From Neptunomonas japonica DSM 18939 (GTDB lineage: Bacteria; Pseudomonadota; Gammaproteobacteria; Pseudomonadales; Balneatricaceae), in assembly GCF_000422765.1 (NCBI RefSeq), contig NZ_AUGR01000015.1:62001-126000 (forward strand): a DNA stretch of 64,000 bases, given 5' to 3'. Numbering within the stretch: the first letter of the stretch is position 1; each line of letters opens with the position of its first letter. This document shows, piece after piece, positions 1 to 64,000 of the stretch. The notes below the pieces were generated by a model that saw only the letters and a program-made list of their open reading frames with translations, ran no database searches and had not been told where the DNA came from. The position numbers were made by a program, and so were the translations under genes.

Positions 1-941
1 CGCGTAAAATAACGGCGACGCACATTGCTACGGTGACCGAAGTAGCCTCTCAGCACGGTCTTAATATTGATAAAATTACGCGTTTATCAGGTCGTTTGTC
101 GCTGGGTAGTGAGTCACAAGAGAAAGCTAAGGCTTGCGTTGAATTCTCTGTGCGTGGTGCATCTAGTGATTTATCGCTGTTACAAGAAGAGTTTCTACGC
201 ACGGCTAGTGACCTAGATGTTGATATCGCCTTTCAGGAAGATAATATTTTCCGTCGTAATCGTCGATTGGTTGTGTTCGATATGGACTCAACGCTGATTG
301 AAGCCGAAGTAATCGATGAGTTAGCTAAAGAGGCCGGCGTAGGTGATCAGGTTATTGAGATCACTGAAGCGGCCATGCGAGGAGAGCTCGACTTCAATGA
401 AAGCTTCCGTCGCCGTGTTGCGTTGCTGAAAGGGCTAGATGCCAGTGTGCTTGAGTCGGTTGCACAGCGTTTGCCTATGACTGAGGGTGCTGAAGAGCTG
501 GTTTCAAGCTTGAAAGCGTTGGGCTTCAAAACGGCAATACTGTCTGGTGGGTTTACCTATTTTGCTGAGAAGCTGCAGCAACAGCTTGGTTTTGATTATG
601 TTTATGCTAACAAGTTAGACATTAAAGGCGGAGTTGTTACAGGAGATGTGGTCGGTGAAATCGTTAATGGTAACCGTAAGGCTGAGCTATTAAGAGAAAT
701 TGCCGAGCGTGAAGGTGTGCGTTTGGAGCAGACCATTGCTGTTGGTGATGGCGCTAATGATTTGCCTATGTTGTCAATTGCGGGGCTAGGTATCGCTTTT
801 AGGGCTAAGCCGTTGGTGCGCCAGAGTGCGAAGCAGGCAATCTCAACGCTAGGACTTGATGGTATTTTATACTTGATAGGATTTAGAGACCGAGATTCAT
901 TGCAGGCTGATTACTCTGAGCTTCCTTGTAGATTGAAGTAG
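1..941 (+). CDS. serB: Phosphoserine phosphatase SerB (5' end outside window)
   Basis: Final step of serine synthesis: hydrolyses phosphoserine to serine in the cytoplasm. The HAD core is clear: nucleophile motif DMDSTLIEAE, the SGGF motif and the late GDGANDLPML motif. The frame is open from base 3, where it reads RKITATHIATVTEVASQHG. This resembles the second ACT domain of long, Pseudomonas-type SerB. The GTG at 33 is therefore unlikely to be the real start, and the gene should begin upstream of the window. It ends at a TAG followed at once by a strong hairpin. It converges with the fimX-like gene, as serB and fimX are neighbours in Pseudomonas. Identity is very secure; only the start is missing. 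Confidence 0.95.
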   Translation, partial: RKITATHIATVTEVASQHGLNIDKITRLSGRLSLGSESQEKAKACVEFSVRGASSDLSLLQEEFLRTASDLDVDIAFQEDNIFRRNRRLVVFDMDSTLIEAEVIDELAKEAGVGDQVIEITEAAMRGELDFNESFRRRVALLKGLDASVLESVAQRLPMTEGAEELVSSLKALGFKTAILSGGFTYFAEKLQQQLGFDYVYANKLDIKGGVVTGDVVGEIVNGNRKAELLREIAEREGVRLEQTIAVGDGANDLPMLSIAGLGIAFRAKPLVRQSAKQAISTLGLDGILYLIGFRDRDSLQADYSELPCRLK

Positions 942-978
942 AAAAATGCCAGTGCTGTTACCAGTACTGGCATTTTTT
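942..978. terminator. Bidirectional terminator between serB and fimX
   Basis: An 11-bp stem (947-957 with 962-972, one G-T pair) around a TTAC loop is flanked by an A run on the left and a T run on the right. It can therefore stop transcription from both converging genes. Confidence 0.9.
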
Positions 979-979
979 A

Positions 980-3103
980 TTAGCCCTCAAAAAAATCGTA
1001 ATCCATTTTTTCTCTGGGTGGTTGTAAGTAGTACCCCTGAATAAGCCCCACACCTGATTTCCATAAGCGGCTCATGACTTTAGGGTCTTCGATCAGTGGT
1101 GCAATGGTTATTTTTCCCTGTGACTTTAAGGCTTCAATCATCTCTTCAAACGTATCGTCTAGTGCGGGCGCTGATGCGAGTTCTTGTACAAAGGAGCCAT
1201 CAATTTTAACGTACTCCGCATTTATCTGACGAAGGACTTGGTTGGCGTTGCTGGAGCAGCCAAAGTGTTTGATGCATATTAGACAATGAAGTTTCTTTAA
1301 GCCTTCAACAAATGCTTGTGCGCCCGTTAAATGGCTGGAGCAGTCGCTTTCGCTAATTTGGAATACTAGAAGATCGGCAGGGATTCTATACTCTCTGAGC
1401 TGCTCTGAGAGCCACAGGAGGATGTCTGGATCTCCCCAGGTGCGTTTGGTTACACTGATGAATAAACGGTGCTTATTGCCGCTGTCGAGCTCTTCACGTA
1501 AATGACGAATACACTCTTGAATAACCCAGCGATCCATCGTGGTGCTTAATTCCGCTATTTCTACTGCTTCTAAAAATAGTGAAGGTGATATTTCGTTATT
1601 GTTTTTATCAAGCAGTCTGAGTAGTGCTTCATAATGGCTTAATTGGCTGTTGTAAGAGAGTGGCACTATGGGTTGATAAAGTAGTTTGAATTGCTGTTTT
1701 TCAATAGCGCTTTTTAGGGCGTTGATTGCTTTGCTTGCATCTTGTTCGCAAGGATTAGTATCCGCTATATAGAACATTACGTCATTCTCAATATTTAAGC
1801 TGATACTTTTGGCGGCAGACTGTGCACGCTGAATCTGTTCGCTGGTGCTAGGTGAGGCATCTGTAATGGTGGTAACGCCTATAGAGCATGTTATCGCTAC
1901 TTCAGCGTTATTAATGTTTGATCTATGTTCTGTGATAGCTGCACATAGTTTCTCAGCTGCGGCCGCTGCTTTGTCAGGACTTGGGTCTTGGAAAATAACA
2001 CTAAAGCCTGCATCTGAGAGTCTGCCTTTGATATGGACTGGGTTTATTTGTGTTTTGAGTAGGTCGGCAAGGTCTCGGGCAATGTGGTCACAGCAGTCGC
2101 TACCATAGTCCGCACGAATATTTTTGTAGTTGTTAATGTTGATATAAAAAAGATGGCAATCATGACCACCTGGTAATGCGGCTTGAATAGTCTCGTCAAG
2201 GCGGCGTTGGAAGAAGTCCGTGTTATACAGGCCAGTGATAGGGTCGTGTTCACTAAATGACTTCTTACTTTTTTGAAGATTTTCTGCACGAATGGTTACT
2301 TGGATGCACGCTTTGCTGTTCATGCGTGTTTCTTGAAGTTCTATGTGAGCATTAAAGTTCGAATCATCAGCCCTTCGGCCTGTGAGCTGGAATATTAGCT
2401 CTTTTAGGTTTTCTTCAGCAAAATAGCGAACTTGTTCATGTAGTTCGTTACTGTCTTGTGGTACGACAAATTGCTCGATAGGTTTGCCTTCGAGTTTTTC
2501 TGGGTTGTCATAACCAAATAGTAAAGCAAAGGCATTGTTTGCTAAAAGAAGGCGTTCAGCATCAAAGTAAGCGATGGCAAGTGTCGAGCGCTCTACCAGC
2601 ATCTTACCGCGCTTCTCGGCTTCGTTTAATTGTGCTTCGGCTTGTCGCATGCGTCGACGGTGCTCTAAGTGTTCAAGCTCTCTTCTGATGGTGATTAGCA
2701 GTAGTTCTTTTTCTTCAAGTGGAACCACTGCTTGCATGTTGGCTTTTAGGCCTTGTAGTGACAGTTGGCTGTCAGCATGGGAAACGAGCTGTATAACAGG
2801 GATGTCTTTATCAAAGCGTTTAAGGTGATGCATTGCGTGTTTGATGGCAAAGTCTTCGCGTTCAGACGTACATATAATCAAGTCCCAGGAGCGTTCGCTA
2901 AGAGCTTCTAGGAATTCAGCTTCAGTGTTGAGCTGTCTGCCTCTAGGTGCAAGTCGTGCGCCACGCAGTAGGGATATAATTGGGTCTGTTTCTTCAGGTT
3001 TAAGGCCCAAGAAAAGAAGCTGAACATTTTTACGTAGTCTTTGACGGCGTTGGTCAGATAGGCGCTGTAATAATGCGTCTGAAGTGGTGACCGCTTCTTT
3101 CAT
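980..3103 (-). CDS. fimX: FimX-like degenerate GGDEF/EAL c-di-GMP effector
   Basis: A 707-residue protein with a receiver-like domain (about 28-145), a helical linker, a PAS domain (about 165-285), a GGDEF domain (about 290-440) and an EAL domain (about 465-700). The GGDEF site reads RLSDAGF, so cyclase activity is not expected. In the EAL domain the first motif EALLR and QGYYLQPP remain. The asparagine (SVTKR), the second glutamate (FQISE), the DD pair (IKHFG) and the AEG glutamate (APLIE) are replaced, so phosphodiesterase activity is also unlikely. This is the pattern of FimX, which binds c-di-GMP and promotes type IV pilus assembly. The neighbouring serB, as in Pseudomonas aeruginosa, supports that name. 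The receiver-like domain is also degenerate. Confidence 0.8.
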   Translation of the reverse strand: MKEAVTTSDALLQRLSDQRRQRLRKNVQLLFLGLKPEETDPIISLLRGARLAPRGRQLNTEAEFLEALSERSWDLIICTSEREDFAIKHAMHHLKRFDKDIPVIQLVSHADSQLSLQGLKANMQAVVPLEEKELLLITIRRELEHLEHRRRMRQAEAQLNEAEKRGKMLVERSTLAIAYFDAERLLLANNAFALLFGYDNPEKLEGKPIEQFVVPQDSNELHEQVRYFAEENLKELIFQLTGRRADDSNFNAHIELQETRMNSKACIQVTIRAENLQKSKKSFSEHDPITGLYNTDFFQRRLDETIQAALPGGHDCHLFYININNYKNIRADYGSDCCDHIARDLADLLKTQINPVHIKGRLSDAGFSVIFQDPSPDKAAAAAEKLCAAITEHRSNINNAEVAITCSIGVTTITDASPSTSEQIQRAQSAAKSISLNIENDVMFYIADTNPCEQDASKAINALKSAIEKQQFKLLYQPIVPLSYNSQLSHYEALLRLLDKNNNEISPSLFLEAVEIAELSTTMDRWVIQECIRHLREELDSGNKHRLFISVTKRTWGDPDILLWLSEQLREYRIPADLLVFQISESDCSSHLTGAQAFVEGLKKLHCLICIKHFGCSSNANQVLRQINAEYVKIDGSFVQELASAPALDDTFEEMIEALKSQGKITIAPLIEDPKVMSRLWKSGVGLIQGYYLQPPREKMDYDFFEG

Positions 3104-3201
3104 TCCAATCTTCCTTTAATTCAGCATCCATCTAAAGCAATAGACTATCGATTAAAGTTTAGCTTGTTTAAAGAGAGCTGTCAGGAAAAGAGAAGAGAAA
3201 A

Positions 3202-3276
3202 TGGCAGGGGTAGAAGGATTTGAACCTACGCATGCTGGAATCAGAATCCAGTGCCTTACCGCTTGGCGATACCCCT
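3202..3276 (-). tRNA. tRNA-Gln (CTG)
   Basis: 75-nt cloverleaf on the minus strand with encoded CCA. The acceptor is AGGGGTA/TACCCCT, and the anticodon loop TTCTGAT sits on a 5-bp CTGGA/TCCAG stem. The T-arm contains GGTTCGAATCC. Last gene of a three-tRNA operon. Confidence 0.95.
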
Positions 3277-3314
3277 GTAGTAGAGAGTATGAATCAGATG
3301 ATCCAATAGAGAAA

Positions 3315-3389
3315 TGGTAGGGGTAGCAGGATTTGAACCTGCGCATGACGGGATCAAAACCCGTTGCCTTACCGCTTGGCTATACCCCT
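3315..3389 (-). tRNA. tRNA-Gln (TTG)
   Basis: 75-nt cloverleaf on the minus strand with encoded CCA. The anticodon loop is TTTTGAT on a CGGG/CCCG stem, and the T-arm has GGTTCAAATCC. Nearly identical to the tRNA-Gln at 7069-7143. Confidence 0.95.
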
Positions 3390-3402
3390 ATTTCTCTTCG
3401 AA

Positions 3403-3479
3403 TGGTGGCGATGGCGGGATTTGAACCTGCGACCCACGCATTATGAATGCGTTGCTCTAACCAACTGAGCTACATCGCC
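3403..3479 (-). tRNA. tRNA-Met (CAT), elongator type
   Basis: 77-nt cloverleaf on the minus strand with encoded CCA. The anticodon loop TTCATAA sits on a CGCA/TGCG stem. The first acceptor base is paired (GGCGATG/CATCGCC), unlike initiator tRNA. tRNA-Ile2 with a modified CAT anticodon is the alternative, but the body looks like elongator Met. Confidence 0.88.
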
Positions 3480-3498
3480 GTAGTCATTCGAGGCGCGC

Positions 3499-3527
3499 AT
3501 TATTCTATTTTTTTAAAAACCTGTCAA
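3499..3527 (-). promoter_or_regulatory. Promoter of the tRNA-Met/Gln/Gln operon
   Basis: On the minus strand a perfect -35 TTGACA (3522-3527) is followed by a 17-bp spacer and -10 AATAAT (3499-3504). A GC-rich GCGCGCC discriminator follows, as is usual for stringently controlled stable-RNA promoters. Confidence 0.85.
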
Positions 3528-3578
3528 CACGTATTATGAAAAAAAGTTGGAAAAGTTGAAATGGCGTTGATTTATATG

Positions 3579-3605
3579 AAAAAGCCGACATAAAGTCGGC
3601 TTTTT
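3579..3605 (-). terminator. Terminator after ychF
   Basis: Stem GCCGAC/GTCGGC with an ATAAA loop, an A-rich left side and a T run on the minus-strand exit. It lies 23 bp past the ychF stop and closes the prs-rplY-pth-ychF run. Confidence 0.9.
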
Positions 3606-3627
3606 ATCAGGTGAGTCAGTTGCTGTT

Positions 3628-4719
3628 TTATACGTTGAAGCGGTAATGAATGACGTCGCCATCCTTCAATACGTAATCTTTCCCTTCAAGACGCCATTTC
3701 CCCGCATCTTTAGCACCCTGTTCACCGTTAAACTCGATGAAGTGTTCGTAGCTAATGACTTCTGCACGGATAAAGCCTTTCTCAAAGTCTGTGTGTATGA
3801 CCCCGGCTCCTTGTGGTGCTGTAGCGCCTATTGAGACGGTCCAGGCACGTACTTCTTTGACGCCTGCGGTGAAATAGGTCTGTAGGCCTAAAAGATCGTA
3901 CCCTGCGCGAATTAAGCGGTCTAGCCCTGCTTCGTCCATACCCAGATCTTGCAAAAATTCGTTCTTTTCATCGTCATCTAGCTCTGCTATTTCTGCTTCC
4001 AGCTTGTTGCAGATAGCAACAACCTGAGCGCCTTCGGCGGTAGCAAATTCAATAACGCTATCTAAATGTGGATTATCTTCAAAACCGTCTTCATCTACAT
4101 TGGCGATATACATCATAGGTTTGATGCTGAGTAGGTGGAAGGTTGAAATGATTTTTAGCTCTTCTGGGCTAAAGCTTAGTGCACGAGCAGAAAGGCCTTC
4201 TTCTAAGTGAGGCTTTAAGCGTTCAAGCAGCTCTTTAGCTTTGATGGCGTCTTTGTCGCCACCCTTAGCTTGTTTCTGGACTTTGAATAGCTGCTTCTCA
4301 ACAGAATCCAAATCAGCCAGTGCTAACTCCATATTGATGATTTCAATATCAGCAATAGGGTCTATTTTGTTGGCAACATGTATAACGTTGTCATTATCAA
4401 AGCAGCGAACAACGTGGGCAATAGCATCTGTTTCGCGAATGTTGGCAAGAAACTTATTGCCGAGGCCTTCGCCTTTTGATGCGCCAGCAACGAGCCCGGC
4501 AATATCAACAAATTCCATCGTTGTTGGTAAAACGCGCTCTGGATTGACGATTGCTGCAAGATTGTCTAAGCGGGTGTCGGGCATTGGAACAACACCTGAA
4601 TTTGGCTCGATAGTGCAGAAAGGAAAGTTAGCCGCGTCAATGCCTGCTTTTGTGAGCGCGTTGAAAAGTGTTGATTTGCCTACGTTAGGCAGGCCAACGA
4701 TTCCGCATTTAAAACCCAT
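3628..4719 (-). CDS. ychF: Ribosome-binding ATPase YchF (EngD)
   Basis: A 363-residue Obg-family P-loop protein, the usual length for YchF. The N-terminus has the G1 motif GLPNVGKST. The protein carries the family's NxxE-type G4 region (ICNKLE), which gives ATP rather than GTP preference. The C-terminal TGS-like domain ends with the typical [10 protein letters not shown]. YchF binds ribosomes and affects stress translation. It starts 17 bp after pth, and the pth-ychF pair is common in proteobacteria. Certain call. Confidence 0.97.
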
Positions 4720-4736
4720 AGTGTTATTACCTTTCG

Positions 4737-5324
4737 TTAGCCTTTAAAGCTGTGGAGTTTATTCATGGCTTTCGCCCATTCGCCACAAGTGGCTTCAGGA
4801 AGATAGTGGATAGCTTCTTCGATCGCAGCTTGAGTGCTATCACGATCACTGATGGGGGCTTTGTTTAATACAAAGTCAGCCACTGCATTTGCATGGCCGG
4901 GATGTCCGATGCCAAGACGTAATCTGTAAAAGTTTTTGTTATTCCCCTGCTTGCTGATGATATCTCTTAAACCATTGTGGCCGCCGTGCCCGCCGCCTTT
5001 TTTAAAGCGTGCGATGCCGGGAGGTAAGTCGAGTTCGTCGTGAGCAACAAGAATGTTTTCTGGAGGAATTTTGTAAAAATTGGCAAGCGCTGAAACAGAC
5101 TGCCCACTGAGATTCATGTAGGTGGTCGGTATCAGTAGGTGTATTGTCTGATTGTTCAGAATAGTTTTCCCATACAAGCCGTAAAATTTCTTTTCGGCTT
5201 GCAGGGAAGTGAGCTGTCGGGCAGCAAGCTGCTCGACAAACTCGGCACCGGCATTATGACGGGTTTTAGCGTATTGGCTGCCTGGATTACCCAAGCCAAC
5301 AATGAGCTGGATCGTGTCTTTCAT
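4737..5324 (-). CDS. pth: Peptidyl-tRNA hydrolase
   Basis: 195 residues, normal length. It frees tRNA from prematurely released peptidyl-tRNA in the cytoplasm. Visible motifs are the N-terminal LIVGLGNPG, the RHNAG block with the catalytic histidine, the TYMNLSG block with the substrate-binding asparagine, and [14 protein letters not shown]. It lies 30 bp downstream of rplY and just upstream of ychF in one minus-strand operon. Confidence 0.97.
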
Positions 5325-5354
5325 GCCAGAGCTGGTGTCCTAAGGCTAAATGTA

Positions 5355-5936
5355 TTATTTAGCACCACGTGGAGAATAGATGTAACCGATACCCTGGTTA
5401 TGGTCTCCACCGCGACGCAATGCAGCAACCTCAACGCCTTCAGGCATTGTGATGTCTGACAAATGAAGCGTTTGACCGATCTCAACGCTTGTTAGGTCAA
5501 CAGTCAATGCTTCTGGCAGGTTGGCAGGTAGGCATAAAACTTCTACAACGTTGCTTTCAGCAGCAAATTTTGCAGCAGCTTTAGATGCAGCAGATTTTTC
5601 AAAATTAGCGAACTGCAGAGGAACAGTAATTTTGATTTTCTGATCGCTAACAACGCGCTGAAAATCAGCGTGCATGATCAATAATTTAGCTGGGTGACGC
5701 TGCAAATCTTTAATGATTACTTTTTCTTCTTTTCCGTCAATTTTCAAAGTCAGAATTGAAGAGAAGAAAGTTTCATCAGAAAGTTGCTTGATCAGATCTT
5801 TGTTGATCATTGAGATCGAAACAGGTGTTTCGCTGCCGTATACAACACCTGGTACCAGGCCTTCGTGACGCAGGCGGCGGCTCGCACCTTTCCCCTGATC
5901 TTCACGAGATACAGCTTCAACTACAAAATTAGACAT
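5355..5936 (-). CDS. rplY: 50S ribosomal protein bL25 (long, CTC-type)
   Basis: 193 residues: an N-terminal 5S-rRNA-binding L25 domain (with GKGASRRLRHEGLVPGVVYG) followed by the TL5/CTC C-terminal beta domain. The enterobacterial form has only about 95 residues, and Pseudomonas has the long form. It sits between prs and pth in the standard order. An AGG ribosome-binding site lies about 8 bp before the ATG. Two small hairpins lie between it and prs. Confidence 0.95.
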   Translation of the reverse strand: MSNFVVEAVSREDQGKGASRRLRHEGLVPGVVYGSETPVSISMINKDLIKQLSDETFFSSILTLKIDGKEEKVIIKDLQRHPAKLLIMHADFQRVVSDQKIKITVPLQFANFEKSAASKAAAKFAAESNVVEVLCLPANLPEALTVDLTSVEIGQTLHLSDITMPEGVEVAALRRGGDHNQGIGYIYSPRGAK

Positions 5937-5958
5937 TTTTATACCTATAAATAACTAC

Positions 5959-6014
5959 CTTTAGAACCGCGCGACCAAGGCCCTAAAGTGATTGATTTAG
6001 TCCTTTTCAGGACT
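5959..6014 (-). promoter_or_regulatory. Tandem hairpins in the prs-rplY leader
   Basis: On the transcribed minus strand a 6-bp stem with a 4-base loop (5999-6014) precedes a 10-bp stem with two G-U pairs (5959-5968 with 5979-5988). Neither is followed by a T run, so they look like leader or processing structures rather than terminators. L25 autoregulation is a guess only. Confidence 0.4.
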
Positions 6015-6060
6015 TCGTGTACCCGGTAGCGGGCTTTTTTCTTACAGGCAGTGTTCGCGA

Positions 6061-7002
6061 TTAGCGGAACATAGCGCTGATAGATTCTTCGTTGCAAACG
6101 CGTCGTACTGCTTCTGCCAACAAGGGCGCTAGCGTTAGTTGACGAATTTTGCTGCACTGTTGTGCATCTTTTGTTAGAGGAATCGTGTCAGTAACCACCA
6201 ATTCATCTAGCATTGAATTTGTAATGTTGTTAATAGCGGGGCCTGATAATACTGCGTGAGTAGCGTACGCAATAACACGAGCAGCACCGTTTTCTTTTAG
6301 TGCTTGTGCAGCTTTACATAAGGTGCCTGCTGTATCGCACATGTCATCAACAAGAATACAGGTACGATTTTCTACATCACCAATGATGTTCATGACCTGA
6401 GATTCATTAGCGCGTTCACGGCGTTTATCGATGATAGCAAGATCACAATCCAGTTGCTTAGCAACGGCACGAGCACGCACTACACCACCGACGTCTGGAG
6501 AGACGACCATTGGATTTTCGTACTGCTGATCAATAATGTCATCTAGTAGTACTGGAGAGCCGTAAACGTTATCAACAGGAACAGAGAAGAATCCCTGAAT
6601 CTGGTCAGCATGAAGATCTACTGTAAGAACGCGGTCTACTCCAATAGTTGTCATCATATCGGCAACAACTTTAGCTGTGATAGCTACACGAGCTGAACGC
6701 GGGCGACGATCCTGTCGAGCGTAACCAAAATATGGTACTACAGCTGTAATTCTTGCTGCTGATGCGCGACGTAGTGCATCAGCCAAGACAATCAATTCCA
6801 TGAGGTTGTCGTTGGTCGGTGCGCAAGTGGATTGAATAATAAAAACATCTCTACCGCGGACGTTTTCCTGGATTTCTACACTGACTTCACCATCGCTAAA
6901 ACGAGCAACGTGAGCTTTACCCATAGGAATATCGAGACGATCGACAACTTTGAGCGCTAGCTCAGGGTTTGCATTGCCAGTGAAAACCATCATTTCAGAC
7001 AT
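6061..7002 (-). CDS. prs: Ribose-phosphate pyrophosphokinase (PRPP synthase)
   Basis: Makes PRPP from ribose 5-phosphate and ATP for nucleotide, histidine and tryptophan synthesis. The 313-residue form starts [16 protein letters not shown], matches the family length and has an AAGG ribosome-binding site. An in-frame ATG 39 bp upstream (7041) has no good site. Motifs seen are the ATP-flexible-loop region [10 protein letters not shown], the [12 protein letters not shown] block, and the PRPP loop [15 protein letters not shown]. The tRNA-Gln 66 bp upstream is probably in the same transcript. Confidence 0.97.
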
Positions 7003-7068
7003 GGTGTGCACCTTTTCGGACTGTTCTTCATTGGAATTCATGTTGAGTGAGTACTCACCATAGATTAT

Positions 7069-7143
7069 TGGCTGGGGTAGCAGGATTTGAACCTGCGCAT
7101 GACGGGATCAAAACCCGCTGCCTTACCGCTTGGCTATACCCCA
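7069..7143 (-). tRNA. tRNA-Gln (TTG)
   Basis: 75-nt cloverleaf on the minus strand with encoded CCA. Acceptor TGGGGTA/TACCCCA, anticodon loop TTTTGAT. It lies just upstream of prs as in Pseudomonas, but without ispE before it. Confidence 0.95.
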
Positions 7144-7184
7144 GTATCATCTATGGAGGTAATTACCCTCAAAAAGAGGGCGCT

Positions 7185-7213
7185 ATTCTCTTAAAAACAG
7201 CCAGAATGGTCAA
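7185..7213 (-). promoter_or_regulatory. Probable promoter of tRNA-Gln/prs
   Basis: Minus-strand TTGACC (7208-7213), a 17-bp spacer and GAGAAT (7185-7190), then a GC-rich discriminator. The start would fall about 30 bases before the tRNA. The -10 is only moderate. Confidence 0.5.
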
Positions 7214-7237
7214 GTAAAAACGAAAATTGTGCTCTTT

Positions 7238-7837
7238 TTAATCAATAATTCGCCAGTTCCTTAGGATCAGTGTCAGCTTTAGCTCTTCGCGGCTCATTGT
7301 TAGTTTTCTAGGTAGGCTAGCTTTATTACCGTCAACGTAACTCTGGTATTCAATATTCCAACCTTGCTGGGTTAGTTTTGCTAAGCGATTGTCAGTCAGT
7401 GTTAGGTCGTAGGTGCTGCTAGGTGAGGGGATACCTTTGATCCAATATTGCGCATCTTGAACGGGGATTTCCCAGCCAAGACGTAGGCTGAGTAACTCTT
7501 CAGGAGATCCGGCAGCTAATGGCTGCTCACCAGGAATCTCTAGTGTTGAAGAGTATTGGTCGCCGCTAATAGTAGCGCCACCCTGGCCGAGTGGGCCTTT
7601 TAAGCTAATATTGTATGCTTGTTGGTTTTGATTCCAAGATAGGGACGCTGATTGTGAGTCATCAGGGGTGCGAATGCCTATTTTTCCTGACGTATTCCAA
7701 TGAGATATTTGGTTGATAATTGCCTGATGTTCTTCCCAACTAAGAGTGGATTTAGATTCTGGGGCTTGAGTTTTAGGTATAAGGCTACAACCTGTCATTA
7801 TTAATGAGAGGCTTATCAGTAAAAATATCTTTTTCAT
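7238..7837 (-). CDS. lolB: Outer-membrane lipoprotein receptor LolB
   Basis: 199 residues with a lipoprotein signal: basic start MKKIF, hydrophobic stretch and lipobox ending MTGC. LolB takes lipoproteins from periplasmic LolA and inserts them in the outer membrane. Family features are W-x-x-GKIGIRTP near the mature start, the LSWNQNQQAYNI strand and a GPLGQGG turn. It overlaps the upstream TPR gene by ATGA, so the two are translationally coupled, as beside hemA in Pseudomonas. The usual downstream ispE is absent. Confidence 0.9.
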   Translation of the reverse strand: MKKIFLLISLSLIMTGCSLIPKTQAPESKSTLSWEEHQAIINQISHWNTSGKIGIRTPDDSQSASLSWNQNQQAYNISLKGPLGQGGATISGDQYSSTLEIPGEQPLAAGSPEELLSLRLGWEIPVQDAQYWIKGIPSPSSTYDLTLTDNRLAKLTQQGWNIEYQSYVDGNKASLPRKLTMSREELKLTLILRNWRIID

Positions 7838-9540
7838 AGCTGTCCGTTCAATGTTTTCTGGGCATTCATAATATGAGGGTTTTCTGGGAACTTACTCGAA
7901 AGCTCGGCAAACAGCTCTTGAGCTTGCTGCTTTTTGTTCTGAGCTACCAGAACCGCAATAAGATGGCTGCCTACTTCTGGGTCTGGATATACTTTATAGG
8001 CTTTTGTTAAGAAGGTCAGCGCCTCATCGTAGCGGTTCAGCTTGAATAATACCCAGCCGATTGAATCCATCACGGCGGGGTCATTCGGCTTTAGGCTGAT
8101 AGCCTTGGTAAGCAGTTGGTAAGCTTCTTGATAACGCTCGGTGTAAAGTGACAAGGTATAACCGAGGGCGTTCAATGCCATCGCATTGTTCGGGTCTTTA
8201 TTTAGAATAAACCTAAAGTCTGCTTCTGATTGAGGAAACTCTTCAGGGGGGCGCATCATGGCACGCGAGTAACGCAGAGGAATATGATCCGGGTAGGTTG
8301 AAATCCCCCTATCTAAGCTTGTAATTGCTTGCTTCTCGAATTTGAAACTTCTCAGCCAATCAGCGTATACATTGATCAAATCAGGTGCTAATTCTGCATG
8401 GTTTGCCGTCGCTTTGGTAATGATGTCAGTAACACGGGGCTCTTTTGTGTCGCTGGCCAACAGTGCAAGTGTGCGTGTGTATGCTTGTAATACGTTATTG
8501 CCGCGATTTACTTGCAAATAGTGCTGTATAGCGAGCTCAGGGTTGTCTAACTGCTCTTCTATTAAGCCTAAGTAGAAATGTAAAGATGTATCTCGAGTAC
8601 GTGAGTATAAGGTTTGTAATATAGCTTTACTGTCGTCAAGGCGGTTGAAATCTAGTGCTAATAAAGCGAGATATAGATGAAGTTGGTTATCTGCACCAAA
8701 GTTGGAGATAAGTTGATTACTTTCTTTAATAGCAGTGTTGGGCTGGTTATCTTTGTAAAGCGTTTGAATCTTGAGAATAGTGAGTTGCTTGTTTTCTGGA
8801 TCCTCTTTAAGACCCGCTGAAATGACATTGAGTGCTTGTGAGTATTTTCCACTATCTTTCAGCAAGTCTGCTTTTTGAATAATGCTTGCTTCACTTTTAG
8901 GGTTCAGTTTGATGGCTTTATTAAAGCTATATAGTGCACTGTCATTGTCAGACACACGTCGTTCGAACATTCCACGTGATAGCCATAGCTCTGAATTTTT
9001 TGGTGTGCGTTTTGTCTGTTTGTTGATGATGTTTAAATATGCCTGCGCTTCTTTAAGTGGCATTTTGGCTGCATGGCTATTGAGTAGCGCTAGTATTTGG
9101 TGGCTGTTAGTCGTTAACGCTGTCTCAATGAAAGGCAGCGCCTTTGAGAACTTTCCTTGTTGAATGAGTAAACCAACCAGTAATGTTTGTGGTTCTTGGC
9201 TGTCGGGTTCGTGTTTGACCCATATTCTGGCAGCTTTTTCGAGCGAACTAGCGTCCTTCGTGAACTGTGCAATGCGAGCGGCGCGTCTGATAATGCCAGG
9301 ATCGCCAGTTAACTCTGCCTGTTTCAGGTATTTCTCAAGAGAAACATCATATCGTTGTTGATGACCCGCAAGTTCAGCAATCAGAAGGTCGTATAACGAT
9401 TCTCCATTTAACTCACCTTGCTTATAAGTACTTTCCCAAGCAGGCGTTGGCGCTACTGTGTCGTTCGGCTGCTGCGTTAAACTGCACCCGCTCAGTATTC
9501 CTGTACTGATAACCAACAAACAGAGTATTTTTTTTAGCAC
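7834..9540 (-). CDS. TPR-repeat lipoprotein beside hemA
   Basis: About 568 residues. The GTG at 9540 gives a clean lipoprotein signal (MLKKILCLLVISTGILSGC). A GTG at 9585 would add 15 residues, and neither has a clear ribosome-binding site. The body is a run of tetratricopeptide repeats from about residue 50 to the end, e.g. NSELWLSRGMFERR and NAMALNALGYTL. It matches the conserved TPR gene found between hemA and lolB in Pseudomonas. It is probably a periplasm-facing scaffold in outer-membrane assembly, but the exact role is not known to me. Divergent from hemA, coupled to lolB. Confidence 0.82.
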   Translation of the reverse strand: MLKKILCLLVISTGILSGCSLTQQPNDTVAPTPAWESTYKQGELNGESLYDLLIAELAGHQQRYDVSLEKYLKQAELTGDPGIIRRAARIAQFTKDASSLEKAARIWVKHEPDSQEPQTLLVGLLIQQGKFSKALPFIETALTTNSHQILALLNSHAAKMPLKEAQAYLNIINKQTKRTPKNSELWLSRGMFERRVSDNDSALYSFNKAIKLNPKSEASIIQKADLLKDSGKYSQALNVISAGLKEDPENKQLTILKIQTLYKDNQPNTAIKESNQLISNFGADNQLHLYLALLALDFNRLDDSKAILQTLYSRTRDTSLHFYLGLIEEQLDNPELAIQHYLQVNRGNNVLQAYTRTLALLASDTKEPRVTDIITKATANHAELAPDLINVYADWLRSFKFEKQAITSLDRGISTYPDHIPLRYSRAMMRPPEEFPQSEADFRFILNKDPNNAMALNALGYTLSLYTERYQEAYQLLTKAISLKPNDPAVMDSIGWVLFKLNRYDEALTFLTKAYKVYPDPEVGSHLIAVLVAQNKKQQAQELFAELSSKFPENPHIMNAQKTLNGQL

Positions 9541-9755
9541 AATATATAATCGATCCAAGGTTGATGTACTACTGACTATTGTCACTATAGTAGAGTTTGA
9601 TACGCCTTGTCATCGCCAAAGCATATCCTGATTAGTGTAATACTCTGTAAATAGGTTCCATTTAGTGCACTTTCACGCACGGGGAATTTCATGTTTTAGG
9701 CTAAATCGGTGTATCATTGCGCGCTTATTGATAGTCTGGTGTAGTTAATCGATCC

Positions 9756-11021
9756 ATGTCTCTTCTTGCTTTAGGCATTAATCATAAAACGGCGTCTGTC
9801 TCCGTCAGAGAACGAGTGGCATTCAGTCCTGATAAATTGGCGGATGCTTTGCGGCAGGCCCACGGCTTTGCACAGCTGAAAGAAATTGCCATTCTCTCTA
9901 CCTGTAACCGAACAGAATTGTATTGTTCAACTGAGTTGCCGGGAACACGTGCGGTATTGGAGTGGTTAGGTGAATACCATGGCCTTGAGTTGAGTGAGCT
10001 TGAAGCGTGTGCCTATACCTACTGGGATGAGTCTGCGGCTAAGCATATGATGCGGGTTGCCAGTGGCTTGGATTCTTTGGTGTTAGGTGAGCCGCAAATT
10101 TTGGGGCAGCTTAAATCAGCCTATTCATTATCGCAGGACCAAGGGTTAGTGGGGGCTGAACTGGGGCGTTTGTTTCAGCAAACCTTTTCGGTAGCCAAAA
10201 AAGTTCGTACTGATACGGCTATAGGCGAAAACCCAGTATCCGTCGCTTATGCGGCAGTTAATCTTGCACAGCATATTTTTTCTGACCTTAAAGACAGTCG
10301 GGCGTTGTTAATTGGTGCGGGTGAGACCATCGAGCTAGTGGCTCAGCATCTGGTAAACGCCGGTGTTAGTAATATTACGGTTGCGAACCGTACGGTGAGC
10401 CGTGCTTTAAGTGTTGCTGAGGCCTTTAACGGTAAAGCTGTGATGCTTGGCGATATTCCTGACGTTTTAGCCGATGCCGATATTATTATTTCATCTACTG
10501 CTAGCCAGTTACCTATTCTAGGTAAAGGTGCGGTCGAAAATGCACTAAAAAAACGCAAACATCGACCTATCTTCATGGTTGATATTGCAGTGCCGCGAGA
10601 TATTGAGCCACAAGTCGCTGATCTAGATGACGTGTATCTTTACACAGTCGATGATTTGCGTGAAGTGATTGAAGAAAATCAACGTAGTCGTGAAAGTGCA
10701 GCGAAAGAGGCTGAGGCTATTATCGATGTCGGTGCTCATGAGTTTATGCGCCAGTTGCGTTCGCTCGATGCAGTCGATACGGTAACTCAGTTACGCGGGC
10801 GCTATGAGTCTTTGCGCGACGCAGAAGTTGAAGTTGCTTTGAAGCAATTGAAAAAAGGTAATGATCCCGAAGAAGTACTCGCTCAGATGGCTCGTCGCCT
10901 GACTAATAAAGTGCTTCATCACCCAACAATTCAGCTAAGAAAAGCGAGTGCGGAAGGGCAGTCTGACGTTGTGACTGCCGCTCAAACGCTTTTCCAGTTA
11001 TCTGATTCGGACGAAAACTAA
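9756..11021 (+). CDS. hemA: Glutamyl-tRNA reductase
   Basis: First committed step of C5-pathway haem synthesis: reduces glutamyl-tRNA to glutamate-1-semialdehyde. 421 residues, normal. The start [20 protein letters not shown] and the nucleophile block STCNRTELY, with its catalytic cysteine, are clear. They are followed by the [15 protein letters not shown] motif, the NADPH-binding [13 protein letters not shown] and the C-terminal dimerisation helices. It is the first gene of a plus-strand operon, with prfA 3 bp downstream. It diverges from the TPR-lolB genes. Confidence 0.97.
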
Positions 11022-11024
11022 TAT

Positions 11025-12107
11025 ATGAAAGAGTCTATTCAAACCAAGCTGGATAAGCTAGCAGATCGCTTTGAGGAATTGGCTGCACTATTAAGTGATG
11101 CCGGTGTTATCTCTAATCAGAACAAGTTTCGCGATTTCTCTAAAGAATATTCAGAGCTAGAGCCTGTGGTGCAGGCTTATAGTGCATACCAGCAAGCAGA
11201 GAGTGATGTGGCAGAAGCGCAGCTGATGATGGAAGATACTGATCCTGATATGCGTGAGATGGCCAAAGAAGAGTGGTCAGATGCTCAGGCACGTATTGCG
11301 ACCCTAGAGGATGAGCTACAGATTCACCTATTACCTAAAGACCCCCATGACGGCAGTAACGTTTTCTTGGAAGTGCGTGCAGGTACTGGTGGTGATGAAG
11401 CGGCTATCTTCTCGGGCAATCTTTTTAGAATGTATTCTAAATTTGCTGAAGCACAAGGTTGGCGTATAGAGGTTATTAGTGCCAATGAAGGCGAACATGG
11501 TGGTTATAAAGAGCTAATCGCCCGTATTGTAGGGCAAGATGTTTTCTCACGAATGAAATTTGAATCGGGTGCGCATCGTGTTCAACGAGTGCCTGAAACT
11601 GAGTCTCAAGGTCGTATTCATACTTCGGCATGCACAGTGGCTGTTATGCCTGAGTTGGATGAAGTGGCTCAAGTTGAAATTAATAAAGCTGATTTGCGAG
11701 TTGATACTTACCGTGCTTCTGGTGCAGGTGGACAGCATGTCAACAAGACAGACTCCGCTATCCGTATTACTCATATTCCTAGCGGTCTCGTTGTTGAGTG
11801 TCAGGAAGAGCGCTCACAGCATAAGAACCGTGCCAAAGCGATGGCTTTGTTGGCGTCGCGTTTACAGTCTGCAGAGAAAGAAAAGCACGAAGCTGAGCAG
11901 GCCACGACACGTAAGAGTTTAGTCGGTAGTGGTGATCGTTCAGAGCGTATTCGTACTTATAATTATCCACAGGGCCGGATTACTGATCATCGCATCAATC
12001 TAACGCTGTATAAGCTTGATGAGATCATGGAAGGCAAGCTGGAAGAAGTGATCAACCCGTTGATGCATGAATATCAAGCTGAGTTGTTAGGGGCGTTATC
12101 TGAGTAG
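11025..12107 (+). CDS. prfA: Peptide chain release factor 1
   Basis: 360 residues, family length. It recognises UAG and UAA and triggers peptide release. The catalytic GGQ lies in [20 protein letters not shown], and the N-terminal coiled region and tail (LDEIMEGKL) match RF1. The product is methylated on the GGQ glutamine by PrmC, encoded next. Starts 3 bp after hemA. Confidence 0.97.
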
Positions 12108-12117
12108 CGGAGTGACT

Positions 12118-12966
12118 ATGCGAATTGCTGAGGCGCTATTGTGCTCTAAGCAGTTAGAAGAGGTCAGCGATTCGTCTCGGTTGGATACTGAATTGCTGTT
12201 ATGCCATGTATTAGATAAGCGCACTAGCTATTTGATGACTTGGCCAGATAAGCCGCTTTTAGTTAGCCAGCAGCAGCAGTTTCTTACATTGATGGGGCGC
12301 CGCTCTAAAGGTGAACCCATCGCCTATATTTTGGGTACCCAGGCTTTTTGGACGTTAGATCTTGAAGTCTCGACAGATACCCTTATTCCTCGCGCCGATA
12401 CAGAAGTATTGGTTGAAACTGCACTCTCTCTTTTTGCTAATGTGCCGTTTCTTGATCGATCATGTAGAGTGGCCGACCTAGGAGCGGGAACTGGCGCTAT
12501 TGCTCTCGCTCTGGCAAGTGAGCGACCTGCGTGGGAAGTGTGGGGGTGCGATCGCATTGAGGCGGCGGTTGCGCTAGCGCAACGTAACCAGAAGAGATTA
12601 GGTCTAACTCAGGTGAGCTTTGTTCAAGGTAGTTGGCTTGAACCGCTCTCTGGGCTTTTTGACATGATTGTTAGTAACCCTCCATACATAGACTCAAGAG
12701 ATGAGCACCTTGACCAAGGTGATGTGCGTTTTGAACCGCGTAGTGCATTGGTAGCTGATGGTGATGGTTTATCGGATATTCAGCATATTATTAGTGCTGC
12801 CACTGACTATCTTGTGACTGATGGGTGGCTACTGTTTGAACACGGCTATCAGCAAGGGTCTGCTGTGAGGCAGCTATTTACTGAGTGTGGTTATCAGCAG
12901 GTAAATACTTATCAGGATTACGCGGGTAACGATCGCGTTACGCTAGGCTGTTGGAGAATAGGCTGA
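12118..12966 (+). CDS. prmC: Release factor glutamine methyltransferase PrmC
   Basis: 282 residues from the ATG at 12118, preceded by GGAG at a good distance. A GTG two codons upstream is less likely. It methylates the GGQ glutamine of RF1 and RF2 using S-adenosylmethionine. Motifs are the ADLGAGTGAIALALA SAM loop and the NPPY active-site motif in VSNPPYIDSRD. It lies directly after prfA, its substrate gene. Confidence 0.95.
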   Translation: MRIAEALLCSKQLEEVSDSSRLDTELLLCHVLDKRTSYLMTWPDKPLLVSQQQQFLTLMGRRSKGEPIAYILGTQAFWTLDLEVSTDTLIPRADTEVLVETALSLFANVPFLDRSCRVADLGAGTGAIALALASERPAWEVWGCDRIEAAVALAQRNQKRLGLTQVSFVQGSWLEPLSGLFDMIVSNPPYIDSRDEHLDQGDVRFEPRSALVADGDGLSDIQHIISAATDYLVTDGWLLFEHGYQQGSAVRQLFTECGYQQVNTYQDYAGNDRVTLGCWRIG

Positions 12967-13022
12967 ACGGTATGACAGGCTATTGGGTTGTTAGATAAAA
13001 TAAGGTGCTGGAGAAAATAATA

Positions 13023-13784
13023 ATGCTAAGCGATGATCAGTTACTACGTTACAGCCGCCAAATTATGTTACCTGATGTGGACATTGACGGTCAGGAACGC
13101 TGGTTAACCTCTAAAGTGCTAATTATTGGCTTAGGCGGATTAGGCAGTCCTGTGTCGCTTTATCTGGCTGCTGCGGGTATTGGTGAGCTGGTCTTAGTGG
13201 ATGACGATCAGGTTGATCTTTCTAATCTTCAACGCCAAGTTGTTCATACTACGGCCCGTATCGGTATGAAAAAAGTAGATTCCGCCGCACAGATGCTACG
13301 AGAGATTAATCCTGATATTAATATCGTAACGCGTGCTGAGCGTTTAGGTGCCTATGCATTACAAGCGCTTGTTGCTCAAGTTGATTTGGTGCTGGATTGT
13401 ACCGATAACTTTTCAACACGTTTTGCTGTAAACCAAGCGTGTGTTGAGCATAAAAAACCGTTAGTTTCTGGTGCGGCTATTCGTATGGAAGGCCAAATTG
13501 CGGTCTTCCAGCCAGGAGTGGACGGGAGCCCTTGTTATCAATGTTTATATACCGAAGGAGATGATGAAACGCTAACGTGCTCTGAATCTGGCGTGCTGTC
13601 TCCATTGGTGGGTATTATTGGCTCAATGCAGGCGTTAGAAGCACTTAAGGTGCTGGCTAATATTGGCACGACTTTAACGGGTCGATTACTATTGTTGGAT
13701 GCAAAGCATATGGAGTGGCGCTCCCTTAAGTTGAAGCAAGACCCGGCGTGCCCTATTTGCGCAAATAAGGAGATGAGAGCATGA
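13023..13784 (+). CDS. moeB: Molybdopterin-synthase adenylyltransferase MoeB-like
   Basis: 253 residues from the ATG at 13023, with GGAG upstream. E1-like enzyme of the HesA/MoeB/ThiF family. It adenylates the C-terminal glycine of a small sulfur carrier such as MoaD or ThiS. Seen are the start LLRYSRQIML, nucleotide loop IIGLGGLGSPVSLYLAAAG, DNLxRQ-type DLSNLQRQV, LDCTDNFSTR and a C-terminal CPIC half of a zinc site; the earlier pair is CYQC. It follows prmC as in Pseudomonas. ThiF is the alternative. Confidence 0.87.
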   Translation: MLSDDQLLRYSRQIMLPDVDIDGQERWLTSKVLIIGLGGLGSPVSLYLAAAGIGELVLVDDDQVDLSNLQRQVVHTTARIGMKKVDSAAQMLREINPDINIVTRAERLGAYALQALVAQVDLVLDCTDNFSTRFAVNQACVEHKKPLVSGAAIRMEGQIAVFQPGVDGSPCYQCLYTEGDDETLTCSESGVLSPLVGIIGSMQALEALKVLANIGTTLTGRLLLLDAKHMEWRSLKLKQDPACPICANKEMRA

Positions 13785-14203
13785 GTGAAATCGAAAAGGT
13801 AAAACGTGTTCTTAAGAGCAGCCGAGTCATTGCATTGGTTGGTGCGAGCCTAAAACCCGAGCGTGCTAGTTACCGGGTGATGGCTTTTTTGCTAAACCAA
13901 GGCTATCAGGTTATTCCTGTTAATCCTGTTAAAGCTGGGCAGCAGCTGCATGGTCAAACTATTTTGGCTTCGCTGCAGGATATCTCTGAAACTGTCGACT
14001 TGGTGGATGTTTTTCGTAATTCAGAAGCCGCAGCGAGCGTAGTAGATGATGCTATTAGTATCGGTGCAAAAGCTGTATGGATGCAGCTTGGTGTGATTAA
14101 TCAGCCCGCTGCTGATCGGGCTGAAGCCGCAGGACTCGATGTGATTATGGATCGTTGCCCTGCGATTGACATCCCAAGTTTTGGTATATCAAAAGTCTCG
14201 TAA
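13781..14203 (+). CDS. CoA-binding domain protein (YccU-like)
   Basis: 140 residues with a single Rossmann CoA_binding_2 fold. Motifs include ALVGASLKPERASYRVM near the N-terminus, VIPVNPV after the second strand and DVFRNSEAA. It ends with DRCPAIDIP, which is typical of this family. The biochemical role is unknown. It overlaps moeB by ATGA, so it is coupled to it. Pseudomonas usually has murI after moeB; here the operon ends with this gene, facing ansA. Confidence 0.85.
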   Translation: MSEIEKVKRVLKSSRVIALVGASLKPERASYRVMAFLLNQGYQVIPVNPVKAGQQLHGQTILASLQDISETVDLVDVFRNSEAAASVVDDAISIGAKAVWMQLGVINQPAADRAEAAGLDVIMDRCPAIDIPSFGISKVS

Positions 14204-14228
14204 GCTTTTCTTGGGCTTAATGCTTCTC

Positions 14229-15269
14229 TTACAGTGTCATCTCACCGCATAGAGGAGACGACAACAGGTCTTTAATACGTTCAATATCTGTTTCAGTGGC
14301 TAATAAAAATAGTAACTTGGTATAAGCTGCTTCAACCGTCATGTCAGCACCGGGAATCACGCCTAGTTGATTAAGACGAGCGCCCGTTGCATAAGACCCT
14401 TGTATTACTTGCCCGGAGTGGCAAAGAGTCAGGTTGACGATGACTACCCCGCGATTGTTTGCCATTTCCAACAAAGACATCAAACATTGATTATTATCCG
14501 GTGGGTTCCCCGCTCCGTAGCTCAGCATAATAACGCCTTTTATATCAGGATTATCTAGTATTGATGTCAGCTGAGCATCATTGATGCCTGGATAAAGGTG
14601 CAGTTGCGCAACCTGTTCCGTGCCGCAGTCTGGCGTTTTAAATTGTGACGTATTGTGTTGCGTGTTTTTAGTCTGACCTATGCTTTTAGCGCTGTTATCA
14701 AGCAGTTTAATTTGGATGCCTGACAGTCCTAGAGGACTGTAGTTGGGCGATGCAAAAGCGCGTAGCGATGAGGTATGCACTTTTTTGGCGCGATTGCCTC
14801 TCAATAATTGACCATCGAAACAGATGCAGACTTCTTGGTTGTTGGGTTCGCGGGCGAACTCAATAGCATTCAGTAAATTATTAGTGGCATCGGTTCTGGG
14901 TTGAGCTAAAGGAATTTGCGAACCGGTTAAAACGACAGGTTTACTTAAACCGCAAAGCATAAAAGAGAGCGCTGAGGCGGTGTAGGCCATGGTGTCGGTG
15001 CCGTGAAGAATAACGAAACCATCATATTTATCATAATGCAGTGTAATCAGCTCTGCTAACGTAGCCCAATCGGCAGGCACAATATTTGAGCTATCAATGA
15101 GCTTGTCGAGTTCGATAATATCAAAAGGCTGCAGAGCCGAGATAGATACTTTATTGAGCCGTTGCTCTAACAGTTCATTGAAACCACCTTGTGGTACGTA
15201 GCCAGATGCAGAAGGCCACATACCAATGGTACCGCCAGTATAAATTATTAGAACGCGGGACTTGTTCAT
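14229..15269 (-). CDS. ansA: Type I (cytoplasmic) L-asparaginase
   Basis: 346 residues with no signal peptide, so the cytoplasmic AnsA type. It hydrolyses asparagine to aspartate and ammonia. The first catalytic threonine lies in YTGGTIGM near the N-terminus. The second lies in LHGTDTMAYTASALSFML, with its Thr-Asp pair. LTGSQIPLAQPRTDA is also typical. It lies 23 bp downstream of the aspartase-like gene on the same strand. This suggests an asparagine-to-aspartate-to-fumarate operon like Bacillus ansAB, although the second enzyme here is altered. Confidence 0.93.
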   Translation of the reverse strand: MNKSRVLIIYTGGTIGMWPSASGYVPQGGFNELLEQRLNKVSISALQPFDIIELDKLIDSSNIVPADWATLAELITLHYDKYDGFVILHGTDTMAYTASALSFMLCGLSKPVVLTGSQIPLAQPRTDATNNLLNAIEFAREPNNQEVCICFDGQLLRGNRAKKVHTSSLRAFASPNYSPLGLSGIQIKLLDNSAKSIGQTKNTQHNTSQFKTPDCGTEQVAQLHLYPGINDAQLTSILDNPDIKGVIMLSYGAGNPPDNNQCLMSLLEMANNRGVVIVNLTLCHSGQVIQGSYATGARLNQLGVIPGADMTVEAAYTKLLFLLATETDIERIKDLLSSPLCGEMTL

Positions 15270-15292
15270 GTAGCGGCCTCAATTGGGGGTGT

Positions 15293-16612
15293 TCATACAG
15301 CCGTCTTCAATGGGCTAGTATTTGCGGCAGCAGAGCTTAGATGATTTAGGGGATGAGTTCCATAACTAAGATCTGGCATTAGTGCTGCGAGCATGTGGCT
15401 GTTTGGTATATTAAGTTGGATCGGTGGGTTGTTGGCCGTAATGCCGCGAATACAGCGATGGTTTAGCATGTAGATAGCAGAGCTAAGCATTTTCATGGAG
15501 TTGAGGATGTTATAGATAATGACCGGTTCCATGGCGTTTAGCTGTTGAGAGCCTGCCTCTGCGGCCATGCACACGGTGACATCATGCCCAATGACTTGAA
15601 AAGCAGTTTGGCTAACAGCCTCAGGAATAACAGGGCTAGCGACACCTGGTGCAAGCGAGGAACCTGCTTGTGCAACAGGGAGGTTAATCTCATTAAAATT
15701 AGTCCGTGGATCGTTAGAAAGCATGCATATTTCACTGCAAATTTTGGAGAGCTTTATCGCTAGTTTTCTTTGAATAGCAGAGATCTTCACAAATGCTCCC
15801 ATGTCGGAATCGTCACCAGGTGATTCTTTATCTGATGTGATAGGTAGCGCTGATATGCGTTTCAGGTGTTTTATTGTTGATTTCGTATAATCAGGATGGG
15901 CACGATTTGCTTGATCTTGCGATGTGCTATCAAGGTTTGTCGCGCATAGTTGTGTGCAGGCGCTTTGTATATTTACGATCTCTTCTTTCAGGGAGTCTGC
16001 AAAGTCTACAAACTCGCTGCCTAGCATTTTTGTAGCGGTATCTTGTAAGTGAGCGCCTTTTGCAAGAGGAATGCGAGCGAACTCTTCTGCTTTCTTGTCC
16101 AAGCTGCTTTTAATAGAAGATAGCGCGTGTGTGAGTGTCTGTGTGCTTAATACGATTGATAGTCGTGTTGCTGTGGCATAAGCGTCATTGGTTGTCTGTG
16201 ATTTGTTAACGTCATTGTTGGGGTGTAGGTATTGATACTCACCTTTTTCGTGACCCATGATAGAGAGAGCCAAGTTAGCAATAACCTCATTGGCGTTCAT
16301 GTTGGTAGATGTGCCAGCGCCTCCCTGAATTAAATCTACAACGAATTGGTTGTGTAATTCTCCTTCACGAATACGTATGCAGGCTTGGCGAATAGCATTG
16401 GTTTTTTTGCTGCTGAGTAATCCCAGTTCATGGTTTGCTTCAGCTGATGCTTGTTTCACCATTGTTAATGTATTGATGAGATCTTGAAAGTGGTGAATAG
16501 GTACACCAGAGGTATTGAAGTTGCGTAAGGCGCGTAATGTCTGAATACCGTACCAAGCACTATCTGGGAGCGTTTCATCGCCTAATAAATCATGTTCTTT
16601 TCGATTGTTCAT
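15293..16612 (-). CDS. Aspartase/fumarase-superfamily protein with altered catalytic loop
   Basis: 439 residues, about 30-40 shorter than AspA at the C-terminus. The fold and many AspA blocks are kept: GGAGTSTNMNANEVIANLAL, NNDVNKSQTTNDAY, HLQDT and EINLPVAQAGSS. The superfamily signature GSSxMPxKxNP instead reads GSSLAPGVASP. The likely base serine remains, but the methionine, lysine and asparagine are lost. The RTH before HLQD is GAH, and the GGTAIGTG loop is replaced by CATNLDSTSQ. The reading frame is open throughout, so this is not a simple pseudogene. Either specificity changed or it became regulatory. It lies before ansA. Confidence 0.78.
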   Translation of the reverse strand: MNNRKEHDLLGDETLPDSAWYGIQTLRALRNFNTSGVPIHHFQDLINTLTMVKQASAEANHELGLLSSKKTNAIRQACIRIREGELHNQFVVDLIQGGAGTSTNMNANEVIANLALSIMGHEKGEYQYLHPNNDVNKSQTTNDAYATATRLSIVLSTQTLTHALSSIKSSLDKKAEEFARIPLAKGAHLQDTATKMLGSEFVDFADSLKEEIVNIQSACTQLCATNLDSTSQDQANRAHPDYTKSTIKHLKRISALPITSDKESPGDDSDMGAFVKISAIQRKLAIKLSKICSEICMLSNDPRTNFNEINLPVAQAGSSLAPGVASPVIPEAVSQTAFQVIGHDVTVCMAAEAGSQQLNAMEPVIIYNILNSMKMLSSAIYMLNHRCIRGITANNPPIQLNIPNSHMLAALMPDLSYGTHPLNHLSSAAANTSPLKTAV

Positions 16613-16686
16613 TGGGCGACTAGCTCTTTATTAAATAGGTTGATTACCATTCAATCATACTTAAGTTGCACCTATCTATTGGGCAT

Positions 16687-16727
16687 TGATGCAGTTTTTG
16701 ATGCAGAATGTTGCTTGAAATGCATCA
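16687..16727. promoter_or_regulatory. Candidate operator in the asparagine-locus divergent promoter
   Basis: TGATGCA occurs at 16687-16693 and 16699-16705, and its reverse complement TGCATCA at 16721-16727. The last copy falls inside the promoter spacer of the XRE-type gene, which would suit autoregulation. Pattern seen; function inferred. Confidence 0.5.
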
Positions 16728-16744
16728 TATAGCACCACTATAAT
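16715..16744 (+). promoter_or_regulatory. Promoter of the XRE-type regulator
   Basis: TTGAAA (16715-16720), an 18-bp spacer and a perfect TATAAT (16739-16744), 28 bp before the ATG at 16773. Confidence 0.75.
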
Positions 16745-16772
16745 TGAAATATCTAAAGTAAAGGCTGTGTAT

Positions 16773-17585
16773 ATGTATCAGGATCTGTCCAGTAATCTGA
16801 AATTACTCTGCAGTTATTACGATTCTATTGCTGATGTGTGCCGTCGCCTGAACCTTAATCGCACACAGTTCAATCGGTATCTAAGTGGTCGTTATAAGCC
16901 CTCGCCAAAAACTATGCGAAAGCTCTGTGATTTTTTTGGTGTAGAGGAGTATGAATTACTGCTTCCTGTAGCTCAGTTCGAGCGCCTTATTCAAGTGCGC
17001 CCGAAAGTCATTGCTCCCTCTAGTTTACCTAGAGTCGAAGATAGTCATCTGCAAGCCTTGAGTCATGCAAGTTCGGCGCAGATGGAAAAATATGTGGGGT
17101 ATTATTTTGAGTACTACATGTCGATGGCGTGCCCTGGTAAGGTGCTTCGAAATTTGATCTGTATTGAAAAACGCGACGAAGGTTATTATTACCAACGCAC
17201 AGAGAGACTAAAAGAAAGCCCTACTGAAGCAGCATTTCATAGTAAATATATAGGGATGGCTTTATTTCTAACTGATCGAATCTTCATGATTGATTATGAA
17301 GCGTTAGCGACGAATGAAGTTACCGAGACTGTGTTGACTCCAAGCTATAAGAACCGTATTAGCCGCTTAAATGGTTTAAGAATTGGTGTGCCTGCCAATG
17401 GTGTAAGAAAGCCCAGTTGTGCCCGTGTAGTGATGGAGTATTTAGGTTTGCAGGTTGATATCCGAAAAGCGTTAGGGCTCTGTGGCCTCTATGAGTTGAA
17501 TGATGACGCTATAGACGAGTCTATTAAGGTGTCGGTGCGCAACCAGATGGATGAGACTGATTGGCACTTCACAGCGCGTGCTTAA
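16773..17585 (+). CDS. XRE-like helix-turn-helix regulator, probable control of ansA locus
   Basis: 270 residues from the ATG at 16773, with AAAGG 8 bp upstream. A GTG two codons earlier is too close to the site. The N-terminal 65 residues form a Cro/CI-type HTH: SIADVCRRLNLNRTQFNRYL, then SGRYKPSPKTMRKLCDFF. The remaining 200 residues form an unrecognised domain, perhaps ligand binding, with LTPSYKNRISRLNGLRIGVP as a distinctive block. It diverges from the aspartase-like/ansA pair. By analogy with AnsR of Bacillus it probably represses that pair and itself; this is inference. Confidence 0.72.
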   Translation: MYQDLSSNLKLLCSYYDSIADVCRRLNLNRTQFNRYLSGRYKPSPKTMRKLCDFFGVEEYELLLPVAQFERLIQVRPKVIAPSSLPRVEDSHLQALSHASSAQMEKYVGYYFEYYMSMACPGKVLRNLICIEKRDEGYYYQRTERLKESPTEAAFHSKYIGMALFLTDRIFMIDYEALATNEVTETVLTPSYKNRISRLNGLRIGVPANGVRKPSCARVVMEYLGLQVDIRKALGLCGLYELNDDAIDESIKVSVRNQMDETDWHFTARA

Positions 17586-17589
17586 GTGT

Positions 17590-18213
17590 CTATTGGTTTA
17601 AAAACATCTGTCTGATACGCAGGTCATCGACAGCGCGTTTTACATGCTGCTTTAACTCTTCGGGTAATGATTGGGGCCATTGCTCCGGTGTTTGAACACC
17701 GGAAGCTATCAAAAAATTAAGCAGCTCTTTGTTTTGAGTCTCTAATGCATAACTCAACGCATTGAGTCCTTGTGAGTCCTCTTGGTTGAGATCAATTCCA
17801 TATTCGTTAAAACGACTCAGGTGAAGCATTAGTTCTGTGACAGAGCAGTGCTTAAAGCAGGCAGCTATTAAATGTGTGTTTTCATCTTGGGCTTTATATT
17901 CGGTACTCGCGCCTGATTGTAACAATGCATTGATGAGCGTTAAGCTTTGCACCTGTTTAAGGGCAACCAACAAGTAGGGCTCATCTGTTGACGAGCGCTG
18001 CTCAATATTAGCTCCGGCCTCAATAAGCATGACAAGGGCTTTGGGTTGCTGTGCAAGAATGGCAGTTTCAATAGCACTAAGCTGTTGGTCTGTTTGGTCA
18101 TTTAGTACAGTCGAATCGATGTTTTGTAGTCGTTTAGCAAGAGTTGCTAAATCACCTGTTTCAATTACCTTAAATAGCTTGGATACTTTTTGTTTTTTGA
18201 ATAGCGTTAGCAT
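17590..18213 (-). CDS. Ankyrin-repeat protein
   Basis: 207 residues, no signal peptide. Ankyrin repeats fill most of the length: SAIETAILAQQPKALVMLIE followed by AGANIEQRS, then LINALLQSGASTEYKA, and GLNALSYALETQNKELLNFL followed by IASGVQTPEQ. Such proteins mediate protein contacts; the partner is unknown. It starts 2 bp after the AEC transporter stop, so the two are likely cotranscribed. It converges with the XRE-type gene across 4 bp. Confidence 0.82.
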   Translation of the reverse strand: MLTLFKKQKVSKLFKVIETGDLATLAKRLQNIDSTVLNDQTDQQLSAIETAILAQQPKALVMLIEAGANIEQRSSTDEPYLLVALKQVQSLTLINALLQSGASTEYKAQDENTHLIAACFKHCSVTELMLHLSRFNEYGIDLNQEDSQGLNALSYALETQNKELLNFLIASGVQTPEQWPQSLPEELKQHVKRAVDDLRIRQMFLNQ

Positions 18214-18215
18214 GC

Positions 18216-19172
18216 TTAGATAACCTCTAAAATTTTCATTAGATAGATGCCACTGCTTAGCGTGAATACTGAACCGATAGTCGTCGTTAAGATAATATTA
18301 GCGGCCAGCTGTGCATTGCCTCCCATTGCTTTCGCCATGACAAAGCTTGCTGCCGCAGTCGGGCAGCCAAAAAGCACAAACATTAATACCAAGTCTTGAT
18401 CTGTGAAACCCGCTTGCCAAGCTCCTAGAGTGAGAATAATTGGCAGAATCAGCAATTTAGTGGCAGTAGCCCAGAATGCTTGGAAGGACGTGTGTTTTAG
18501 GCTCTTTAAATTTAATGTGGCACCAATAGTGAGCAACGCTAAGGGCAATGTAAGATTAGCAAAGTAACGGCCGGTGCGATCAACCACTTCGGGCAACGAG
18601 AATCCGAAATAGGAAAAAGGCAAAGCGAGTAATACCGCAATAATTAAGGGATTTTTTAATATCTCTATGATCACGCCGCTCAGTGATAGGGCGTTACTGC
18701 TTTTCATGGGTAGTGATAGGACAATGATCGATAGTACGTTATATAGAGGAATGACCAAAGCAAGCAGTAATGATGCTTGGGCAAGACCTGTTTGGCCAAA
18801 TAAGTTGAAGCTTACCGCTAATCCTATAATCCCATAGTTACTGCGAAAGGCCCCTTGAATAAAAACGCCAAGGTCTTCGGGTTTATGAATCCATTGTTTC
18901 GCTAGCAACCAGATAGCGATAAATGTAACCAATGTTCCGGCGGCTACATAACTGAGTTGTGTGGGATTAAAAACTGCCTGAAAGTCAGTTCTGGCGATAC
19001 TCATAAAAACCAGGGTTGGTAACGTAATCATAAACACCAGTTTTGATCCGGTGCTGACAAATGCCTCATTAATAACGGATGTGCGTTTTAATATAACGCC
19101 CATAAATACGATAAAAAAGATGGGCGCCACAATGTTGGCTGTAAAAGCCAATGTATCTAGGTAAAGCGCCAC
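18216..19172 (-). CDS. AEC-family (auxin efflux carrier-like) transporter
   Basis: 318 residues with about ten hydrophobic segments in two halves, as in AEC permeases. Typical are the first segment PIFFIVFMGVILKR, the mid-protein FRSNYGIIGLAV and the C-terminal GCPTAAASFVMAKAMGG block. Bacterial members move dicarboxylates such as malate or malonate, or other small anions. The substrate here cannot be told, though the nearby asparagine locus makes a dicarboxylate possible. Cotranscribed with the ankyrin gene. Confidence 0.82.
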   Translation of the reverse strand: MALYLDTLAFTANIVAPIFFIVFMGVILKRTSVINEAFVSTGSKLVFMITLPTLVFMSIARTDFQAVFNPTQLSYVAAGTLVTFIAIWLLAKQWIHKPEDLGVFIQGAFRSNYGIIGLAVSFNLFGQTGLAQASLLLALVIPLYNVLSIIVLSLPMKSSNALSLSGVIIEILKNPLIIAVLLALPFSYFGFSLPEVVDRTGRYFANLTLPLALLTIGATLNLKSLKHTSFQAFWATATKLLILPIILTLGAWQAGFTDQDLVLMFVLFGCPTAAASFVMAKAMGGNAQLAANIILTTTIGSVFTLSSGIYLMKILEVI

Positions 19173-19315
19173 GTAAAGCTCCTATAAGTAAATGAAGGCA
19201 AGATAATACTGCTGTCGTGATTTAAGTGCTATGCAGTACAGTGTTGTAGAACAGTGTTATTACTCAGACAACTATTTATCAGCGCAAGTACTGTTGCTGG
19301 GTAGGCTATGTTGTC

Positions 19316-19807
19316 CTACTGGTGAAGCTTTGGGTAATCGAACCAGAGAAGTGTTCCGCATGACTCTGTGAGTTCAGACCAGCAGGTGATGCCTAGTTGA
19401 ATATGCATAACACCACAGGTGGGAAGGTTGTTGAGCCGTTCTGCACTCAGATATTCCCCTAAACGCTGTAATCCGGGATTATGACCAAACAGCATAATGT
19501 GACGGTCCTTGTCGGAATGGCGCTGTAATGTATCGAGCAATGTTTCCATACATGAGTCGTATAGCTCAGGAACAACCTCGATGAGTGGTCGATTAGTGAG
19601 TTGTTTGCTGGTGGCTTTAGCCGTCAGGTATGCACGCGTAGCGCCGCTCGATAAACATTTGTCAGGTGTCAGGTTTGCCGCTTTTAGGCGTTCGGCCATG
19701 GCGGGCAAATCACGTTTGCCGCGTTTGTTAAGAGGGCGGTTGAAATCTTCAAGATCTGGATTTTTCCAGCTTGATTTAGCATGTCTGATAAGAGTGAGCG
19801 TGCGCAT
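19316..19807 (-). CDS. sixA: SixA-like phosphohistidine phosphatase
   Basis: 163 residues of the histidine-phosphatase (RHG) superfamily. The catalytic block is LTLIRHAKSSW at the N-terminus. LNKRGKRDLPAMAERL, SSGATRAYLTAKA and the second histidine in MLFGHNPGLQRLGEYL follow. SixA removes phosphate from phosphohistidine in phosphotransfer proteins. Many similar short RHG proteins are uncharacterised, so the substrate is open. It stands alone on the minus strand. Confidence 0.8.
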   Translation of the reverse strand: MRTLTLIRHAKSSWKNPDLEDFNRPLNKRGKRDLPAMAERLKAANLTPDKCLSSGATRAYLTAKATSKQLTNRPLIEVVPELYDSCMETLLDTLQRHSDKDRHIMLFGHNPGLQRLGEYLSAERLNNLPTCGVMHIQLGITCWSELTESCGTLLWFDYPKLHQ

Positions 19808-19930
19808 ATTAGGACTCCGGCCTGAAAGCAGCTATTAGCGCAAAATAACACGGTTGGTGGCATCTTTTAAGATGTTAGAGTGTATAAAAACCAGTGATAA
19901 TCTTTCTAAGCTCAGTTATTACTGTTTAGA

Positions 19931-21562
19931 TTACTGTGAAAACTCATGATCTTGTGAGGTGTTTTCCAGCATTCGTTTCCACACTGAGCGCATATGTGGC
20001 ATCGGCATGCTTCCTACACGCTGTAAGTTCATGGGGCCGTCGTTAAATAAACGAGGATCCATTAGCACATAATCATCATCGATAATGGGTATGAACCCCA
20101 TATGATCGAGAATATCGGTTTTTAAGTTCACGCCAGGCGCAATTTCTAGCAGTTTTAAGCCGCTATCCGTGAGTTTGAAGACCGCTCTTTCGGTGATGAA
20201 CATAACATTTTGTTGTTTTTCTAAGGCGTATTGCCCGTTAAAGGTGATCTGTTCTACGGCGGCGAGAAATTTCTTAATAGGGCCGTTCTCAATAATCGTC
20301 AATTGATTGTTGCTTACTTCGATTGTTTGAGGGCCTGACGTAAATGTGCCGAGGAAGTAAACATCGCGGGTGTTTTGCGTGATGTTAATAAAGCCTCCGC
20401 ACCCGGCAAGTCGCTCGCCAAACCGGCTGACGTTAATATGGCCTTGTGGGCTTGCTTGTGCTAAACCAAGGAAGGCTTGGTCCAGACCTCCGCCGTCGTA
20501 AAAATCGAATTGAGCGGGTTGATCAATAATAGCATCTGCATTGGCAATAGCTCCAAAGCTTAAGCCGCTGGCGGGAGATCCTCCAATGCCGCCAGCTTCA
20601 ACTGTCAATGTGAACTCTTTAAGCCTGCCTTCTTCTGCAGCAATGTGTGAGATGATTTCTGGTATGCCAATACCTAAGTTAACGACCGAGCCTTTGCGTA
20701 GCTCCATTAAAGCGCGCCGACCAATGACCTTACGTGCGGACAGAGGAACAGATTGCAGTGAGTTGCCGGTACGAATCTCGCCGCAATAAGCAGGGTTGTA
20801 TTGCTCAGCAAATGTTTGCGGATGGTCCTGCGCTTCTGACAGCACTACATGGTCTACTAAAATACCAGGAATACGAACACGGTCTGGTGTTACTTGGTGT
20901 AGTTCAGTAGTACGTTCGACTTGCACAATAACCGTGCCGCCGCTGCTTTTAACCGCTTGAGCGATAGCCAGTGCTTCTAATGGTAGCGCTTCTTTCTCCA
21001 TTGAAATATTACCGTTTCTATCAACAGTTGTACCGCGAAGCAAGGCTACATTAATGGGAAATGTCTTGTATAAAAGAAAAGGGGAGCCGGCTATTTCTAT
21101 GCGTTCCACAAGGTCTTCTTGAGTACGCTTGTTGATTTTTCCGCCACCCTGCTCTGGGTCGACAAACGTATGTAATCCCACGTGCGTTAATGTGCCAGGT
21201 TTACCAGCTGCGATATCACGAAAGAGATGACAGATAACGCCTTGAGGCAGATTATATGCTTCAATTTTATTATCAATAGCCAGTTTCCCGAGGCGCGGAG
21301 CTAAGCCCCAGTGCCCTCCAATGACGCGCTTTAGCATGCCTTCATGGCCAAATCGATTCAGCCCGCGGTTTTTTGCGTCACCTTGCCCTGCTGCATACAC
21401 TAGATTAAGACTGCTAGGGTGACCGGTCGCTAAGAAGCGCTTCTCAATAGCTTTTGCGAGTGTCTCTGCAAACCCTATACCGATAAAGCCAGCGGTTGCG
21501 ATAGTGTCATTATCTGCAATGAGTAACGCGGCTTCTTGAGCTGAAATAAGACGATTGGGCAT
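19931..21562 (-). CDS. Short-chain acyl-CoA:acetate CoA-transferase, fused subunits (YdiF-like)
   Basis: About 543 residues joining the alpha-type and beta-type halves of family I CoA-transferases. The N-half has TIATAGFIGIGFAE, and the C-half has GSVVNLGIGIPEI and the active-site glutamate in TVEAGGIGGSPASG. It moves CoA between short acids such as acetate, propionate and acetoacetate. The ATG at 21562 is chosen over the GTG at 21595. It has an AGG site, and the sigma-54 promoter just upstream would start RNA at about 21592, after the GTG. Probably controlled by the adjacent PAS-AAA+ activator. Confidence 0.88.
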   Translation of the reverse strand: MPNRLISAQEAALLIADNDTIATAGFIGIGFAETLAKAIEKRFLATGHPSSLNLVYAAGQGDAKNRGLNRFGHEGMLKRVIGGHWGLAPRLGKLAIDNKIEAYNLPQGVICHLFRDIAAGKPGTLTHVGLHTFVDPEQGGGKINKRTQEDLVERIEIAGSPFLLYKTFPINVALLRGTTVDRNGNISMEKEALPLEALAIAQAVKSSGGTVIVQVERTTELHQVTPDRVRIPGILVDHVVLSEAQDHPQTFAEQYNPAYCGEIRTGNSLQSVPLSARKVIGRRALMELRKGSVVNLGIGIPEIISHIAAEEGRLKEFTLTVEAGGIGGSPASGLSFGAIANADAIIDQPAQFDFYDGGGLDQAFLGLAQASPQGHINVSRFGERLAGCGGFINITQNTRDVYFLGTFTSGPQTIEVSNNQLTIIENGPIKKFLAAVEQITFNGQYALEKQQNVMFITERAVFKLTDSGLKLLEIAPGVNLKTDILDHMGFIPIIDDDYVLMDPRLFNDGPMNLQRVGSMPMPHMRSVWKRMLENTSQDHEFSQ

Positions 21563-21601
21563 ACCATTACCTGTAAATTGTTTTTTATTGTTCACTGGTT
21601 A

Positions 21602-21618
21602 TAGCAAAAGACGAGCCA
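21602..21618 (-). promoter_or_regulatory. Sigma-54 promoter of the CoA-transferase gene
   Basis: The minus strand reads TGGCTCGTCTTTTGCTA against the consensus TGGCACGN4TTGCW. The only mismatch is A to T, and the GG-to-GC spacing is exact. The predicted start is near 21592, about 30 bp before the chosen ATG. Confidence 0.87.
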
Positions 21619-21675
21619 GTCATTTTTTTATCAATAAAATCATATGCTTGTGTGTTTTTGGTCAATCGTGCTTAT

Positions 21676-21725
21676 TATGTAGTGTATTGCTGTGTAGACA
21701 CTAGTGTATGGTTTGTATGTAGTGT
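21676..21725. promoter_or_regulatory. Probable upstream activating sequences for the sigma-54 activator
   Basis: TATGTAGTGT is repeated at 21676-21685 and 21716-21725, exactly 40 bp apart. A perfect palindrome ACACTAGTGT (21698-21707) lies between them. All lie 60-125 bp upstream of the sigma-54 promoter, where enhancer-binding activators bind. Confidence 0.6.
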
Positions 21726-21727
21726 GT

Positions 21728-23137
21728 CTATTCGTCTTTACACTTTTTTAAGCGCTCATATAAGGTGGCTCTAGAAATCCCTAATAGTTTGGCGGCGCTA
21801 CTTTTATTGCCCCCTGTTTGCTGAAGTGCTTCTCTCAGTGCGTCTTGCTCTAGCCTTAGCCGTGTTTCATGAAGATTTATCGGCAAAGGGTTGGTATCAA
21901 CACAGGGAAGATCATCAAATGCACCTAAGTCTGCGGGTTCAATAGCAGTACCTTCTGCCATTACACAGCCGCGCTCTAAACGGTTGTGGAGCTCCCGGAC
22001 ATTTCCAGGCCAGCTGTATTCAAGCAGCCATTGTCGCGCAGTATCTGTTAATGCGAGTGCAGGAATCTGTGCTTGCTGTTGAATATTTTTTAGCATATGA
22101 ATACACAGTAATGGGATATCGTCTTTGCGCTCCCGAAGCGGCGCTAAGCGTATGGGTAATACATTCAGTCGATAATAAAGATCGGCACGAAACTTACCTT
22201 CATCAACTAGTTTTTTAAGGTTGCCTGACGTCGCCGCAATAATGCGAACATCGACTTGCTCTAAACGGTTTGATCCCAGTGCTTCTACTTCTCGCTCTTG
22301 TAAGACCCTAAGAAGCTTAGCTTGCATGGTAAGAGGCATTTCGGCAATCTCATCTAAAAACAGAGTACCGCTATTTGCTAACTGTATTTTTCCTTTTCGT
22401 CCGTTTTTATCGATACCTGTATAGGCTCCGGGAGCTGCTCCAAACAATTCGGCCTCAACGAGTGACTCTGGTAAAGCTGCCATATTGATGCCAACAAATG
22501 GGCCTCCGTTTCGCTGGGAAGCATGATGAATACCTTGGGCGAGCAGCTCTTTACCTGTTCCCGTTTCGCCAAGTAGAAGCACAGTGGTATCTAACAATGC
22601 AGCTCTGCGTGCTTGTCTTTTTAATTGTTGAATGATGGCTGATTGGCCAATTAAATCATCCAGTGCGTAGCGAGAGGGGCGAATCAATTTTTGCTGTTCG
22701 AGCTGGCGTTTAAGGCGAGCAAATTTATCAAATAATGGTCTGAGGCTTTCTAGATCAGTATAAAAAATAAAACCAATAGCACCCATCACAGTGCCGTTGT
22801 TATCTTTTAATGGCATGCGTGTTACCACGCACCAGCGATTGTTAATTTGCATGAGGTCGACAAAGGTGGGTTTGCCGCTTTTTAATACACGGGGTAGCTG
22901 TGTGTTAGGCAGCAACTCTTCAATAGGCGTACCGATAAGTGTTTTGTTTTCAGCTATGTTAATGAGTTGTCGATATTTAGGGCTCATCCAGATAATACGA
23001 CAAGATGCATCTACAGCAATGGCTCCTTCGCAGAGGCTTGAAAGTAGCTCAAAGGGATGCTGCTTGCTGGTTTGCCCGCTCAGTAACTCATCAAGACAGA
23101 TATGTTGCTCAGGTTGCTGAACTTTTGGAGTGGTCAA
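21728..23137 (-). CDS. PAS-domain sigma-54-dependent transcriptional activator
   Basis: 469 residues: a PAS-like sensor (about 25-135), an AAA+ domain (about 165-395) and a Fis-type HTH at the end (SSAAKLLGISRATLYERLKK). The AAA+ part has Walker A GETGTGKE, the sigma-54 contact loop GAYTG within ELFGAAPGAYTG, and Walker B TLFLDEIAEMP. There is no receiver domain, so it probably senses a metabolite through PAS. Its stop lies 3 bp from the repeated elements upstream of the CoA-transferase, its likely target. The ligand may be a short-chain acid, by inference. Confidence 0.9.
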   Translation of the reverse strand: MTTPKVQQPEQHICLDELLSGQTSKQHPFELLSSLCEGAIAVDASCRIIWMSPKYRQLINIAENKTLIGTPIEELLPNTQLPRVLKSGKPTFVDLMQINNRWCVVTRMPLKDNNGTVMGAIGFIFYTDLESLRPLFDKFARLKRQLEQQKLIRPSRYALDDLIGQSAIIQQLKRQARRAALLDTTVLLLGETGTGKELLAQGIHHASQRNGGPFVGINMAALPESLVEAELFGAAPGAYTGIDKNGRKGKIQLANSGTLFLDEIAEMPLTMQAKLLRVLQEREVEALGSNRLEQVDVRIIAATSGNLKKLVDEGKFRADLYYRLNVLPIRLAPLRERKDDIPLLCIHMLKNIQQQAQIPALALTDTARQWLLEYSWPGNVRELHNRLERGCVMAEGTAIEPADLGAFDDLPCVDTNPLPINLHETRLRLEQDALREALQQTGGNKSSAAKLLGISRATLYERLKKCKDE

Positions 23138-23268
23138 TGCTGCATCCTTTTTTATCTATAAATATTTTGTTTGCATTAGGCTTATAAATTTGTACTCATA
23201 TGTACCATGAAAAACAAGTACTGACTTTAAACCACGTTGCTTATTAATTGCTTCTCAGGACATGCTCC

Positions 23269-24159
23269 ATGGATAAAATATCAACCACAGCGTTATCAAA
23301 ACTGCGTTCCATGTCGAGTAAAGCGCTATTTGCGCAATTAGAAAATGCTGGATGGATTGTGCGTTTAGAAAAAAACTGGGAGTTAACGACCAGTGGCAGA
23401 GAGCGGGGGGGAGAAGTAAAGCAAAGTGATAAGTTTGGATCTTATATTGTTTGGCCACCTCAGTTAAAAATTGAGGGCGAAGCCGCAGTGGTTGCCTATG
23501 ATAAAGATGACCTTCATAGCGCGGCTAATATAGGGCAAAAAGTTGCATTATCAGCACGGCAAGTTAACGCGTTGTTTTCTGAGTTAGGTTGGGTGGATCG
23601 TCATCACAAAGGCTGGCAGTTAACGGGGCAAGGAAAGGCATTAGGGGGAGTACAAAAAGAGAGCCAAAAAACCGGAATTCCTTATGTACTCTGGCCGCTC
23701 GCTTTTATTCATAACCTTGCTTTTCAGCGTTCCCTGAAAGCGCTTAAAGGAGATCTTGGCCAGGCTTTGGGGCTAAATGAATACACGAGCGAAGAGGTCT
23801 CCGTTTTTAGGAAGAAATTTCCTGCCAACTTTCGAGCGGTAGATGGTCATCAGCTTCGCTCAAAAGCCGAAGTGCTGATCGACAATTGGCTGTATCTAGC
23901 GGACATCGCGCATGCTTATGAACGCCGTTTGCCGATTGAAGAAGATGTCTACAGTACTTTTTATATACCCGCTGGAAAGATATATGTTGAGTTATGGGAG
24001 CATGAGAGTGACCCAGAGTATCAAAAAATTAAGCAACAAAAGCTGCAGGCGTATTCAAAATATGGATTAACACTTCTAGAGTTACGTGAGAGCGATATTA
24101 CAAGTTTAGATGATGTCATGCCCCGCTTATTGTTAAAGAATGGCATAGAGGCTTATTAA
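23269..24159 (+). CDS. Unrecognised protein: two winged-helix-like repeats plus nuclease-like C-domain
   Basis: 296 residues from the ATG at 23269 with AGGA 8 bp upstream; a TTG seven codons earlier is poorer. I do not recognise a named family. The N-half contains two copies of a pattern LF-x2-L-x(1-3)-GW-x2-R-x2-K-x-W-x-LT-x2-G-x3-GG, then GxYIVWP or IPYVLWP. The C-half (from about 190) resembles a PD-(D/E)XK nuclease core: RSKAEVLIDNWL, FYIPAGKIYVELWE, then a lysine-rich KQQKLQAY helix. The usual aspartate before FYIP is threonine, so activity is doubtful. DNA binding is inferred. Confidence 0.6.
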   Translation: MDKISTTALSKLRSMSSKALFAQLENAGWIVRLEKNWELTTSGRERGGEVKQSDKFGSYIVWPPQLKIEGEAAVVAYDKDDLHSAANIGQKVALSARQVNALFSELGWVDRHHKGWQLTGQGKALGGVQKESQKTGIPYVLWPLAFIHNLAFQRSLKALKGDLGQALGLNEYTSEEVSVFRKKFPANFRAVDGHQLRSKAEVLIDNWLYLADIAHAYERRLPIEEDVYSTFYIPAGKIYVELWEHESDPEYQKIKQQKLQAYSKYGLTLLELRESDITSLDDVMPRLLLKNGIEAY

Positions 24160-24201
24160 GAGGCGTTGTTGAGTACAGCAGATAGATTGAATGTATGAAG
24201 A

Positions 24202-24221
24202 AAGGGCTATTAATAGCCCTT
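24202..24221. terminator. Palindromic hairpin between converging genes
   Basis: A perfect 20-bp palindrome with an AAGGGCTA/TAGCCCTT stem lies between the stops at 24159 and 24249. T runs are short, so it may be a modest bidirectional terminator. Confidence 0.5.
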
Positions 24222-24248
24222 AATTATGAAGTGAACTGTCACAGGGAG

Positions 24249-24659
24249 CTATTCTGCGTCACTCATCCAAATATCACTAACCCAGTCCCACAGGTTATCC
24301 CACTGCTCTTCATTTACCTCTTCCTCTGCTGACCAGAAGCCGATAGAGCCATCTTGTTCGATAAAGTAATAACCGCCATTCGCTTCGCAAAATGGGATTA
24401 GCTCTCTCGGCAAACCTAAAGACCATGCTGTTGCCGTTAGCTCTGGCAGGTGCGTATGTGAATGTGGTTCAGTCGCAGTGACAGGGGATAGGGAGCCAAC
24501 TACAACATCGCTAGCCTCTAGCAGAAACTCTTTTAGGTCTGCAGGAATAGAGATTAAAATTTCCTCTTCCAACTCAACCAGCTCATCTTCCGTTGGGAGG
24601 CGAACTGAGTTGAAGCGGTCTTCGTTTAATTCACGAAGTTCATCAATGATGTCGTTCAT
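24249..24659 (-). CDS. SMI1/KNR4-family protein
   Basis: 136 residues, strongly acidic, cytoplasmic. The pattern is that of the SMI1/KNR4 (SUKH) fold. An N-terminal helix with PTEDELVELEEEILISIPAD is followed by KEFLLEAS. Then come LIPFCEANGGYYFIEQDGSI and FWSAEEE, and a tryptophan-rich tail WDNLWDWVSDIW. SUKH proteins often act as immunity proteins to contact-dependent toxins, but many are housekeeping proteins. No toxin gene is adjacent, so an immunity role is not supported. Confidence 0.72.
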   Translation of the reverse strand: MNDIIDELRELNEDRFNSVRLPTEDELVELEEEILISIPADLKEFLLEASDVVVGSLSPVTATEPHSHTHLPELTATAWSLGLPRELIPFCEANGGYYFIEQDGSIGFWSAEEEVNEEQWDNLWDWVSDIWMSDAE

Positions 24660-24730
24660 ATTAAGTAATAAGAGTCCTAAAGCCTGCGTGGTTAAAAGCT
24701 AATAATAGATGGTGGAGTTTACAGGATAAA

Positions 24731-25897
24731 TTAGAACACTGTTTGGCCTTTGTGATCGTCAATTTCTTCCGTCTCGTCTTCTTCAACTTTATCTTCTTCG
24801 AGACTGAAGTTTAATCCACCACTGCTGCTGTTATTACCCTCTTCACTTAACTTAAATTTTAAGCGCAGGTTATTAGCTGAATCAGCATTTTTTATAGCTT
24901 CTTCCTCGCTAATTTTTCCTTCTCTGGCGAGCTTGAAAAGGGCTGAATCGAAGGTTTGCATACCTAAGGCTTCGGACTTTGCCATAATCTCTTTAATGCC
25001 ATCGATATCGCCTTTAAATATCAACTCTTTAATTGTTGAGGTTCCGAGGAGAATCTCTATGGCCGCCGCTCGTTTTCCATCAATTGTATGCACTAGACGC
25101 TGCGAAACAATGGCGCGTACGTTCAGTGAAAGGTCAGTGAGGAGCTGGTGGCGCTTTTCTTCTGGGAAAAAGTTGATAATACGGTCAAATGCTTGGTTGG
25201 CATTATTGGCGTGCAGCGTAGAAATTGCGAGATGGCCCGTTTCAGCAAAAGCTAAGCAGTGTTCCATTGTTTCTTTGTCGCGCACCTCTCCAATTAGAAT
25301 AACATCGGGAGCTTGGCGAAGCGTGTTAATCAGTGCGTTGTGGAAACTACGTGTATCTACACCGACTTCACGCTGATTAACGATCGACTTTTTATGGTGA
25401 TGTACGAACTCGATGGGGTCTTCAATGGTGATGATGTGTCCACCACTATTGCTGTTTCGGTGGTCAATAAGAGCCGCGAGTGATGTCGATTTACCAGAAC
25501 CTGTTCCGCCTACAAATAGCACCAGACCACGTTTGGCCATAATGACATCTTTAAGTACATCTGGTAGACCGAGGTCTTCCATGCGGGGAATATCCGTCTT
25601 GATATTTCGAGCAACGATAGCAACATCATTACGTTGTTTAAAAATATTAAGACGAAAGCGGCCTGACTTCTCAACAGAGATGGCTAGGTTCATCTCTAAA
25701 TCGTGCTGGAAGGCAATTTTTTGCTCTGCGTCCATCACTTGTAAGGCGATTTTTTCGATCTCTCCAGGCTGAAAAGGGGTTTTGCTCAGTGGTTTTAAAA
25801 CCCCCTGAAACTTTCCACAAGGCGGTGCTCCCGTTGATAGGTAAAGATCGGAACCATCTTTAGCAGCCAGTAAGCGAAGGCAATCGTAGAAGTCCAT
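24731..25897 (-). CDS. pilU: Type IV pilus retraction ATPase, PilU-like
   Basis: 388 residues. PilT/PilU ATPases depolymerise pili for twitching. Walker A is FVGGTGSGKST, the Asp box and Walker B region HIITIEDPIEFVHH and ILIGEVRDKETM, and the His box HLAISTLHANNA. The start MDFYDCLRLLAAKDGSDLYL and an acidic tail rich in Glu/Asp favour PilU over PilT. No pilT is adjacent. A DHH phosphoesterase gene lies 13 bp upstream and may share its promoter. The FimX-like protein at the window start would act in the same pilus system. Confidence 0.88.
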   Translation of the reverse strand: MDFYDCLRLLAAKDGSDLYLSTGAPPCGKFQGVLKPLSKTPFQPGEIEKIALQVMDAEQKIAFQHDLEMNLAISVEKSGRFRLNIFKQRNDVAIVARNIKTDIPRMEDLGLPDVLKDVIMAKRGLVLFVGGTGSGKSTSLAALIDHRNSNSGGHIITIEDPIEFVHHHKKSIVNQREVGVDTRSFHNALINTLRQAPDVILIGEVRDKETMEHCLAFAETGHLAISTLHANNANQAFDRIINFFPEEKRHQLLTDLSLNVRAIVSQRLVHTIDGKRAAAIEILLGTSTIKELIFKGDIDGIKEIMAKSEALGMQTFDSALFKLAREGKISEEEAIKNADSANNLRLKFKLSEEGNNSSSGGLNFSLEEDKVEEDETEEIDDHKGQTVF

Positions 25898-25910
25898 TTA
25901 ATAATCCTGT

Positions 25911-26837
25911 TTATCCGTCAGCGTTAATTTGAGCAGTGAGCTTGTGCAATGTGTCTGTTGCTTTGTCATTATCTACTTGGCAGGTTCCTGCTGCTTGGTG
26001 TCCGCCACCGTTATAGGTCAGCATTAACTCGCCAACATTGGTTTTGGATGAACGGTCAAAGATAGACTTTCCTGTTGCAAATACCGTGTTCTGTTGTTTA
26101 AGACCCCACAGTACATGGATTGAAATGTTGCATTGTGGAAACATAGCATAAATGACAAAACGATTACCGGCGTAGATGACTTCTTCGTTACGTAAGTCCA
26201 GAACGACTAAGTTGCCGTGGACTGTAGCGCAGCGCGTGATTTGGTCCTTGAATTTTTTCTCTTGCTCAAAGTAGAGATCGACACGCTCTTTAACATCAGG
26301 GAGTGCTAAAAGATCGTCGATTGAATGGTCTTTGCCGTAATCAATTAGATCCATCATTAAATTGTAATTAGAGATGCGGAAGTCGTGAAAGCGACCGAGA
26401 CCCGTGCGAGCATCCATAATGAAGTTGAGCAATTCCCAGCGTTTGGGGTTTAGTGCTTCCTCTTGGTTGTATTGCGCTGAGTCTCCTTTATCTACCGCAG
26501 ACATCATGCTTTTCCATTCTTTAGGAAAGGCTGCTTCTCCACCGTAATGCTTCCATACAACACGTGCAGCAGAAGGGGCTTCTGGGTCGATAATATGGTT
26601 AGGTCGATCGCCTTGATTGCGCAGCGTCTCTGATAGATGGTGATCAAAAACTAAGTGAGCTGCAGCGACATAAGGTAAGTTTGTCGTGATGTCGTTATCA
26701 GAAATGCTGATCGTGCCATCCTGCATGTCTTTAGGATGAACAAACGTAATATCGTTAATTAGGTCGAGGTGTTTAAGTAAAATTGCACACACTAGACCGT
26801 CAAAGTCGCTGCGGGTGACTAATCGAAATTGAGACAT
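25911..26837 (-). CDS. DHH-family phosphoesterase
   Basis: 308 residues. The N-terminal DHH domain has TRSDFDGLVCAILL for the first metal ligands and the DHH motif in LVFDHHLSE. The C-terminal DHHA1 domain has NGGGHQAAGTC. Relatives include NrnA-type nanoRNases, pApA or c-di-AMP-product phosphatases and exopolyphosphatase-like proteins; the substrate cannot be chosen from sequence. It precedes pilU by 13 bp on the same strand. Confidence 0.85.
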   Translation of the reverse strand: MSQFRLVTRSDFDGLVCAILLKHLDLINDITFVHPKDMQDGTISISDNDITTNLPYVAAAHLVFDHHLSETLRNQGDRPNHIIDPEAPSAARVVWKHYGGEAAFPKEWKSMMSAVDKGDSAQYNQEEALNPKRWELLNFIMDARTGLGRFHDFRISNYNLMMDLIDYGKDHSIDDLLALPDVKERVDLYFEQEKKFKDQITRCATVHGNLVVLDLRNEEVIYAGNRFVIYAMFPQCNISIHVLWGLKQQNTVFATGKSIFDRSSKTNVGELMLTYNGGGHQAAGTCQVDNDKATDTLHKLTAQINADG

Positions 26838-26958
26838 ACCAGTATTCCTGCGTTAACTTACAAAATATTATAGAAATCAGTATAGACAAGGATTAGTGAT
26901 ATGCAGGTGAGTCATTAGGGAAATTCTTAGGAAAGTTTTTTGAGCAGGTGCGAGGAGC

Positions 26959-26996
26959 AAAAAAGCCACTCGCTACGTCAATAGCGAATGGCTTTT
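26959..26996 (-). terminator. Terminator of the liv operon
   Basis: On the minus strand, just after livF, an AAAAGCCA/TGGCTTTT stem extends after one mismatch by TCGCTA/TAGCGA around a 6-base loop. A T run follows. Confidence 0.9.
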
Positions 26997-27013
26997 GGTA
27001 TACAGTTAGGTGA

Positions 27014-27715
27014 TTAGCCGCCTAGGTATGCTTTGCGCACTTCTGGGTTAGTTAACAATGCATCACCGCTATCGCTGAGAACAACACGGCCGTTTTCCAT
27101 CACGTAACCTCGATCAGCAATACGTAACGCTTGATTAGCGTTTTGTTCTACTAAAAAGATGGTGACGCCTTCATCACGCAGTTTCTCAATAATTGAGAAA
27201 ATTTGCTGAATGATAATAGGAGCGAGCCCCAATGATGGTTCATCTAATAAGATCATCCGAGGACGGCTCATCATGGCACGGCCAATAGCTAGCATCTGTT
27301 GTTCGCCACCTGACATTGTGCCGGCACGTTGGCTGATACGCTCTTCTAATCGCGGAAACAGCTCAAGTACGTGTGCAAGACTTTCTTCGTACTCCGCATT
27401 GCTGCGAAAGTAAGCACCCATATGCAAGTTTTCTTGCACCGTCAGGCGAGAGAAAACGCGCCGCCCTTCAGGAACCACGGCTAATCCTTTGCGCATGATC
27501 TCAGGGGTGTTTACAGATGATATTTCCTCGCCATCAAAGAATATCTTCCCAGATGAAGCGCGAGGATCACCACAGATAGTCATCATTAGCGTGGTTTTTC
27601 CTGCCCCATTCGCGCCGATAAGCGTGACAATTTCACCGGTATGAACATCAATGGATATGTCGTGTAGTGCTTGGATCTTGCCGTAATGGGTATTTACATT
27701 TTCCAGTTTCAGCAT
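27014..27715 (-). CDS. livF: Branched-chain amino-acid ABC transporter ATPase LivF
   Basis: 233 residues from the ATG at 27715, 1 bp past the livG stop. The frame extends further upstream into livG, but the family start MLKLENVNTHYGK fixes this ATG. One of the two ATPases driving uptake of leucine, isoleucine and valine. Walker A is IGANGAGKTT, the signature MSGGEQQMLAIGRAMM and Walker B ILLDEPSLGLAP. The length is standard for LivF. Last gene of livKHMGF, followed by a terminator. Confidence 0.95.
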   Translation of the reverse strand: MLKLENVNTHYGKIQALHDISIDVHTGEIVTLIGANGAGKTTLMMTICGDPRASSGKIFFDGEEISSVNTPEIMRKGLAVVPEGRRVFSRLTVQENLHMGAYFRSNAEYEESLAHVLELFPRLEERISQRAGTMSGGEQQMLAIGRAMMSRPRMILLDEPSLGLAPIIIQQIFSIIEKLRDEGVTIFLVEQNANQALRIADRGYVMENGRVVLSDSGDALLTNPEVRKAYLGG

Positions 27716-27716
27716 C

Positions 27717-28484
27717 TTACGATTCCCCAAGGTAAGCTTTGATAACATCAGGATTGTTTTTGATATCGTCGGCATTGCCGTCGGCCAAAGGTGTTCCCTG
27801 TGCAATCACATAAATGTGATCAGAAATACCCATCACTAAGCCCATATCGTGCTCGATCAACAGGATAGATATTTCATGTTCATCTCGTAACTTGATAATC
27901 AGCTCATCAAGTTCCTTGGTTTCGTTCGGGTTAAGGCCCGCCGCTGGTTCATCCAGCATCAACAGCTCTGGCTGAGTTACCATGCAGCGCGCAATTTCTA
28001 AGCGTCGTTGTTGGCCGTAAGATAGGTTCCCCGACTCACGATTAGCTGAGTCGAGAAGGTCAACTTCTTTTAGCCAGAAGATCGCTCGATCCATCGCTTC
28101 TTGCTCTAGTCGGCGATAAGACGGTGTTTTAAATAATCCGGACAATAGCCCCGTATTTAAATGGCGATGCTGTGCTACCAACATGTTTTCAATCACGGTC
28201 ATGTTCGAGAATAGACGTACGTGCTGAAAAGTACGTACTAAGCCCTGGCGAGAGATTTGGAAATCTTTCATGCCAGCAATCTCTTTGCCTTTGAACATAA
28301 CGCTGCCTGCTGTTGGGATATAAAAACCCGACAAACAGTTAAAAACGGTTGTTTTACCAGCACCATTGGGTCCAATGACGGAAACAATTTGGCGGTTTTT
28401 TACGGTTAAATTAACTTTGTTTACCGCTACCAGTCCGCCAAACTGCATGGTCAGCCCGTTAACGTCGAGTAATAACTGACTCAT
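27717..28484 (-). CDS. livG: Branched-chain amino-acid ABC transporter ATPase LivG
   Basis: 255 residues. Second ATPase of the system. Walker A is IGPNGAGKTTVFN, the signature NLSYGQQRRLEIARC and Walker B LLMLDEPAAGLNP. The GLVRTFQHVRLF block is typical of LivG. It overlaps livM by TAATG, which indicates translational coupling. Confidence 0.95.
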   Translation of the reverse strand: MSQLLLDVNGLTMQFGGLVAVNKVNLTVKNRQIVSVIGPNGAGKTTVFNCLSGFYIPTAGSVMFKGKEIAGMKDFQISRQGLVRTFQHVRLFSNMTVIENMLVAQHRHLNTGLLSGLFKTPSYRRLEQEAMDRAIFWLKEVDLLDSANRESGNLSYGQQRRLEIARCMVTQPELLMLDEPAAGLNPNETKELDELIIKLRDEHEISILLIEHDMGLVMGISDHIYVIAQGTPLADGNADDIKNNPDVIKAYLGES

Positions 28485-29731
28485 TATTTCAACTCCAGAA
28501 CAGGGCGTTTCATGGGTACTAGACCTTGTGGGCGCCAGCGCATCATCAGAACCATGGTTAGTCCGAATAACAGCATGCGGTATTCAGAGAACTCACGCGC
28601 CAACTCAGGGAGGATCGTCATAACGATAGCTGCCAAAATGACTCCAACCTGCGACCCCATACCACCGAGAACCACAATCGCTAAGATAATAGCTGACTCG
28701 ATAAAGGTGAAGGACTCTGGGCTGATAAAGCCCTGTCGTGCTGCAAAGAATGAACCTGCAAAGCCCGCAGTCGATGCGCCTATAGTAAAGGCGGATAGTT
28801 TAATGGCTGTGCGGTTAAGACCAAGAGAGCGGCAAGCGATTTCGTCTTCACGTAGCGCTTCCCATGCGCGTCCAATGGGCATACGCATTAGACGGTTGAT
28901 AACAAAGATAACAAAGGCCACTAATACTACGGCGATCAAATAAAGGAAAATAACCTTATATGAGCTGGAGTAGTCGATACCAAAAAAATCATGAAAGAGC
29001 GGGCTGCCATCTTTGGATCTACGCGTAAATTCTAAGCCGAACAGCGCAGGCTTAGCGATACCTGAAATACCATTTGGGCCACCTGTTACTGCTGTCCAGT
29101 TATTCAGTAAGATGCGAATAATCTCACCAAAGCCTAAAGTTACAATCGCAAGGTAATCGCCGCGTAAGCGTAATACCGGAAATCCAAGAATAAAGCCGAA
29201 TAAGGCCGCCATACCGGCCGAAATCGGTAAGCAAACCCAGAAAGACATATCGAAATATTGCGATAACAATGCATAGGTGTATGCACCCACAGCATAAAAG
29301 GCAACATAACCAAGATCCAAAAGCCCCGCTAAACCAACAACAATGTTCAGGCCAAGACCGAGCATGATGTAGATCAGTGCTAGTGTGGCCAAATCAACAG
29401 AGCCGCGTGATACCATGAAAGGCCAGACGACCATGCAGACAAACAGACCAGCCAATAACCAAGGCTTAAGTTGCGTCATTTTGTCGCCTTCAGGTATGAA
29501 GTGAGCGACCTTTGGCTTAGGAATTTTACTAAAAGCAGAATCTATCTGGTCTGCAAATAGCTGTGAGAAAAAGACCAGTGCAATACCGCCAATGATCCAC
29601 GCCCACTGTTCAGAAGTCGCGCCTGTTACTTTAAGCGTTGTACCATCGGTGTTGAGTTTTACACCAATCATTAGACATGCCAGTACAAAGGCGATACCAG
29701 CAGAAAAAATTGCGTTGTAGAGTTTACCCAT
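28484..29731 (-). CDS. livM: Branched-chain amino-acid ABC permease LivM
   Basis: 415 residues, inner-membrane permease with about ten hydrophobic segments. Family blocks are [38 protein letters not shown] and [20 protein letters not shown], the last being the EAA-type ATPase contact. The extra N-terminal segment of about 90 residues is normal for the long LivM form. Coupled by TAATG at both the livH and livG junctions. Confidence 0.95.
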
Positions 29732-30657
29732 TAGACTTTCTCCACTTCCGGTTTGCCTAACAAGCCGCTAGGACGGAACAGTAGGATCAGTATTAATAAG
29801 CCAAAGGCAACCACATCTTTGTATTCAGAAGGGAAGTATGCAGCGGTGAGAGCTTCTGTGACACCCAATATCAGACCACCGAGTACTGCGCCGGGTATTG
29901 AACCGATACCGCCTAAAACAGCTGCTGTAAACGCTTTTAAACCTGCCATAAAGCCAATAAATGGATTTACCACGCCGTAATATAGACTTAAAAGTAAACC
30001 GGCAATGGCGGCTAGCGCTGCACCAATAATAAATGTCATAGCGATAACGCGGTTAGTGTCTACACCGAGTAAGTTAGTCATGCCAATATCTTCTGAACAA
30101 GCACGACAAGCACGTCCCATACGGGAGCGAGAGATAAACAGGGTTAATCCCAGCATAGTGATAAAGGTCGCTACCCAGATGAAGAGCTGCATATATGAAA
30201 AAGACACTTCAAATAAGTTTGGGTCACCAAAGGTCCAACTACCGGAAATCATCGGTGGTAGTGCGATATCACGTGAACCTTGCGACAAAACAACATAGTT
30301 TTGCAGGAAGATAGACATACCAATCGCTGAAATCAGCGGAATTAAACGGTTTGTGCCACGCAACGGGCGATAAGCAACGCGCTCAATTGTCCAGCCATAG
30401 GTGCTGGCGATCAGCACAGAAATTACTAAGGCGATAAACAGGATAAGCGGAAGGCTGACCATGCCCATGCCTAATAGGCCGGCAATCACGATAAAGGTAA
30501 TGTAAGAGCCGATCATATAAACTTCGCCGTGAGCGAAATTAATCATGCCGATGATGCCGTAGACCATGGTATAGCCAATAGCGATCAGGGCATAGGTCGA
30601 CCCGATAGTCAGCCCGTTAATGAGCTGCTGAATCAAATAGAGAATAGTTTCTGACAT
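29731..30657 (-). CDS. livH: Branched-chain amino-acid ABC permease LivH
   Basis: 308 residues with about eight hydrophobic segments. Family blocks are [34 protein letters not shown] and [20 protein letters not shown], the EAA-type loop. It forms the inner-membrane channel with LivM. A hairpin lies between it and livK upstream, which probably sets unequal expression of binding protein and permease. Confidence 0.95.
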
Positions 30658-30676
30658 ATGCGGGAACCGTATAATG

Positions 30677-30714
30677 AAACACCCTTAATCCCGGATCACG
30701 GAATAAGGGTGTTT
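30677..30714 (-). promoter_or_regulatory. Intercistronic hairpin between livK and livH
   Basis: An 11-bp stem (30677-30687 with 30704-30714), extended past a mismatch. On the transcribed minus strand no T run follows. It fits a partial terminator or an mRNA-stabilising hairpin that leaves livK message more abundant than livHMGF. Confidence 0.6.
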
Positions 30715-30769
30715 ATTTTTAATCAACTCAGTGGCAAATACTGTGTTGATTCTATTATTGTTATTAGCA

Positions 30770-31882
30770 TTACTTCGCTGGTGTTTTAGTACCGTCTGCA
30801 TGCCAGTCGTAAACGACAAATGAGAATTGAGCTAAGTCGCCTTTCTCATTGAATGCCAATTCACCTGTCGTTGTTTTGAACGTGTTGCTACGGATGAAAT
30901 CAGCTAGTTTTTCTGTATCAGTAGACCCAGTTGCTGTCATTGCTGCTGTCATAACTTCAACCGCAGAATAAGCAGGGAATACGAATGGACCTGTTGGATC
31001 TTCGCCTTTATCAACAATGGCTTGAACCAATGCTTGGTTGGCAGGATCTTTATCAAAGCTCTGTGGTAGTGTCACTAACAGACCTTCAGATGCTGCACCG
31101 GCAATTTTAGAGATATCAGGGTTACCTACACCTTCAGGGCCCATAAATCTTGCAGCCAAGCCTTTTTCTTTAGATTGACGCAAAATTAGACCTAGCTCTG
31201 GGTGGTAGCCACCGTAGTAAACAAAGTCTACTTTGTTCTTTTTCAATTTAGCGATGAGAGCAGAGAAATCTTTGTCGCCTGGCGTTACACCTTCAAACAT
31301 AACGGGTTTGATGCCTGCGGCTTCAACTTCTTTTTTTACTGCCGTTGCAAGGCCTTCACCGTACTGCTGCTTATCATGGATAATAGCCATGTTTTTTGGC
31401 TTAACGCTGTTAATCACATACTGGCCAGCAAATGGGCCCTGCATGCTATCCAAACCAATAGTACGGAAGATCATTTGATGACCTTTTTCCGTTATAGAAG
31501 GAGAGGTAGAAGCGGCAGTGATCATCAGAACACCTTCTTCTTCGTAAATATCAGCAGCGGGCTCAGTAGAAGAAGAGCAAAGGTGACCTACAACGTGCTG
31601 GATACCATCGTTAACGATTTTGTTAGCAACAGCGACGGCTTGTTTAGGATCGCATGCATCATCATAAATTACGCCTTCAAGCTGCATACCATTAATGCCG
31701 CCTGCTTTGTTGATCTGCTCGATTGCAGCGAGTACGCCAATTTTTTGCATGTCACCGTATTGAGCAACAGGACCTGTTGCAGGGCCTGCTAGGCCGATTT
31801 TGATAGTGTCAGCCTGTGCTACTGCGCCGTATAAGCAAATTGCAGTACCTACAGATAGCAGCGTACGTGTAAATTTCTTCAT
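30770..31882 (-). CDS. livK: Branched-chain amino-acid periplasmic binding protein
   Basis: 370 residues from the ATG at 31882, which gives a proper signal peptide (MKKFTRTLLSVGTAICLYGA, cleavage after VAQA). The open frame extends 35 codons further but without a signal-like start. The mature protein begins DTIKIGLAGPATGPVAQYGD, as in LivJ/LivK/BraC, and has the two-lobed binding fold. It captures leucine, isoleucine and valine, possibly alanine, in the periplasm. First gene of livKHMGF. Confidence 0.93.
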   Translation of the reverse strand: MKKFTRTLLSVGTAICLYGAVAQADTIKIGLAGPATGPVAQYGDMQKIGVLAAIEQINKAGGINGMQLEGVIYDDACDPKQAVAVANKIVNDGIQHVVGHLCSSSTEPAADIYEEEGVLMITAASTSPSITEKGHQMIFRTIGLDSMQGPFAGQYVINSVKPKNMAIIHDKQQYGEGLATAVKKEVEAAGIKPVMFEGVTPGDKDFSALIAKLKKNKVDFVYYGGYHPELGLILRQSKEKGLAARFMGPEGVGNPDISKIAGAASEGLLVTLPQSFDKDPANQALVQAIVDKGEDPTGPFVFPAYSAVEVMTAAMTATGSTDTEKLADFIRSNTFKTTTGELAFNEKGDLAQFSFVVYDWHADGTKTPAK

Positions 31883-32197
31883 GGGAAATATACCCTCTCC
31901 GTCCTTTGGCTCGATATGTCGATGCCTGGACCCTATAGTTATTTTGTTAGACAGGATGAATAAACTATAAAATAGATAAAAAATCAATGTTTACTATAGG
32001 AAACAAGCTTGCCAAAAAACACCCCTGATCGATAATGTCATCTATATTGATAACTTCTGCCATTGAGCAAAAGAGACTAACAAACGATGCTGATATCTGG
32101 TTTAGGGACCTCAGCGTCGATAAGTATGAATATTTTCTAGGATGATATGATGCTGTTCCTGTTTACTCCCCAAATAATCATAAGAAGTGGGGGCTAT
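31883..32197. other. Intergenic region between livK and the YCF48-like gene
   Basis: AT-rich divergent control region of 315 bp. It should hold both promoters, but no convincing -35/-10 pair or operator stood out. The plus-strand gene has a GTGGGGG ribosome-binding site at 32187-32193. Confidence 0.5.
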
Positions 32198-33343
32198 ATG
32201 CTCAGTGCTAAAAAAACCGGTCAGCGAGCTTGCCGGTATCTATTTTTGTTGTTGATCGTTGTGACACCATTCAGCTTTGCGATGGTTGATCGAATTGATA
32301 CTCCCAGCCCCATCTCTTATAGGGCGAGTGATGGCTTGTTACTCGATGTTACCAAAGCGGGCGAGCGTCTTATTGCAGTGGGCGACCAAGGGCGAGTACT
32401 GATTTCTGAGGATCAGGGCAAACAATGGCGCCAAGTGCAATCGCCGGTCAGTGTGTTATTAACGGCTGTATTTTTTTCCGATGCGCAACATGGTTGGGCT
32501 GTTGGTCACGATGGCGTATTGATACATACAAAAGATGCAGGAGAAACCTGGGTTAAGCAGCTCGATGGCCGGCAGTTGAACCAATTGCAGCTTAAAACGT
32601 ATCAAGCCTTGGTAGATGCTGGCGGCGACCCGCAAGCGCAAGACTTACTCGTGGATGAATTGGAGTTTTATTTAGAGGATGCGGTGCTAGCAGAGGAGGA
32701 GGGACCAACCCAGCCGCTGTTAGATGTTTTCTTTATTAATAACCAGCAAGGGTTTTTATTAGGCTCGTACGGTTCATTTTTAAAAACAGAAGATGGAGGT
32801 GAGCACTGGTCGGTACTATCTCATCGTTTACCTAATCCGGATCGTTTTCACTTAAATGCGCTTTCACTAGTGCAGCAAGTTGGACGTCCTGTCTTAATTA
32901 TTGGAGGAGAAGCCGGTTTACTGTTTCGTTCTAATGATCTTGGTGACAGTTGGGTAGCGCTTGGTTCTCCTTATGAAGGTTCATTTTTTGGCTTATCAAG
33001 TTTTGAGCAACAAGGGCAATCGCAGCTGTTGGCGCTGGGTTTACGTGGACATCTATTTGCAAGTGACAACACAGGGGATTCTTGGCAACAGGTTGAGTTA
33101 CACACCTCCTCTTCATTAACCAGTGCCGCTGTCTATGGCAATGAACTGATGTTAGTAGGGCTTGGTGGATTGGTATTACATGCGTCTACTAATGATGATT
33201 TACAAGGCAGCTTCAAATTTTTTGAACAACATGATCGTCGTGCTTGGAGTTCTGTTGTGCGTGTTGATGACGGTTGGGTGCTGGTGGGCGAAAAAGGAAT
33301 AAAGCGTGTATCTGACAAGGCGTTGGAGGCTAGTTATGAGTGA
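32198..33343 (+). CDS. YCF48/BNR beta-propeller protein, exported
   Basis: 381 residues from the ATG at 32198, preceded by GGGGG. A signal peptide is visible (KKTGQR, hydrophobic stretch, cleavage near SFA). The rest is a beta-propeller with repeated pattern S-x-D-x-G-x-x-W: ISEDQGKQWRQV, THTKDAGETWVKQL-like, LKTEDGGEHWSVL, RSNDLGDSWVAL and ASDNTGDSWQQV. This is the YCF48 or HCF136-like fold, first known in photosystem II assembly but common beside RND genes in non-photosynthetic bacteria. It overlaps the RND gene by 8 bp, so the two probably form one envelope complex. Confidence 0.85.
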   Translation: MLSAKKTGQRACRYLFLLLIVVTPFSFAMVDRIDTPSPISYRASDGLLLDVTKAGERLIAVGDQGRVLISEDQGKQWRQVQSPVSVLLTAVFFSDAQHGWAVGHDGVLIHTKDAGETWVKQLDGRQLNQLQLKTYQALVDAGGDPQAQDLLVDELEFYLEDAVLAEEEGPTQPLLDVFFINNQQGFLLGSYGSFLKTEDGGEHWSVLSHRLPNPDRFHLNALSLVQQVGRPVLIIGGEAGLLFRSNDLGDSWVALGSPYEGSFFGLSSFEQQGQSQLLALGLRGHLFASDNTGDSWQQVELHTSSSLTSAAVYGNELMLVGLGGLVLHASTNDDLQGSFKFFEQHDRRAWSSVVRVDDGWVLVGEKGIKRVSDKALEASYE

Positions 33344-35750
33344 TTCATCATCCACATCAGGGCAAACATCAAAACCGACATCAAAGCTTACTTCTGCTCT
33401 GTTAGGCCCCATTAAACTCTCAGAGCAACTGATTGAGCGAGTTCTTTTTCACAAACGCATGCCAGTGTTGCTAGCTTTTGTGTTACTCACGCTCTGGCTC
33501 GGCTTTCAGGCGGTACAGATTCGGCCTGATGCTAGCTTTGTAAAGATGATTCCTACGAGCCATCCTTATGTTGAAAACTACTTAAAATACCGCAGTGATC
33601 TTTCAGGTCTAGGTAATAGTCTGCGTGTTGTTGTGCAAGCCAAAGAAGGTGATATTTTTACCAGAGAATTTCAAGACACTCTGAAGCAAGTCACCGATGA
33701 AGCGTTCTTTATTCCGGGTGTGGACCGCTCGGCACTTAAATCTATCTGGACCCCCAATGTCCGTTGGACCGAAGTTACCGAAGAAGGTTTTGAGGGAGGA
33801 CCGGTCATCTCTCCTGAATACGATGGCAGTGCTGCTAGTTTAGAACAGCTGCGTACTAATGTGTTACGTTCAGGACAGGTTGGTATTCTTGTTGCGAATG
33901 ACTTTAAGTCCGCCATTATTCAGATGCCGCTGTTCGATAAAGATCCATCTACCGGTGAAAAGCTTAACTATCAAGCTTTTTCGAGCAAGGTAGAGGAGTT
34001 AATCCGCGATAAGTATGAAACCACAGATATTCAGATCCGCATTACAGGGTTTGCAAAAATCGTTGGTGACTTGATTGATGGGTCTAAGTCGGTCGCACTC
34101 TTCTTCGCTATCGCTATTGGTATCACGCTAGTGTTGCTCTATCTCTACTCTGGCAGCATTACCGGCACACTCATTCCAATAGGCTGCTCATTAGTCGCTG
34201 TGGTTTGGCAGATGGGTTTATTAAAAACATTGGGTTATGGGTTGGATCCATACTCAATGTTGGTGCCTTTTCTAGTGTTTGCGATTGGTGTGAGTCATGG
34301 CGTACAGGTGGTGAACACGATTCGATTAGAGCAGTCAGAAGGTGCTGATCCTTGGTTAGCGGCGCGGCGTGCTTTTCGTGCTATTTATATTCCAGGCTTA
34401 ACAGCACTTTTATCGGATGGCTTAGGCTTTGTCACCCTTATGGTGATTGATATCCAGGTTATTCAAGATTTGGCCGTGGCTGCATCAGTCGGTGTAGCGG
34501 TAATTGTTCTGACTAACTTATTATTATTGCCGCTCTTGATGTCGTATGTGGGTGTGGGCAAGAAAGCCATAGCTAAGATGCATGCGAGTCAAAATAAAGA
34601 AAGTTCACACTGGCAGCTGTTTATCGTGTTTGCTAAACCTCGTGGGGCTGTGATCGCTGTTGTCTTTGCTTTGTGTGCTTTAGGTGTTGGTCTTTATGGT
34701 AGCCAAAACCTCAAAATTGGTGATTTGGATAAGGGTGCGCCAGAGCTGCGCGCTGACTCACGCTATAACCTCGATAATGCTTTTGTAACGGATCATTATT
34801 CCACCTCAAGCGATATTTTTGTGGTGATGGCGACAACACAGACAGATCAGTGTACTAGCTATGCAACACTGGCGGTGGTGGATGATTTTCAACAGTTCTT
34901 AACTAACGTGCCGGGTATCCAAAACAGTGTGTCGCTGGTAAATGTATCTAAGCGTGTGACTGCTGGGTTAAACGAAGGTAATCTCAAATGGCGTAGCGTT
35001 AGCCGCAACCAGTATGTGATTAACGCTTCATTGGCTTATGTTCCTTCAGGGTTTATGAACGGTAGTTGTTCATTACTGCCCGTCATTATTTTCTTGGATG
35101 ATCATAAAGCAGCCACCCTTGAGAGAGTTTCAACTGCCATCGAAGGGTTTGCAAAACAGCATAATAGTGATGATCTTAAGTTTGAAATGGCTGCCGGGAA
35201 CAGCGGTTTTGAAGCCGCTACAAATGATGTAATCGGCACTGCGCAATACGAGATGCTAGCGTGGGTTTATGGAGTAGTCAGTATTCTATGCTTACTAACA
35301 TTTCGTTCGATAAAAACCGTGATCTGTATTATTGCACCACTGGCACTCACTTCTGTGCTATGCCAAGCGTTAATGGCGTATCTAGGTATTGGTGTGAAAG
35401 TAGCAACCTTGCCAGTCATCGCTTTAGGTGTGGGCATCGGAGTGGATTATGGCATCTATATATACTCTCGCTTAAATAGCTATCTATTACAGGGCAAGGC
35501 GTTACCCGAAGCCTATTTGGCAACATTAAAAACTACGGGGTCGTCAGTGGCCTTTACCGGACTTACACTCGCCATTGGCGTGGTGCTGTGGCTCTTTTCA
35601 CCCATTAAATTTCAGGCCGATATGGGCGTGCTGCTTACCTTCATGTTCCTCTGGAATATGCTAGGTGCACTCATACTACTGCCGGCGCTGGCGTGTTTAC
35701 TACACAAGCATAACGCCGCTAAAACTGAGGAAAACACGCATGTTTACTAA
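33336..35750 (+). CDS. RND/MMPL-family membrane transporter
   Basis: 804 residues from the ATG at 33336, with GGAGG 7 bp upstream. The topology is that of RND proteins: one N-terminal membrane segment, a large periplasmic loop, a six-segment bundle, then a second repeat. VPFLVFAIGVSHGVQVVNTI and LPVIALGVGIGVDYGIYIYS are the two matching SSD-like TM4 motifs. MMPL-type exporters of this length often carry lipids or hydrophobic compounds; the substrate is unknown. It overlaps the YCF48 gene upstream and the Usp gene downstream. Confidence 0.88.
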   Translation: MSDSSSTSGQTSKPTSKLTSALLGPIKLSEQLIERVLFHKRMPVLLAFVLLTLWLGFQAVQIRPDASFVKMIPTSHPYVENYLKYRSDLSGLGNSLRVVVQAKEGDIFTREFQDTLKQVTDEAFFIPGVDRSALKSIWTPNVRWTEVTEEGFEGGPVISPEYDGSAASLEQLRTNVLRSGQVGILVANDFKSAIIQMPLFDKDPSTGEKLNYQAFSSKVEELIRDKYETTDIQIRITGFAKIVGDLIDGSKSVALFFAIAIGITLVLLYLYSGSITGTLIPIGCSLVAVVWQMGLLKTLGYGLDPYSMLVPFLVFAIGVSHGVQVVNTIRLEQSEGADPWLAARRAFRAIYIPGLTALLSDGLGFVTLMVIDIQVIQDLAVAASVGVAVIVLTNLLLLPLLMSYVGVGKKAIAKMHASQNKESSHWQLFIVFAKPRGAVIAVVFALCALGVGLYGSQNLKIGDLDKGAPELRADSRYNLDNAFVTDHYSTSSDIFVVMATTQTDQCTSYATLAVVDDFQQFLTNVPGIQNSVSLVNVSKRVTAGLNEGNLKWRSVSRNQYVINASLAYVPSGFMNGSCSLLPVIIFLDDHKAATLERVSTAIEGFAKQHNSDDLKFEMAAGNSGFEAATNDVIGTAQYEMLAWVYGVVSILCLLTFRSIKTVICIIAPLALTSVLCQALMAYLGIGVKVATLPVIALGVGIGVDYGIYIYSRLNSYLLQGKALPEAYLATLKTTGSSVAFTGLTLAIGVVLWLFSPIKFQADMGVLLTFMFLWNMLGALILLPALACLLHKHNAAKTEENTHVY

Positions 35751-36588
35751 AAAGGTGCTGGTGGCATTAGATGCCAGTGATACTGCTGAAAAAGCTTTTA
35801 AACGTGGAGTGTTAATCGCAGACCGAATGGGTTGCGAGTTAGAAGTTTTGTGGTTGATTACCCCATTGCCGGATCACGCCATTATGCGCTTTATGGCGTT
35901 ACTCAGCGTGGATGGTATGCAAATTAAACAGCATTACCACAAGGAAAAGAGCTTCTTGAAAGATGTGCTGGCGCGTTGGAAAAGTGATCACTTTTCATTG
36001 CTCATAAAAAGTTGCGACATCTCACATAAAGGCTTATTAGCACCGCTTGATTGGCAGTTATTACGTCAGGCTCCATGCCCGGTGTTATTGGTGAAACGTG
36101 ATAGCTTGTGGGAAGGTGGCAAAATCATGGCTGCTGTTGATCCACACTCGCGTAAAAAAAGCTGTTTGCAGCTAAACCAAAGTGTGTTGATGATGGCGGG
36201 TGTGATAAGCCAAGAAGCTAAAGCAGACTTACAGGTCGTTGTTTCATATGCGCCGCCAATGTTGGGCGCCGACGCAGAAAGCCAATCAGCGGATATGTTA
36301 GCTGAAAAAACCAGCCGTGCAGCGCATGTGTTGTTAGATAGTATGAAAATTACGGCCAGTAATTACCATATCGGAGAAGGGCCACCGGAATACTGGATTC
36401 CCAATGTGGCAGAAGAGCAACACGCTGCGCTGGTAGTGATTGGTACACATGGTCGAGATGGCATCAAAGGCGCTCTACTGGGGAATACGGCAGAACGCAT
36501 CCTCGATAGGCTTAGCTGTGATGTGTTGGTGCTACGTGAGGGACTATCTGAGGATTTTAACCTACCTGCAATATCAAGTACTCTATAG
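35740..36588 (+). CDS. Tandem universal stress protein (UspA family)
   Basis: 282 residues from the ATG at 35740 with GAGG upstream, overlapping the RND gene by 11 bp. Two Usp domains are present. The first starts KKVLVALDASDTAEKAF and lacks a clear ATP loop. The second ends VVIGTHGRDGIKGALLGNTA, which matches the GxxGx(9)GS/T-type ATP-binding motif (E. coli UspE-like arrangement). Likely a stress-response cytoplasmic protein tied to the transporter by coupled translation. Confidence 0.87.
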   Translation: MFTKKVLVALDASDTAEKAFKRGVLIADRMGCELEVLWLITPLPDHAIMRFMALLSVDGMQIKQHYHKEKSFLKDVLARWKSDHFSLLIKSCDISHKGLLAPLDWQLLRQAPCPVLLVKRDSLWEGGKIMAAVDPHSRKKSCLQLNQSVLMMAGVISQEAKADLQVVVSYAPPMLGADAESQSADMLAEKTSRAAHVLLDSMKITASNYHIGEGPPEYWIPNVAEEQHAALVVIGTHGRDGIKGALLGNTAERILDRLSCDVLVLREGLSEDFNLPAISSTL

Positions 36589-36627
36589 CCTTCCTGCTTG
36601 ATGCATAAGCAGCCGGGATAATAGATA

Positions 36628-36651
36628 AGTAGGTGAAAGTATTCACCTACT
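36628..36651 (+). terminator. Hairpin after the Usp gene
   Basis: A perfect 10-bp stem AGTAGGTGAA/TTCACCTACT with a 4-base loop lies 40 bp after the Usp stop. No strong T run follows, so it may be a weak terminator or a stabilising hairpin. Confidence 0.55.
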
Positions 36652-36708
36652 CTTCATCTCTAGAGGTCATAATAGCGCACCTAAAAAATCAAATGAGCGG
36701 CGCTTATC

Positions 36709-37528
36709 ATGGAACAATTAGAATCCTATATTGAACAGGCCAAAGAGTTGGTGCTGGTGTACGGCACACAGTTTTTGATGGCTTTGGCTGTTTTGCTCAT
36801 CGGTCTTTGGGTTATCACTCGTTTTACGCGATTTTTACAAGCCTCTATGTTTAACAAACTGCCAGACCAAACATTGGGTAGTTTCTTAGCCAGTGGCATT
36901 AACATTGTTCTTAAAGTGTTATTGGTTATCAGTGTTGCCTCAATGGTAGGTATTGAAACAACTTCCTTTGTTGCTATTTTAGGGGCGGCAGGATTAGCTG
37001 TTGGTTTGGCGTTACAAGGGAGTTTGTCTAACTTTGCAGGCGGCGTCATGATACTGATTTTTCGCCCCCTTCAAAGTTGGCGACTATCTAGAAGCCCAAT
37101 CGCTGCAAGGGTTTGTTAAAGACATCGGTATCTTTGTAACGACACTAGAAACCTTCGATAAACGTATTGTGGTTATTCCTAATGGCCCTTTAGCCAATGG
37201 GAATTTGATTAACCATACGGCCAGTGATATTCGTGCTGTTGAATCCAGCATTGGTGTGGCATACAGTGATGATATCTACAAAGCTAAAGCGGCTTTGGAA
37301 GCTGTAATTCAACAAGATGAGCGCGTGTTACAGAACGAGGGGAACGTCGTTGCTGTGGTTAACCTTGGTGATAGCTCCATTGACTTTATGGTGCGCGCTT
37401 TTGTAAAAACAGACGATTACAGGGACTTCTATTTTGATATTCTACCTCGCTTGAAAACAGCGGTAGAAGGCGCGGGTTGTAGCATCCCATTTCCTCAGCG
37501 CGATGTGCATCTTTATCAAGATAAATAA
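36709..37528 (+). pseudogene. mscS: MscS-type mechanosensitive channel, frameshifted
   Basis: The first part (to about 37064) encodes the N-terminal helices and the pore-lining TM3 with FVAILGAAGLAVGLALQGSL and SNFAGGVMILIFRP. After the run of five C at 37065-37069 the frame runs into a stop at 37119. The next frame continues exactly where expected: FKVGDYLEAQSLQGFVKDIG, then VTTLETFDKRIVVIPNGPLA and the rest of the beta and C-terminal domains to 37528. Removing one C gives a normal 272-residue channel. Either a sequencing error, a real inactivating mutation or a phase-variable run; the rest shows no decay. Confidence 0.9.
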
Positions 37529-37563
37529 ATACAGATACAATACTTAAAAGCTAAAATACCTAT

Positions 37564-37594
37564 AAAAAGGCGGTTATCTCTCCGCCTTTTTTTG
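37564..37594 (+). terminator. Terminator after mscS
   Basis: AAAAAGGCGG/CCGCCTTTTT stem with an 8-base loop and a T7 run, 35 bp past the stop. Confidence 0.93.
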
Positions 37595-37640
37595 TTTTTT
37601 GCACTACAGTGTTTTCAAACAGAATAACTAGGGAATATTT

Positions 37641-37742
37641 ATGCGCTTTAAATGTATATTAATGGTTGTTTTTGCAGCGTTTCTTGCTGGGTGTTCACTT
37701 GTTCCTGACCTACCTGGCCCTATTGGTATTCCTGGTTTATAA
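37641..37742 (+). CDS. Very small lipoprotein (33 residues)
   Basis: An ATG at 37641 follows AGGGAA at a 6-bp spacing. The translation starts MRFKCILMVVFAAFLAGCS, a complete lipoprotein signal with an LAGC lipobox. The mature part is only about 16 residues, with repeated proline-glycine (PDLPGPIGIPG), and ends in TAA. Short Pro-Gly-rich lipoproteins of this sort are frequent and poorly studied. It is separated from mscS by a terminator and lies 144 bp before the ynbA-like gene, so it may belong to either its own unit or the lipid cluster. Confidence 0.72.
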   Translation: MRFKCILMVVFAAFLAGCSLVPDLPGPIGIPGL

Positions 37743-37886
37743 ACTAGGCAGTATTTTAAATATAAAATGGCTAAAAACTAGTTAATAGCATTGATACCTA
37801 GCTGCGCCATTTAGAAAATACACCTTAATAATTGATACCTGCTTTCTTCTTTTATTAAAATAATCTGCTGATTTGAGGTGCATGCC

Positions 37887-38504
37887 TTGTCTATTTATCA
37901 ATTAAAATCCAGCTTCCAGAACTGTTTGCGGCCGAGCGTTAAGTGGCTTTATGCCCGTGGAGTCACGGCGAACCAAGTGACAGTGGCCGCTGTTGTGATT
38001 TCGGTTATGTTGGGCGTGGGGCTATCGATACCCTCTATTCACCCGCTGTGGTTTTTGTTGCTGCCAGTGTGGATGTTTTTGCGTATGGCTTTTAATGCTA
38101 TCGATGGTATGTTGGCGCGTGAATTTAAGCAGCAGTCTGCGCTTGGTGCTTATCTCAATGAGTTGTCTGATGTGGTTGCTGATACTGCTCTTTATCTGCC
38201 TTTTGCATTGTTATTTGGTGTAGAAACTGGTTTGGTTTTAGCGATTGTCTTTCTTGCAGCATTGAGTGAATTTACAGGTGTACTTGGGCTTATGGTTGGC
38301 GCCTCTCGGCGTTATGACGGACCTATGGGCAAAAGTGATCGAGCATTTGTATTTGGATTGCTCGCGATGCTTTGGGCATTCGATATTATCACACCGTTTT
38401 TGGTTAATGCCGCGTTGTTAATTACGTTACTGTTACTGCTTGTCACTATCGTTAATAGGGTTCGATGCGGTTTAACTGAGCGTGCTACTAGCACTAATAA
38501 ATAA
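37887..38504 (+). CDS. ynbA: CDP-alcohol phosphatidyltransferase, YnbA-like
   Basis: 205 residues from the TTG at 37887, which has GAGG 8 bp upstream and gives the family-like start MSIYQLKSSFQNCLRP. A GTG at 37878 overlaps that site. Multi-spanning inner-membrane enzyme with the CDP-alcohol motif DGMLAR-x8-G-x3-N-x3-D. The usual third aspartate is asparagine, as I recall is also true in E. coli YnbA. It joins a CDP-activated lipid to an alcohol; the alcohol is unknown. First of the ynb-like run, 9 bp before the hydrolase-methyltransferase fusion. Confidence 0.85.
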   Translation: MSIYQLKSSFQNCLRPSVKWLYARGVTANQVTVAAVVISVMLGVGLSIPSIHPLWFLLLPVWMFLRMAFNAIDGMLAREFKQQSALGAYLNELSDVVADTALYLPFALLFGVETGLVLAIVFLAALSEFTGVLGLMVGASRRYDGPMGKSDRAFVFGLLAMLWAFDIITPFLVNAALLITLLLLLVTIVNRVRCGLTERATSTNK

Positions 38505-38513
38505 GGATAGTTT

Positions 38514-40340
38514 GTGGAATCATCTTTGCAAGGAACGTCAGATTTAACAGCAACAGATAGGCTTGTTAGTTCGGTGGTCGATGAGGCCGAACTTGCATCT
38601 ATATTGAGCTTTACCACGCATGATGGCGTTGAATTGAAGTATCGCTATTGGCCTGCTAAAAAAGCGGCATCGGGTGTTAAAAAAAGTGTTGTTATGTTTC
38701 ACCGAGGTCACGAGCATAGTGCGCGTATGGCGCACCTAGTGAACGAGTTGGAACTTGATGAATGTGATTTCTTTGCATGGGATGCACGAGGACACGGGAA
38801 TTCTCCAGGGATAAGGGGCAGTAGCCCAAGTTTTGGAACTAGCGTGCGCGATGTTCAAACTTTTTTTGATCATTTGGCTGTGCAGCATAATGTTGATGTT
38901 GAGCAAACTATTGTATTGGCTCAAAGTGTCGGTGCCGTGTTGGCATCAACGTGGGTACATGATTATGCGCCGAATATACGAGCTTTAGTACTAGCGTCGC
39001 CTGCTTTTAGTATCAAGTTATATGTTCCCTTTGCTATTCCTGGTCTACGGGCACTAAGGAAGCTAAAAGGCAATTTTTTTGTTAATAGCTATGTTAAAGC
39101 TAACTTATTAACTCATGACCCAGAGCGTATCGCATCATTTGAAAATGACCCTTTAATAGCACGTGCGATTTCGGTCGATATGTTGCTTGGGCTGCATGAT
39201 GCCGCGAAAAGAGTGGTCGCCGATGCCGCTACTATCACTGTGCCAACACAGTTATTGATATCAGGCTCCGACTGGGTTGTGCGTCGAAACCCTCAGCAGA
39301 AATTCTTTGATCGCTTGGGCTCGGAGTGTAAAGAGCAGCATATTTTGCCGGGCTTCTATCATGATACATTGGGAGAGTTGACGAGGGGGGATACATTGAT
39401 GCGCATTAAGCGTTTTGTTCAATGCTCCTTTTCACAGCCGCACTACGCCAAAGAATTACTTAATGCCGATAAGGTCGGCTATTTTTGTGCTGAAGCTGAA
39501 TCACTCGCTGCGCCGCTTCCTAAAAATTCTCTACAAACCCGCTTTTGGTCTTTTTATCGTGCATCACTGGTATTTAGCAGTCGTTTTTCTGCGGGTATAA
39601 AATTGGGTATTGATACAGGGTTTGATTCTGGGAGTACTCTGGATTATGTCTATCGTAATAAGCCAACAGGTACTAATAAATTTGGTGAGCTCTTAGATAA
39701 AAATTATTTGAACTCAGTCGGTTGGAAGGGTATTCGTCAGCGACGACTGAATTTGGAAGAGTTGCTATCAATCGCTATGGGTAAGCTGCAAGCGCAAAGT
39801 CGAGATGTTAAGTTGGTTGATATAGCGGCAGGCCATGGTCGTTATATTTTATCAGCTATCGAACAGGCCAACGTTAAACCTAAGTCTGTGTTATTACGTG
39901 ACTATAGTGATATTAACGTGAGAGACGGTAACAACCTCATTAAAGAGAAAAACTTGGACTCCATAGTGCAGTTTATTAAAGGTGATGCGTTTGATAAAGC
40001 CGATTTAGCTGCACTAAATCCTCAACCAAATCTAGCCGTTGTTTCTGGGTTATATGAGTTGTTTAGTAGCAATGATATGGTTTCAGCTTCATTAACGGGG
40101 CTGTCTCAAAGCATGGAAGAGGGAGGGTACTTAATTTATACGTGCCAACCTTGGCATCCGCAGTTAATGCTAATTGCGCGAGCACTCACTAGCCACCGTG
40201 AAGGCCAAGCTTGGGTGATGCGTCGCCGTAGTCAAGCTGAGATGGACCAGCTAGTTGCTGCTGCCGGATTTAAAAAGCTAGAGCAGCGCATTGATGAAAT
40301 GGGTATTTTTAGCGTATCAATCGCGCAAAAAGCAGACTAA
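38514..40340 (+). CDS. ynbC: Alpha/beta-hydrolase and SAM-methyltransferase fusion, YnbC-like
   Basis: 608 residues from a GTG with AAGGA upstream. The N-half (about 20-300) is a lysophospholipase-like hydrolase: FHRGHEHSARM, FAWDARGHGNSPG and the nucleophile in LAQSVGA, where alanine replaces the first glycine. The histidine lies in LPGFYHDTLGE. The C-half (about 370-605) is a class I methyltransferase with SAM loop VDIAAGHGRYIL. YIYTCQPWHPQ-like and LTSHREGQAWVMRRRSQAEM match the E. coli YnbC layout as I recall it. Possible lipid deacylation and head-group methylation are inferred. Confidence 0.86.
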   Translation: MESSLQGTSDLTATDRLVSSVVDEAELASILSFTTHDGVELKYRYWPAKKAASGVKKSVVMFHRGHEHSARMAHLVNELELDECDFFAWDARGHGNSPGIRGSSPSFGTSVRDVQTFFDHLAVQHNVDVEQTIVLAQSVGAVLASTWVHDYAPNIRALVLASPAFSIKLYVPFAIPGLRALRKLKGNFFVNSYVKANLLTHDPERIASFENDPLIARAISVDMLLGLHDAAKRVVADAATITVPTQLLISGSDWVVRRNPQQKFFDRLGSECKEQHILPGFYHDTLGELTRGDTLMRIKRFVQCSFSQPHYAKELLNADKVGYFCAEAESLAAPLPKNSLQTRFWSFYRASLVFSSRFSAGIKLGIDTGFDSGSTLDYVYRNKPTGTNKFGELLDKNYLNSVGWKGIRQRRLNLEELLSIAMGKLQAQSRDVKLVDIAAGHGRYILSAIEQANVKPKSVLLRDYSDINVRDGNNLIKEKNLDSIVQFIKGDAFDKADLAALNPQPNLAVVSGLYELFSSNDMVSASLTGLSQSMEEGGYLIYTCQPWHPQLMLIARALTSHREGQAWVMRRRSQAEMDQLVAAAGFKKLEQRIDEMGIFSVSIAQKAD

Positions 40341-40345
40341 GTCGT

Positions 40346-41749
40346 ATGTTTCAATCGCTTCTTTTATTTTGCAAGTCTGTTTTATGGCTAAGAAGTTTGG
40401 CGTGGCTTTCGTTATTAGCGCCTCTCTTCTTTTTGAGTTATAACTTTGCTAATCACTATGCTGCTAGTTTATCTAATGTTGGTAGCGTGGTGTTTAGTTG
40501 GGAGCGTTTTATTCCGCTGTTGCCGTGGACCATCGTCCCTTATTGGTCCATCGACTTACTTTACGGCTTAGCTTTTTTACTACCAAGAGAGCGTAAGCAG
40601 GTTGATACATTAGGTAAGCGCCTGCTCACAGCTCAAGTCGTTTGTATTACATGTTTTTTTATTTGGCCTTTAAGCTTTAGTGTTGAGCGTCCCGAGTTAG
40701 GTGGCCTGTTTGGCTCGATGTTCGATGTCTTAATGGGCTTTGATAAGCCATTTAACCAAGTACCATCTTTACATATCACGCTATTAGTCGTGCTTTGGGC
40801 TTGTTATGGCGCGCGTCTAAGAGGCGTTTGGCGTTGGTTTATGCATGCTTGGTTTGCATTAATTGGGTTGTCGGTATTAACCACATGGCAACATCACTTT
40901 ATTGATCTACCTGCAGGAGTCTTAGCGGGCTTATTTTGTTTGTGGTGCTGGCCAATGGAGCCCTCGAACACTTTAAAACAGCAGGCAAAGCCTCTGTCTC
41001 GCATAGTCCTTCAACGGTGTTGGATATTAGCCTGTTATTACGCATCGGCCAGTATTATTTTAGGGATTATTCTTAGTATCAGTGCCGCATACTTTCTCGG
41101 TATAGCGCTATTGTTGATTTGGCCTTGTATCGCTTTAATGCTTGTCGCTATTAACTATGCTTTTATGGGTGCGAAGGGATTTCAAAAGCAGTCGTCAGGG
41201 CGTCTAAATATTACTGCCACTATCCTCTTTGCTCCCTATTTATTGGGCGCTTGGGTTAATAAAAAGTTTTGGACAAAAGGGCAGAGACCGGCTGCTGAGA
41301 TAGTTGATGGTGTTTGGCTTGGATGTATCCCAGATGCTAGAGAGGCAAAGCAATATGCGGGATTGATGGATATGTGTGCCGAGCTGCCTGTCATCGTACC
41401 TAATGGTTGTGATTATCGTTATATGCCCGTACTTGACCTAACCCCGTTGACTCCTGAGCAGTGTTGGCAAGCGGCGAAAACTATTGATGGCCTCGTTAAT
41501 GCTCATCGTCAGCCTATCTTAGTATTTTGTGCACTAGGTTATTCTCGCAGTAGCGTGGCATTAATGGCGTGGCTGTTGCTGAGTGCGCAGGCGAAAAGCC
41601 CTGAACATGCGAAGTTGATGATAGAAAATGCTCGCCCGCAAGTGGTTATTAAGCCATACCACTTGAAGGCGTTGAGTGAGATGGTGTTGCTGCACGATTG
41701 TCAGTGCTTTTTAAAAGCGTGCCAGCATGCAAAGCCCGTAGTGCTTTAA
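40346..41749 (+). CDS. ynbD: PAP2 phosphatase and protein-tyrosine-phosphatase-like fusion, YnbD-like
   Basis: 467 residues, starting 5 bp after ynbC. The N-terminal membrane part has PAP2 motifs NQVPSLHITL and TTWQHHFIDLPAG, the phosphatidic-acid-phosphatase active site. After more membrane segments, a cytoplasmic C-domain (about 320-460) holds a dual-specificity phosphatase loop, FCALGYSRSSVALMAW, with C-x5-R. Such a domain could remove phosphate from a phosphorylated lipid head group, as PTPMT1 does for phosphatidylglycerophosphate. This reaction is inference. Confidence 0.85.
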   Translation: MFQSLLLFCKSVLWLRSLAWLSLLAPLFFLSYNFANHYAASLSNVGSVVFSWERFIPLLPWTIVPYWSIDLLYGLAFLLPRERKQVDTLGKRLLTAQVVCITCFFIWPLSFSVERPELGGLFGSMFDVLMGFDKPFNQVPSLHITLLVVLWACYGARLRGVWRWFMHAWFALIGLSVLTTWQHHFIDLPAGVLAGLFCLWCWPMEPSNTLKQQAKPLSRIVLQRCWILACYYASASIILGIILSISAAYFLGIALLLIWPCIALMLVAINYAFMGAKGFQKQSSGRLNITATILFAPYLLGAWVNKKFWTKGQRPAAEIVDGVWLGCIPDAREAKQYAGLMDMCAELPVIVPNGCDYRYMPVLDLTPLTPEQCWQAAKTIDGLVNAHRQPILVFCALGYSRSSVALMAWLLLSAQAKSPEHAKLMIENARPQVVIKPYHLKALSEMVLLHDCQCFLKACQHAKPVVL

Positions 41750-41764
41750 TTACAAGGGGAACGG

Positions 41765-42223
41765 ATGAAACAGCAAATGAATTTATTACTCCAAGTTAGC
41801 TTATTAAAGTGTGGAGTCGTTATTGATAGAACTTCATTTGGCTTTACATTATTAAGTGTCGTTATGCTGTTCTTACAGAGCAGTTTATTAATCAATAAAT
41901 TTCAGATGATCGCTTTTTTCATTATTGTGCTCGTCGGCATTATGCAAAAATATTACGCCATCCGGGTGAGTTTGGATGCAGAGCTCTTTGCCCAATTAGC
42001 AAAGGTGATTACAGCGGAACCAAAAAACTGTGAAATTGAGTCTGAACTTCGAGATTTAGACAGTGCAATGCTGCATTTAGGATTAATTAAAACGAATGAA
42101 GATGTTCGTTCATTATTAGATCGCTGTCAGGGGGCATTTAAGTTACTTAAAAGCCAAGTTGCATGCTTCGCAGTACAAAGCATGTTATTGCTAAGTATCT
42201 TATTGGTGCAGGTTATTAAATAA
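41765..42223 (+). CDS. Unknown small membrane protein in the lipid cluster
   Basis: 152 residues with an ATG after AGGGGAACGG. Not recognised. Hydrophobic segments lie at about 22-42 and 46-62 and again at the C-terminus (about 130-150). The central part (70-128) is polar and helical, with paired leucines and acidic residues, and probably cytoplasmic. It sits 15 bp after the ynbD-like gene, so it is in the operon. It has no counterpart in the E. coli ynb cluster that I know of. Confidence 0.65.
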   Translation: MKQQMNLLLQVSLLKCGVVIDRTSFGFTLLSVVMLFLQSSLLINKFQMIAFFIIVLVGIMQKYYAIRVSLDAELFAQLAKVITAEPKNCEIESELRDLDSAMLHLGLIKTNEDVRSLLDRCQGAFKLLKSQVACFAVQSMLLLSILLVQVIK

Positions 42224-42346
42224 CCCCGCGTATGCAACGCTTCGCTTCACTGTTCTACACAGCTTATTTGTAATTATTTAATCTATAATAAACAGACTTG
42301 GCTGGATGTCGATTATGCTCATTTTACAAAGGAAGTGACTTTCTTA

Positions 42347-43282
42347 ATGCTTTTTAATATTCCCCAAAACTCATTCTACACGATGGCGGCAGTCGTCGGT
42401 TTACTTGTGCTAGCTACCGTAATACGGCTGTTTTTAAAGAGTAAGCATCCAGAAACAGATTACACCGAGCTGCGACAACGAATTCAGTCATGGTGGATCA
42501 TGATTGGGTTACTGTTTGTTGTGCTGACAGTGAGTAAAACAGCGGCAGTGGTTTTTTTTGGTTTTTTAAGTTTTCTGGCGCTAAAAGAATTTCTCTCGAT
42601 TGTGCCGACACGTTTAGCTGACCGAAAGGTGATTTTTTGGGCGTATTTGTCCATACCTGTTCAATACTACTGGGTGAGTTCTAGCTGGTACGGGATGTTC
42701 ATAATCTTTATTCCCGTTTATGTTTTTCTATTTCTACCCATGCGTATGGTGCTTACCGGAGATACGAAAGGTTTTATCCGCTCGGCCGGCATTATTCATT
42801 GGGCGACAATGCTCGCCGTTTTTAGTATCAGTCACCTTGCTTTCTTACTGATGCTTCCTGTTCAAAATGAGGAGGCAGGCTTTGTTGGACCTGTATTGTT
42901 TATACTGTTTATGACGCAGTTTAATGATGTGTGCCAGTACGTGTGGGGCAAGCTGCTGGGTAAGCATAAAATCATCCCTAAAGTCAGTCCGAATAAGACA
43001 TGGGAAGGCTTTCTTGGTGGGCTCATTACCATCACGATCTGTGCTGGTCTTGTGGCACCACTATTGACTCCTTTAAGTAACGTACAAGGCCTAATGGCAG
43101 GAGCCTTGATCGGAGCCAGTGGTTTTATCGGAGATGTCGTGATTTCATCGGTTAAACGTGATCTGGATATAAAAGATAGTGGTAATCTTATTCCAGGACA
43201 TGGCGGCATATTGGATCGACTTGATAGCCTGACCTACACTGCTCCGTTGTTTTTCCATTTTTTGTATTACATGTGCTATTAA
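42347..43282 (+). CDS. ynbB: CDP-diglyceride synthase, YnbB-like (CdsA family)
   Basis: 311 residues from the ATG at 42347; a GTG at 42335 is too close to the ribosome-binding site. Multi-spanning inner-membrane phosphatidate cytidylyltransferase. The family signature is complete at the C-end: SVKRDLDIKDSGNLIPGHGG followed by ILDRLDSL. It also has VSPNKTWEGFLGG. It makes CDP-diacylglycerol for the YnbA-like enzyme. A separate housekeeping cdsA would be expected elsewhere in the genome. Confidence 0.88.
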   Translation: MLFNIPQNSFYTMAAVVGLLVLATVIRLFLKSKHPETDYTELRQRIQSWWIMIGLLFVVLTVSKTAAVVFFGFLSFLALKEFLSIVPTRLADRKVIFWAYLSIPVQYYWVSSSWYGMFIIFIPVYVFLFLPMRMVLTGDTKGFIRSAGIIHWATMLAVFSISHLAFLLMLPVQNEEAGFVGPVLFILFMTQFNDVCQYVWGKLLGKHKIIPKVSPNKTWEGFLGGLITITICAGLVAPLLTPLSNVQGLMAGALIGASGFIGDVVISSVKRDLDIKDSGNLIPGHGGILDRLDSLTYTAPLFFHFLYYMCY

Positions 43283-43284
43283 CT

Positions 43285-43935
43285 ATGAATCGAGTCATGA
43301 AAGTTTTGTTTTTTGGCCTGATTGTTAAGCCAGTTGTGTTGATTGTGCTTGGGATCAACTTAAGAAATCGAGAAAAATTGCCTATGTCTGGGCCTGCTAT
43401 TATTGTCGCGAACCATAATAGCCACTTAGACACACTAGTCTTAATGAGCTTATACCCGCTTTCTATGATTCATAAAGTGCGGCCTGTGGCTGCTGCTGAT
43501 TACTTTTTAGGAGGTGGCGGTTTTCTAGCATGGTTGTCACTTGCATGTATTGGCATTATAGCGATGGATAGAAGCGGACAGTCTGCCAGAGGTAGTTTAT
43601 TTGAAGGGTGTCACCAAGCGTTAGATAACGACGATATTCTAATCTTGTTCCCAGAGGGCAGTCGAGGAAAACCCGAAGAGATGAGCACGCTGAAAAAAGG
43701 TGTGTATTTCATCATTAAAGATCGGCCCAACACCTCTGTAACGCCAGTTATGATGCATGGTTTAGGCCGTTCTTTACCCAAGGGTGAAGTGTTATTAGTA
43801 CCGTTTAACTGTGATGTTGTTGTGGGTGATAGAGTATCCGTAACAGATAATTCATCGTCTTATGTGGCCACGATATCCGAGCAGTTTGAGCAATTGTCCG
43901 AACATTGCCTAACTAAAAACGAGAACGCACAATAA
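43285..43935 (+). CDS. 1-acyl-glycerol-3-phosphate acyltransferase, PlsC family
   Basis: 216 residues from the ATG at 43285, 2 bp after the ynbB stop, so probably translated by coupling since no good site is seen. Motifs are NHNSHLD (H-x4-D catalytic pair), the arginine region GIIAMDRSGQSARGS, and FPEGSRGKPEEMSTLKKG, the substrate-binding block. It would add the second acyl chain to make phosphatidate for the CdsA-like enzyme. Last gene of the ynb-like cluster. Confidence 0.88.
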   Translation: MNRVMKVLFFGLIVKPVVLIVLGINLRNREKLPMSGPAIIVANHNSHLDTLVLMSLYPLSMIHKVRPVAAADYFLGGGGFLAWLSLACIGIIAMDRSGQSARGSLFEGCHQALDNDDILILFPEGSRGKPEEMSTLKKGVYFIIKDRPNTSVTPVMMHGLGRSLPKGEVLLVPFNCDVVVGDRVSVTDNSSSYVATISEQFEQLSEHCLTKNENAQ

Positions 43936-44006
43936 TGGATTGAAAAGAGCGCATTTATAAGCGCGGATTCCTCGGATTATTAGTTGGAAGGATTATTGGA
44001 GCTTTC

Positions 44007-44282
44007 GTGCCAAAAATAGTATTAAAAGGTTTTATCCTCGTCCCGTCGAAAGACTTACCTGCGGTACAGAGTGAGATTGTTAATCATAAGAACCTGACTC
44101 TTAGAGAGCCCGGGTGTTTGGTATTCGAGGTAACTCAAGCCAAAGAGAACCCTTGCCGGTTTGATGTTTATGAAGAGTTCATTGATAACGCGGCATTTGA
44201 CATGCACCAAGAAAGAGTAAAAAGTTCTCTCTGGGGTAAGGTATCAAAGAATGTCGAAAGGCATTATGAAATATTTGTGTAA
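44007..44282 (+). CDS. Antibiotic-biosynthesis-monooxygenase (ABM) domain protein
   Basis: 91 residues from a GTG with GGAG upstream. A single ABM or YgiN-like ferredoxin-fold domain is seen: EPGCLVFEVTQ, FDVYEEFIDNAAFDMHQE. Small proteins of this family act as quinol monooxygenases or haem-degrading enzymes or have no known activity. The monocistronic setting gives no clue. Confidence 0.8.
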   Translation: MPKIVLKGFILVPSKDLPAVQSEIVNHKNLTLREPGCLVFEVTQAKENPCRFDVYEEFIDNAAFDMHQERVKSSLWGKVSKNVERHYEIFV

Positions 44283-44480
44283 ATGAATAGACGTTCTGTA
44301 TGGGTGTTAAATAACCCGCATGTAAGATTGATTCCTGTTTTTATAAGTTTATGTTTCTATTATTGAAATCATAAAAAAATAATAAAAATCTTCAGTATTC
44401 TAATTGATTTTATGGGTCTATTTAAACCCATCTAACTATGAGTTTTTCATTTGCCTATTTGATAAATAAAGAATATTTAT

Positions 44481-44496
44481 TGGCATGTGTCTTGTA
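44481..44496 (+). promoter_or_regulatory. Sigma-54-like promoter
   Basis: TGGCATGTGTCTTGTA fits the sigma-54 pattern (TGGCA at -24 with exact spacing), but the -12 element is TTGT rather than TTGC. The predicted start is about 50 bp before the ATG at 44559. Confidence 0.45.
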
Positions 44497-44558
44497 GTGT
44501 TTATTCATAAACGCTGTCACTAAGTAGGTTGGTGCTTAGGGCTGTTTGGGAGATAAAC

Positions 44559-45029
44559 ATGGATATGGCAAGTGTTCCTCGTAGTTTCTGGCATGCGTTA
44601 AGTTTTTGTATGGTGGCAGCTACACTCGGCCTGCTTTTTATCGCGCAATCATCCAGTAATGTGTCTATCGAAATTGCCAATGCAAAAATTGAGCTGTCTT
44701 CGGCTATTTCACAAGTTAAAGATATAAAGAGTGATCTTAAAGCGGAGAATGCCCGTTTGGTAAAAGCCAACTTGTTGCTGCAAGAAAAAGTTAAACGATG
44801 GGAAGCGGCTGCCAAATTGGACCCAAACGCGACTTCGTTGGAAGATTTTAATTTGGGTGAGGTGTTAGGTAGGCCAAGCCCTGCTGTTCAAGAGCCCATT
44901 ACTCAAAACCCTGCTATAAATCCTTCTGTTGCTGTAAATCCTAGAAACGCCTCACCCAAAGACCTGTATAGAGATATAGATGCCAAGATTCAATCTGCCG
45001 AAAAATACATAAGAAGCCAAAGTCAATAG
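44559..45029 (+). CDS. Unknown membrane-anchored coiled-coil protein
   Basis: 156 residues from the ATG at 44559 with GGGAG 7 bp upstream. One membrane segment near the N-terminus (about 8-28, ALSFCMVAATLGLLFIAQ) precedes a coiled coil (about 32-80; AISQVKDIKSDLKAENARLV). A low-complexity stretch rich in Asn-Pro pairs follows (about 105-130), then a short helical tail. No enzyme motif. The bulk should lie outside the inner membrane. Function unknown; it precedes the PEP-CTERM protease by 127 bp. Confidence 0.68.
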   Translation: MDMASVPRSFWHALSFCMVAATLGLLFIAQSSSNVSIEIANAKIELSSAISQVKDIKSDLKAENARLVKANLLLQEKVKRWEAAAKLDPNATSLEDFNLGEVLGRPSPAVQEPITQNPAINPSVAVNPRNASPKDLYRDIDAKIQSAEKYIRSQSQ

Positions 45030-45156
45030 TCGCTATTTACGTCCTCGTTTTATGCTCTCAAGTTTCCTCTTAATCGGGCGATAGTGTTATCTGTGAATGG
45101 GCCAATATCAAAGCTACAGGCCATCTGTTTAACTGAATGAAAATAAAAGGACGTAT

Positions 45157-45888
45157 ATGTTTAAGGGAATATTATTTTTATTGCTGTGTTCAATATCAAT
45201 GTTCTCAAACGCTTATGTTATTAGCGGAGAAAAGTGGGGAGATCCTGCGTTTGGTACGGGTGCTATTATTAGTTGGAGCTATATGGATACAGGGCTTAGC
45301 TGCAATGGAACCTATGAGTCTATTGGGTGTAGTGTAACTTCATTAGCTGATTTTATGCCGCTGGGTTTTGAAAGTGAAATTTCACGCTCCTTCGATGCGT
45401 GGTCTGACATCGCTGGCCTAACCTTTATACAAGTACCTGATAGTGGTGATGCGTTTAATGTGTCAGGGGCTTCAGGAGATATACGTCTCGGAGGGCACTC
45501 TTTTGATGGGGCCGGTGGTATTTTGGCGCATGGTTATCTTCCTGAACCGGGCAGCTCTTCAGCGGGGGACATCCATTTTGATTCAGGTGACTTGTGGACG
45601 ACCAATGTTGGCACGCCAGGTTTTGATATTTTCCAAGTATTTACTCATGAGCTAGGCCATGCCTTAGGCTTAGATCATACTAACGTTCCTCACTCACTGA
45701 TGAACCCTTATTATACGGAAGCTTTTTCTGGCCCCCAAGCAGATGACTTTGCAGGGATTCAGTATCTTTACGGGCTTCCAGCCGCAGGTAATGAGGTTCC
45801 TGAACCTGCTTCAATTTTCTTATTGGTGATAGGTCTTTTGGGCTTGGTCGTGGTTAGAAAGCAATACAGGGCCGCCTCTGGTGCTTAA
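45157..45888 (+). CDS. Secreted matrixin-like zinc metalloprotease with PEP-CTERM signal
   Basis: 243 residues with an N-terminal signal peptide (cleavage after SNA). The catalytic motif THELGHALGLDHTNVPHSLM has H-E-x2-H-x2-G-x2-H and a following Met-turn, as in metzincin matrixins. The C-terminus has a PEP-CTERM sorting signal: VPEPASIFLLVIGLLGLVVV then basic RKQYR. Exosortase would cleave this tail and hand the protein to the cell surface or matrix. No exosortase gene lies in the window. Its stop overlaps the next gene by 8 bp. Confidence 0.88.
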   Translation: MFKGILFLLLCSISMFSNAYVISGEKWGDPAFGTGAIISWSYMDTGLSCNGTYESIGCSVTSLADFMPLGFESEISRSFDAWSDIAGLTFIQVPDSGDAFNVSGASGDIRLGGHSFDGAGGILAHGYLPEPGSSSAGDIHFDSGDLWTTNVGTPGFDIFQVFTHELGHALGLDHTNVPHSLMNPYYTEAFSGPQADDFAGIQYLYGLPAAGNEVPEPASIFLLVIGLLGLVVVRKQYRAASGA

Positions 45889-46330
45889 AGCTGCCTTTGT
45901 TACTGTATGGGCGGTAATCTGTCTATTAACAGCAGCAGTGAGTAATGCTTCATTGGCTCAAATGACAGAACAAGATTTAAGCAACGCATCCGTAGCGATA
46001 GTTTTTGCTGAATTTATTGGAGCATCAGAGCTGCAGATAGAAAGCAAAAGCCTCCGGCTAAGTGTCGGGGTCCTGCGTGTGCAGCAAGTATTAAAAGGCT
46101 CTTCTCACGTTAATATAGTATTTATTCGACAATATCCGCGTACGGGTGTTGTGAGTGATACCTATAATTTTGAGGTAGGGAAGCTCGGTCTGTGGTTTTT
46201 ACAAAAAACTCCTAGTGTGGAGGGTTTATATCAGGTCTTGCACCCAGCACGCTTTATTGAAATGGATGAATCCAGCTCAGCCCTTACATATTGGAAAGCA
46301 TTGCTGGCGGCTCCGCCAATCCATAAGTAG
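45881..46330 (+). CDS. Unknown exported protein coupled to the metalloprotease
   Basis: 149 residues from the GTG at 45881, which lies inside the protease's last codons. A signal peptide is seen (hydrophobic VWAVICLLTAAV, cleavage near SNA). The mature protein reads like a compact beta-rich domain (SLRLSVGVLRVQQVLKG, VNIVFIRQYPRTG) with no cysteine pairs or known motif. Because it is translated after the protease, it could be a partner, chaperone or inhibitor; this is inference only. Confidence 0.68.
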   Translation: MLKAAFVTVWAVICLLTAAVSNASLAQMTEQDLSNASVAIVFAEFIGASELQIESKSLRLSVGVLRVQQVLKGSSHVNIVFIRQYPRTGVVSDTYNFEVGKLGLWFLQKTPSVEGLYQVLHPARFIEMDESSSALTYWKALLAAPPIHK

Positions 46331-46481
46331 TGCCTTTTAGCAGATAGTCAAAGACAAAAAATAGCCGTTATAGTTTTTCCTAATCACCTCGCTTAAATCA
46401 TTCAATTTAGAAACTGCTTGTTAAAGGGATAGATTGTTCTTAGAGCAACAAATAGCCCACAACAACAAGTAGAGGTGTGTC

Positions 46482-47921
46482 ATGAGTAAGTGCCCTTACC
46501 ATACAACAACCGCAGGTAGTCCGGTTGCTGATAATCAGAACAGTCAAACCGCCGGCCCACGTGGTCCTGTATTAATGCAGGACTGGCAACTCATTGAAAA
46601 GTTAGCTCACCAAAACCGTGAACGTATACCTGAGCGAGTCGTGCATGCAAAAGGTTGGGGTGCATTCGGTACCTTTACTGTCACGCATGATATTTCTCGC
46701 TACACACGCGCAAAAATCTTTGAAAAAGTGGGTAAGCAAACCGGGATGCTAGCGCGTTTTTCTACGGTTGCAGGTGAAGCTGGTGCAGCAGATGCTGAGC
46801 GTGATGTACGTGGTTTTGCGCTTAAATTTTATACCGATGAAGGTAACTGGGATATGGTTGGTAATAACACCCCGGTGTTCTTTATCCGCGACCCGCTTAA
46901 GTTTCCTGATTTTATTCATACGCAAAAACGTCACCCTAAAACTAATATGCGCTCGCCTACTGCGATGTGGGATTTTTGGTCACTTTCCCCTGAATCGCTG
47001 CATCAGGTAACTATTTTGATGAGTGACCGTGGCTTGCCCACGGATGTGCGCCATATCAATGGCTATGGCTCCCATACGTATTCGTTCTGGAATGATGCGG
47101 GAGAGCGTTTCTGGGTGAAGTTCCACTTCAAAACGCAGCAGGGACATCGCCATTGGACTAATGAAGAAGCAGAAGCTGTGGTAGGTAAAACACGCGAATC
47201 TACACAAGAAGATCTTTACGGTTCTATTGATAAAGGTGACTTTCCTAAATGGACTGTGTATGTACAAGTTATGCCTGAAGCCGATGCGGATAAAACCAGC
47301 TACAACCCTTTTGATCTAACGAAGGTGTGGCCGCATGCAGAGTACCCATTAATTGAAGCAGGTGTTATGGAACTCAACCGTAATCCAGAGAACTACTTTG
47401 CTGAGATCGAACAGGCAGCATTCTCACCTTCTAATGCAGTTCCGGGGATCGGCTTTTCACCTGACAAGATGCTGCAGGCTCGCTTATTCAGTTATGCAGA
47501 TGCACATCGTTACCGAATAGGTACACATTACGAAGGGTTACCCGTAAATACACCGAAATGCCCAGTACATCATTATCACAAAGATGGTGCTATGAATTTT
47601 ATGGGGCAAAAAACGGGGAATGTTGATGCGTATTACGAGCCAAATTCATTTGATGGTGCCGTTGCAAGGCCTGATGTAAAAGAGCCTTTGCTTCAGCTTA
47701 GTGGAGAGGTGGATCGCTATGACCACCGCGAAGGCAATGATGATTTTAGCCAGCCTCGTGCACTGTTTAACTTGTTTGATGAAGGGCAGAAAAAGCGCCT
47801 CTTTAGTAATATAGCTGCAGCTATGCAGGGCGTACCGAAAGAGATAGTAGAGCGTCAGCTAGCTCTGTTTGAACAGGTGCATTCGGATTACGAAAAGGGA
47901 GTACGTGAGGCTTTGAAGTAG
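46482..47921 (+). CDS. katA: Haem catalase (clade 3, small subunit)
   Basis: 479 residues. Breaks hydrogen peroxide into water and oxygen. The distal histidine lies in [14 protein letters not shown], the distal asparagine in [10 protein letters not shown] and the haem-ligand tyrosine in [14 protein letters not shown]. The length and absence of a flavodoxin-like C-domain give a small-subunit enzyme. No signal peptide, so cytoplasmic. It stands alone with its own terminator; no oxyR is adjacent. Confidence 0.95.
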
Positions 47922-47947
47922 CTCAATATTGTATTTTTATTTTACCG

Positions 47948-47975
47948 AGAGGGAGGCTATTAGCCTCCCTCTTCT
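47948..47975 (+). terminator. Terminator after the catalase gene
   Basis: A 10-bp AGAGGGAGGC/GCCTCCCTCT stem with a TATTA loop, followed by a pyrimidine-rich tail. Strong stem, weak T run. Confidence 0.75.
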
Positions 47976-48150
47976 CGTTTAGAATGAGGCCAATTAATCT
48001 GTGTGTGAGGGCCAGCTAAAAATTTTATAGAGTCATTTATTGAAAAGCTTAAAAAAGCACACTACTTTTTAAAGACGTAATAATAAAAATATTTGAAGAC
48101 CGGATGTCTATCAATAGCTGATCACGGCTCTTCCCTTGCAGGTATCTCCC

Positions 48151-50133
48151 ATGTTTTTGAAAGTCACGCACCGGATTGCTTTTGGTTTTGCTCTGCTCGT
48201 TATCTTTATCATGATTGTGGGTGGTGGAGGCCTCTGGGGAACGTCCGATATTAATGCTCGGATGCATAAAATAACGGATGTGTCGTTGCCTATTTCTAGC
48301 GGCAGTTACCATCAACTAATTGCTTTACAAGAAGCCAACATTGCTTTGCTTAGAGCGTTAACAAATGATGATGCTGATCCAGCATTGCGTCTAAGCTATG
48401 AAAAATCATTTGAGCATCAAATGGTATTATTTACTGAAGCACATGCAGTGTTGGCACCATTGTTAGCTGATGATACAGAGTTGCTCGAAATGTTTGATGA
48501 AACGGAGAAAACCGAAATAGCTTTTTCAAAGGCTGCTTTAAAAGTGATGGAGCTGCATGAGGAGAGCTTAGCGCTACTGACACGTACCCGCCAAAAAGAA
48601 AGTCGTTTTCAGCGTCAAATGGATACCTTAAATACCTGGGGGCAACAATACCTGTCCAAAAATAATAGCGGCGGTTCTGAGGCGCGTGTATTTATGCGCA
48701 GTGCTAATACTCATAAATCTCAGATTATTAACTTCAAACAGAATAATGACTTTAAAGCGTTAGATACTGCACTTAAGCAAACTGAAGGCGCACTTAATAA
48801 AAGTTTGGCAGCTTTGGCAAAGGCTGATCCTAAGGCTGGCCGGATTAAAATTCTGATTAAGGATGTCGTTGAACAGCTTTATAGCGATAAAGGTGTGGTG
48901 CAGCTGTATCGAGAGTTAGATCATGTGAATACTCAGCAAGCCACGCAGCTACAGGAAGTTAACATGCTCCTCAAGCAAGCGCGTGAATCCGCTGAAACGT
49001 TTAGCCGCCTTACCTTAGAGCGTGCAGATACTCAGCGTATAGAAGCAGATGAAGCGAGTTCACTCAGTCAGCGTACTATTATTGCTCTGCTAGTGGGGGC
49101 AACCCTTATCGCGATTTTGATTAGTGGTTTGGTTGTACGCTCAATTTCTCGGCCATTACAGGAAATGCTTAAAAAGCTGTCAGCAGTTGCTGAAGGTGAT
49201 ATGCGAATTGCTTTTGATCATAATAATCGAGATGAATTTGGCCAGTTGGGTAGCGCATTAAATGAAGTGGTCGAGCGCTTGTGCGGTTTATTATCTCGTA
49301 TTGGTAGCGCCTCACAAAAACTGACCGGTGTTGCAGAGCAGAACGCTGTTATCAGCGATCAAACAACTACGGCGATGGCGGGGCAAAGCTTACAGTTGGA
49401 AAGCACATCGTCAGCGGCGACTCAGCTTGAGTCTACGGTAACAGAAGTTGCCAACCATGCTCGTGCAACCCTAGAGGCTGTACAGCAATGTGAACATTTG
49501 AGTACTGATGCAGAGCGCTGTGTACAGCAGACGTTGGCCAGTATTGAACAGCAATCTTACGACATTAAAGAAGCAGTGAAGCAGAGTGATCAGCTTGACA
49601 AATACAGCCAACAAATTGGCAGTATTTTGGACACTATTGGAGAGATTGCTGAGCAGACTAATCTATTAGCACTTAATGCTGCTATCGAAGCCGCAAGAGC
49701 AGGAGATCAGGGGCGTGGCTTTGCTGTCGTTGCTGATGAGGTGCGAAGTCTCGCCAGCCGGACGCAAAATTCCACCCAAGAGATCCAAAATATGGTGGTG
49801 AACATGCAGCGGAGTACTCAGCAAGTTGTGCAGGTGATGCATCAAAGTGTTGAACAGTCTCAGCAATGCGTGTTGCATGCGGGTACTTCGCAAACTGCTC
49901 TGCAAGACATGAATAGTTCAATAGCCAACATTCGTGAAATGAGCACGCAAATTACCGAAGCCACGGGCCAGCAAAATGATGCAGTTGAAGAGGTGAGCCG
50001 TACATTGGTGACCATCAACGAAGCGGCTACAGAGATTGCTTCAGGTGCTCAAGATGTAACAGAGAGCAGCCAAGGGTTGCTTACTATTGCACAAGAGCAG
50101 AAGCAGTTAATTAGTCAGTTTATAACTGCTTAG
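48151..50133 (+). CDS. Methyl-accepting chemotaxis protein
   Basis: 660 residues from the ATG at 48151; a TTG five codons earlier is less likely. Layout: first membrane segment (about 8-30), a long periplasmic four-helix sensor (about 35-310), a second membrane segment (about 310-335), a HAMP domain and a signalling domain. The hairpin tip is [20 protein letters not shown] followed by [18 protein letters not shown]. The ligand is not evident; there is no PAS, dCache or Cache motif. The C-terminus lacks a CheR-tethering pentapeptide. Confidence 0.93.
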
Positions 50134-50167
50134 CTTTTTGTAGTTATATGCTTTATTAAAAAAACGA

Positions 50168-51475
50168 CTAGCTAGCGGGCTCTGTTGGTTCCACACTGGC
50201 AGGCACTAGCTGGTTTTTAGCCTCAATCCACTGCGCCATATACTTAGTACTCTTATGTTGATGGTGTAACAGCATCTGGCCAGTGAAGTTAGCTAGCCTA
50301 TGCTGGGCTAATTGCTCCGCTTCAAGTAGCGCTTCTACACGCAACATTAGATTTTTTTGGATCTTAGCCTGACAAAAGTGATCAGTGAGTATTTGGTAAC
50401 CACGCGTTTGTGCTAACTGCCAATGCTCATCGTTGGAGTATAAGTTGATGGCCGCTTGTGCAAATTTTTCGGGAGTATTTGTTTGCTCGCCACTCCACGT
50501 TTCCTTGCTATCAATCATCCCTTCTGTGCCCATTGTAGTGGTTACAGAAGGCGTACCGTTTCTCATGGCATCAACCAGTTTACCTTTGATACCTGCACCA
50601 AAACGCAAGGGTGCTAACAGCACCTTGGCTTGACGCATGACTAGATGTGCATCTTCAGTCCAGCCTTTAACCAAAAAGCCTTCTTTTTCATTATGCAGTG
50701 CCGTCGCTTTGGGTGGTGGATAAGCGCCGTATATATGTAGTTCTGCATCAGGTAAACGTTGCCTTATAAGCGGCCATAGTTGTTGCTTTAACCAGAGTAC
50801 GGCATCCCAATTAGGTGCATGGCGAAAATTACCAATACTGATAAAGTGCTGACGCTCACTAAAGAGGGGGGTATTTGTCTGAGCTGCTGGTAGCATAAAG
50901 GGGCAGTGGGTAAGCAAGTTGTCGGGTACGCCAAAACTCTGTGTGAGTAAATTAATTTCAAAATCTGACACCATCATGGTTAGGTCAGAACGGTAAATAG
51001 CCGCAATTTCTCGCTTACACTGATCCTGTTTAGCCATTCTTTGGTAAAGCTCTCGTGGTGATGATAACTGCGAAATATCTAGGTTATCAGAACGTAGTTG
51101 CTGCTTTATCCACTGGTGACGTGTCTCGCGTAGGCTATGTAGGTCTTCGGTGTCGAGTATACGTAATGCATCTGGGCAGCATTGCTCGACTCGCCAGCCG
51201 AACTGTTCTTCCATCATAAAACGGTCAAATAGCACCATGTCTGGCTGTAGCTGACTAACCCAGTCATCAAAACTTGATGAGTTAAGCTCGATGGCAACTT
51301 CCTCTACGCCTAATGAAATAAGGTTTGCTCTATGCTCGCTTAACGCCGCAGGGCTAGCAAAAATGATTTTCCACTGATGTGATAAAAACATCTCAATAAA
51401 TGAAAGCATGTGATACCCCGCTGCTGATGAGCGAGGTTCCGGCCAAACATAACCAATAATTAATAGTGTCTTCAT
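50168..51475 (-). CDS. Glycosyltransferase, GT4/GT1 type
   Basis: 435 residues with the GT-B double Rossmann fold. The N-terminus reads TLLIIGYVWPEPRSSAAGYH, with an acceptor-domain glycine loop. The C-domain has ISIGNFRHAPNWDAVLWL, GWTEDAHLVMRQAKVLLAPL, then RFGAGIKGKLVDAMRNGTPS, the nucleotide-sugar site. Cytoplasmic or membrane-peripheral. No polysaccharide cluster is nearby; it converges with the chemoreceptor across 34 bp. Substrate unknown. Confidence 0.85.
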   Translation of the reverse strand: MKTLLIIGYVWPEPRSSAAGYHMLSFIEMFLSHQWKIIFASPAALSEHRANLISLGVEEVAIELNSSSFDDWVSQLQPDMVLFDRFMMEEQFGWRVEQCCPDALRILDTEDLHSLRETRHQWIKQQLRSDNLDISQLSSPRELYQRMAKQDQCKREIAAIYRSDLTMMVSDFEINLLTQSFGVPDNLLTHCPFMLPAAQTNTPLFSERQHFISIGNFRHAPNWDAVLWLKQQLWPLIRQRLPDAELHIYGAYPPPKATALHNEKEGFLVKGWTEDAHLVMRQAKVLLAPLRFGAGIKGKLVDAMRNGTPSVTTTMGTEGMIDSKETWSGEQTNTPEKFAQAAINLYSNDEHWQLAQTRGYQILTDHFCQAKIQKNLMLRVEALLEAEQLAQHRLANFTGQMLLHHQHKSTKYMAQWIEAKNQLVPASVEPTEPAS

Positions 51476-51735
51476 GAGGCTATTTTAAACTAATTAGGAA
51501 GGTGGCAGTCATATTAAAAGGATTTGTGCTGAATTAATTTGTCAGATTTTTGCAGTGCACAATATGCGTATTTATGCAGGATATGAGCGTATTGACACTA
51601 TTTGTTAGTGATGTTGGCACCTTTTGTTATTGGTGGGTACTGGGTTTTCGTCCATTCTTACTTAAATCATGACATTCATGCTTGCCTATTACACTTTGTT
51701 ATACGGGCGCATAAAAAAGAACAGAGGGATTGAAC

Positions 51736-53529
51736 ATGCCAGAATATAAAGCACCAATACGTGAAATACAGTTCGTGATGAATGAGGTGCTTGAATCTGA
51801 AAAGCACTATGCGAGTTTACCCGGTTGTGAAGATGCTACACCGGATATGATTAGTGCCATTATAGAAGAAGGCGCTAAATTTTCTGAGCGTGTTCTATCA
51901 CCGCTGAATCAAGTAGGTGACCAAGAAGGCTGCCAGTTTAATGATGGTGAAGTCACAACACCTACCGGTTTTAGAGAAGCCTACCAGCAATATGTTGAGG
52001 GTGGCTGGCCATCTCTGGCTCATGATCCAGCGCATGGTGGGCAAGGGTTGCCTGAATCGATCGGTACCGTTATCAGCGAAATGGTTGGAACGGCGAACTG
52101 GTCATGGGGTATGTATCCTGGCTTAAGCCACGGTGCTATGAATACCTTACAGGAACATGGTACTGATGAGCAGAAAGAAACCTATCTTACTAAGCTAGTG
52201 AGCGGTGAGTGGACAGGTACTATGTGCTTAACCGAACCACACTGCGGTACAGATTTAGGTTTGCTGCGTACTAAAGCAGAGCCGCAGGCGGATGGTAGCT
52301 ATAAAGTATCGGGAACCAAAATTTTTATCTCTGCCGGTGAGCATGACATGGCAGATAATATTATTCATATCGTATTAGCTCGTTTACCTGATGCTCCTGC
52401 AGGCACCAAAGGTATCTCATTATTTATCGTTCCTAAGTTTATGTCTGACGGTGATGCTGTTGGCGCACGTAATGGTGTTGCTTGTGGTTCGCTAGAGCAT
52501 AAGATGGGTATTCATGGTAATTCAACTTGTGTCATGAATTTTGATGAAGCAACTGGTTATCTCATAGGACCTGCGAATAAAGGCCTTAACTGCATGTTTA
52601 CCTTTATGAATACTGCGCGCTTGGGTACTGCATTACAGGGCTTAGCTCATGCTGAGTGGGGTTTTCAAAATTCACTGCCTTATGCCAAAGACCGTTTGCA
52701 GATGCGTTCTTTGACGGGTAAGAAGAATCCAGAAGGTGCTGCAGATCCTATCATTGTGCACCCAGCGGTACGTAATATGCTGCTGACACAAAAAGCTTTT
52801 GCCGAAGGCGGGCGTGGGCTGATCTATTTCTGTGCTCAGCTTGTTGATAAAACAAAACTGGCCGATACGAAAGAAAAAGCAGAAGCTGATGCATTGCTTG
52901 CTTTTTTAACGCCAATCGCAAAAGCTTTCCTCACTGAAGTAGGATTTGAATCCGCTAACCATGGTGTGCAGGTATATGGTGGGCATGGCTTTATTTCAGA
53001 ATGGGGTATGGAGCAAAACGTGCGTGATGCGCGCATTTCAATGCTGTATGAAGGCACGACACAGATTCAAGCACTTGATTTGCTAGGCCGTAAAGTATTG
53101 ATGACTCAAGGTGATTCGCTTAAAGGCTTTACCAAATTGATTCACATGTTTTGTAAAGAAAATGCCGACAATGACGCTATGAAGCCATTCGTTGAGCCAC
53201 TGATCGCGCTTAATAAAGAGTGGGGTGAACTCACCATGAAAATTGGTGCAAAGGCGATGCAAGACCGTGAAGAGGTGGGTGCTGCTGCGGTGGATTATCT
53301 GATGTACTCGGGTTATGTGACGTTGGCTTATTTTTGGGCACGTATGGCTTATAAAGCACAGCAAGTACTTGAGCAAGGTACGGAAGAAGAAGCTTTCTAT
53401 AAAGCAAAATTGACCACTGCTCGCTTCTATTATGCGCGCTTGTTACCTCGTACGCGCTCTCATGCCGAGATTATGCAATCAGGTGCTGAGAGTTTGATGG
53501 CAATGGATGAAGAGCATTTTATTTTTTAA
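51736..53529 (+). CDS. Acyl-CoA dehydrogenase (about 600-residue type)
   Basis: 597 residues from the ATG at 51736 with GAGGGA upstream. First step of beta-oxidation: FAD-dependent oxidation of acyl-CoA to enoyl-CoA. FAD/substrate block is MCLTEPHCGTDLGLLRTKA, and the catalytic glutamate is in MLYEGTTQIQALDLLGRKV. The extra C-terminal domain (about 470-597) is that of the long bacterial subgroup found with PHA or fatty-acid genes. Electrons would go to the ETF encoded at 58.5-60.2 kb. Confidence 0.93.
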   Translation: MPEYKAPIREIQFVMNEVLESEKHYASLPGCEDATPDMISAIIEEGAKFSERVLSPLNQVGDQEGCQFNDGEVTTPTGFREAYQQYVEGGWPSLAHDPAHGGQGLPESIGTVISEMVGTANWSWGMYPGLSHGAMNTLQEHGTDEQKETYLTKLVSGEWTGTMCLTEPHCGTDLGLLRTKAEPQADGSYKVSGTKIFISAGEHDMADNIIHIVLARLPDAPAGTKGISLFIVPKFMSDGDAVGARNGVACGSLEHKMGIHGNSTCVMNFDEATGYLIGPANKGLNCMFTFMNTARLGTALQGLAHAEWGFQNSLPYAKDRLQMRSLTGKKNPEGAADPIIVHPAVRNMLLTQKAFAEGGRGLIYFCAQLVDKTKLADTKEKAEADALLAFLTPIAKAFLTEVGFESANHGVQVYGGHGFISEWGMEQNVRDARISMLYEGTTQIQALDLLGRKVLMTQGDSLKGFTKLIHMFCKENADNDAMKPFVEPLIALNKEWGELTMKIGAKAMQDREEVGAAAVDYLMYSGYVTLAYFWARMAYKAQQVLEQGTEEEAFYKAKLTTARFYYARLLPRTRSHAEIMQSGAESLMAMDEEHFIF

Positions 53530-53728
53530 GTAGGAGCTCTAAAAATCGTTGAATCAGAAGAGAGTAACCGTTGTGTGGATTTTGAAATACAGAGCCGGCC
53601 GTTGGTTAGCTCAACAACTGTTAAATTTTAATGCTAAGCGTTATAAAAAAAGTAAAATAAGTGCTCCAACAAGGAGCAGTCAAACCAGTAGCGATGCTGC
53701 TATGAACAACCCAGCAGAGGGAATAAGC

Positions 53729-54046
53729 ATGTCTGACCTGAATAAAGTTTTTGACGAGATGAAGAGCCGTTTTAATAGTGGGGCAGCAGCAGGGATGGAT
53801 GTCGTCTTTCAGTACCAGATTGATGATGGGGAGCCGTACCATGTGACAATTGCTAATGATAGCTGCGTTGTTGCCCAGGGTGAGCATGACGAGCCTTCTG
53901 TAACATTGTCTATGGATACGCAGACGTTACAGGAAGTTATTTCTGGTGAAACTGATGGAATGCAGGCGTTTATGACGGGGCGCATTCGTGCCGATGGCGA
54001 TATTATGCTCGCAACACGCCTGACAGCCCTTTTTCCGGTGGCATAA
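53729..54046 (+). CDS. SCP2 sterol-carrier-like protein
   Basis: 105 residues from the ATG at 53729, preceded by GAGGGA 7 bp upstream, which is the usual length for bacterial SCP2. It contains the single SCP2 fold: FQYQIDDGEPYHVTIAND, then PSVTLSMDTQTLQEVISG and FMTGRIRADGDIMLATRL. SCP2 binds fatty acyl-CoAs or sterols. The frame opens earlier, with a TTG at 53549 after AGGAG adding 60 basic residues; that form is possible but less likely. It follows the acyl-CoA dehydrogenase by 199 bp. Confidence 0.85.
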   Translation: MSDLNKVFDEMKSRFNSGAAAGMDVVFQYQIDDGEPYHVTIANDSCVVAQGEHDEPSVTLSMDTQTLQEVISGETDGMQAFMTGRIRADGDIMLATRLTALFPVA

Positions 54047-54062
54047 AATGTAAAGTTGGGCG

Positions 54063-54087
54063 AGGCTATGGAGAGATTGCATAGCCT
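54063..54087 (+). terminator. Hairpin between the SCP2 and ligase genes
   Basis: An 8-bp stem AGGCTATG/CATAGCCT with a 9-base loop, 16 bp past the SCP2 stop and without a T run. It may be a weak terminator or a processing site. Confidence 0.4.
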
Positions 54088-54185
54088 GCTAGGGAAATGC
54101 TAAGAAAATTAACTCTATTTGTGAAAATACAGTGGTGATCGGACGTGATTCCGCCTACCAATAACAATAATATTAGGGGCAACTA

Positions 54186-55856
54186 ATGGATAATACACGA
54201 GGGACTTGGATTCCTGCTGAGTTAAATCCGCAAGGTTACAACACCGTACTCGATGTGGTGGCCAGTGTGTGTCAGCGTTACGCCGAGCGTCCTGCTTTTA
54301 CTAGCTTTGGACGAACGCTCACGTATGCAGAGATGGATACATTAGCGGATGCTTTTGCTGTTTATCTCCAAGAAGAAACCGACCTTAAACCAGGTGACCG
54401 GCTCGCCATTCAGCTGCCTAATCTTATTCAATATCCTATTGTATTGTTTGGTGCATTACGTGCGGGTTTAGTCGTGGTTAATACCAACCCTCTATATACG
54501 CCACGTGAACTAGAGCATCAGTTTAATGATTCGGGTGCTAAAGCGCTGGTAATCCATGCCAGCATGGCACACAACGCTGAAAAAATTATTGATAAAACAC
54601 AAATCAAGCATGTGTTTGTTACCCAAGTAGGTGACTTGCATGGCTTTATTAAGCGTACGTTATTAAATAAAGCGATTAAGTACATCAAAAAAATGGAGCC
54701 TGACTATAACCTGCCGATGGAGACCTCTTTACGGGTTGCTTTATTAAGCCGTATTGGGAAAAAGCCGAAGGTAATTAGGGTACAAACAGAAGATATTGCT
54801 GTTCTTCAATACACTGGTGGGACTACAGGTGTATCTAAGGGAGCGGTGTTAACACACGCCAACCTAGTATCTAATATGTTGCAGGGCCGCGAGTTGATTA
54901 GCCAAGCTGATAGCAGCTGGTCTGATACGTCTATCGCGCCTTTACCGCTGTACCATATTTATGCTTTTACACTCTCTCAAATTGTTATGGAGGCGGGTGG
55001 TCATAGCGTATTGATTGCTAACCCAAGAGATATTCCAGGGTTTGTTAAAGAGATGAAGCGTTGGAACCTGACTAGCTTCATGGGATTGAATACTTTATTT
55101 GTTGCTCTGTGCAACAATAACGACTTTAAAGCACTGGATTTTAGCCATCTTAAAGTGACTATTTCTGGTGGTATGGCACTGACTAAGGCCGCTGCAGATC
55201 AATGGCAGAGCGTTACTGGCTGCGACATAATGGAAGGTTACGGGTTAACCGAAACGTCGCCTGCCGTTGCTATAAATCCGCCGGGTAAAGTGAGTATTGG
55301 CACAATCGGCTGGCCTTTAAAAGAAACAGATGTACGTATCATTGACGCCAAAGGTGCTGAAGCTGGCGTGGGTATAGCGGGTGAACTCTGCGTGAAAGGC
55401 CCTCAAGTAATGAAAGGTTATTGGCAAAGAGAGCGCGAGACGCAAGCGTGTTTTACCGACGATGGCTATCTTATTACGGGTGATGTTGCTATTCAGGAAG
55501 AAGATGGCCGGTTACGTATTGTTGATCGTGCTAAGGATATGATTATTGTTTCCGGATTTAATGTTTATCCGAACGAAATAGAGGATGTCGTAACGTCGCA
55601 TCCCGGTGTGCTTGAATGTGCGGCAATCGGTGTTAAAGATGAGCGTAGCGGCGAAGTGCCAAAATTGTTTGTAGTTAGAAAAAATATAGCACTAACCGAG
55701 AAAGAAGTGCTGAAGTGGTGCAAAGATAATTTAACTAACTACAAGGTGCCTAAATCGATAGTGTTTGTAGAAGACCTGCCAAAATCTAATGTTGGTAAAG
55801 TGTTGCGCCGAATGCTTAAAGATGACGACAGCACTGCACAGACTAATGTTGCCTGA
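54186..55856 (+). CDS. fadD: Long-chain fatty-acid-CoA ligase
   Basis: 556 residues of the AMP-forming ligase family. Activates fatty acids to acyl-CoA with ATP. Motifs are the P-loop-like YTGGTTGVSKGAVLTH, MEGYGLTETSP, the hinge GDVAIQEEDGRLRIVDRAKD and the C-terminal catalytic lysine in KSNVGKVLRR. FadD paralogues are common, so chain-length preference is open. Good GGGGC ribosome-binding site. DUF2889 follows 9 bp later. Confidence 0.93.
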   Translation: MDNTRGTWIPAELNPQGYNTVLDVVASVCQRYAERPAFTSFGRTLTYAEMDTLADAFAVYLQEETDLKPGDRLAIQLPNLIQYPIVLFGALRAGLVVVNTNPLYTPRELEHQFNDSGAKALVIHASMAHNAEKIIDKTQIKHVFVTQVGDLHGFIKRTLLNKAIKYIKKMEPDYNLPMETSLRVALLSRIGKKPKVIRVQTEDIAVLQYTGGTTGVSKGAVLTHANLVSNMLQGRELISQADSSWSDTSIAPLPLYHIYAFTLSQIVMEAGGHSVLIANPRDIPGFVKEMKRWNLTSFMGLNTLFVALCNNNDFKALDFSHLKVTISGGMALTKAAADQWQSVTGCDIMEGYGLTETSPAVAINPPGKVSIGTIGWPLKETDVRIIDAKGAEAGVGIAGELCVKGPQVMKGYWQRERETQACFTDDGYLITGDVAIQEEDGRLRIVDRAKDMIIVSGFNVYPNEIEDVVTSHPGVLECAAIGVKDERSGEVPKLFVVRKNIALTEKEVLKWCKDNLTNYKVPKSIVFVEDLPKSNVGKVLRRMLKDDDSTAQTNVA

Positions 55857-55865
55857 GGGAGCATT

Positions 55866-56420
55866 ATGCCTTTAACAAAACCGGTACGCCGTAAACATGC
55901 ACACCGCCGTGCCATTGTTTGTAATGGTTACGAGCGAGAAGATGGTCTGTGGGATGTTGAGGCTAAAATGAGTGATGTAAAAGCAGAAACAGTCGAAAAT
56001 CCCGAACGTGGTGGTTTTGTTTCTGCAGGCGAAGCGTTTCATGATATGGCGATTCGCTTTACGTTAGACCGTTCTTTATTCATTCACCATGTAGAAGCGG
56101 TAATTGATCAATCACCGTTCAAAATGTGCCCTGGAGCAGCTGGGGCTTTTAAGCAGTTGGAAGGTACTCGCATAGGCCCTGGTTGGCACCGTAAAGCTAA
56201 AGAGATGGTTGGTGGAGCAAAAGGGTGTACGCACTTACATGAGCTACTACCCATTCTAGCGACAACCGCAATCCAAAGCTTATGGCCGAGTATGGAAGAC
56301 GATGTGATGGATGCAGGAGCCAAAGTAATGTTGAATACGTGCCGAACATGGGCACAAGATAGTGATGTTGTTAAGCGTTATTTACCTGACCACTATAATG
56401 AAGAACCCTATATAGCCTAA
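55866..56420 (+). CDS. DUF2889 protein
   Basis: 184 residues of a conserved family of unknown function. Recognisable features are HRRAIVCNGYEREDGLWDVE, HDMAIRFTLDRSLFIHHVEA, the CPGAAGAFKQLEGTRIGPGW block and CTHLHELLP with conserved Cys and His. No membrane segment. It lies between fadD and a nitronate monooxygenase-like gene in one operon, which suggests a role in acyl-CoA or aromatic catabolism; that is inference. Confidence 0.8.
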   Translation: MPLTKPVRRKHAHRRAIVCNGYEREDGLWDVEAKMSDVKAETVENPERGGFVSAGEAFHDMAIRFTLDRSLFIHHVEAVIDQSPFKMCPGAAGAFKQLEGTRIGPGWHRKAKEMVGGAKGCTHLHELLPILATTAIQSLWPSMEDDVMDAGAKVMLNTCRTWAQDSDVVKRYLPDHYNEEPYIA

Positions 56421-56437
56421 TTTTTGGGAGAAAATTC

Positions 56438-57460
56438 ATGAGCCTTCCTACTTTCTTGCAGGGGCGTTTATCCTTGCCTCTGATTTGTGCGCCGATGTTT
56501 TTGGTATCAGGGCCTGATCTCGTAATAGAGGCATGTAAAGCGGGTGTTGTCGGTACTTTTCCCGCTTTAAACCGACGAACCAGTGAGGAGTTTGAATCTT
56601 GGTTGATCGAAATAACAACAGCTCTTGAGGCGTATACAGCACAAACAGGTAAACATGCGGCGCCATTTGGCGTTAATCTAATAGTGCATAAAAGTAACCC
56701 GCGCTTACAGGCTGATTTGGATATTTGTAAGCGACATCAGGTACCGCTGATTATCACCTCTTTGGGCGCTGTTCCTGATGTTGTTGAAGCGGTCCATTCT
56801 TATGGTGGTTTGGTATTTCATGATGTGGCGACGATTCGCCACGCAGAAAAAGCTGCCCAAGCAGGTGTCGATGGTTTGATCGCTGTTTGTGCCGGTGCTG
56901 GTGGTCATGCTGGAGTACTCAGTCCCTTTGCTTTTGTGAATGAAATTCGCACCTTCTATCAAGGCAGCGTTATCTTATCGGGTTGCTTATCAACGGGTAG
57001 AGATATTGCCACTGCACAAACTCTTGGTGCCGACTTAGCTTATATGGGCACGCGTTTTATCAACACAAAAGAGAGCTTAGCGGTGACAGAATATAAGCAG
57101 ATGATTGTTGATAGTAACGCGAAAGATATTGTTTATACGCCCGAAATATCAGGCATCCCCGCTAACTTTTTAAAGCCAAGTTTACAGTCCGCTGGGCTAA
57201 ATCCTGAGACTGGCAAGGCATTGAAAACTGATGATGCGGTGAGCGAGGCTGGCAGCAAAGAACTTAACCTTGGAGAAGAGTTGACTGCCCCTAAAGAGGG
57301 TGCGACTGCCTGGAAAAGCATCTGGTCAGCAGGGCAGGGGGTAGGCTCGATTAATAATGTGCCTAGTGTGGCAGAGTTACTGGTAGCACTGCATGAAGAG
57401 TATATCGATGCGACCGTGGATTACGCTCAGCGAAGCCGCGAATACGCATTGAAAATATAA
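56438..57460 (+). CDS. Nitronate monooxygenase-like flavoprotein
   Basis: 340 residues of the 2-nitropropane dioxygenase/NMO TIM-barrel family. FMN site motifs are APMFLVSGPDLVIEACKAG, FGVNLIVHKSN and the catalytic-histidine loop AGAGGHAG. IGTRFINTKESL-like MGTRFINTKES is also typical. Known enzymes oxidise nitronates, while others in lipid operons have unknown substrates or act as enoyl reductases (FabK type). Operon partner of DUF2889, fadD and the crotonase. Confidence 0.85.
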   Translation: MSLPTFLQGRLSLPLICAPMFLVSGPDLVIEACKAGVVGTFPALNRRTSEEFESWLIEITTALEAYTAQTGKHAAPFGVNLIVHKSNPRLQADLDICKRHQVPLIITSLGAVPDVVEAVHSYGGLVFHDVATIRHAEKAAQAGVDGLIAVCAGAGGHAGVLSPFAFVNEIRTFYQGSVILSGCLSTGRDIATAQTLGADLAYMGTRFINTKESLAVTEYKQMIVDSNAKDIVYTPEISGIPANFLKPSLQSAGLNPETGKALKTDDAVSEAGSKELNLGEELTAPKEGATAWKSIWSAGQGVGSINNVPSVAELLVALHEEYIDATVDYAQRSREYALKI

Positions 57461-57472
57461 GGAGGCAAAAGT

Positions 57473-58237
57473 ATGAGTAAGGTTGAGCATGTGTTGCAAC
57501 AGCAAGACGGTGCTGTATTGGTTTTGCAGATTAATCGCCCTGATAAGAAAAATGCACTGACATTAGATATGTATCAGGCGTTGATAGATGGACTGCTGCT
57601 TGCTGCAGAGGATGATGTCATTCGATGTGTACTGATATCAGGTAGCGCTGATTGCTTTACCTCGGGTAATGATATTTTAGACTTTATGGCCGCTTCGGTT
57701 GGCTCAGATAAAGCGGCATTACCCCTTAAGTTTTTGCAGACGATATCGACCTTTAGTAAACCTGTGATTGCCGCAGTGGCGGGTGATGCTGTAGGTATTG
57801 GCACCTCTATGCTTTTGCATTGCGATCTGGTTTATTGTACTAAAGATGCGCGTTTTCAGTTACCGTTTGCTCGTTTAGGTTTAGTGCCGGAAGGTGGTAC
57901 AAGCTTATTATTGCCACAACAGCTGGGGCACAGACTTGCATTTGAATTATTGGTTTTAGGGAGCCGTGTTAGTGGTGTTCGTGCTGCTGAACTTGGGTTG
58001 GTTAACAGTGCGCTAGATCACCCTTTGAGTGAAGCTAAAGCCGCTGCTGCTCAATTGGCAAATATGGCGCCTCAGGCAGTTAAACTCAGTAAAAACATGA
58101 TGAAAAGTCATCAACAAGCAACGCTACAAACAGTGCTGGTGGATGAGGTTGAGCAGTTTAAAGAGCGCTTGGCTTCAGCGGAAGCTAAAGAGGCATTCAG
58201 TGCCTTTATTGAAAAGCGTCAGCCAAACTTTAGCTAG
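57473..58237 (+). CDS. Crotonase family; enoyl-CoA isomerase-like rather than hydratase
   Basis: 254 residues with the crotonase fold: N-terminal LQINRPDKKNALT, oxyanion block SADCFTSGNDILDF and PVIAAVAGDAVGIG. Both canonical hydratase glutamates are changed: the first to serine in GIGTSMLL, the second to phenylalanine in LPFARLG. A glutamate does occur in LVPEGGTSLL, at the place used by delta3,delta2-enoyl-CoA isomerases (PEG[C/G][S/T]S). So isomerase activity is more likely than hydratase. Last gene of the operon, 12 bp after NMO. Confidence 0.85.
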   Translation: MSKVEHVLQQQDGAVLVLQINRPDKKNALTLDMYQALIDGLLLAAEDDVIRCVLISGSADCFTSGNDILDFMAASVGSDKAALPLKFLQTISTFSKPVIAAVAGDAVGIGTSMLLHCDLVYCTKDARFQLPFARLGLVPEGGTSLLLPQQLGHRLAFELLVLGSRVSGVRAAELGLVNSALDHPLSEAKAAAAQLANMAPQAVKLSKNMMKSHQQATLQTVLVDEVEQFKERLASAEAKEAFSAFIEKRQPNFS

Positions 58238-58308
58238 CTATGTGAGCCTAGATAGCTTGATAGTTAGGTAGCACTAAAGATGTTTTCAAAGAGAGTTATA
58301 GGAACTTG

Positions 58309-58326
58309 CTTTACGTTTACGTTAAG
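58309..58326. promoter_or_regulatory. Palindrome upstream of etfBA, LiuR-type operator candidate
   Basis: CTTTACGTTTACGTTAAG is an inverted repeat with 7 of 8 arm positions matching. The ACGT-N2-ACGT core recalls sites of LiuR (MerR family), a regulator of branched-chain amino-acid and acyl-CoA catabolism in gammaproteobacteria. Confidence 0.5.
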
Positions 58327-58463
58327 GTAATATAAATAACTGCTAAAAGACTAGGTGGTTTCCCTTGTATTTACGGGGTGATTTGCGAGAATAGTTCTAG
58401 TCGTCAGTAAAACAAGTGTTTTTAGTTATTGTGGCTTGGCGGTTTAGAATTATTGTTATTAAT

Positions 58464-58487
58464 ACCGTACGGTCTGGCGTTCAGACC
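58464..58487. promoter_or_regulatory. Second inverted repeats upstream of etfB
   Basis: A perfect 10-bp palindrome ACCGTACGGT (58464-58473) overlaps a GGTCTG-N5-CAGACC repeat (58471-58487). They lie 29-52 bp before the etfB start, so they may be an operator or leader hairpin. Confidence 0.4.
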
Positions 58488-58516
58488 ATCAAAAGAACAA
58501 CAAAAGCGAGGCTTGT

Positions 58517-59269
58517 ATGAAGATACTTGTCGCTGTAAAGCGCGTCATTGATTATAACGTCAAAGTACGTGTTAAAGCGGATAAAACGGATGTGGATCTA
58601 GCTAATGTAAAAATGGCTATGAACCCGTTCTGTGAAATTGCAGTTGAAGAAGCAGTTCGTCTAAAAGAGAAAGGTGTTGCCACTGAAGTTGTTGTTATCT
58701 CTATTGGTGCTAAACAGTGCCAAGAACAGATTCGTACAGCGTTAGCACTCGGTGCTGACCGTGGTATTCACGTAGAGACTGATACTGCTCCAGATTCTTT
58801 AAGTGTTGCTAAGTTGATGGCTAAAATTGTTGAAGAAGAGCAGCCTGGTTTGGTTATTCTTGGTAAACAAGCAATTGACTCTGATAACAATCAGACTGGA
58901 CAGATGCTAGCAGCCTTGCTGGATCGCCCACAGGCAACCTTTGCTTCTGAAGTCGTTGTTGATGGCGACAAGGTAAGTGTTAAGCGTGAAATCGATGGCG
59001 GTTTGCAGACTCTTGAGCTGGACTTGCCAGCCATTGTTACTACCGATCTACGTTTGAATGAGCCGCGTTACGCTTCATTGCCAAACATCATGAAAGCCAA
59101 GAAAAAACCACTGGATGTTAAAACGCCTGCTGACTTGGGTGTTGCCGTTGGTAGTAATATTACATTGGTTTCGGTTGAACCACCTGCTGAACGTAAAGCA
59201 GGCATTATAGTGGGCTCTGTTGCTGAGCTGGTCGATAAACTGAAGAATGAAGCGAAGGTATTGTCATGA
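58517..59269 (+). CDS. etfB: Electron-transfer flavoprotein subunit beta
   Basis: 250 residues. With EtfA it carries electrons from acyl-CoA dehydrogenases to ETF:ubiquinone oxidoreductase. It begins [20 protein letters not shown]. It has the AMP-binding region [20 protein letters not shown], the recognition helix [20 protein letters not shown] and an MKAKKKPLD tail. It overlaps etfA by ATGA. Two inverted repeats lie upstream. Confidence 0.97.
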
Positions 59270-60195
59270 GTATTCTAGTTCTTGCAGAACATGATAACCA
59301 GGAGCTGAAACCGGCAACGTTAAACACAGTTGCAGCTGCTGTTAAAGTCGGTGGAGACATTGATATTCTGGTCGCTGGAAGTGGCTGTCAGGCTGTTGCT
59401 GAGCAAGCATCTAAAGTAGCAGGTGTACGCAGTGTACGTGTTGCAGATAATGCTGCTTATGAGAACCACTTAGCAGAGAACACCAGTAAATTGATGGTGT
59501 CTATCGCTGAAGGTTATACACACATCTTTGCATCTTCTACATCAGATGGTAAAAACATTTTACCCCGTGTGGCTGCATTACTCGATGTTAATCAGCTATC
59601 TGATATTTCAGCCGTTGTGAGTGCTGATACTTTCCAGCGTCCAATTTATGCGGGTAATGCTATTGCTACCGTTAAGTCTGCAGATGCTTTCAAAGTGGCT
59701 ACTGTGCGTGGTACAGCATTTGATCCTGTTGCTGCTGACGGTGGTAGCGCGACAATCGATACTATCGGTGAAGTGATTGCATCAGATAACTCACGCTACG
59801 TGAGTGCTGAACTGGCTAAATCTGATCGCCCTGAACTTACTGCTGCTTCGGTCGTTGTATCAGGTGGTCGTGGTATGGGTAATGGCGAAAACTTTGAGTT
59901 GCTATACAAGCTTGCAGATAAGCTAGGTGCGGCTGTTGGTGCATCGCGTGCTGCGGTTGATGCTGGCTTTGTACCTAACGATATGCAGGTTGGTCAAACC
60001 GGTAAAATGGTAGCTCCAGACCTGTACATTGCTGTTGGTATCTCTGGTGCGATTCAGCATTTGGCTGGTATGAAAGACTCAAAAATTATTGTTGCGATCA
60101 ACAAAGATGAAGAAGCGCCTATTTTCCAGGTAGCTGATTATGGCTTAGTTGCTGATCTGTTTGATGTGGTTCCTGAGTTGGAAGCTGCGCTGTAA
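59266..60195 (+). CDS. etfA: Electron-transfer flavoprotein subunit alpha
   Basis: 309 residues. The FAD-binding C-domain is clear: [40 protein letters not shown] and the tail [17 protein letters not shown]. Forms the heterodimer with EtfB. Ends 25 bp before a strong terminator. Confidence 0.97.
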
Positions 60196-60220
60196 GCGGT
60201 AGTAACCGATAATAGAATCT

Positions 60221-60251
60221 AAAAAAGGGCTGCGATTGCAGCCCTTTTTTT
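60221..60251 (+). terminator. Terminator after etfBA
   Basis: A 13-bp AAAAAAGGGCTGC/GCAGCCCTTTTTT stem with a GATT loop. It may also serve the converging chemoreceptor gene, which ends at 60267. Confidence 0.95.
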
Positions 60252-60266
60252 GTCTGCCTTACTGCC

Positions 60267-61877
60267 TTAAAGATTAAAGCGTGATACCAGCCCGTTGAGA
60301 GCTTCACTCTTGCTTTCGAGGGAGCTAATCGCGTTTTGGTTTTCTTTCACAGCACAAGATGTCTCTTCTGAAAGATTAAAGATACGTTGAATATTCTCAC
60401 TTGTTTCGTTTGTGACTGCTGACTGCTGGGTTGATGCTTCAGCAATCTGTAGATTCAATCTGGAAATAGTGTCCATCTCGTCAGCGATTAGTTTAAGGGC
60501 GTTTTCAGCTTCAGATATTAAGCTGACAGATTCATTACTGCGCTCTTTGCTGGATGACATAACGCTTACGGCTTCTTCTGAACCTGTTTGCAGTTCTTCT
60601 ATCATCTCACGTATTTCTATAGTGCTTTGCTGGGTTCTACCTGCCAATGTGCGTACCTCATCAGCAACAACAGCAAAGCCGCGTCCTTGGTCACCTGCAC
60701 GCGCCGCTTCAATGGCTGCATTCAGTGCTAGCAGGTTGGTTTGTTCTGCTATATCACCAATAACACTGATAATCTCACCAATACGATCTGATTGGCTTTT
60801 GAGCTTGGATATGACGTTTGAGCCTTGTTCAACTTCGCTGGCAAGTTTCTGCATGCTGCTGGCTGAGCTTGAAAGTGCTTGGGCGCCATTGGTAAATTCG
60901 GTTTGAGCATGCTCTACAGCGGTCACTGCATCAGAGGTGTTATCGGCAACAGCATGTGCGGTATTTGCAAGCTCCTCCACTGCCGTTGCTAATAACTCCG
61001 TTTCATTTTTCTGCTGGTCTGTTCTGGCTGCGTTACCTTGAGCATTTTTATTAATATGACTAAGACCATCTTCTAAGTCGTTGGATACGCCGCGAATGTC
61101 TTCTATCAGTGTCGCCATATGGCTCATGAAGGTGTTGAGCTCTTCTGCTAATTTTGCAAACTCGTCATTCCCTTTTACGTCGAGACGCTTATTGAGATTT
61201 GTTTCACCCGTGGCTAGCCCGTGAATAGCGTGGTGTAGCTCGGAGAGTCGACTAACAATAAAGCGGTTAAGCCAGAATACGAGTATTAATCCGCCGCATA
61301 GTGCCAATAAGATAACGATAACCATATATAGCGTACTGTTTTCTTGTACTGCTTCAAACTCATCGGTTGTTTTGGTGATAATCAGCTGGTACTGCTCTTC
61401 AAGGGTTGTAAAACCATTGATAGCAGGAGAGTCTGATATTTTGACCGTGCTGTCGACTTCTTTGATGGTCGCCTTATTAGCAAATAACCCTTGTACTTGG
61501 TTAGCCGCTTGGCGGTATTGCTTGAGCGTCATTGCTATATTATTCAATGCGCTTGTTTCTATGTTATTGAGCTCAGGCACTGACCTGTATTGGTTGATGA
61601 GTGCGTTAATGGCGTCGTAGTTACTGACAACACGAGAGTAATATTTGGGTGTGCCGCGTAATACATAGTTTTTAAAATTATGAATCAACGCGCCATAGCC
61701 TACCTGCTGCCTGATTTGTAAAAGCAGTGTTTGCCTTGCCTGCGCTTGCTGCTGAAGTTTATTCCAGCTAGCGTCACTAGAAGATGACATCCAGCTTTGG
61801 ACGAAAAACATTGATGCGAATGCAACAATGGTACAGATGATTAACACAAAAAATCGGTGTTTAAGTGTTAGATGCAT
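60267..61877 (-). CDS. Methyl-accepting chemotaxis protein
   Basis: 536 residues: a membrane segment (about 10-30), a helical periplasmic sensor (about 35-185), a second segment (about 187-207), a HAMP domain and a signalling domain with [20 protein letters not shown] then [20 protein letters not shown]. The periplasmic part looks like a four-helix bundle ([19 protein letters not shown]), so ligand unknown. No CheR-binding tail. Converges with etfA. Confidence 0.93.
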
Positions 61878-62353
61878 GTGGATATTCCTAAAGTATTGTC
61901 CAGAATTTAGCTAAATCTAGAAGTGGGCTAAATATAGGTGACGTCGTTAAAAAACGACAGTTGCAACATTAGGTTTTTACACAAAGAGTTCAAGCAATTG
62001 ATGCTGGTCAATTTTTGTACATTGTTGTTTTAGAGGGCGTGTATCAGGGAGGTAATTGATTACCCCATGCTTATAAAGCGAGTTATCCACAGTATTCTGG
62101 GATAACTTAATTATTCAGACAGAAGTGGAATGTGCTTTATAGTTGGGTGAGTAACAATGTTTTGAATTAAATTGTTACTTATGTATGAGAGTAATCCATT
62201 GGTATGGCGGCACTTGCAAGCAATATGAAGTGTAAAGTCAGTGATGCTGATTGAAACTGTCATTGTAACAAAATCACTAATAGCTAGACTAAACTTACTA
62301 AGCGACATAAGTCACAAAATAACAGTATATAACCTGACGTATGGAGTCATCCC
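61878..62353. other. Long control region between a chemoreceptor gene and fadB
   Basis: 476 bp without a convincing gene; the small minus-strand frame at 62111-62308 has no ribosome-binding site or family look. It contains three inverted repeats: GTCGTT-N4-AACGAC at 61943-61958, GGTAAT-TG-ATTACC at 62051-62064, and AGTTATCC-N11-GGATAACT at 62081-62107. A weak promoter-like pair lies at GCGACA (62302-62307) and TATATA (62326-62331), 23 bp before fadB. No match to the FadR or PsrA consensus was found. Confidence 0.5.
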
Positions 62354-64000
62354 ATGTTAATGGAAGGTCAAGCGATTCGCTTGCAAGCAGTTGAAGAGGG
62401 TATTCATGAGGTGGTATTTGACCTCAAAAATGAAGCCGTAAACACCCTCAGCCAATTGGCTATGCAAGAGCTAAGAGAAGCGGTAACCCAGCTACAGCAA
62501 ACCGACGGCGTAACAGGCGTTATTTTTACCAGCGCGAAAGACAGCTTTATAGTTGGCGCTGATATTACCGAATTTAAGCAGATGTTTGATCATGACGAAG
62601 AGACCATCATAGCGAACCTGGTTCGCTTACAAGGTCTGTTCAGTGAGATTGAAGATTTACCCTTCCCTACCGTTACAGCGATTAATGGTATTGCTTTAGG
62701 GGGTGGTTTTGAATTGTCCTTGGCGACTGATTACCGTGTGATGGGTGATAAAGCTAAAGTAGGTCTGCCTGAAGTTAAATTGGGTATCTACCCTGGTTGG
62801 GGTGGCACTGTGCGTTTGCCTCGCCTTATTGGTATTGATAATGCCAATGAGTGGATATGTGCGGGAGTTGAGAAACGTCCTGCAGCAGCCCTGAAAGATG
62901 GTGCTGTAGATGCAGTTGTTGCAACGGATCAAGTACGAGTTGCTGCTATTGATCTTGTTAAACGGTGCATCGCCGGTAAGTTTGATTATCAGGCGCGCCG
63001 TGACGAGAAAAAATCACCGGTTAAATTGAATACTATCGAACAGATGATGGCATTTGAAACCGCTAAAGGCTTGATTGGCGCAAAAGCTGGGCCGCATTAT
63101 CCAGCGCCGATGCAGGTGCTGAAGACGATTCAGAAATCGTGCACGATGAAGCGCGAACAAGCCATGGAAGTTGAAGCCAAAAATTTTGTTAAGTTAGCAA
63201 AAAATGCGGTGACTCCGGCCTTGGTTGGTCTGTTTATGAAAGACCAATACGTTAAAAAAGTCAGCAAAAAATATGAAGCGCAGGGTTCCCCGGTGAAGCA
63301 GGCCGCTGTATTAGGTGCTGGTATAATGGGTGGCGGTGTTGCTTATCAGTCGGCGGTGAAAGGCACGCCTATCTTGATGAAAGATATCAACCAAGGTGCA
63401 CTGCAGCTTGGTTTAGATGAAGCGAATAAGTTGTTAGGTAAACAGCTTAAACGTGGTCGTTTAGACGCTGCAAAAATGGCGAAAACGATCAACCGCATAA
63501 CACCTACCTTAAGTTACGGCGATTTCAACCGTGTTGATCTGGTAGTTGAAGCTGTTGTTGAAAATATCAATGTTAAAAGATCTGTATTGGCGGAAGTCGA
63601 GGGGCACATGCCTGAAGATGCAATTCTAACTTCTAATACGTCGACCATTTCTATTACCGAACTAGCTAAGTCTCTTAAACGCCCGGAAAATTTCTGTGGA
63701 ATGCATTTCTTTAACCCCGTTGCGCTCATGCCTTTGGTAGAAGTTATCCGTGGTGAAAAGAGTAGCGAAGCCGCCATTGCACGTACTGTCTCGTACGCTA
63801 AAGCGATGGGTAAAACGCCGATCGTAGTGAATGACTGCCCAGGATTTTTGGTTAACCGAATTCTATTTCCTTACTTTGGTGGTTTTTCTGCCTTACTCAA
63901 TGATGGCGCTGATTTTCGTAAAATCGATAAAGTCATGGAAGGTTTTGGCTGGCCAATGGGGCCTGCTTACCTGCTAGATGTTGTGGGTATTGATACGGCT
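62354..64000 (+). CDS. fadB: Fatty-acid oxidation complex alpha subunit FadB (3' end outside window)
   Basis: 549 codons are present, and the full protein is normally about 715 residues. The ATG at 62354 has GGAG 7 bp upstream. The N-terminal crotonase part (about 1-190) keeps both catalytic glutamates ([30 protein letters not shown]), so hydratase activity is expected. The 3-hydroxyacyl-CoA dehydrogenase part follows, with NAD loop [15 protein letters not shown] and the catalytic histidine in [16 protein letters not shown]. Works with FadA, probably encoded just downstream. Confidence 0.97.

What the first reader, a model, noticed from the sequence alone, without database searches (positions are those of the whole stretch)
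37641..43935. Complete ynb-like phospholipid module of unknown product
Seen: six plus-strand genes packed within 6 kb encode a PlsC acyltransferase, CDP-diglyceride synthase, CDP-alcohol phosphatidyltransferase, hydrolase-methyltransferase fusion, PAP2-tyrosine-phosphatase fusion and an unknown membrane protein. Most gaps are 2-15 bp; the one before ynbB is 123 bp. Known: the four ynb-type proteins match the E. coli ynbABCD layout, to my knowledge without an assigned product. Inference: acyltransfer, CDP activation, head-group transfer, dephosphorylation and methylation or deacylation form a full path to a distinct lipid. The extra PlsC and membrane protein go beyond the E. coli set and may complete or transport it.
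Basis: partly seen in the sequence, partly recalled or inferred. Interest (0 to 1): 0.82.

Follow-up and report, generated by a model that had tools for sequence, protein, structure and literature searches.

The report
Arc1-type membrane lipid defence operon
This is a six-gene membrane-lipid operon of the kind that helps Pseudomonas aeruginosa survive lipid-cutting toxins from rival bacteria; its lipid product is still unknown, one of its enzymes carries unusual metal-site changes, and here its last two genes come from another branch of the family.

Summary
The six genes are real: CDP-alcohol transferase (A), hydrolase-methyltransferase (C), PAP2-phosphatase (D), membrane protein (X), CdsA-like enzyme (B), PlsC-like acyltransferase (P), 37878-43935. 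Of 80 named loci (77 Pseudomonas), 45 read A-C-D-X-P-B and 14 the same plus an extra P-like gene. This is P. aeruginosa PA2541-PA2536, published as arc1A-F: Gac/Rsm-induced, protective against T6SS attack and, in 2025 data, lipase effectors. PlsC and X are thus usual parts, which E. coli K-12 ynbABCD lacks. Neither arc1 paper's held text contains "ynb". The product is unknown.

New here: A has Asn at two of four metal-binding Asp in 108 of 108 loci; 31 of 31 ordinary relatives have Asp. B lacks an Asp described as essential in 100 of 102 loci; the window and E. coli keep it. In 398 genomes the genes are nested (X within D within C within A), and A-P-B operons without C, D, X exist. Window A and C group with Motilimonas/Vibrio genes, but B and P belong to another lineage, joined at the 123-nt gap. 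Best reading: a specialised phospholipid pathway hardening membranes against phospholipases. No structure could be predicted.

The parts
37878..38504 (+). A: CDP-alcohol phosphatidyltransferase-like protein (YnbA / Arc1A); likely true start TTG 37887; signature NxxDGxxARx8GxxxNxxxD (N73, D76, N94, D98)
   Evidence: nearest relatives Motilimonas/Vibrio
38514..40340 (+). C: monoacylglycerol-lipase-like alpha/beta hydrolase fused to a methyltransferase (YnbC; second arc1 gene); S138, D253, H283 invariant in 14 aligned relatives (roles inferred)
40346..41749 (+). D: PAP2_3-type membrane domain fused to a dual-specificity (CX5R) phosphatase domain (YnbD; third arc1 gene)
41765..42223 (+). X: 152-aa hydrophobic protein with no Pfam family; in 398 genomes found in 22, all with D and directly beside D
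42224..42346 (+). 123-nt spacer; coincides with the seam between the arc1-type A-C-D-X part and the B-P pair of another lineage
42335..43282 (+). B: CdsA/YnbB-like cytidylyltransferase of the 'GD' lineage, with all three checked active-site Asp; ATG 42347 possible start
43273..43935 (+). P: PlsC-like acyltransferase with NHxSxxD and FPEGxR motifs; nearest to P of L186 and of A-B-P operons; ATG 43285 possible start

Best explanation
The locus is an Arc1/Ynb-type operon. Shown by sequence: six genes of the arc1A-F families, in arc1 order except that B and P are swapped and come from another lineage. Inferred: P makes or repairs phosphatidic acid, B activates it to a CDP-lipid, and A transfers the phosphatidyl group to a small acceptor that probably carries a phosphate (A is most like phosphatidylinositol-phosphate synthases and aligns with their two acceptor-phosphate arginines). 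D removes phosphate or exchanges the head group, C methylates and/or deacylates the product, and X assists D. The resulting minor phospholipid, or the altered acyl pattern, makes the membrane a poorer substrate for phospholipases, so the operon acts as an inducible membrane defence. The chemistry of A is probably non-standard, because two of its four metal-binding aspartates are asparagine.
For: Named loci: 45 of 80 read A C D X P B, 14 more P A C D X P B. L143 carries the published PA2541 primer site (1 of 25 genomes of the genus searched); the site places the start of its A, whose protein ends in QA as the primer implies, and all six genes lie in order. arc1A-F: five of six genes predicted for phospholipid metabolism, Gac/Rsm-induced, mainly defensive (PMC8926400); arc1A needed for full lipase resistance (PMC12663445). 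Motifs: A N,N,D in 108 of 108 loci; D CX5R in 106 of 106; C xQSxG in 108 of 109. PIPS acceptor arginines R155 and R195 (PMC4634129) align with invariant R155 and R194 of A. YnbB makes CDP-DAG in vitro (review PMC7018664). YnbD does not replace PGP or C55-PP phosphatases (PMC7413402), so its substrate is probably something else. The replacement of B and P together by a related B-P pair suggests that both activities are needed.
Against: No product lipid is known, and the order of steps is inferred from families only. A has Asn at two of four metal-ligand Asp, and most B proteins (not the window's) lack an Asp described as essential, so either may not do the textbook reaction. Eight A-B-P operons without C, D and X were seen, so C and D are not obligatory; A also occurs in loci where no B and P were called (L051, L052, L057; L183). 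In the 2025 paper arc1A is auxiliary beside arc3A: the strain lacking tssM1, arc1A, arc3A and aas was no more sensitive to V. cholerae than the one lacking tssM1 and arc3A. In the 2022 paper no single tested effector explained the arc1 phenotype, only one arc1 gene passed the threshold in the Tle3 screen and one in the ColA screen, and arc1 loss also modestly raised survival of the attacker. The window's host was not tested, and its regulation is unknown. The R155 match depends on the alignment: HMMER places it one residue off, MAFFT in register.
Confidence: 0.55

Rival explanations
1. Repair and clean-up path: the operon removes the products of lipases rather than making a special lipid. The monoacylglycerol-lipase-like domain of C destroys or trims lysolipids, P re-acylates lysophosphatidic acid, and B and A return the recovered lipid to the phospholipid pool.
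For: C's hydrolase domain is most like monoacylglycerol lipases among solved structures, with S138, D253 and H283 invariant in 14 relatives; the window's P has the acyltransferase motifs; arc1A acts in the same lipase setting as arc3A and aas.
Against: It does not explain the methyltransferase, the phosphatase fusion, the dedicated A with a distinct signature, or A-B-P operons that lack the hydrolase.
Confidence: 0.25
2. A and B are no longer enzymes but CDP-lipid-binding scaffolds or sensors; only P, C and D are catalytic.
For: D1 and D3 are Asn in 108 of 108 A loci, whereas 31 of 31 ordinary CDP-alcohol transferase loci have four Asp; the Asp219 position is Gly in 100 of 102 B loci, and that Asp belongs to a dyad described as essential for activity (PMC7018664).
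Against: The other signature residues of A (D2, G1, AR, G2, D4) are present in 108 of 108 loci; B keeps the KR, KD and HGGxxDRxD motifs in 102 of 102; the window's and E. coli's B keep all three Asp checked; YnbB makes CDP-DAG in vitro (review).
Confidence: 0.12
3. Back-up supply for MPIase, the glycolipid that helps insert membrane proteins, as proposed for E. coli YnbB.
For: YnbB overproduction raises or restores MPIase but does not complement a cdsA deletion (PMC6362211; PMC7018664).
Against: The ynbB deletion does not significantly change MPIase; B mostly stands with A and P, and often C, D and X; the arc1 phenotype is sensitivity to T6SS attack.
Confidence: 0.06

Closest known systems
arc1A-F (PA2541-PA2536) of Pseudomonas aeruginosa
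   Same: Same six gene families; A, C, D, X in the same order; A, C and D 57, 66 and 50% identical to L143.
   Different: In the window B precedes P, and both belong to another lineage (40 and 31% identical to L143; trees). The window's B keeps the Asp that is Gly in 100 of 102 B loci. Regulation and defence role in the window's host are untested.
ynbABCD of Escherichia coli K-12 (L003)
   Same: Four shared families (A, B, C, D); same A signature; same Asp-retaining B clade.
   Different: K-12 has order A-B-C-D and lacks X and P. Its A and C branch apart from the window's.
Three-gene operons of A, B and P without C, D, X (L174-L181)
   Same: A carries the same Asn/Asn signature. B of L176-L181 and P of L176-L178, L180 and L181 fall with the window's B and P (the P clade is weakly supported, 94/84).
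   Different: No hydrolase-methyltransferase, PAP2-phosphatase or X beside A. B and P of L174 and L175 are of the Pseudomonas kind. L179's P is of uncertain place.
L186 (G098): B-P pair beside a sister-clade A
   Same: Closest B (66%) and P (56%) to the window's in this set.
   Different: Its A is of the sister clade, and no C, D or X was seen.
Phosphatidylinositol-phosphate synthases (6h53, 6wm5, 5d92)
   Same: Best solved-structure matches of A (6h53, E 2.4e-10); acceptor-phosphate arginines align.
   Different: A has Asn instead of Asp at D1 and D3, and scores 40.9 bits against the NCBIfam PIP synthase model (cut-off 170) and 55.4 against the archaeal one (cut-off 180).

Membership tests
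Arc1 (arc1A-F) operon | All six gene families together on one strand | tested here: met
Arc1 (arc1A-F) operon | Gene order A-C-D-X-P-B | tested here: not met
   window order is A-C-D-X-B-P; L143 and 45 of 80 named loci read A C D X P B
Arc1 (arc1A-F) operon | B and P orthologous to arc1F and arc1E | tested here: not met
   window B and P pair with L186 (G098), 100/99 support each, apart from L143; so filed as an Arc1-type variant, not as arc1 itself
Arc1 (arc1A-F) operon | Gac/Rsm control and defence against T6SS attack | not testable with these tools
   reported for P. aeruginosa (PMC8926400, PMC12663445; passages)
Canonical CDP-alcohol phosphatidyltransferase | D1xxD2G1xxAR...G2xxxD3xxxD4 with four Asp | tested here: not met
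   D1 and D3 are Asn in the window and in 108 of 108 loci; control 31 of 31 with four Asp
Phosphatidylinositol-phosphate synthase | Score above the NCBIfam equivalog cut-off | tested here: not met
   40.9 bits against 170
CdsA-type cytidylyltransferase | CTP_transf_1 profile and Asp219, Asp246, Asp249 (TmCdsA numbers inferred) | tested here: met
   PF01148 234 bits; window B has Asp at all three
Dual-specificity phosphatase | CX5R active-site loop and upstream acid Asp | tested here: met
   C395, R401 and D364 invariant in 16 aligned relatives; CX5R in 106 of 106
PAP2_3 (Aur1/Ipt1-like, label recalled) | Score above the Pfam gathering cut-off | tested here: inconclusive
   window 21.8 bits against 27; 13 of 16 match PAP2_3 and 10 of 16 PAP2 at E 0.01

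The most novel reading that the evidence does not exclude
A and its sister clade form an unrecognised branch of the CDP-alcohol transferases with an Asn/Asn active site, usually found beside a CdsA-like and a PlsC-like partner. Together they carry out a reaction not yet known for this superfamily (fewer or weaker metal contacts, a phosphate-bearing acceptor), giving a new class of phospholipid. The C-D-X add-on tailors it into a phospholipase-resistant lipid, so bacteria would armour their own membrane chemically against rivals' toxins. In the window a B-P pair from another lineage has taken over the supply steps.
Probability: 0.25. Interest if true: 0.85.

Novelty: new variant of a known kind. 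Interest (0 to 1): 0.55.

Why it matters
Two open questions meet here: the missing function of E. coli ynbABCD and the missing chemistry of Pseudomonas arc1. Seeing them as one family gives E. coli workers a phenotype to test and Pseudomonas workers a tractable laboratory host. The Asn/Asn signature of A and the Asp/Gly switch of B give a concrete, testable reason to expect unusual lipid chemistry.

Tried and rejected
Considered and rejected: (a) PlsC and X as add-ons special to this genome: rejected, they stand in the commonest gene orders. (b) An archaeal or inositol-phosphate lipid synthase proper: scores far below the equivalog cut-offs. (c) An anti-phage defence system: no PADLOC match at E 0.001 for any of the six proteins. 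(d) X as a member of a described Pfam family: only chance-level hits, best E 0.02, each for one of 13 members. (e) A recent foreign island by base composition: GC of A, C, D, B and P is 42.5-45% against 44% for the window; X is lower, 35.5%. (f) A clear internal promoter or terminator in the 123-nt gap: the plus-strand scan shows none there, and promoter-like hits in the region are no more frequent than in shuffles (12 against 13.9). (g) Papers naming ynbABCD, ynbABC, ynbCD, Methyltransf_20 or PF12147: none in the library.

Motif counts are over 109 loci including near-copies: 106 of 108 A and 85 of 102 B are distinct. In one search only the best-scoring P per locus was kept; in some Pseudomonas loci this picked another PlsC-like gene upstream (four such rows stand apart in the tree), so I draw nothing from the P counts, in which 21 of 102 lacked NHxSxxD. 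In one search the E <= 1e-10 list has 49 genomes; I used the 37 with E below 1e-45 as family A. Six of the other twelve were fetched and form the sister clade (L184-L189); six were not looked at. In one search, 27 genomes passed; G350 matched the PAP2 part only and was dropped, leaving 26. In some searches only some first-look candidates per genome were scored, so diverged copies may be missed. The Fisher values ignore kinship. The control used 29 of the matches (those given as loci, mostly the best-scoring) plus L060 and L059; weaker matches were not checked, and the motif with most Asp per locus was taken. Two loci without a match were read by eye (AK instead of AR, all four Asp). The B pattern missed L177 and L186, read: both have Asp. 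The trees used chosen loci: 26 of 109 plus L174-L189 for B and P, with L182 B and L063 P dropped as too short; 30 of 109, plus 15 for A, which warned of long branches around L183 and the sister clade. D and X were not put in trees; D was placed by BLAST (best 66.5% to Motilimonas L062).
Full report
What is there. The window carries six plus-strand genes in 6.1 kb: A, a CDP-alcohol phosphatidyltransferase-like protein (37878-38504); C, an alpha/beta hydrolase fused to a methyltransferase (38514-40340); D, a PAP2-type membrane domain fused to a dual-specificity phosphatase (40346-41749); X, a 152-aa hydrophobic protein (41765-42223); B, a CdsA-like cytidylyltransferase (42335-43282); and P, a PlsC-like acyltransferase (43273-43935). 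Relatives of A start at or near the position of TTG 37887.

It is a conserved module. In 398 genomes drawn from the phylum, PF12147, the family of C's methyltransferase part, occurs in 27, A at E below 1e-45 in 37, full-length D in 26 and X in 22. The sets are strictly nested: every X genome has D, every D genome has C, every C genome has A. Among 80 named loci found with C, 45 read A C D X P B, 14 read P A C D X P B with a further PlsC-like gene in front, and the other 21 are partial or lack a called gene. Some of those 21 are cut by contig ends, and in GC-rich loci a gene may have been missed. Ten of the 37 A genomes lack C. I fetched all ten: in eight (L174-L181) A stands beside B and P, without C, D or X; in L182 A and B are short frames; in L183 a diverged A stands without them. 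In four loci with C the picture also differs: no B and P were called near A in L051, L052 and L057, and in G204 D and X lie together about 40 kb from the A-C-P-B part. So there is an A-P-B core, and C, then D, then X, seem to be added to it.

It is the arc1 operon type. P. aeruginosa PA2541-PA2536 was named arc1A-F, antagonism resistance cluster 1, in PMC8926400 (abstract, passages and the first of three parts of the Results seen). It is induced through Gac/Rsm; five of its six genes are predicted to act in phospholipid biosynthesis or metabolism; its loss lowers survival under T6SS attack by B. thailandensis but not under heat, peroxide, salt or detergent; no single tested effector accounts for it, one arc1 gene passed the threshold in the Tle3 screen and one in the ColA screen, and its loss also modestly raised the attacker's survival. 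PMC12663445 (passages) reports that arc1A, with arc3A and aas, is needed for full resistance to lipase effectors of A. baylyi and V. cholerae; the strain lacking tssM1, arc1A, arc3A and aas was no more sensitive to V. cholerae than the one lacking tssM1 and arc3A, hence an auxiliary role. To tie this to sequence I searched a 21-base stretch derived from the published PA2541 deletion primers in 25 genomes of that genus: one matches. The site places the start of its A, whose protein ends in QA as the primer implies, and the six genes follow in the order A-C-D-X-P-B. Neither paper's held main text contains 'ynb'. My searches for ynb names (the lists were capped at 30 of 96 and 40 of 91) showed no title or abstract start linking the two systems; I did not read most of the listed papers.

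What is known of the E. coli form. K-12 has ynbA-ynbB-ynbC-ynbD without X and P. YnbB overproduction raises MPIase and does not complement a cdsA deletion; the ynbB deletion does not significantly change MPIase (PMC6362211, passages). A review (PMC7018664, passages) states that YnbB makes CDP-DAG in vitro. YnbD does not replace PGP or C55-PP phosphatases (PMC7413402, passages). ynbB was not needed for phosphoglyceride-linked ECA (PMC8609368, passages). A 2025 paper cites activation of ynbA by BglJ-RcsB (PMC12871917, passages). In one genome of the class (L179) an A-B-P operon lies beside ORFs whose lengths and starts fit azoR and hrpA (names by comparison with K-12), the neighbours of ynbABCD in K-12. 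This suggests that P was once part of the K-12 locus; for X there is no such hint.

The odd active sites. [quoted passage not shown] tuberculosis PgsA1 all four Asp hold a two-metal site (PMC6506517, passages). In A, D1 and D3 are Asn in 108 of 108 loci, which all keep D2, G1, AR, G2 and D4 (106 distinct proteins). As a control, 31 loci of ordinary members, two of them the window genome's own, all have four Asp. Of the ten A proteins without C, nine match the Asn/Asn motif; the tenth, L183, has Ala at D1, Asn at D3 and no signature Arg. Six sister-clade proteins (L184-L189) also have Asn at D1 and D3 (read), with Ile, Val or Met for the signature Arg; in five (not L188) B- and P-like genes lie beside them. 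In B, the position of TmCdsA Asp219 is Gly in 100 of 102 loci and Asp only in the window and E. coli K-12. The number 219 rests on the alignment with an assumed 20-residue tag offset; this Asp is described as part of a cation-binding dyad essential for activity. Outside that set Asp is found in L176-L181, L186 and Vibrio sinus, and Gly in L174, L175, L182, L184, L185, L187 and L189. I read this as altered chemistry, not proof of inactivity. A aligns with the two arginines that bind inositol phosphate in PIP synthases (R155 and R195), which fits a phosphate-bearing acceptor and a following phosphatase; the HMMER alignment puts the first of these one residue off.

The window is a mosaic. Its A and C group with Motilimonas and Vibrio sinus (A 100/98, C 100/100 support), and its D is closest to Motilimonas by BLAST (66.5%). 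Its B and P pair with L186 of G098 (100/99 each); identities are 66% and 56% against 40% and 31% to L143. The B clade that holds them (100/100) also contains E. coli and six A-B-P operons; the P clade is weaker (94/84). The A of L186 is of the sister clade, so B-P pairs seem to move between kinds of A. The seam falls at the only long gap, 42224-42346. Vibrio sinus has A-C-D followed by a shortened X and transposase-like ORFs (by look), then a P fragment 47% identical to the window's on the other strand at the end of the stretch. A B 66% identical to the window's lies just beyond, apparently on the same contig. So the window-type pair is not unique to this genome. Motilimonas eburnea keeps the usual A C D X P B order with a Gly-type B.

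How it most likely works. P, B and A build a dedicated phospholipid; D dephosphorylates or exchanges its head group; C methylates and/or deacylates it; X supports D. The lipid or the altered acyl pattern makes the membrane harder for phospholipases to damage. Shown: gene families, conservation, mosaic origin, residue changes, and, in P. aeruginosa and by others, protection against T6SS attack including lipase effectors. Inferred: every chemical step, their order, and the same role in this host. Confidence 0.55. The main rival is lysolipid repair (0.25).

Verdict. The module itself is already known as arc1, so its existence is not new. The union of ynb and arc1, the active-site changes, the nested build-up and the exchanged B-P pair are the points of interest. 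Interest 0.55; a new variant of a known kind.

Noticed in passing
window 36709-37119 and 37169-37528: An MscS-type channel gene is split over two reading frames (Pfam MS_channel_1st in the first part, MS_channel_3rd in the second): a frameshifted gene or a sequencing error.
   Followed up: no
window 37641-37742: A 33-aa ORF with a lipoprotein-like signal (LAGC) lies before A; not found within 500 nt upstream of A in L062, L063, L064 or L143.
   Followed up: partly
L143:1368-6769 and L179:8545-11703: Large envelope-type proteins lie beside the operon: 579-aa and 1221-aa ORFs (TamA/TamB by recall) before A in the P. aeruginosa-type locus, and 879-, 63- and 107-aa ORFs (YdbH, YnbE, YdbL by recall) in L179. 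Both would be lipid-transport neighbours.
   Followed up: no
L184-L189: A sister clade of CDP-alcohol transferases has Asn at D1 and D3 and Ile, Val or Met in place of the signature Arg; in five of six, B- and P-like genes lie beside it: possibly a second lipid pathway of the same kind.
   Followed up: partly
L055:7208-9361: A 717-aa ORF lies between C and D in this operon (G391); not identified.
   Followed up: no
window 44007-44282: A small ABM-type (antibiotic biosynthesis monooxygenase) protein lies 71 nt after P.
   Followed up: no
window 45157-45888: A metalloprotease-like protein (HELGHALGLDH motif) with a C-terminal PEP-hydrophobic sorting-like tail, read from the sequence.
   Followed up: no
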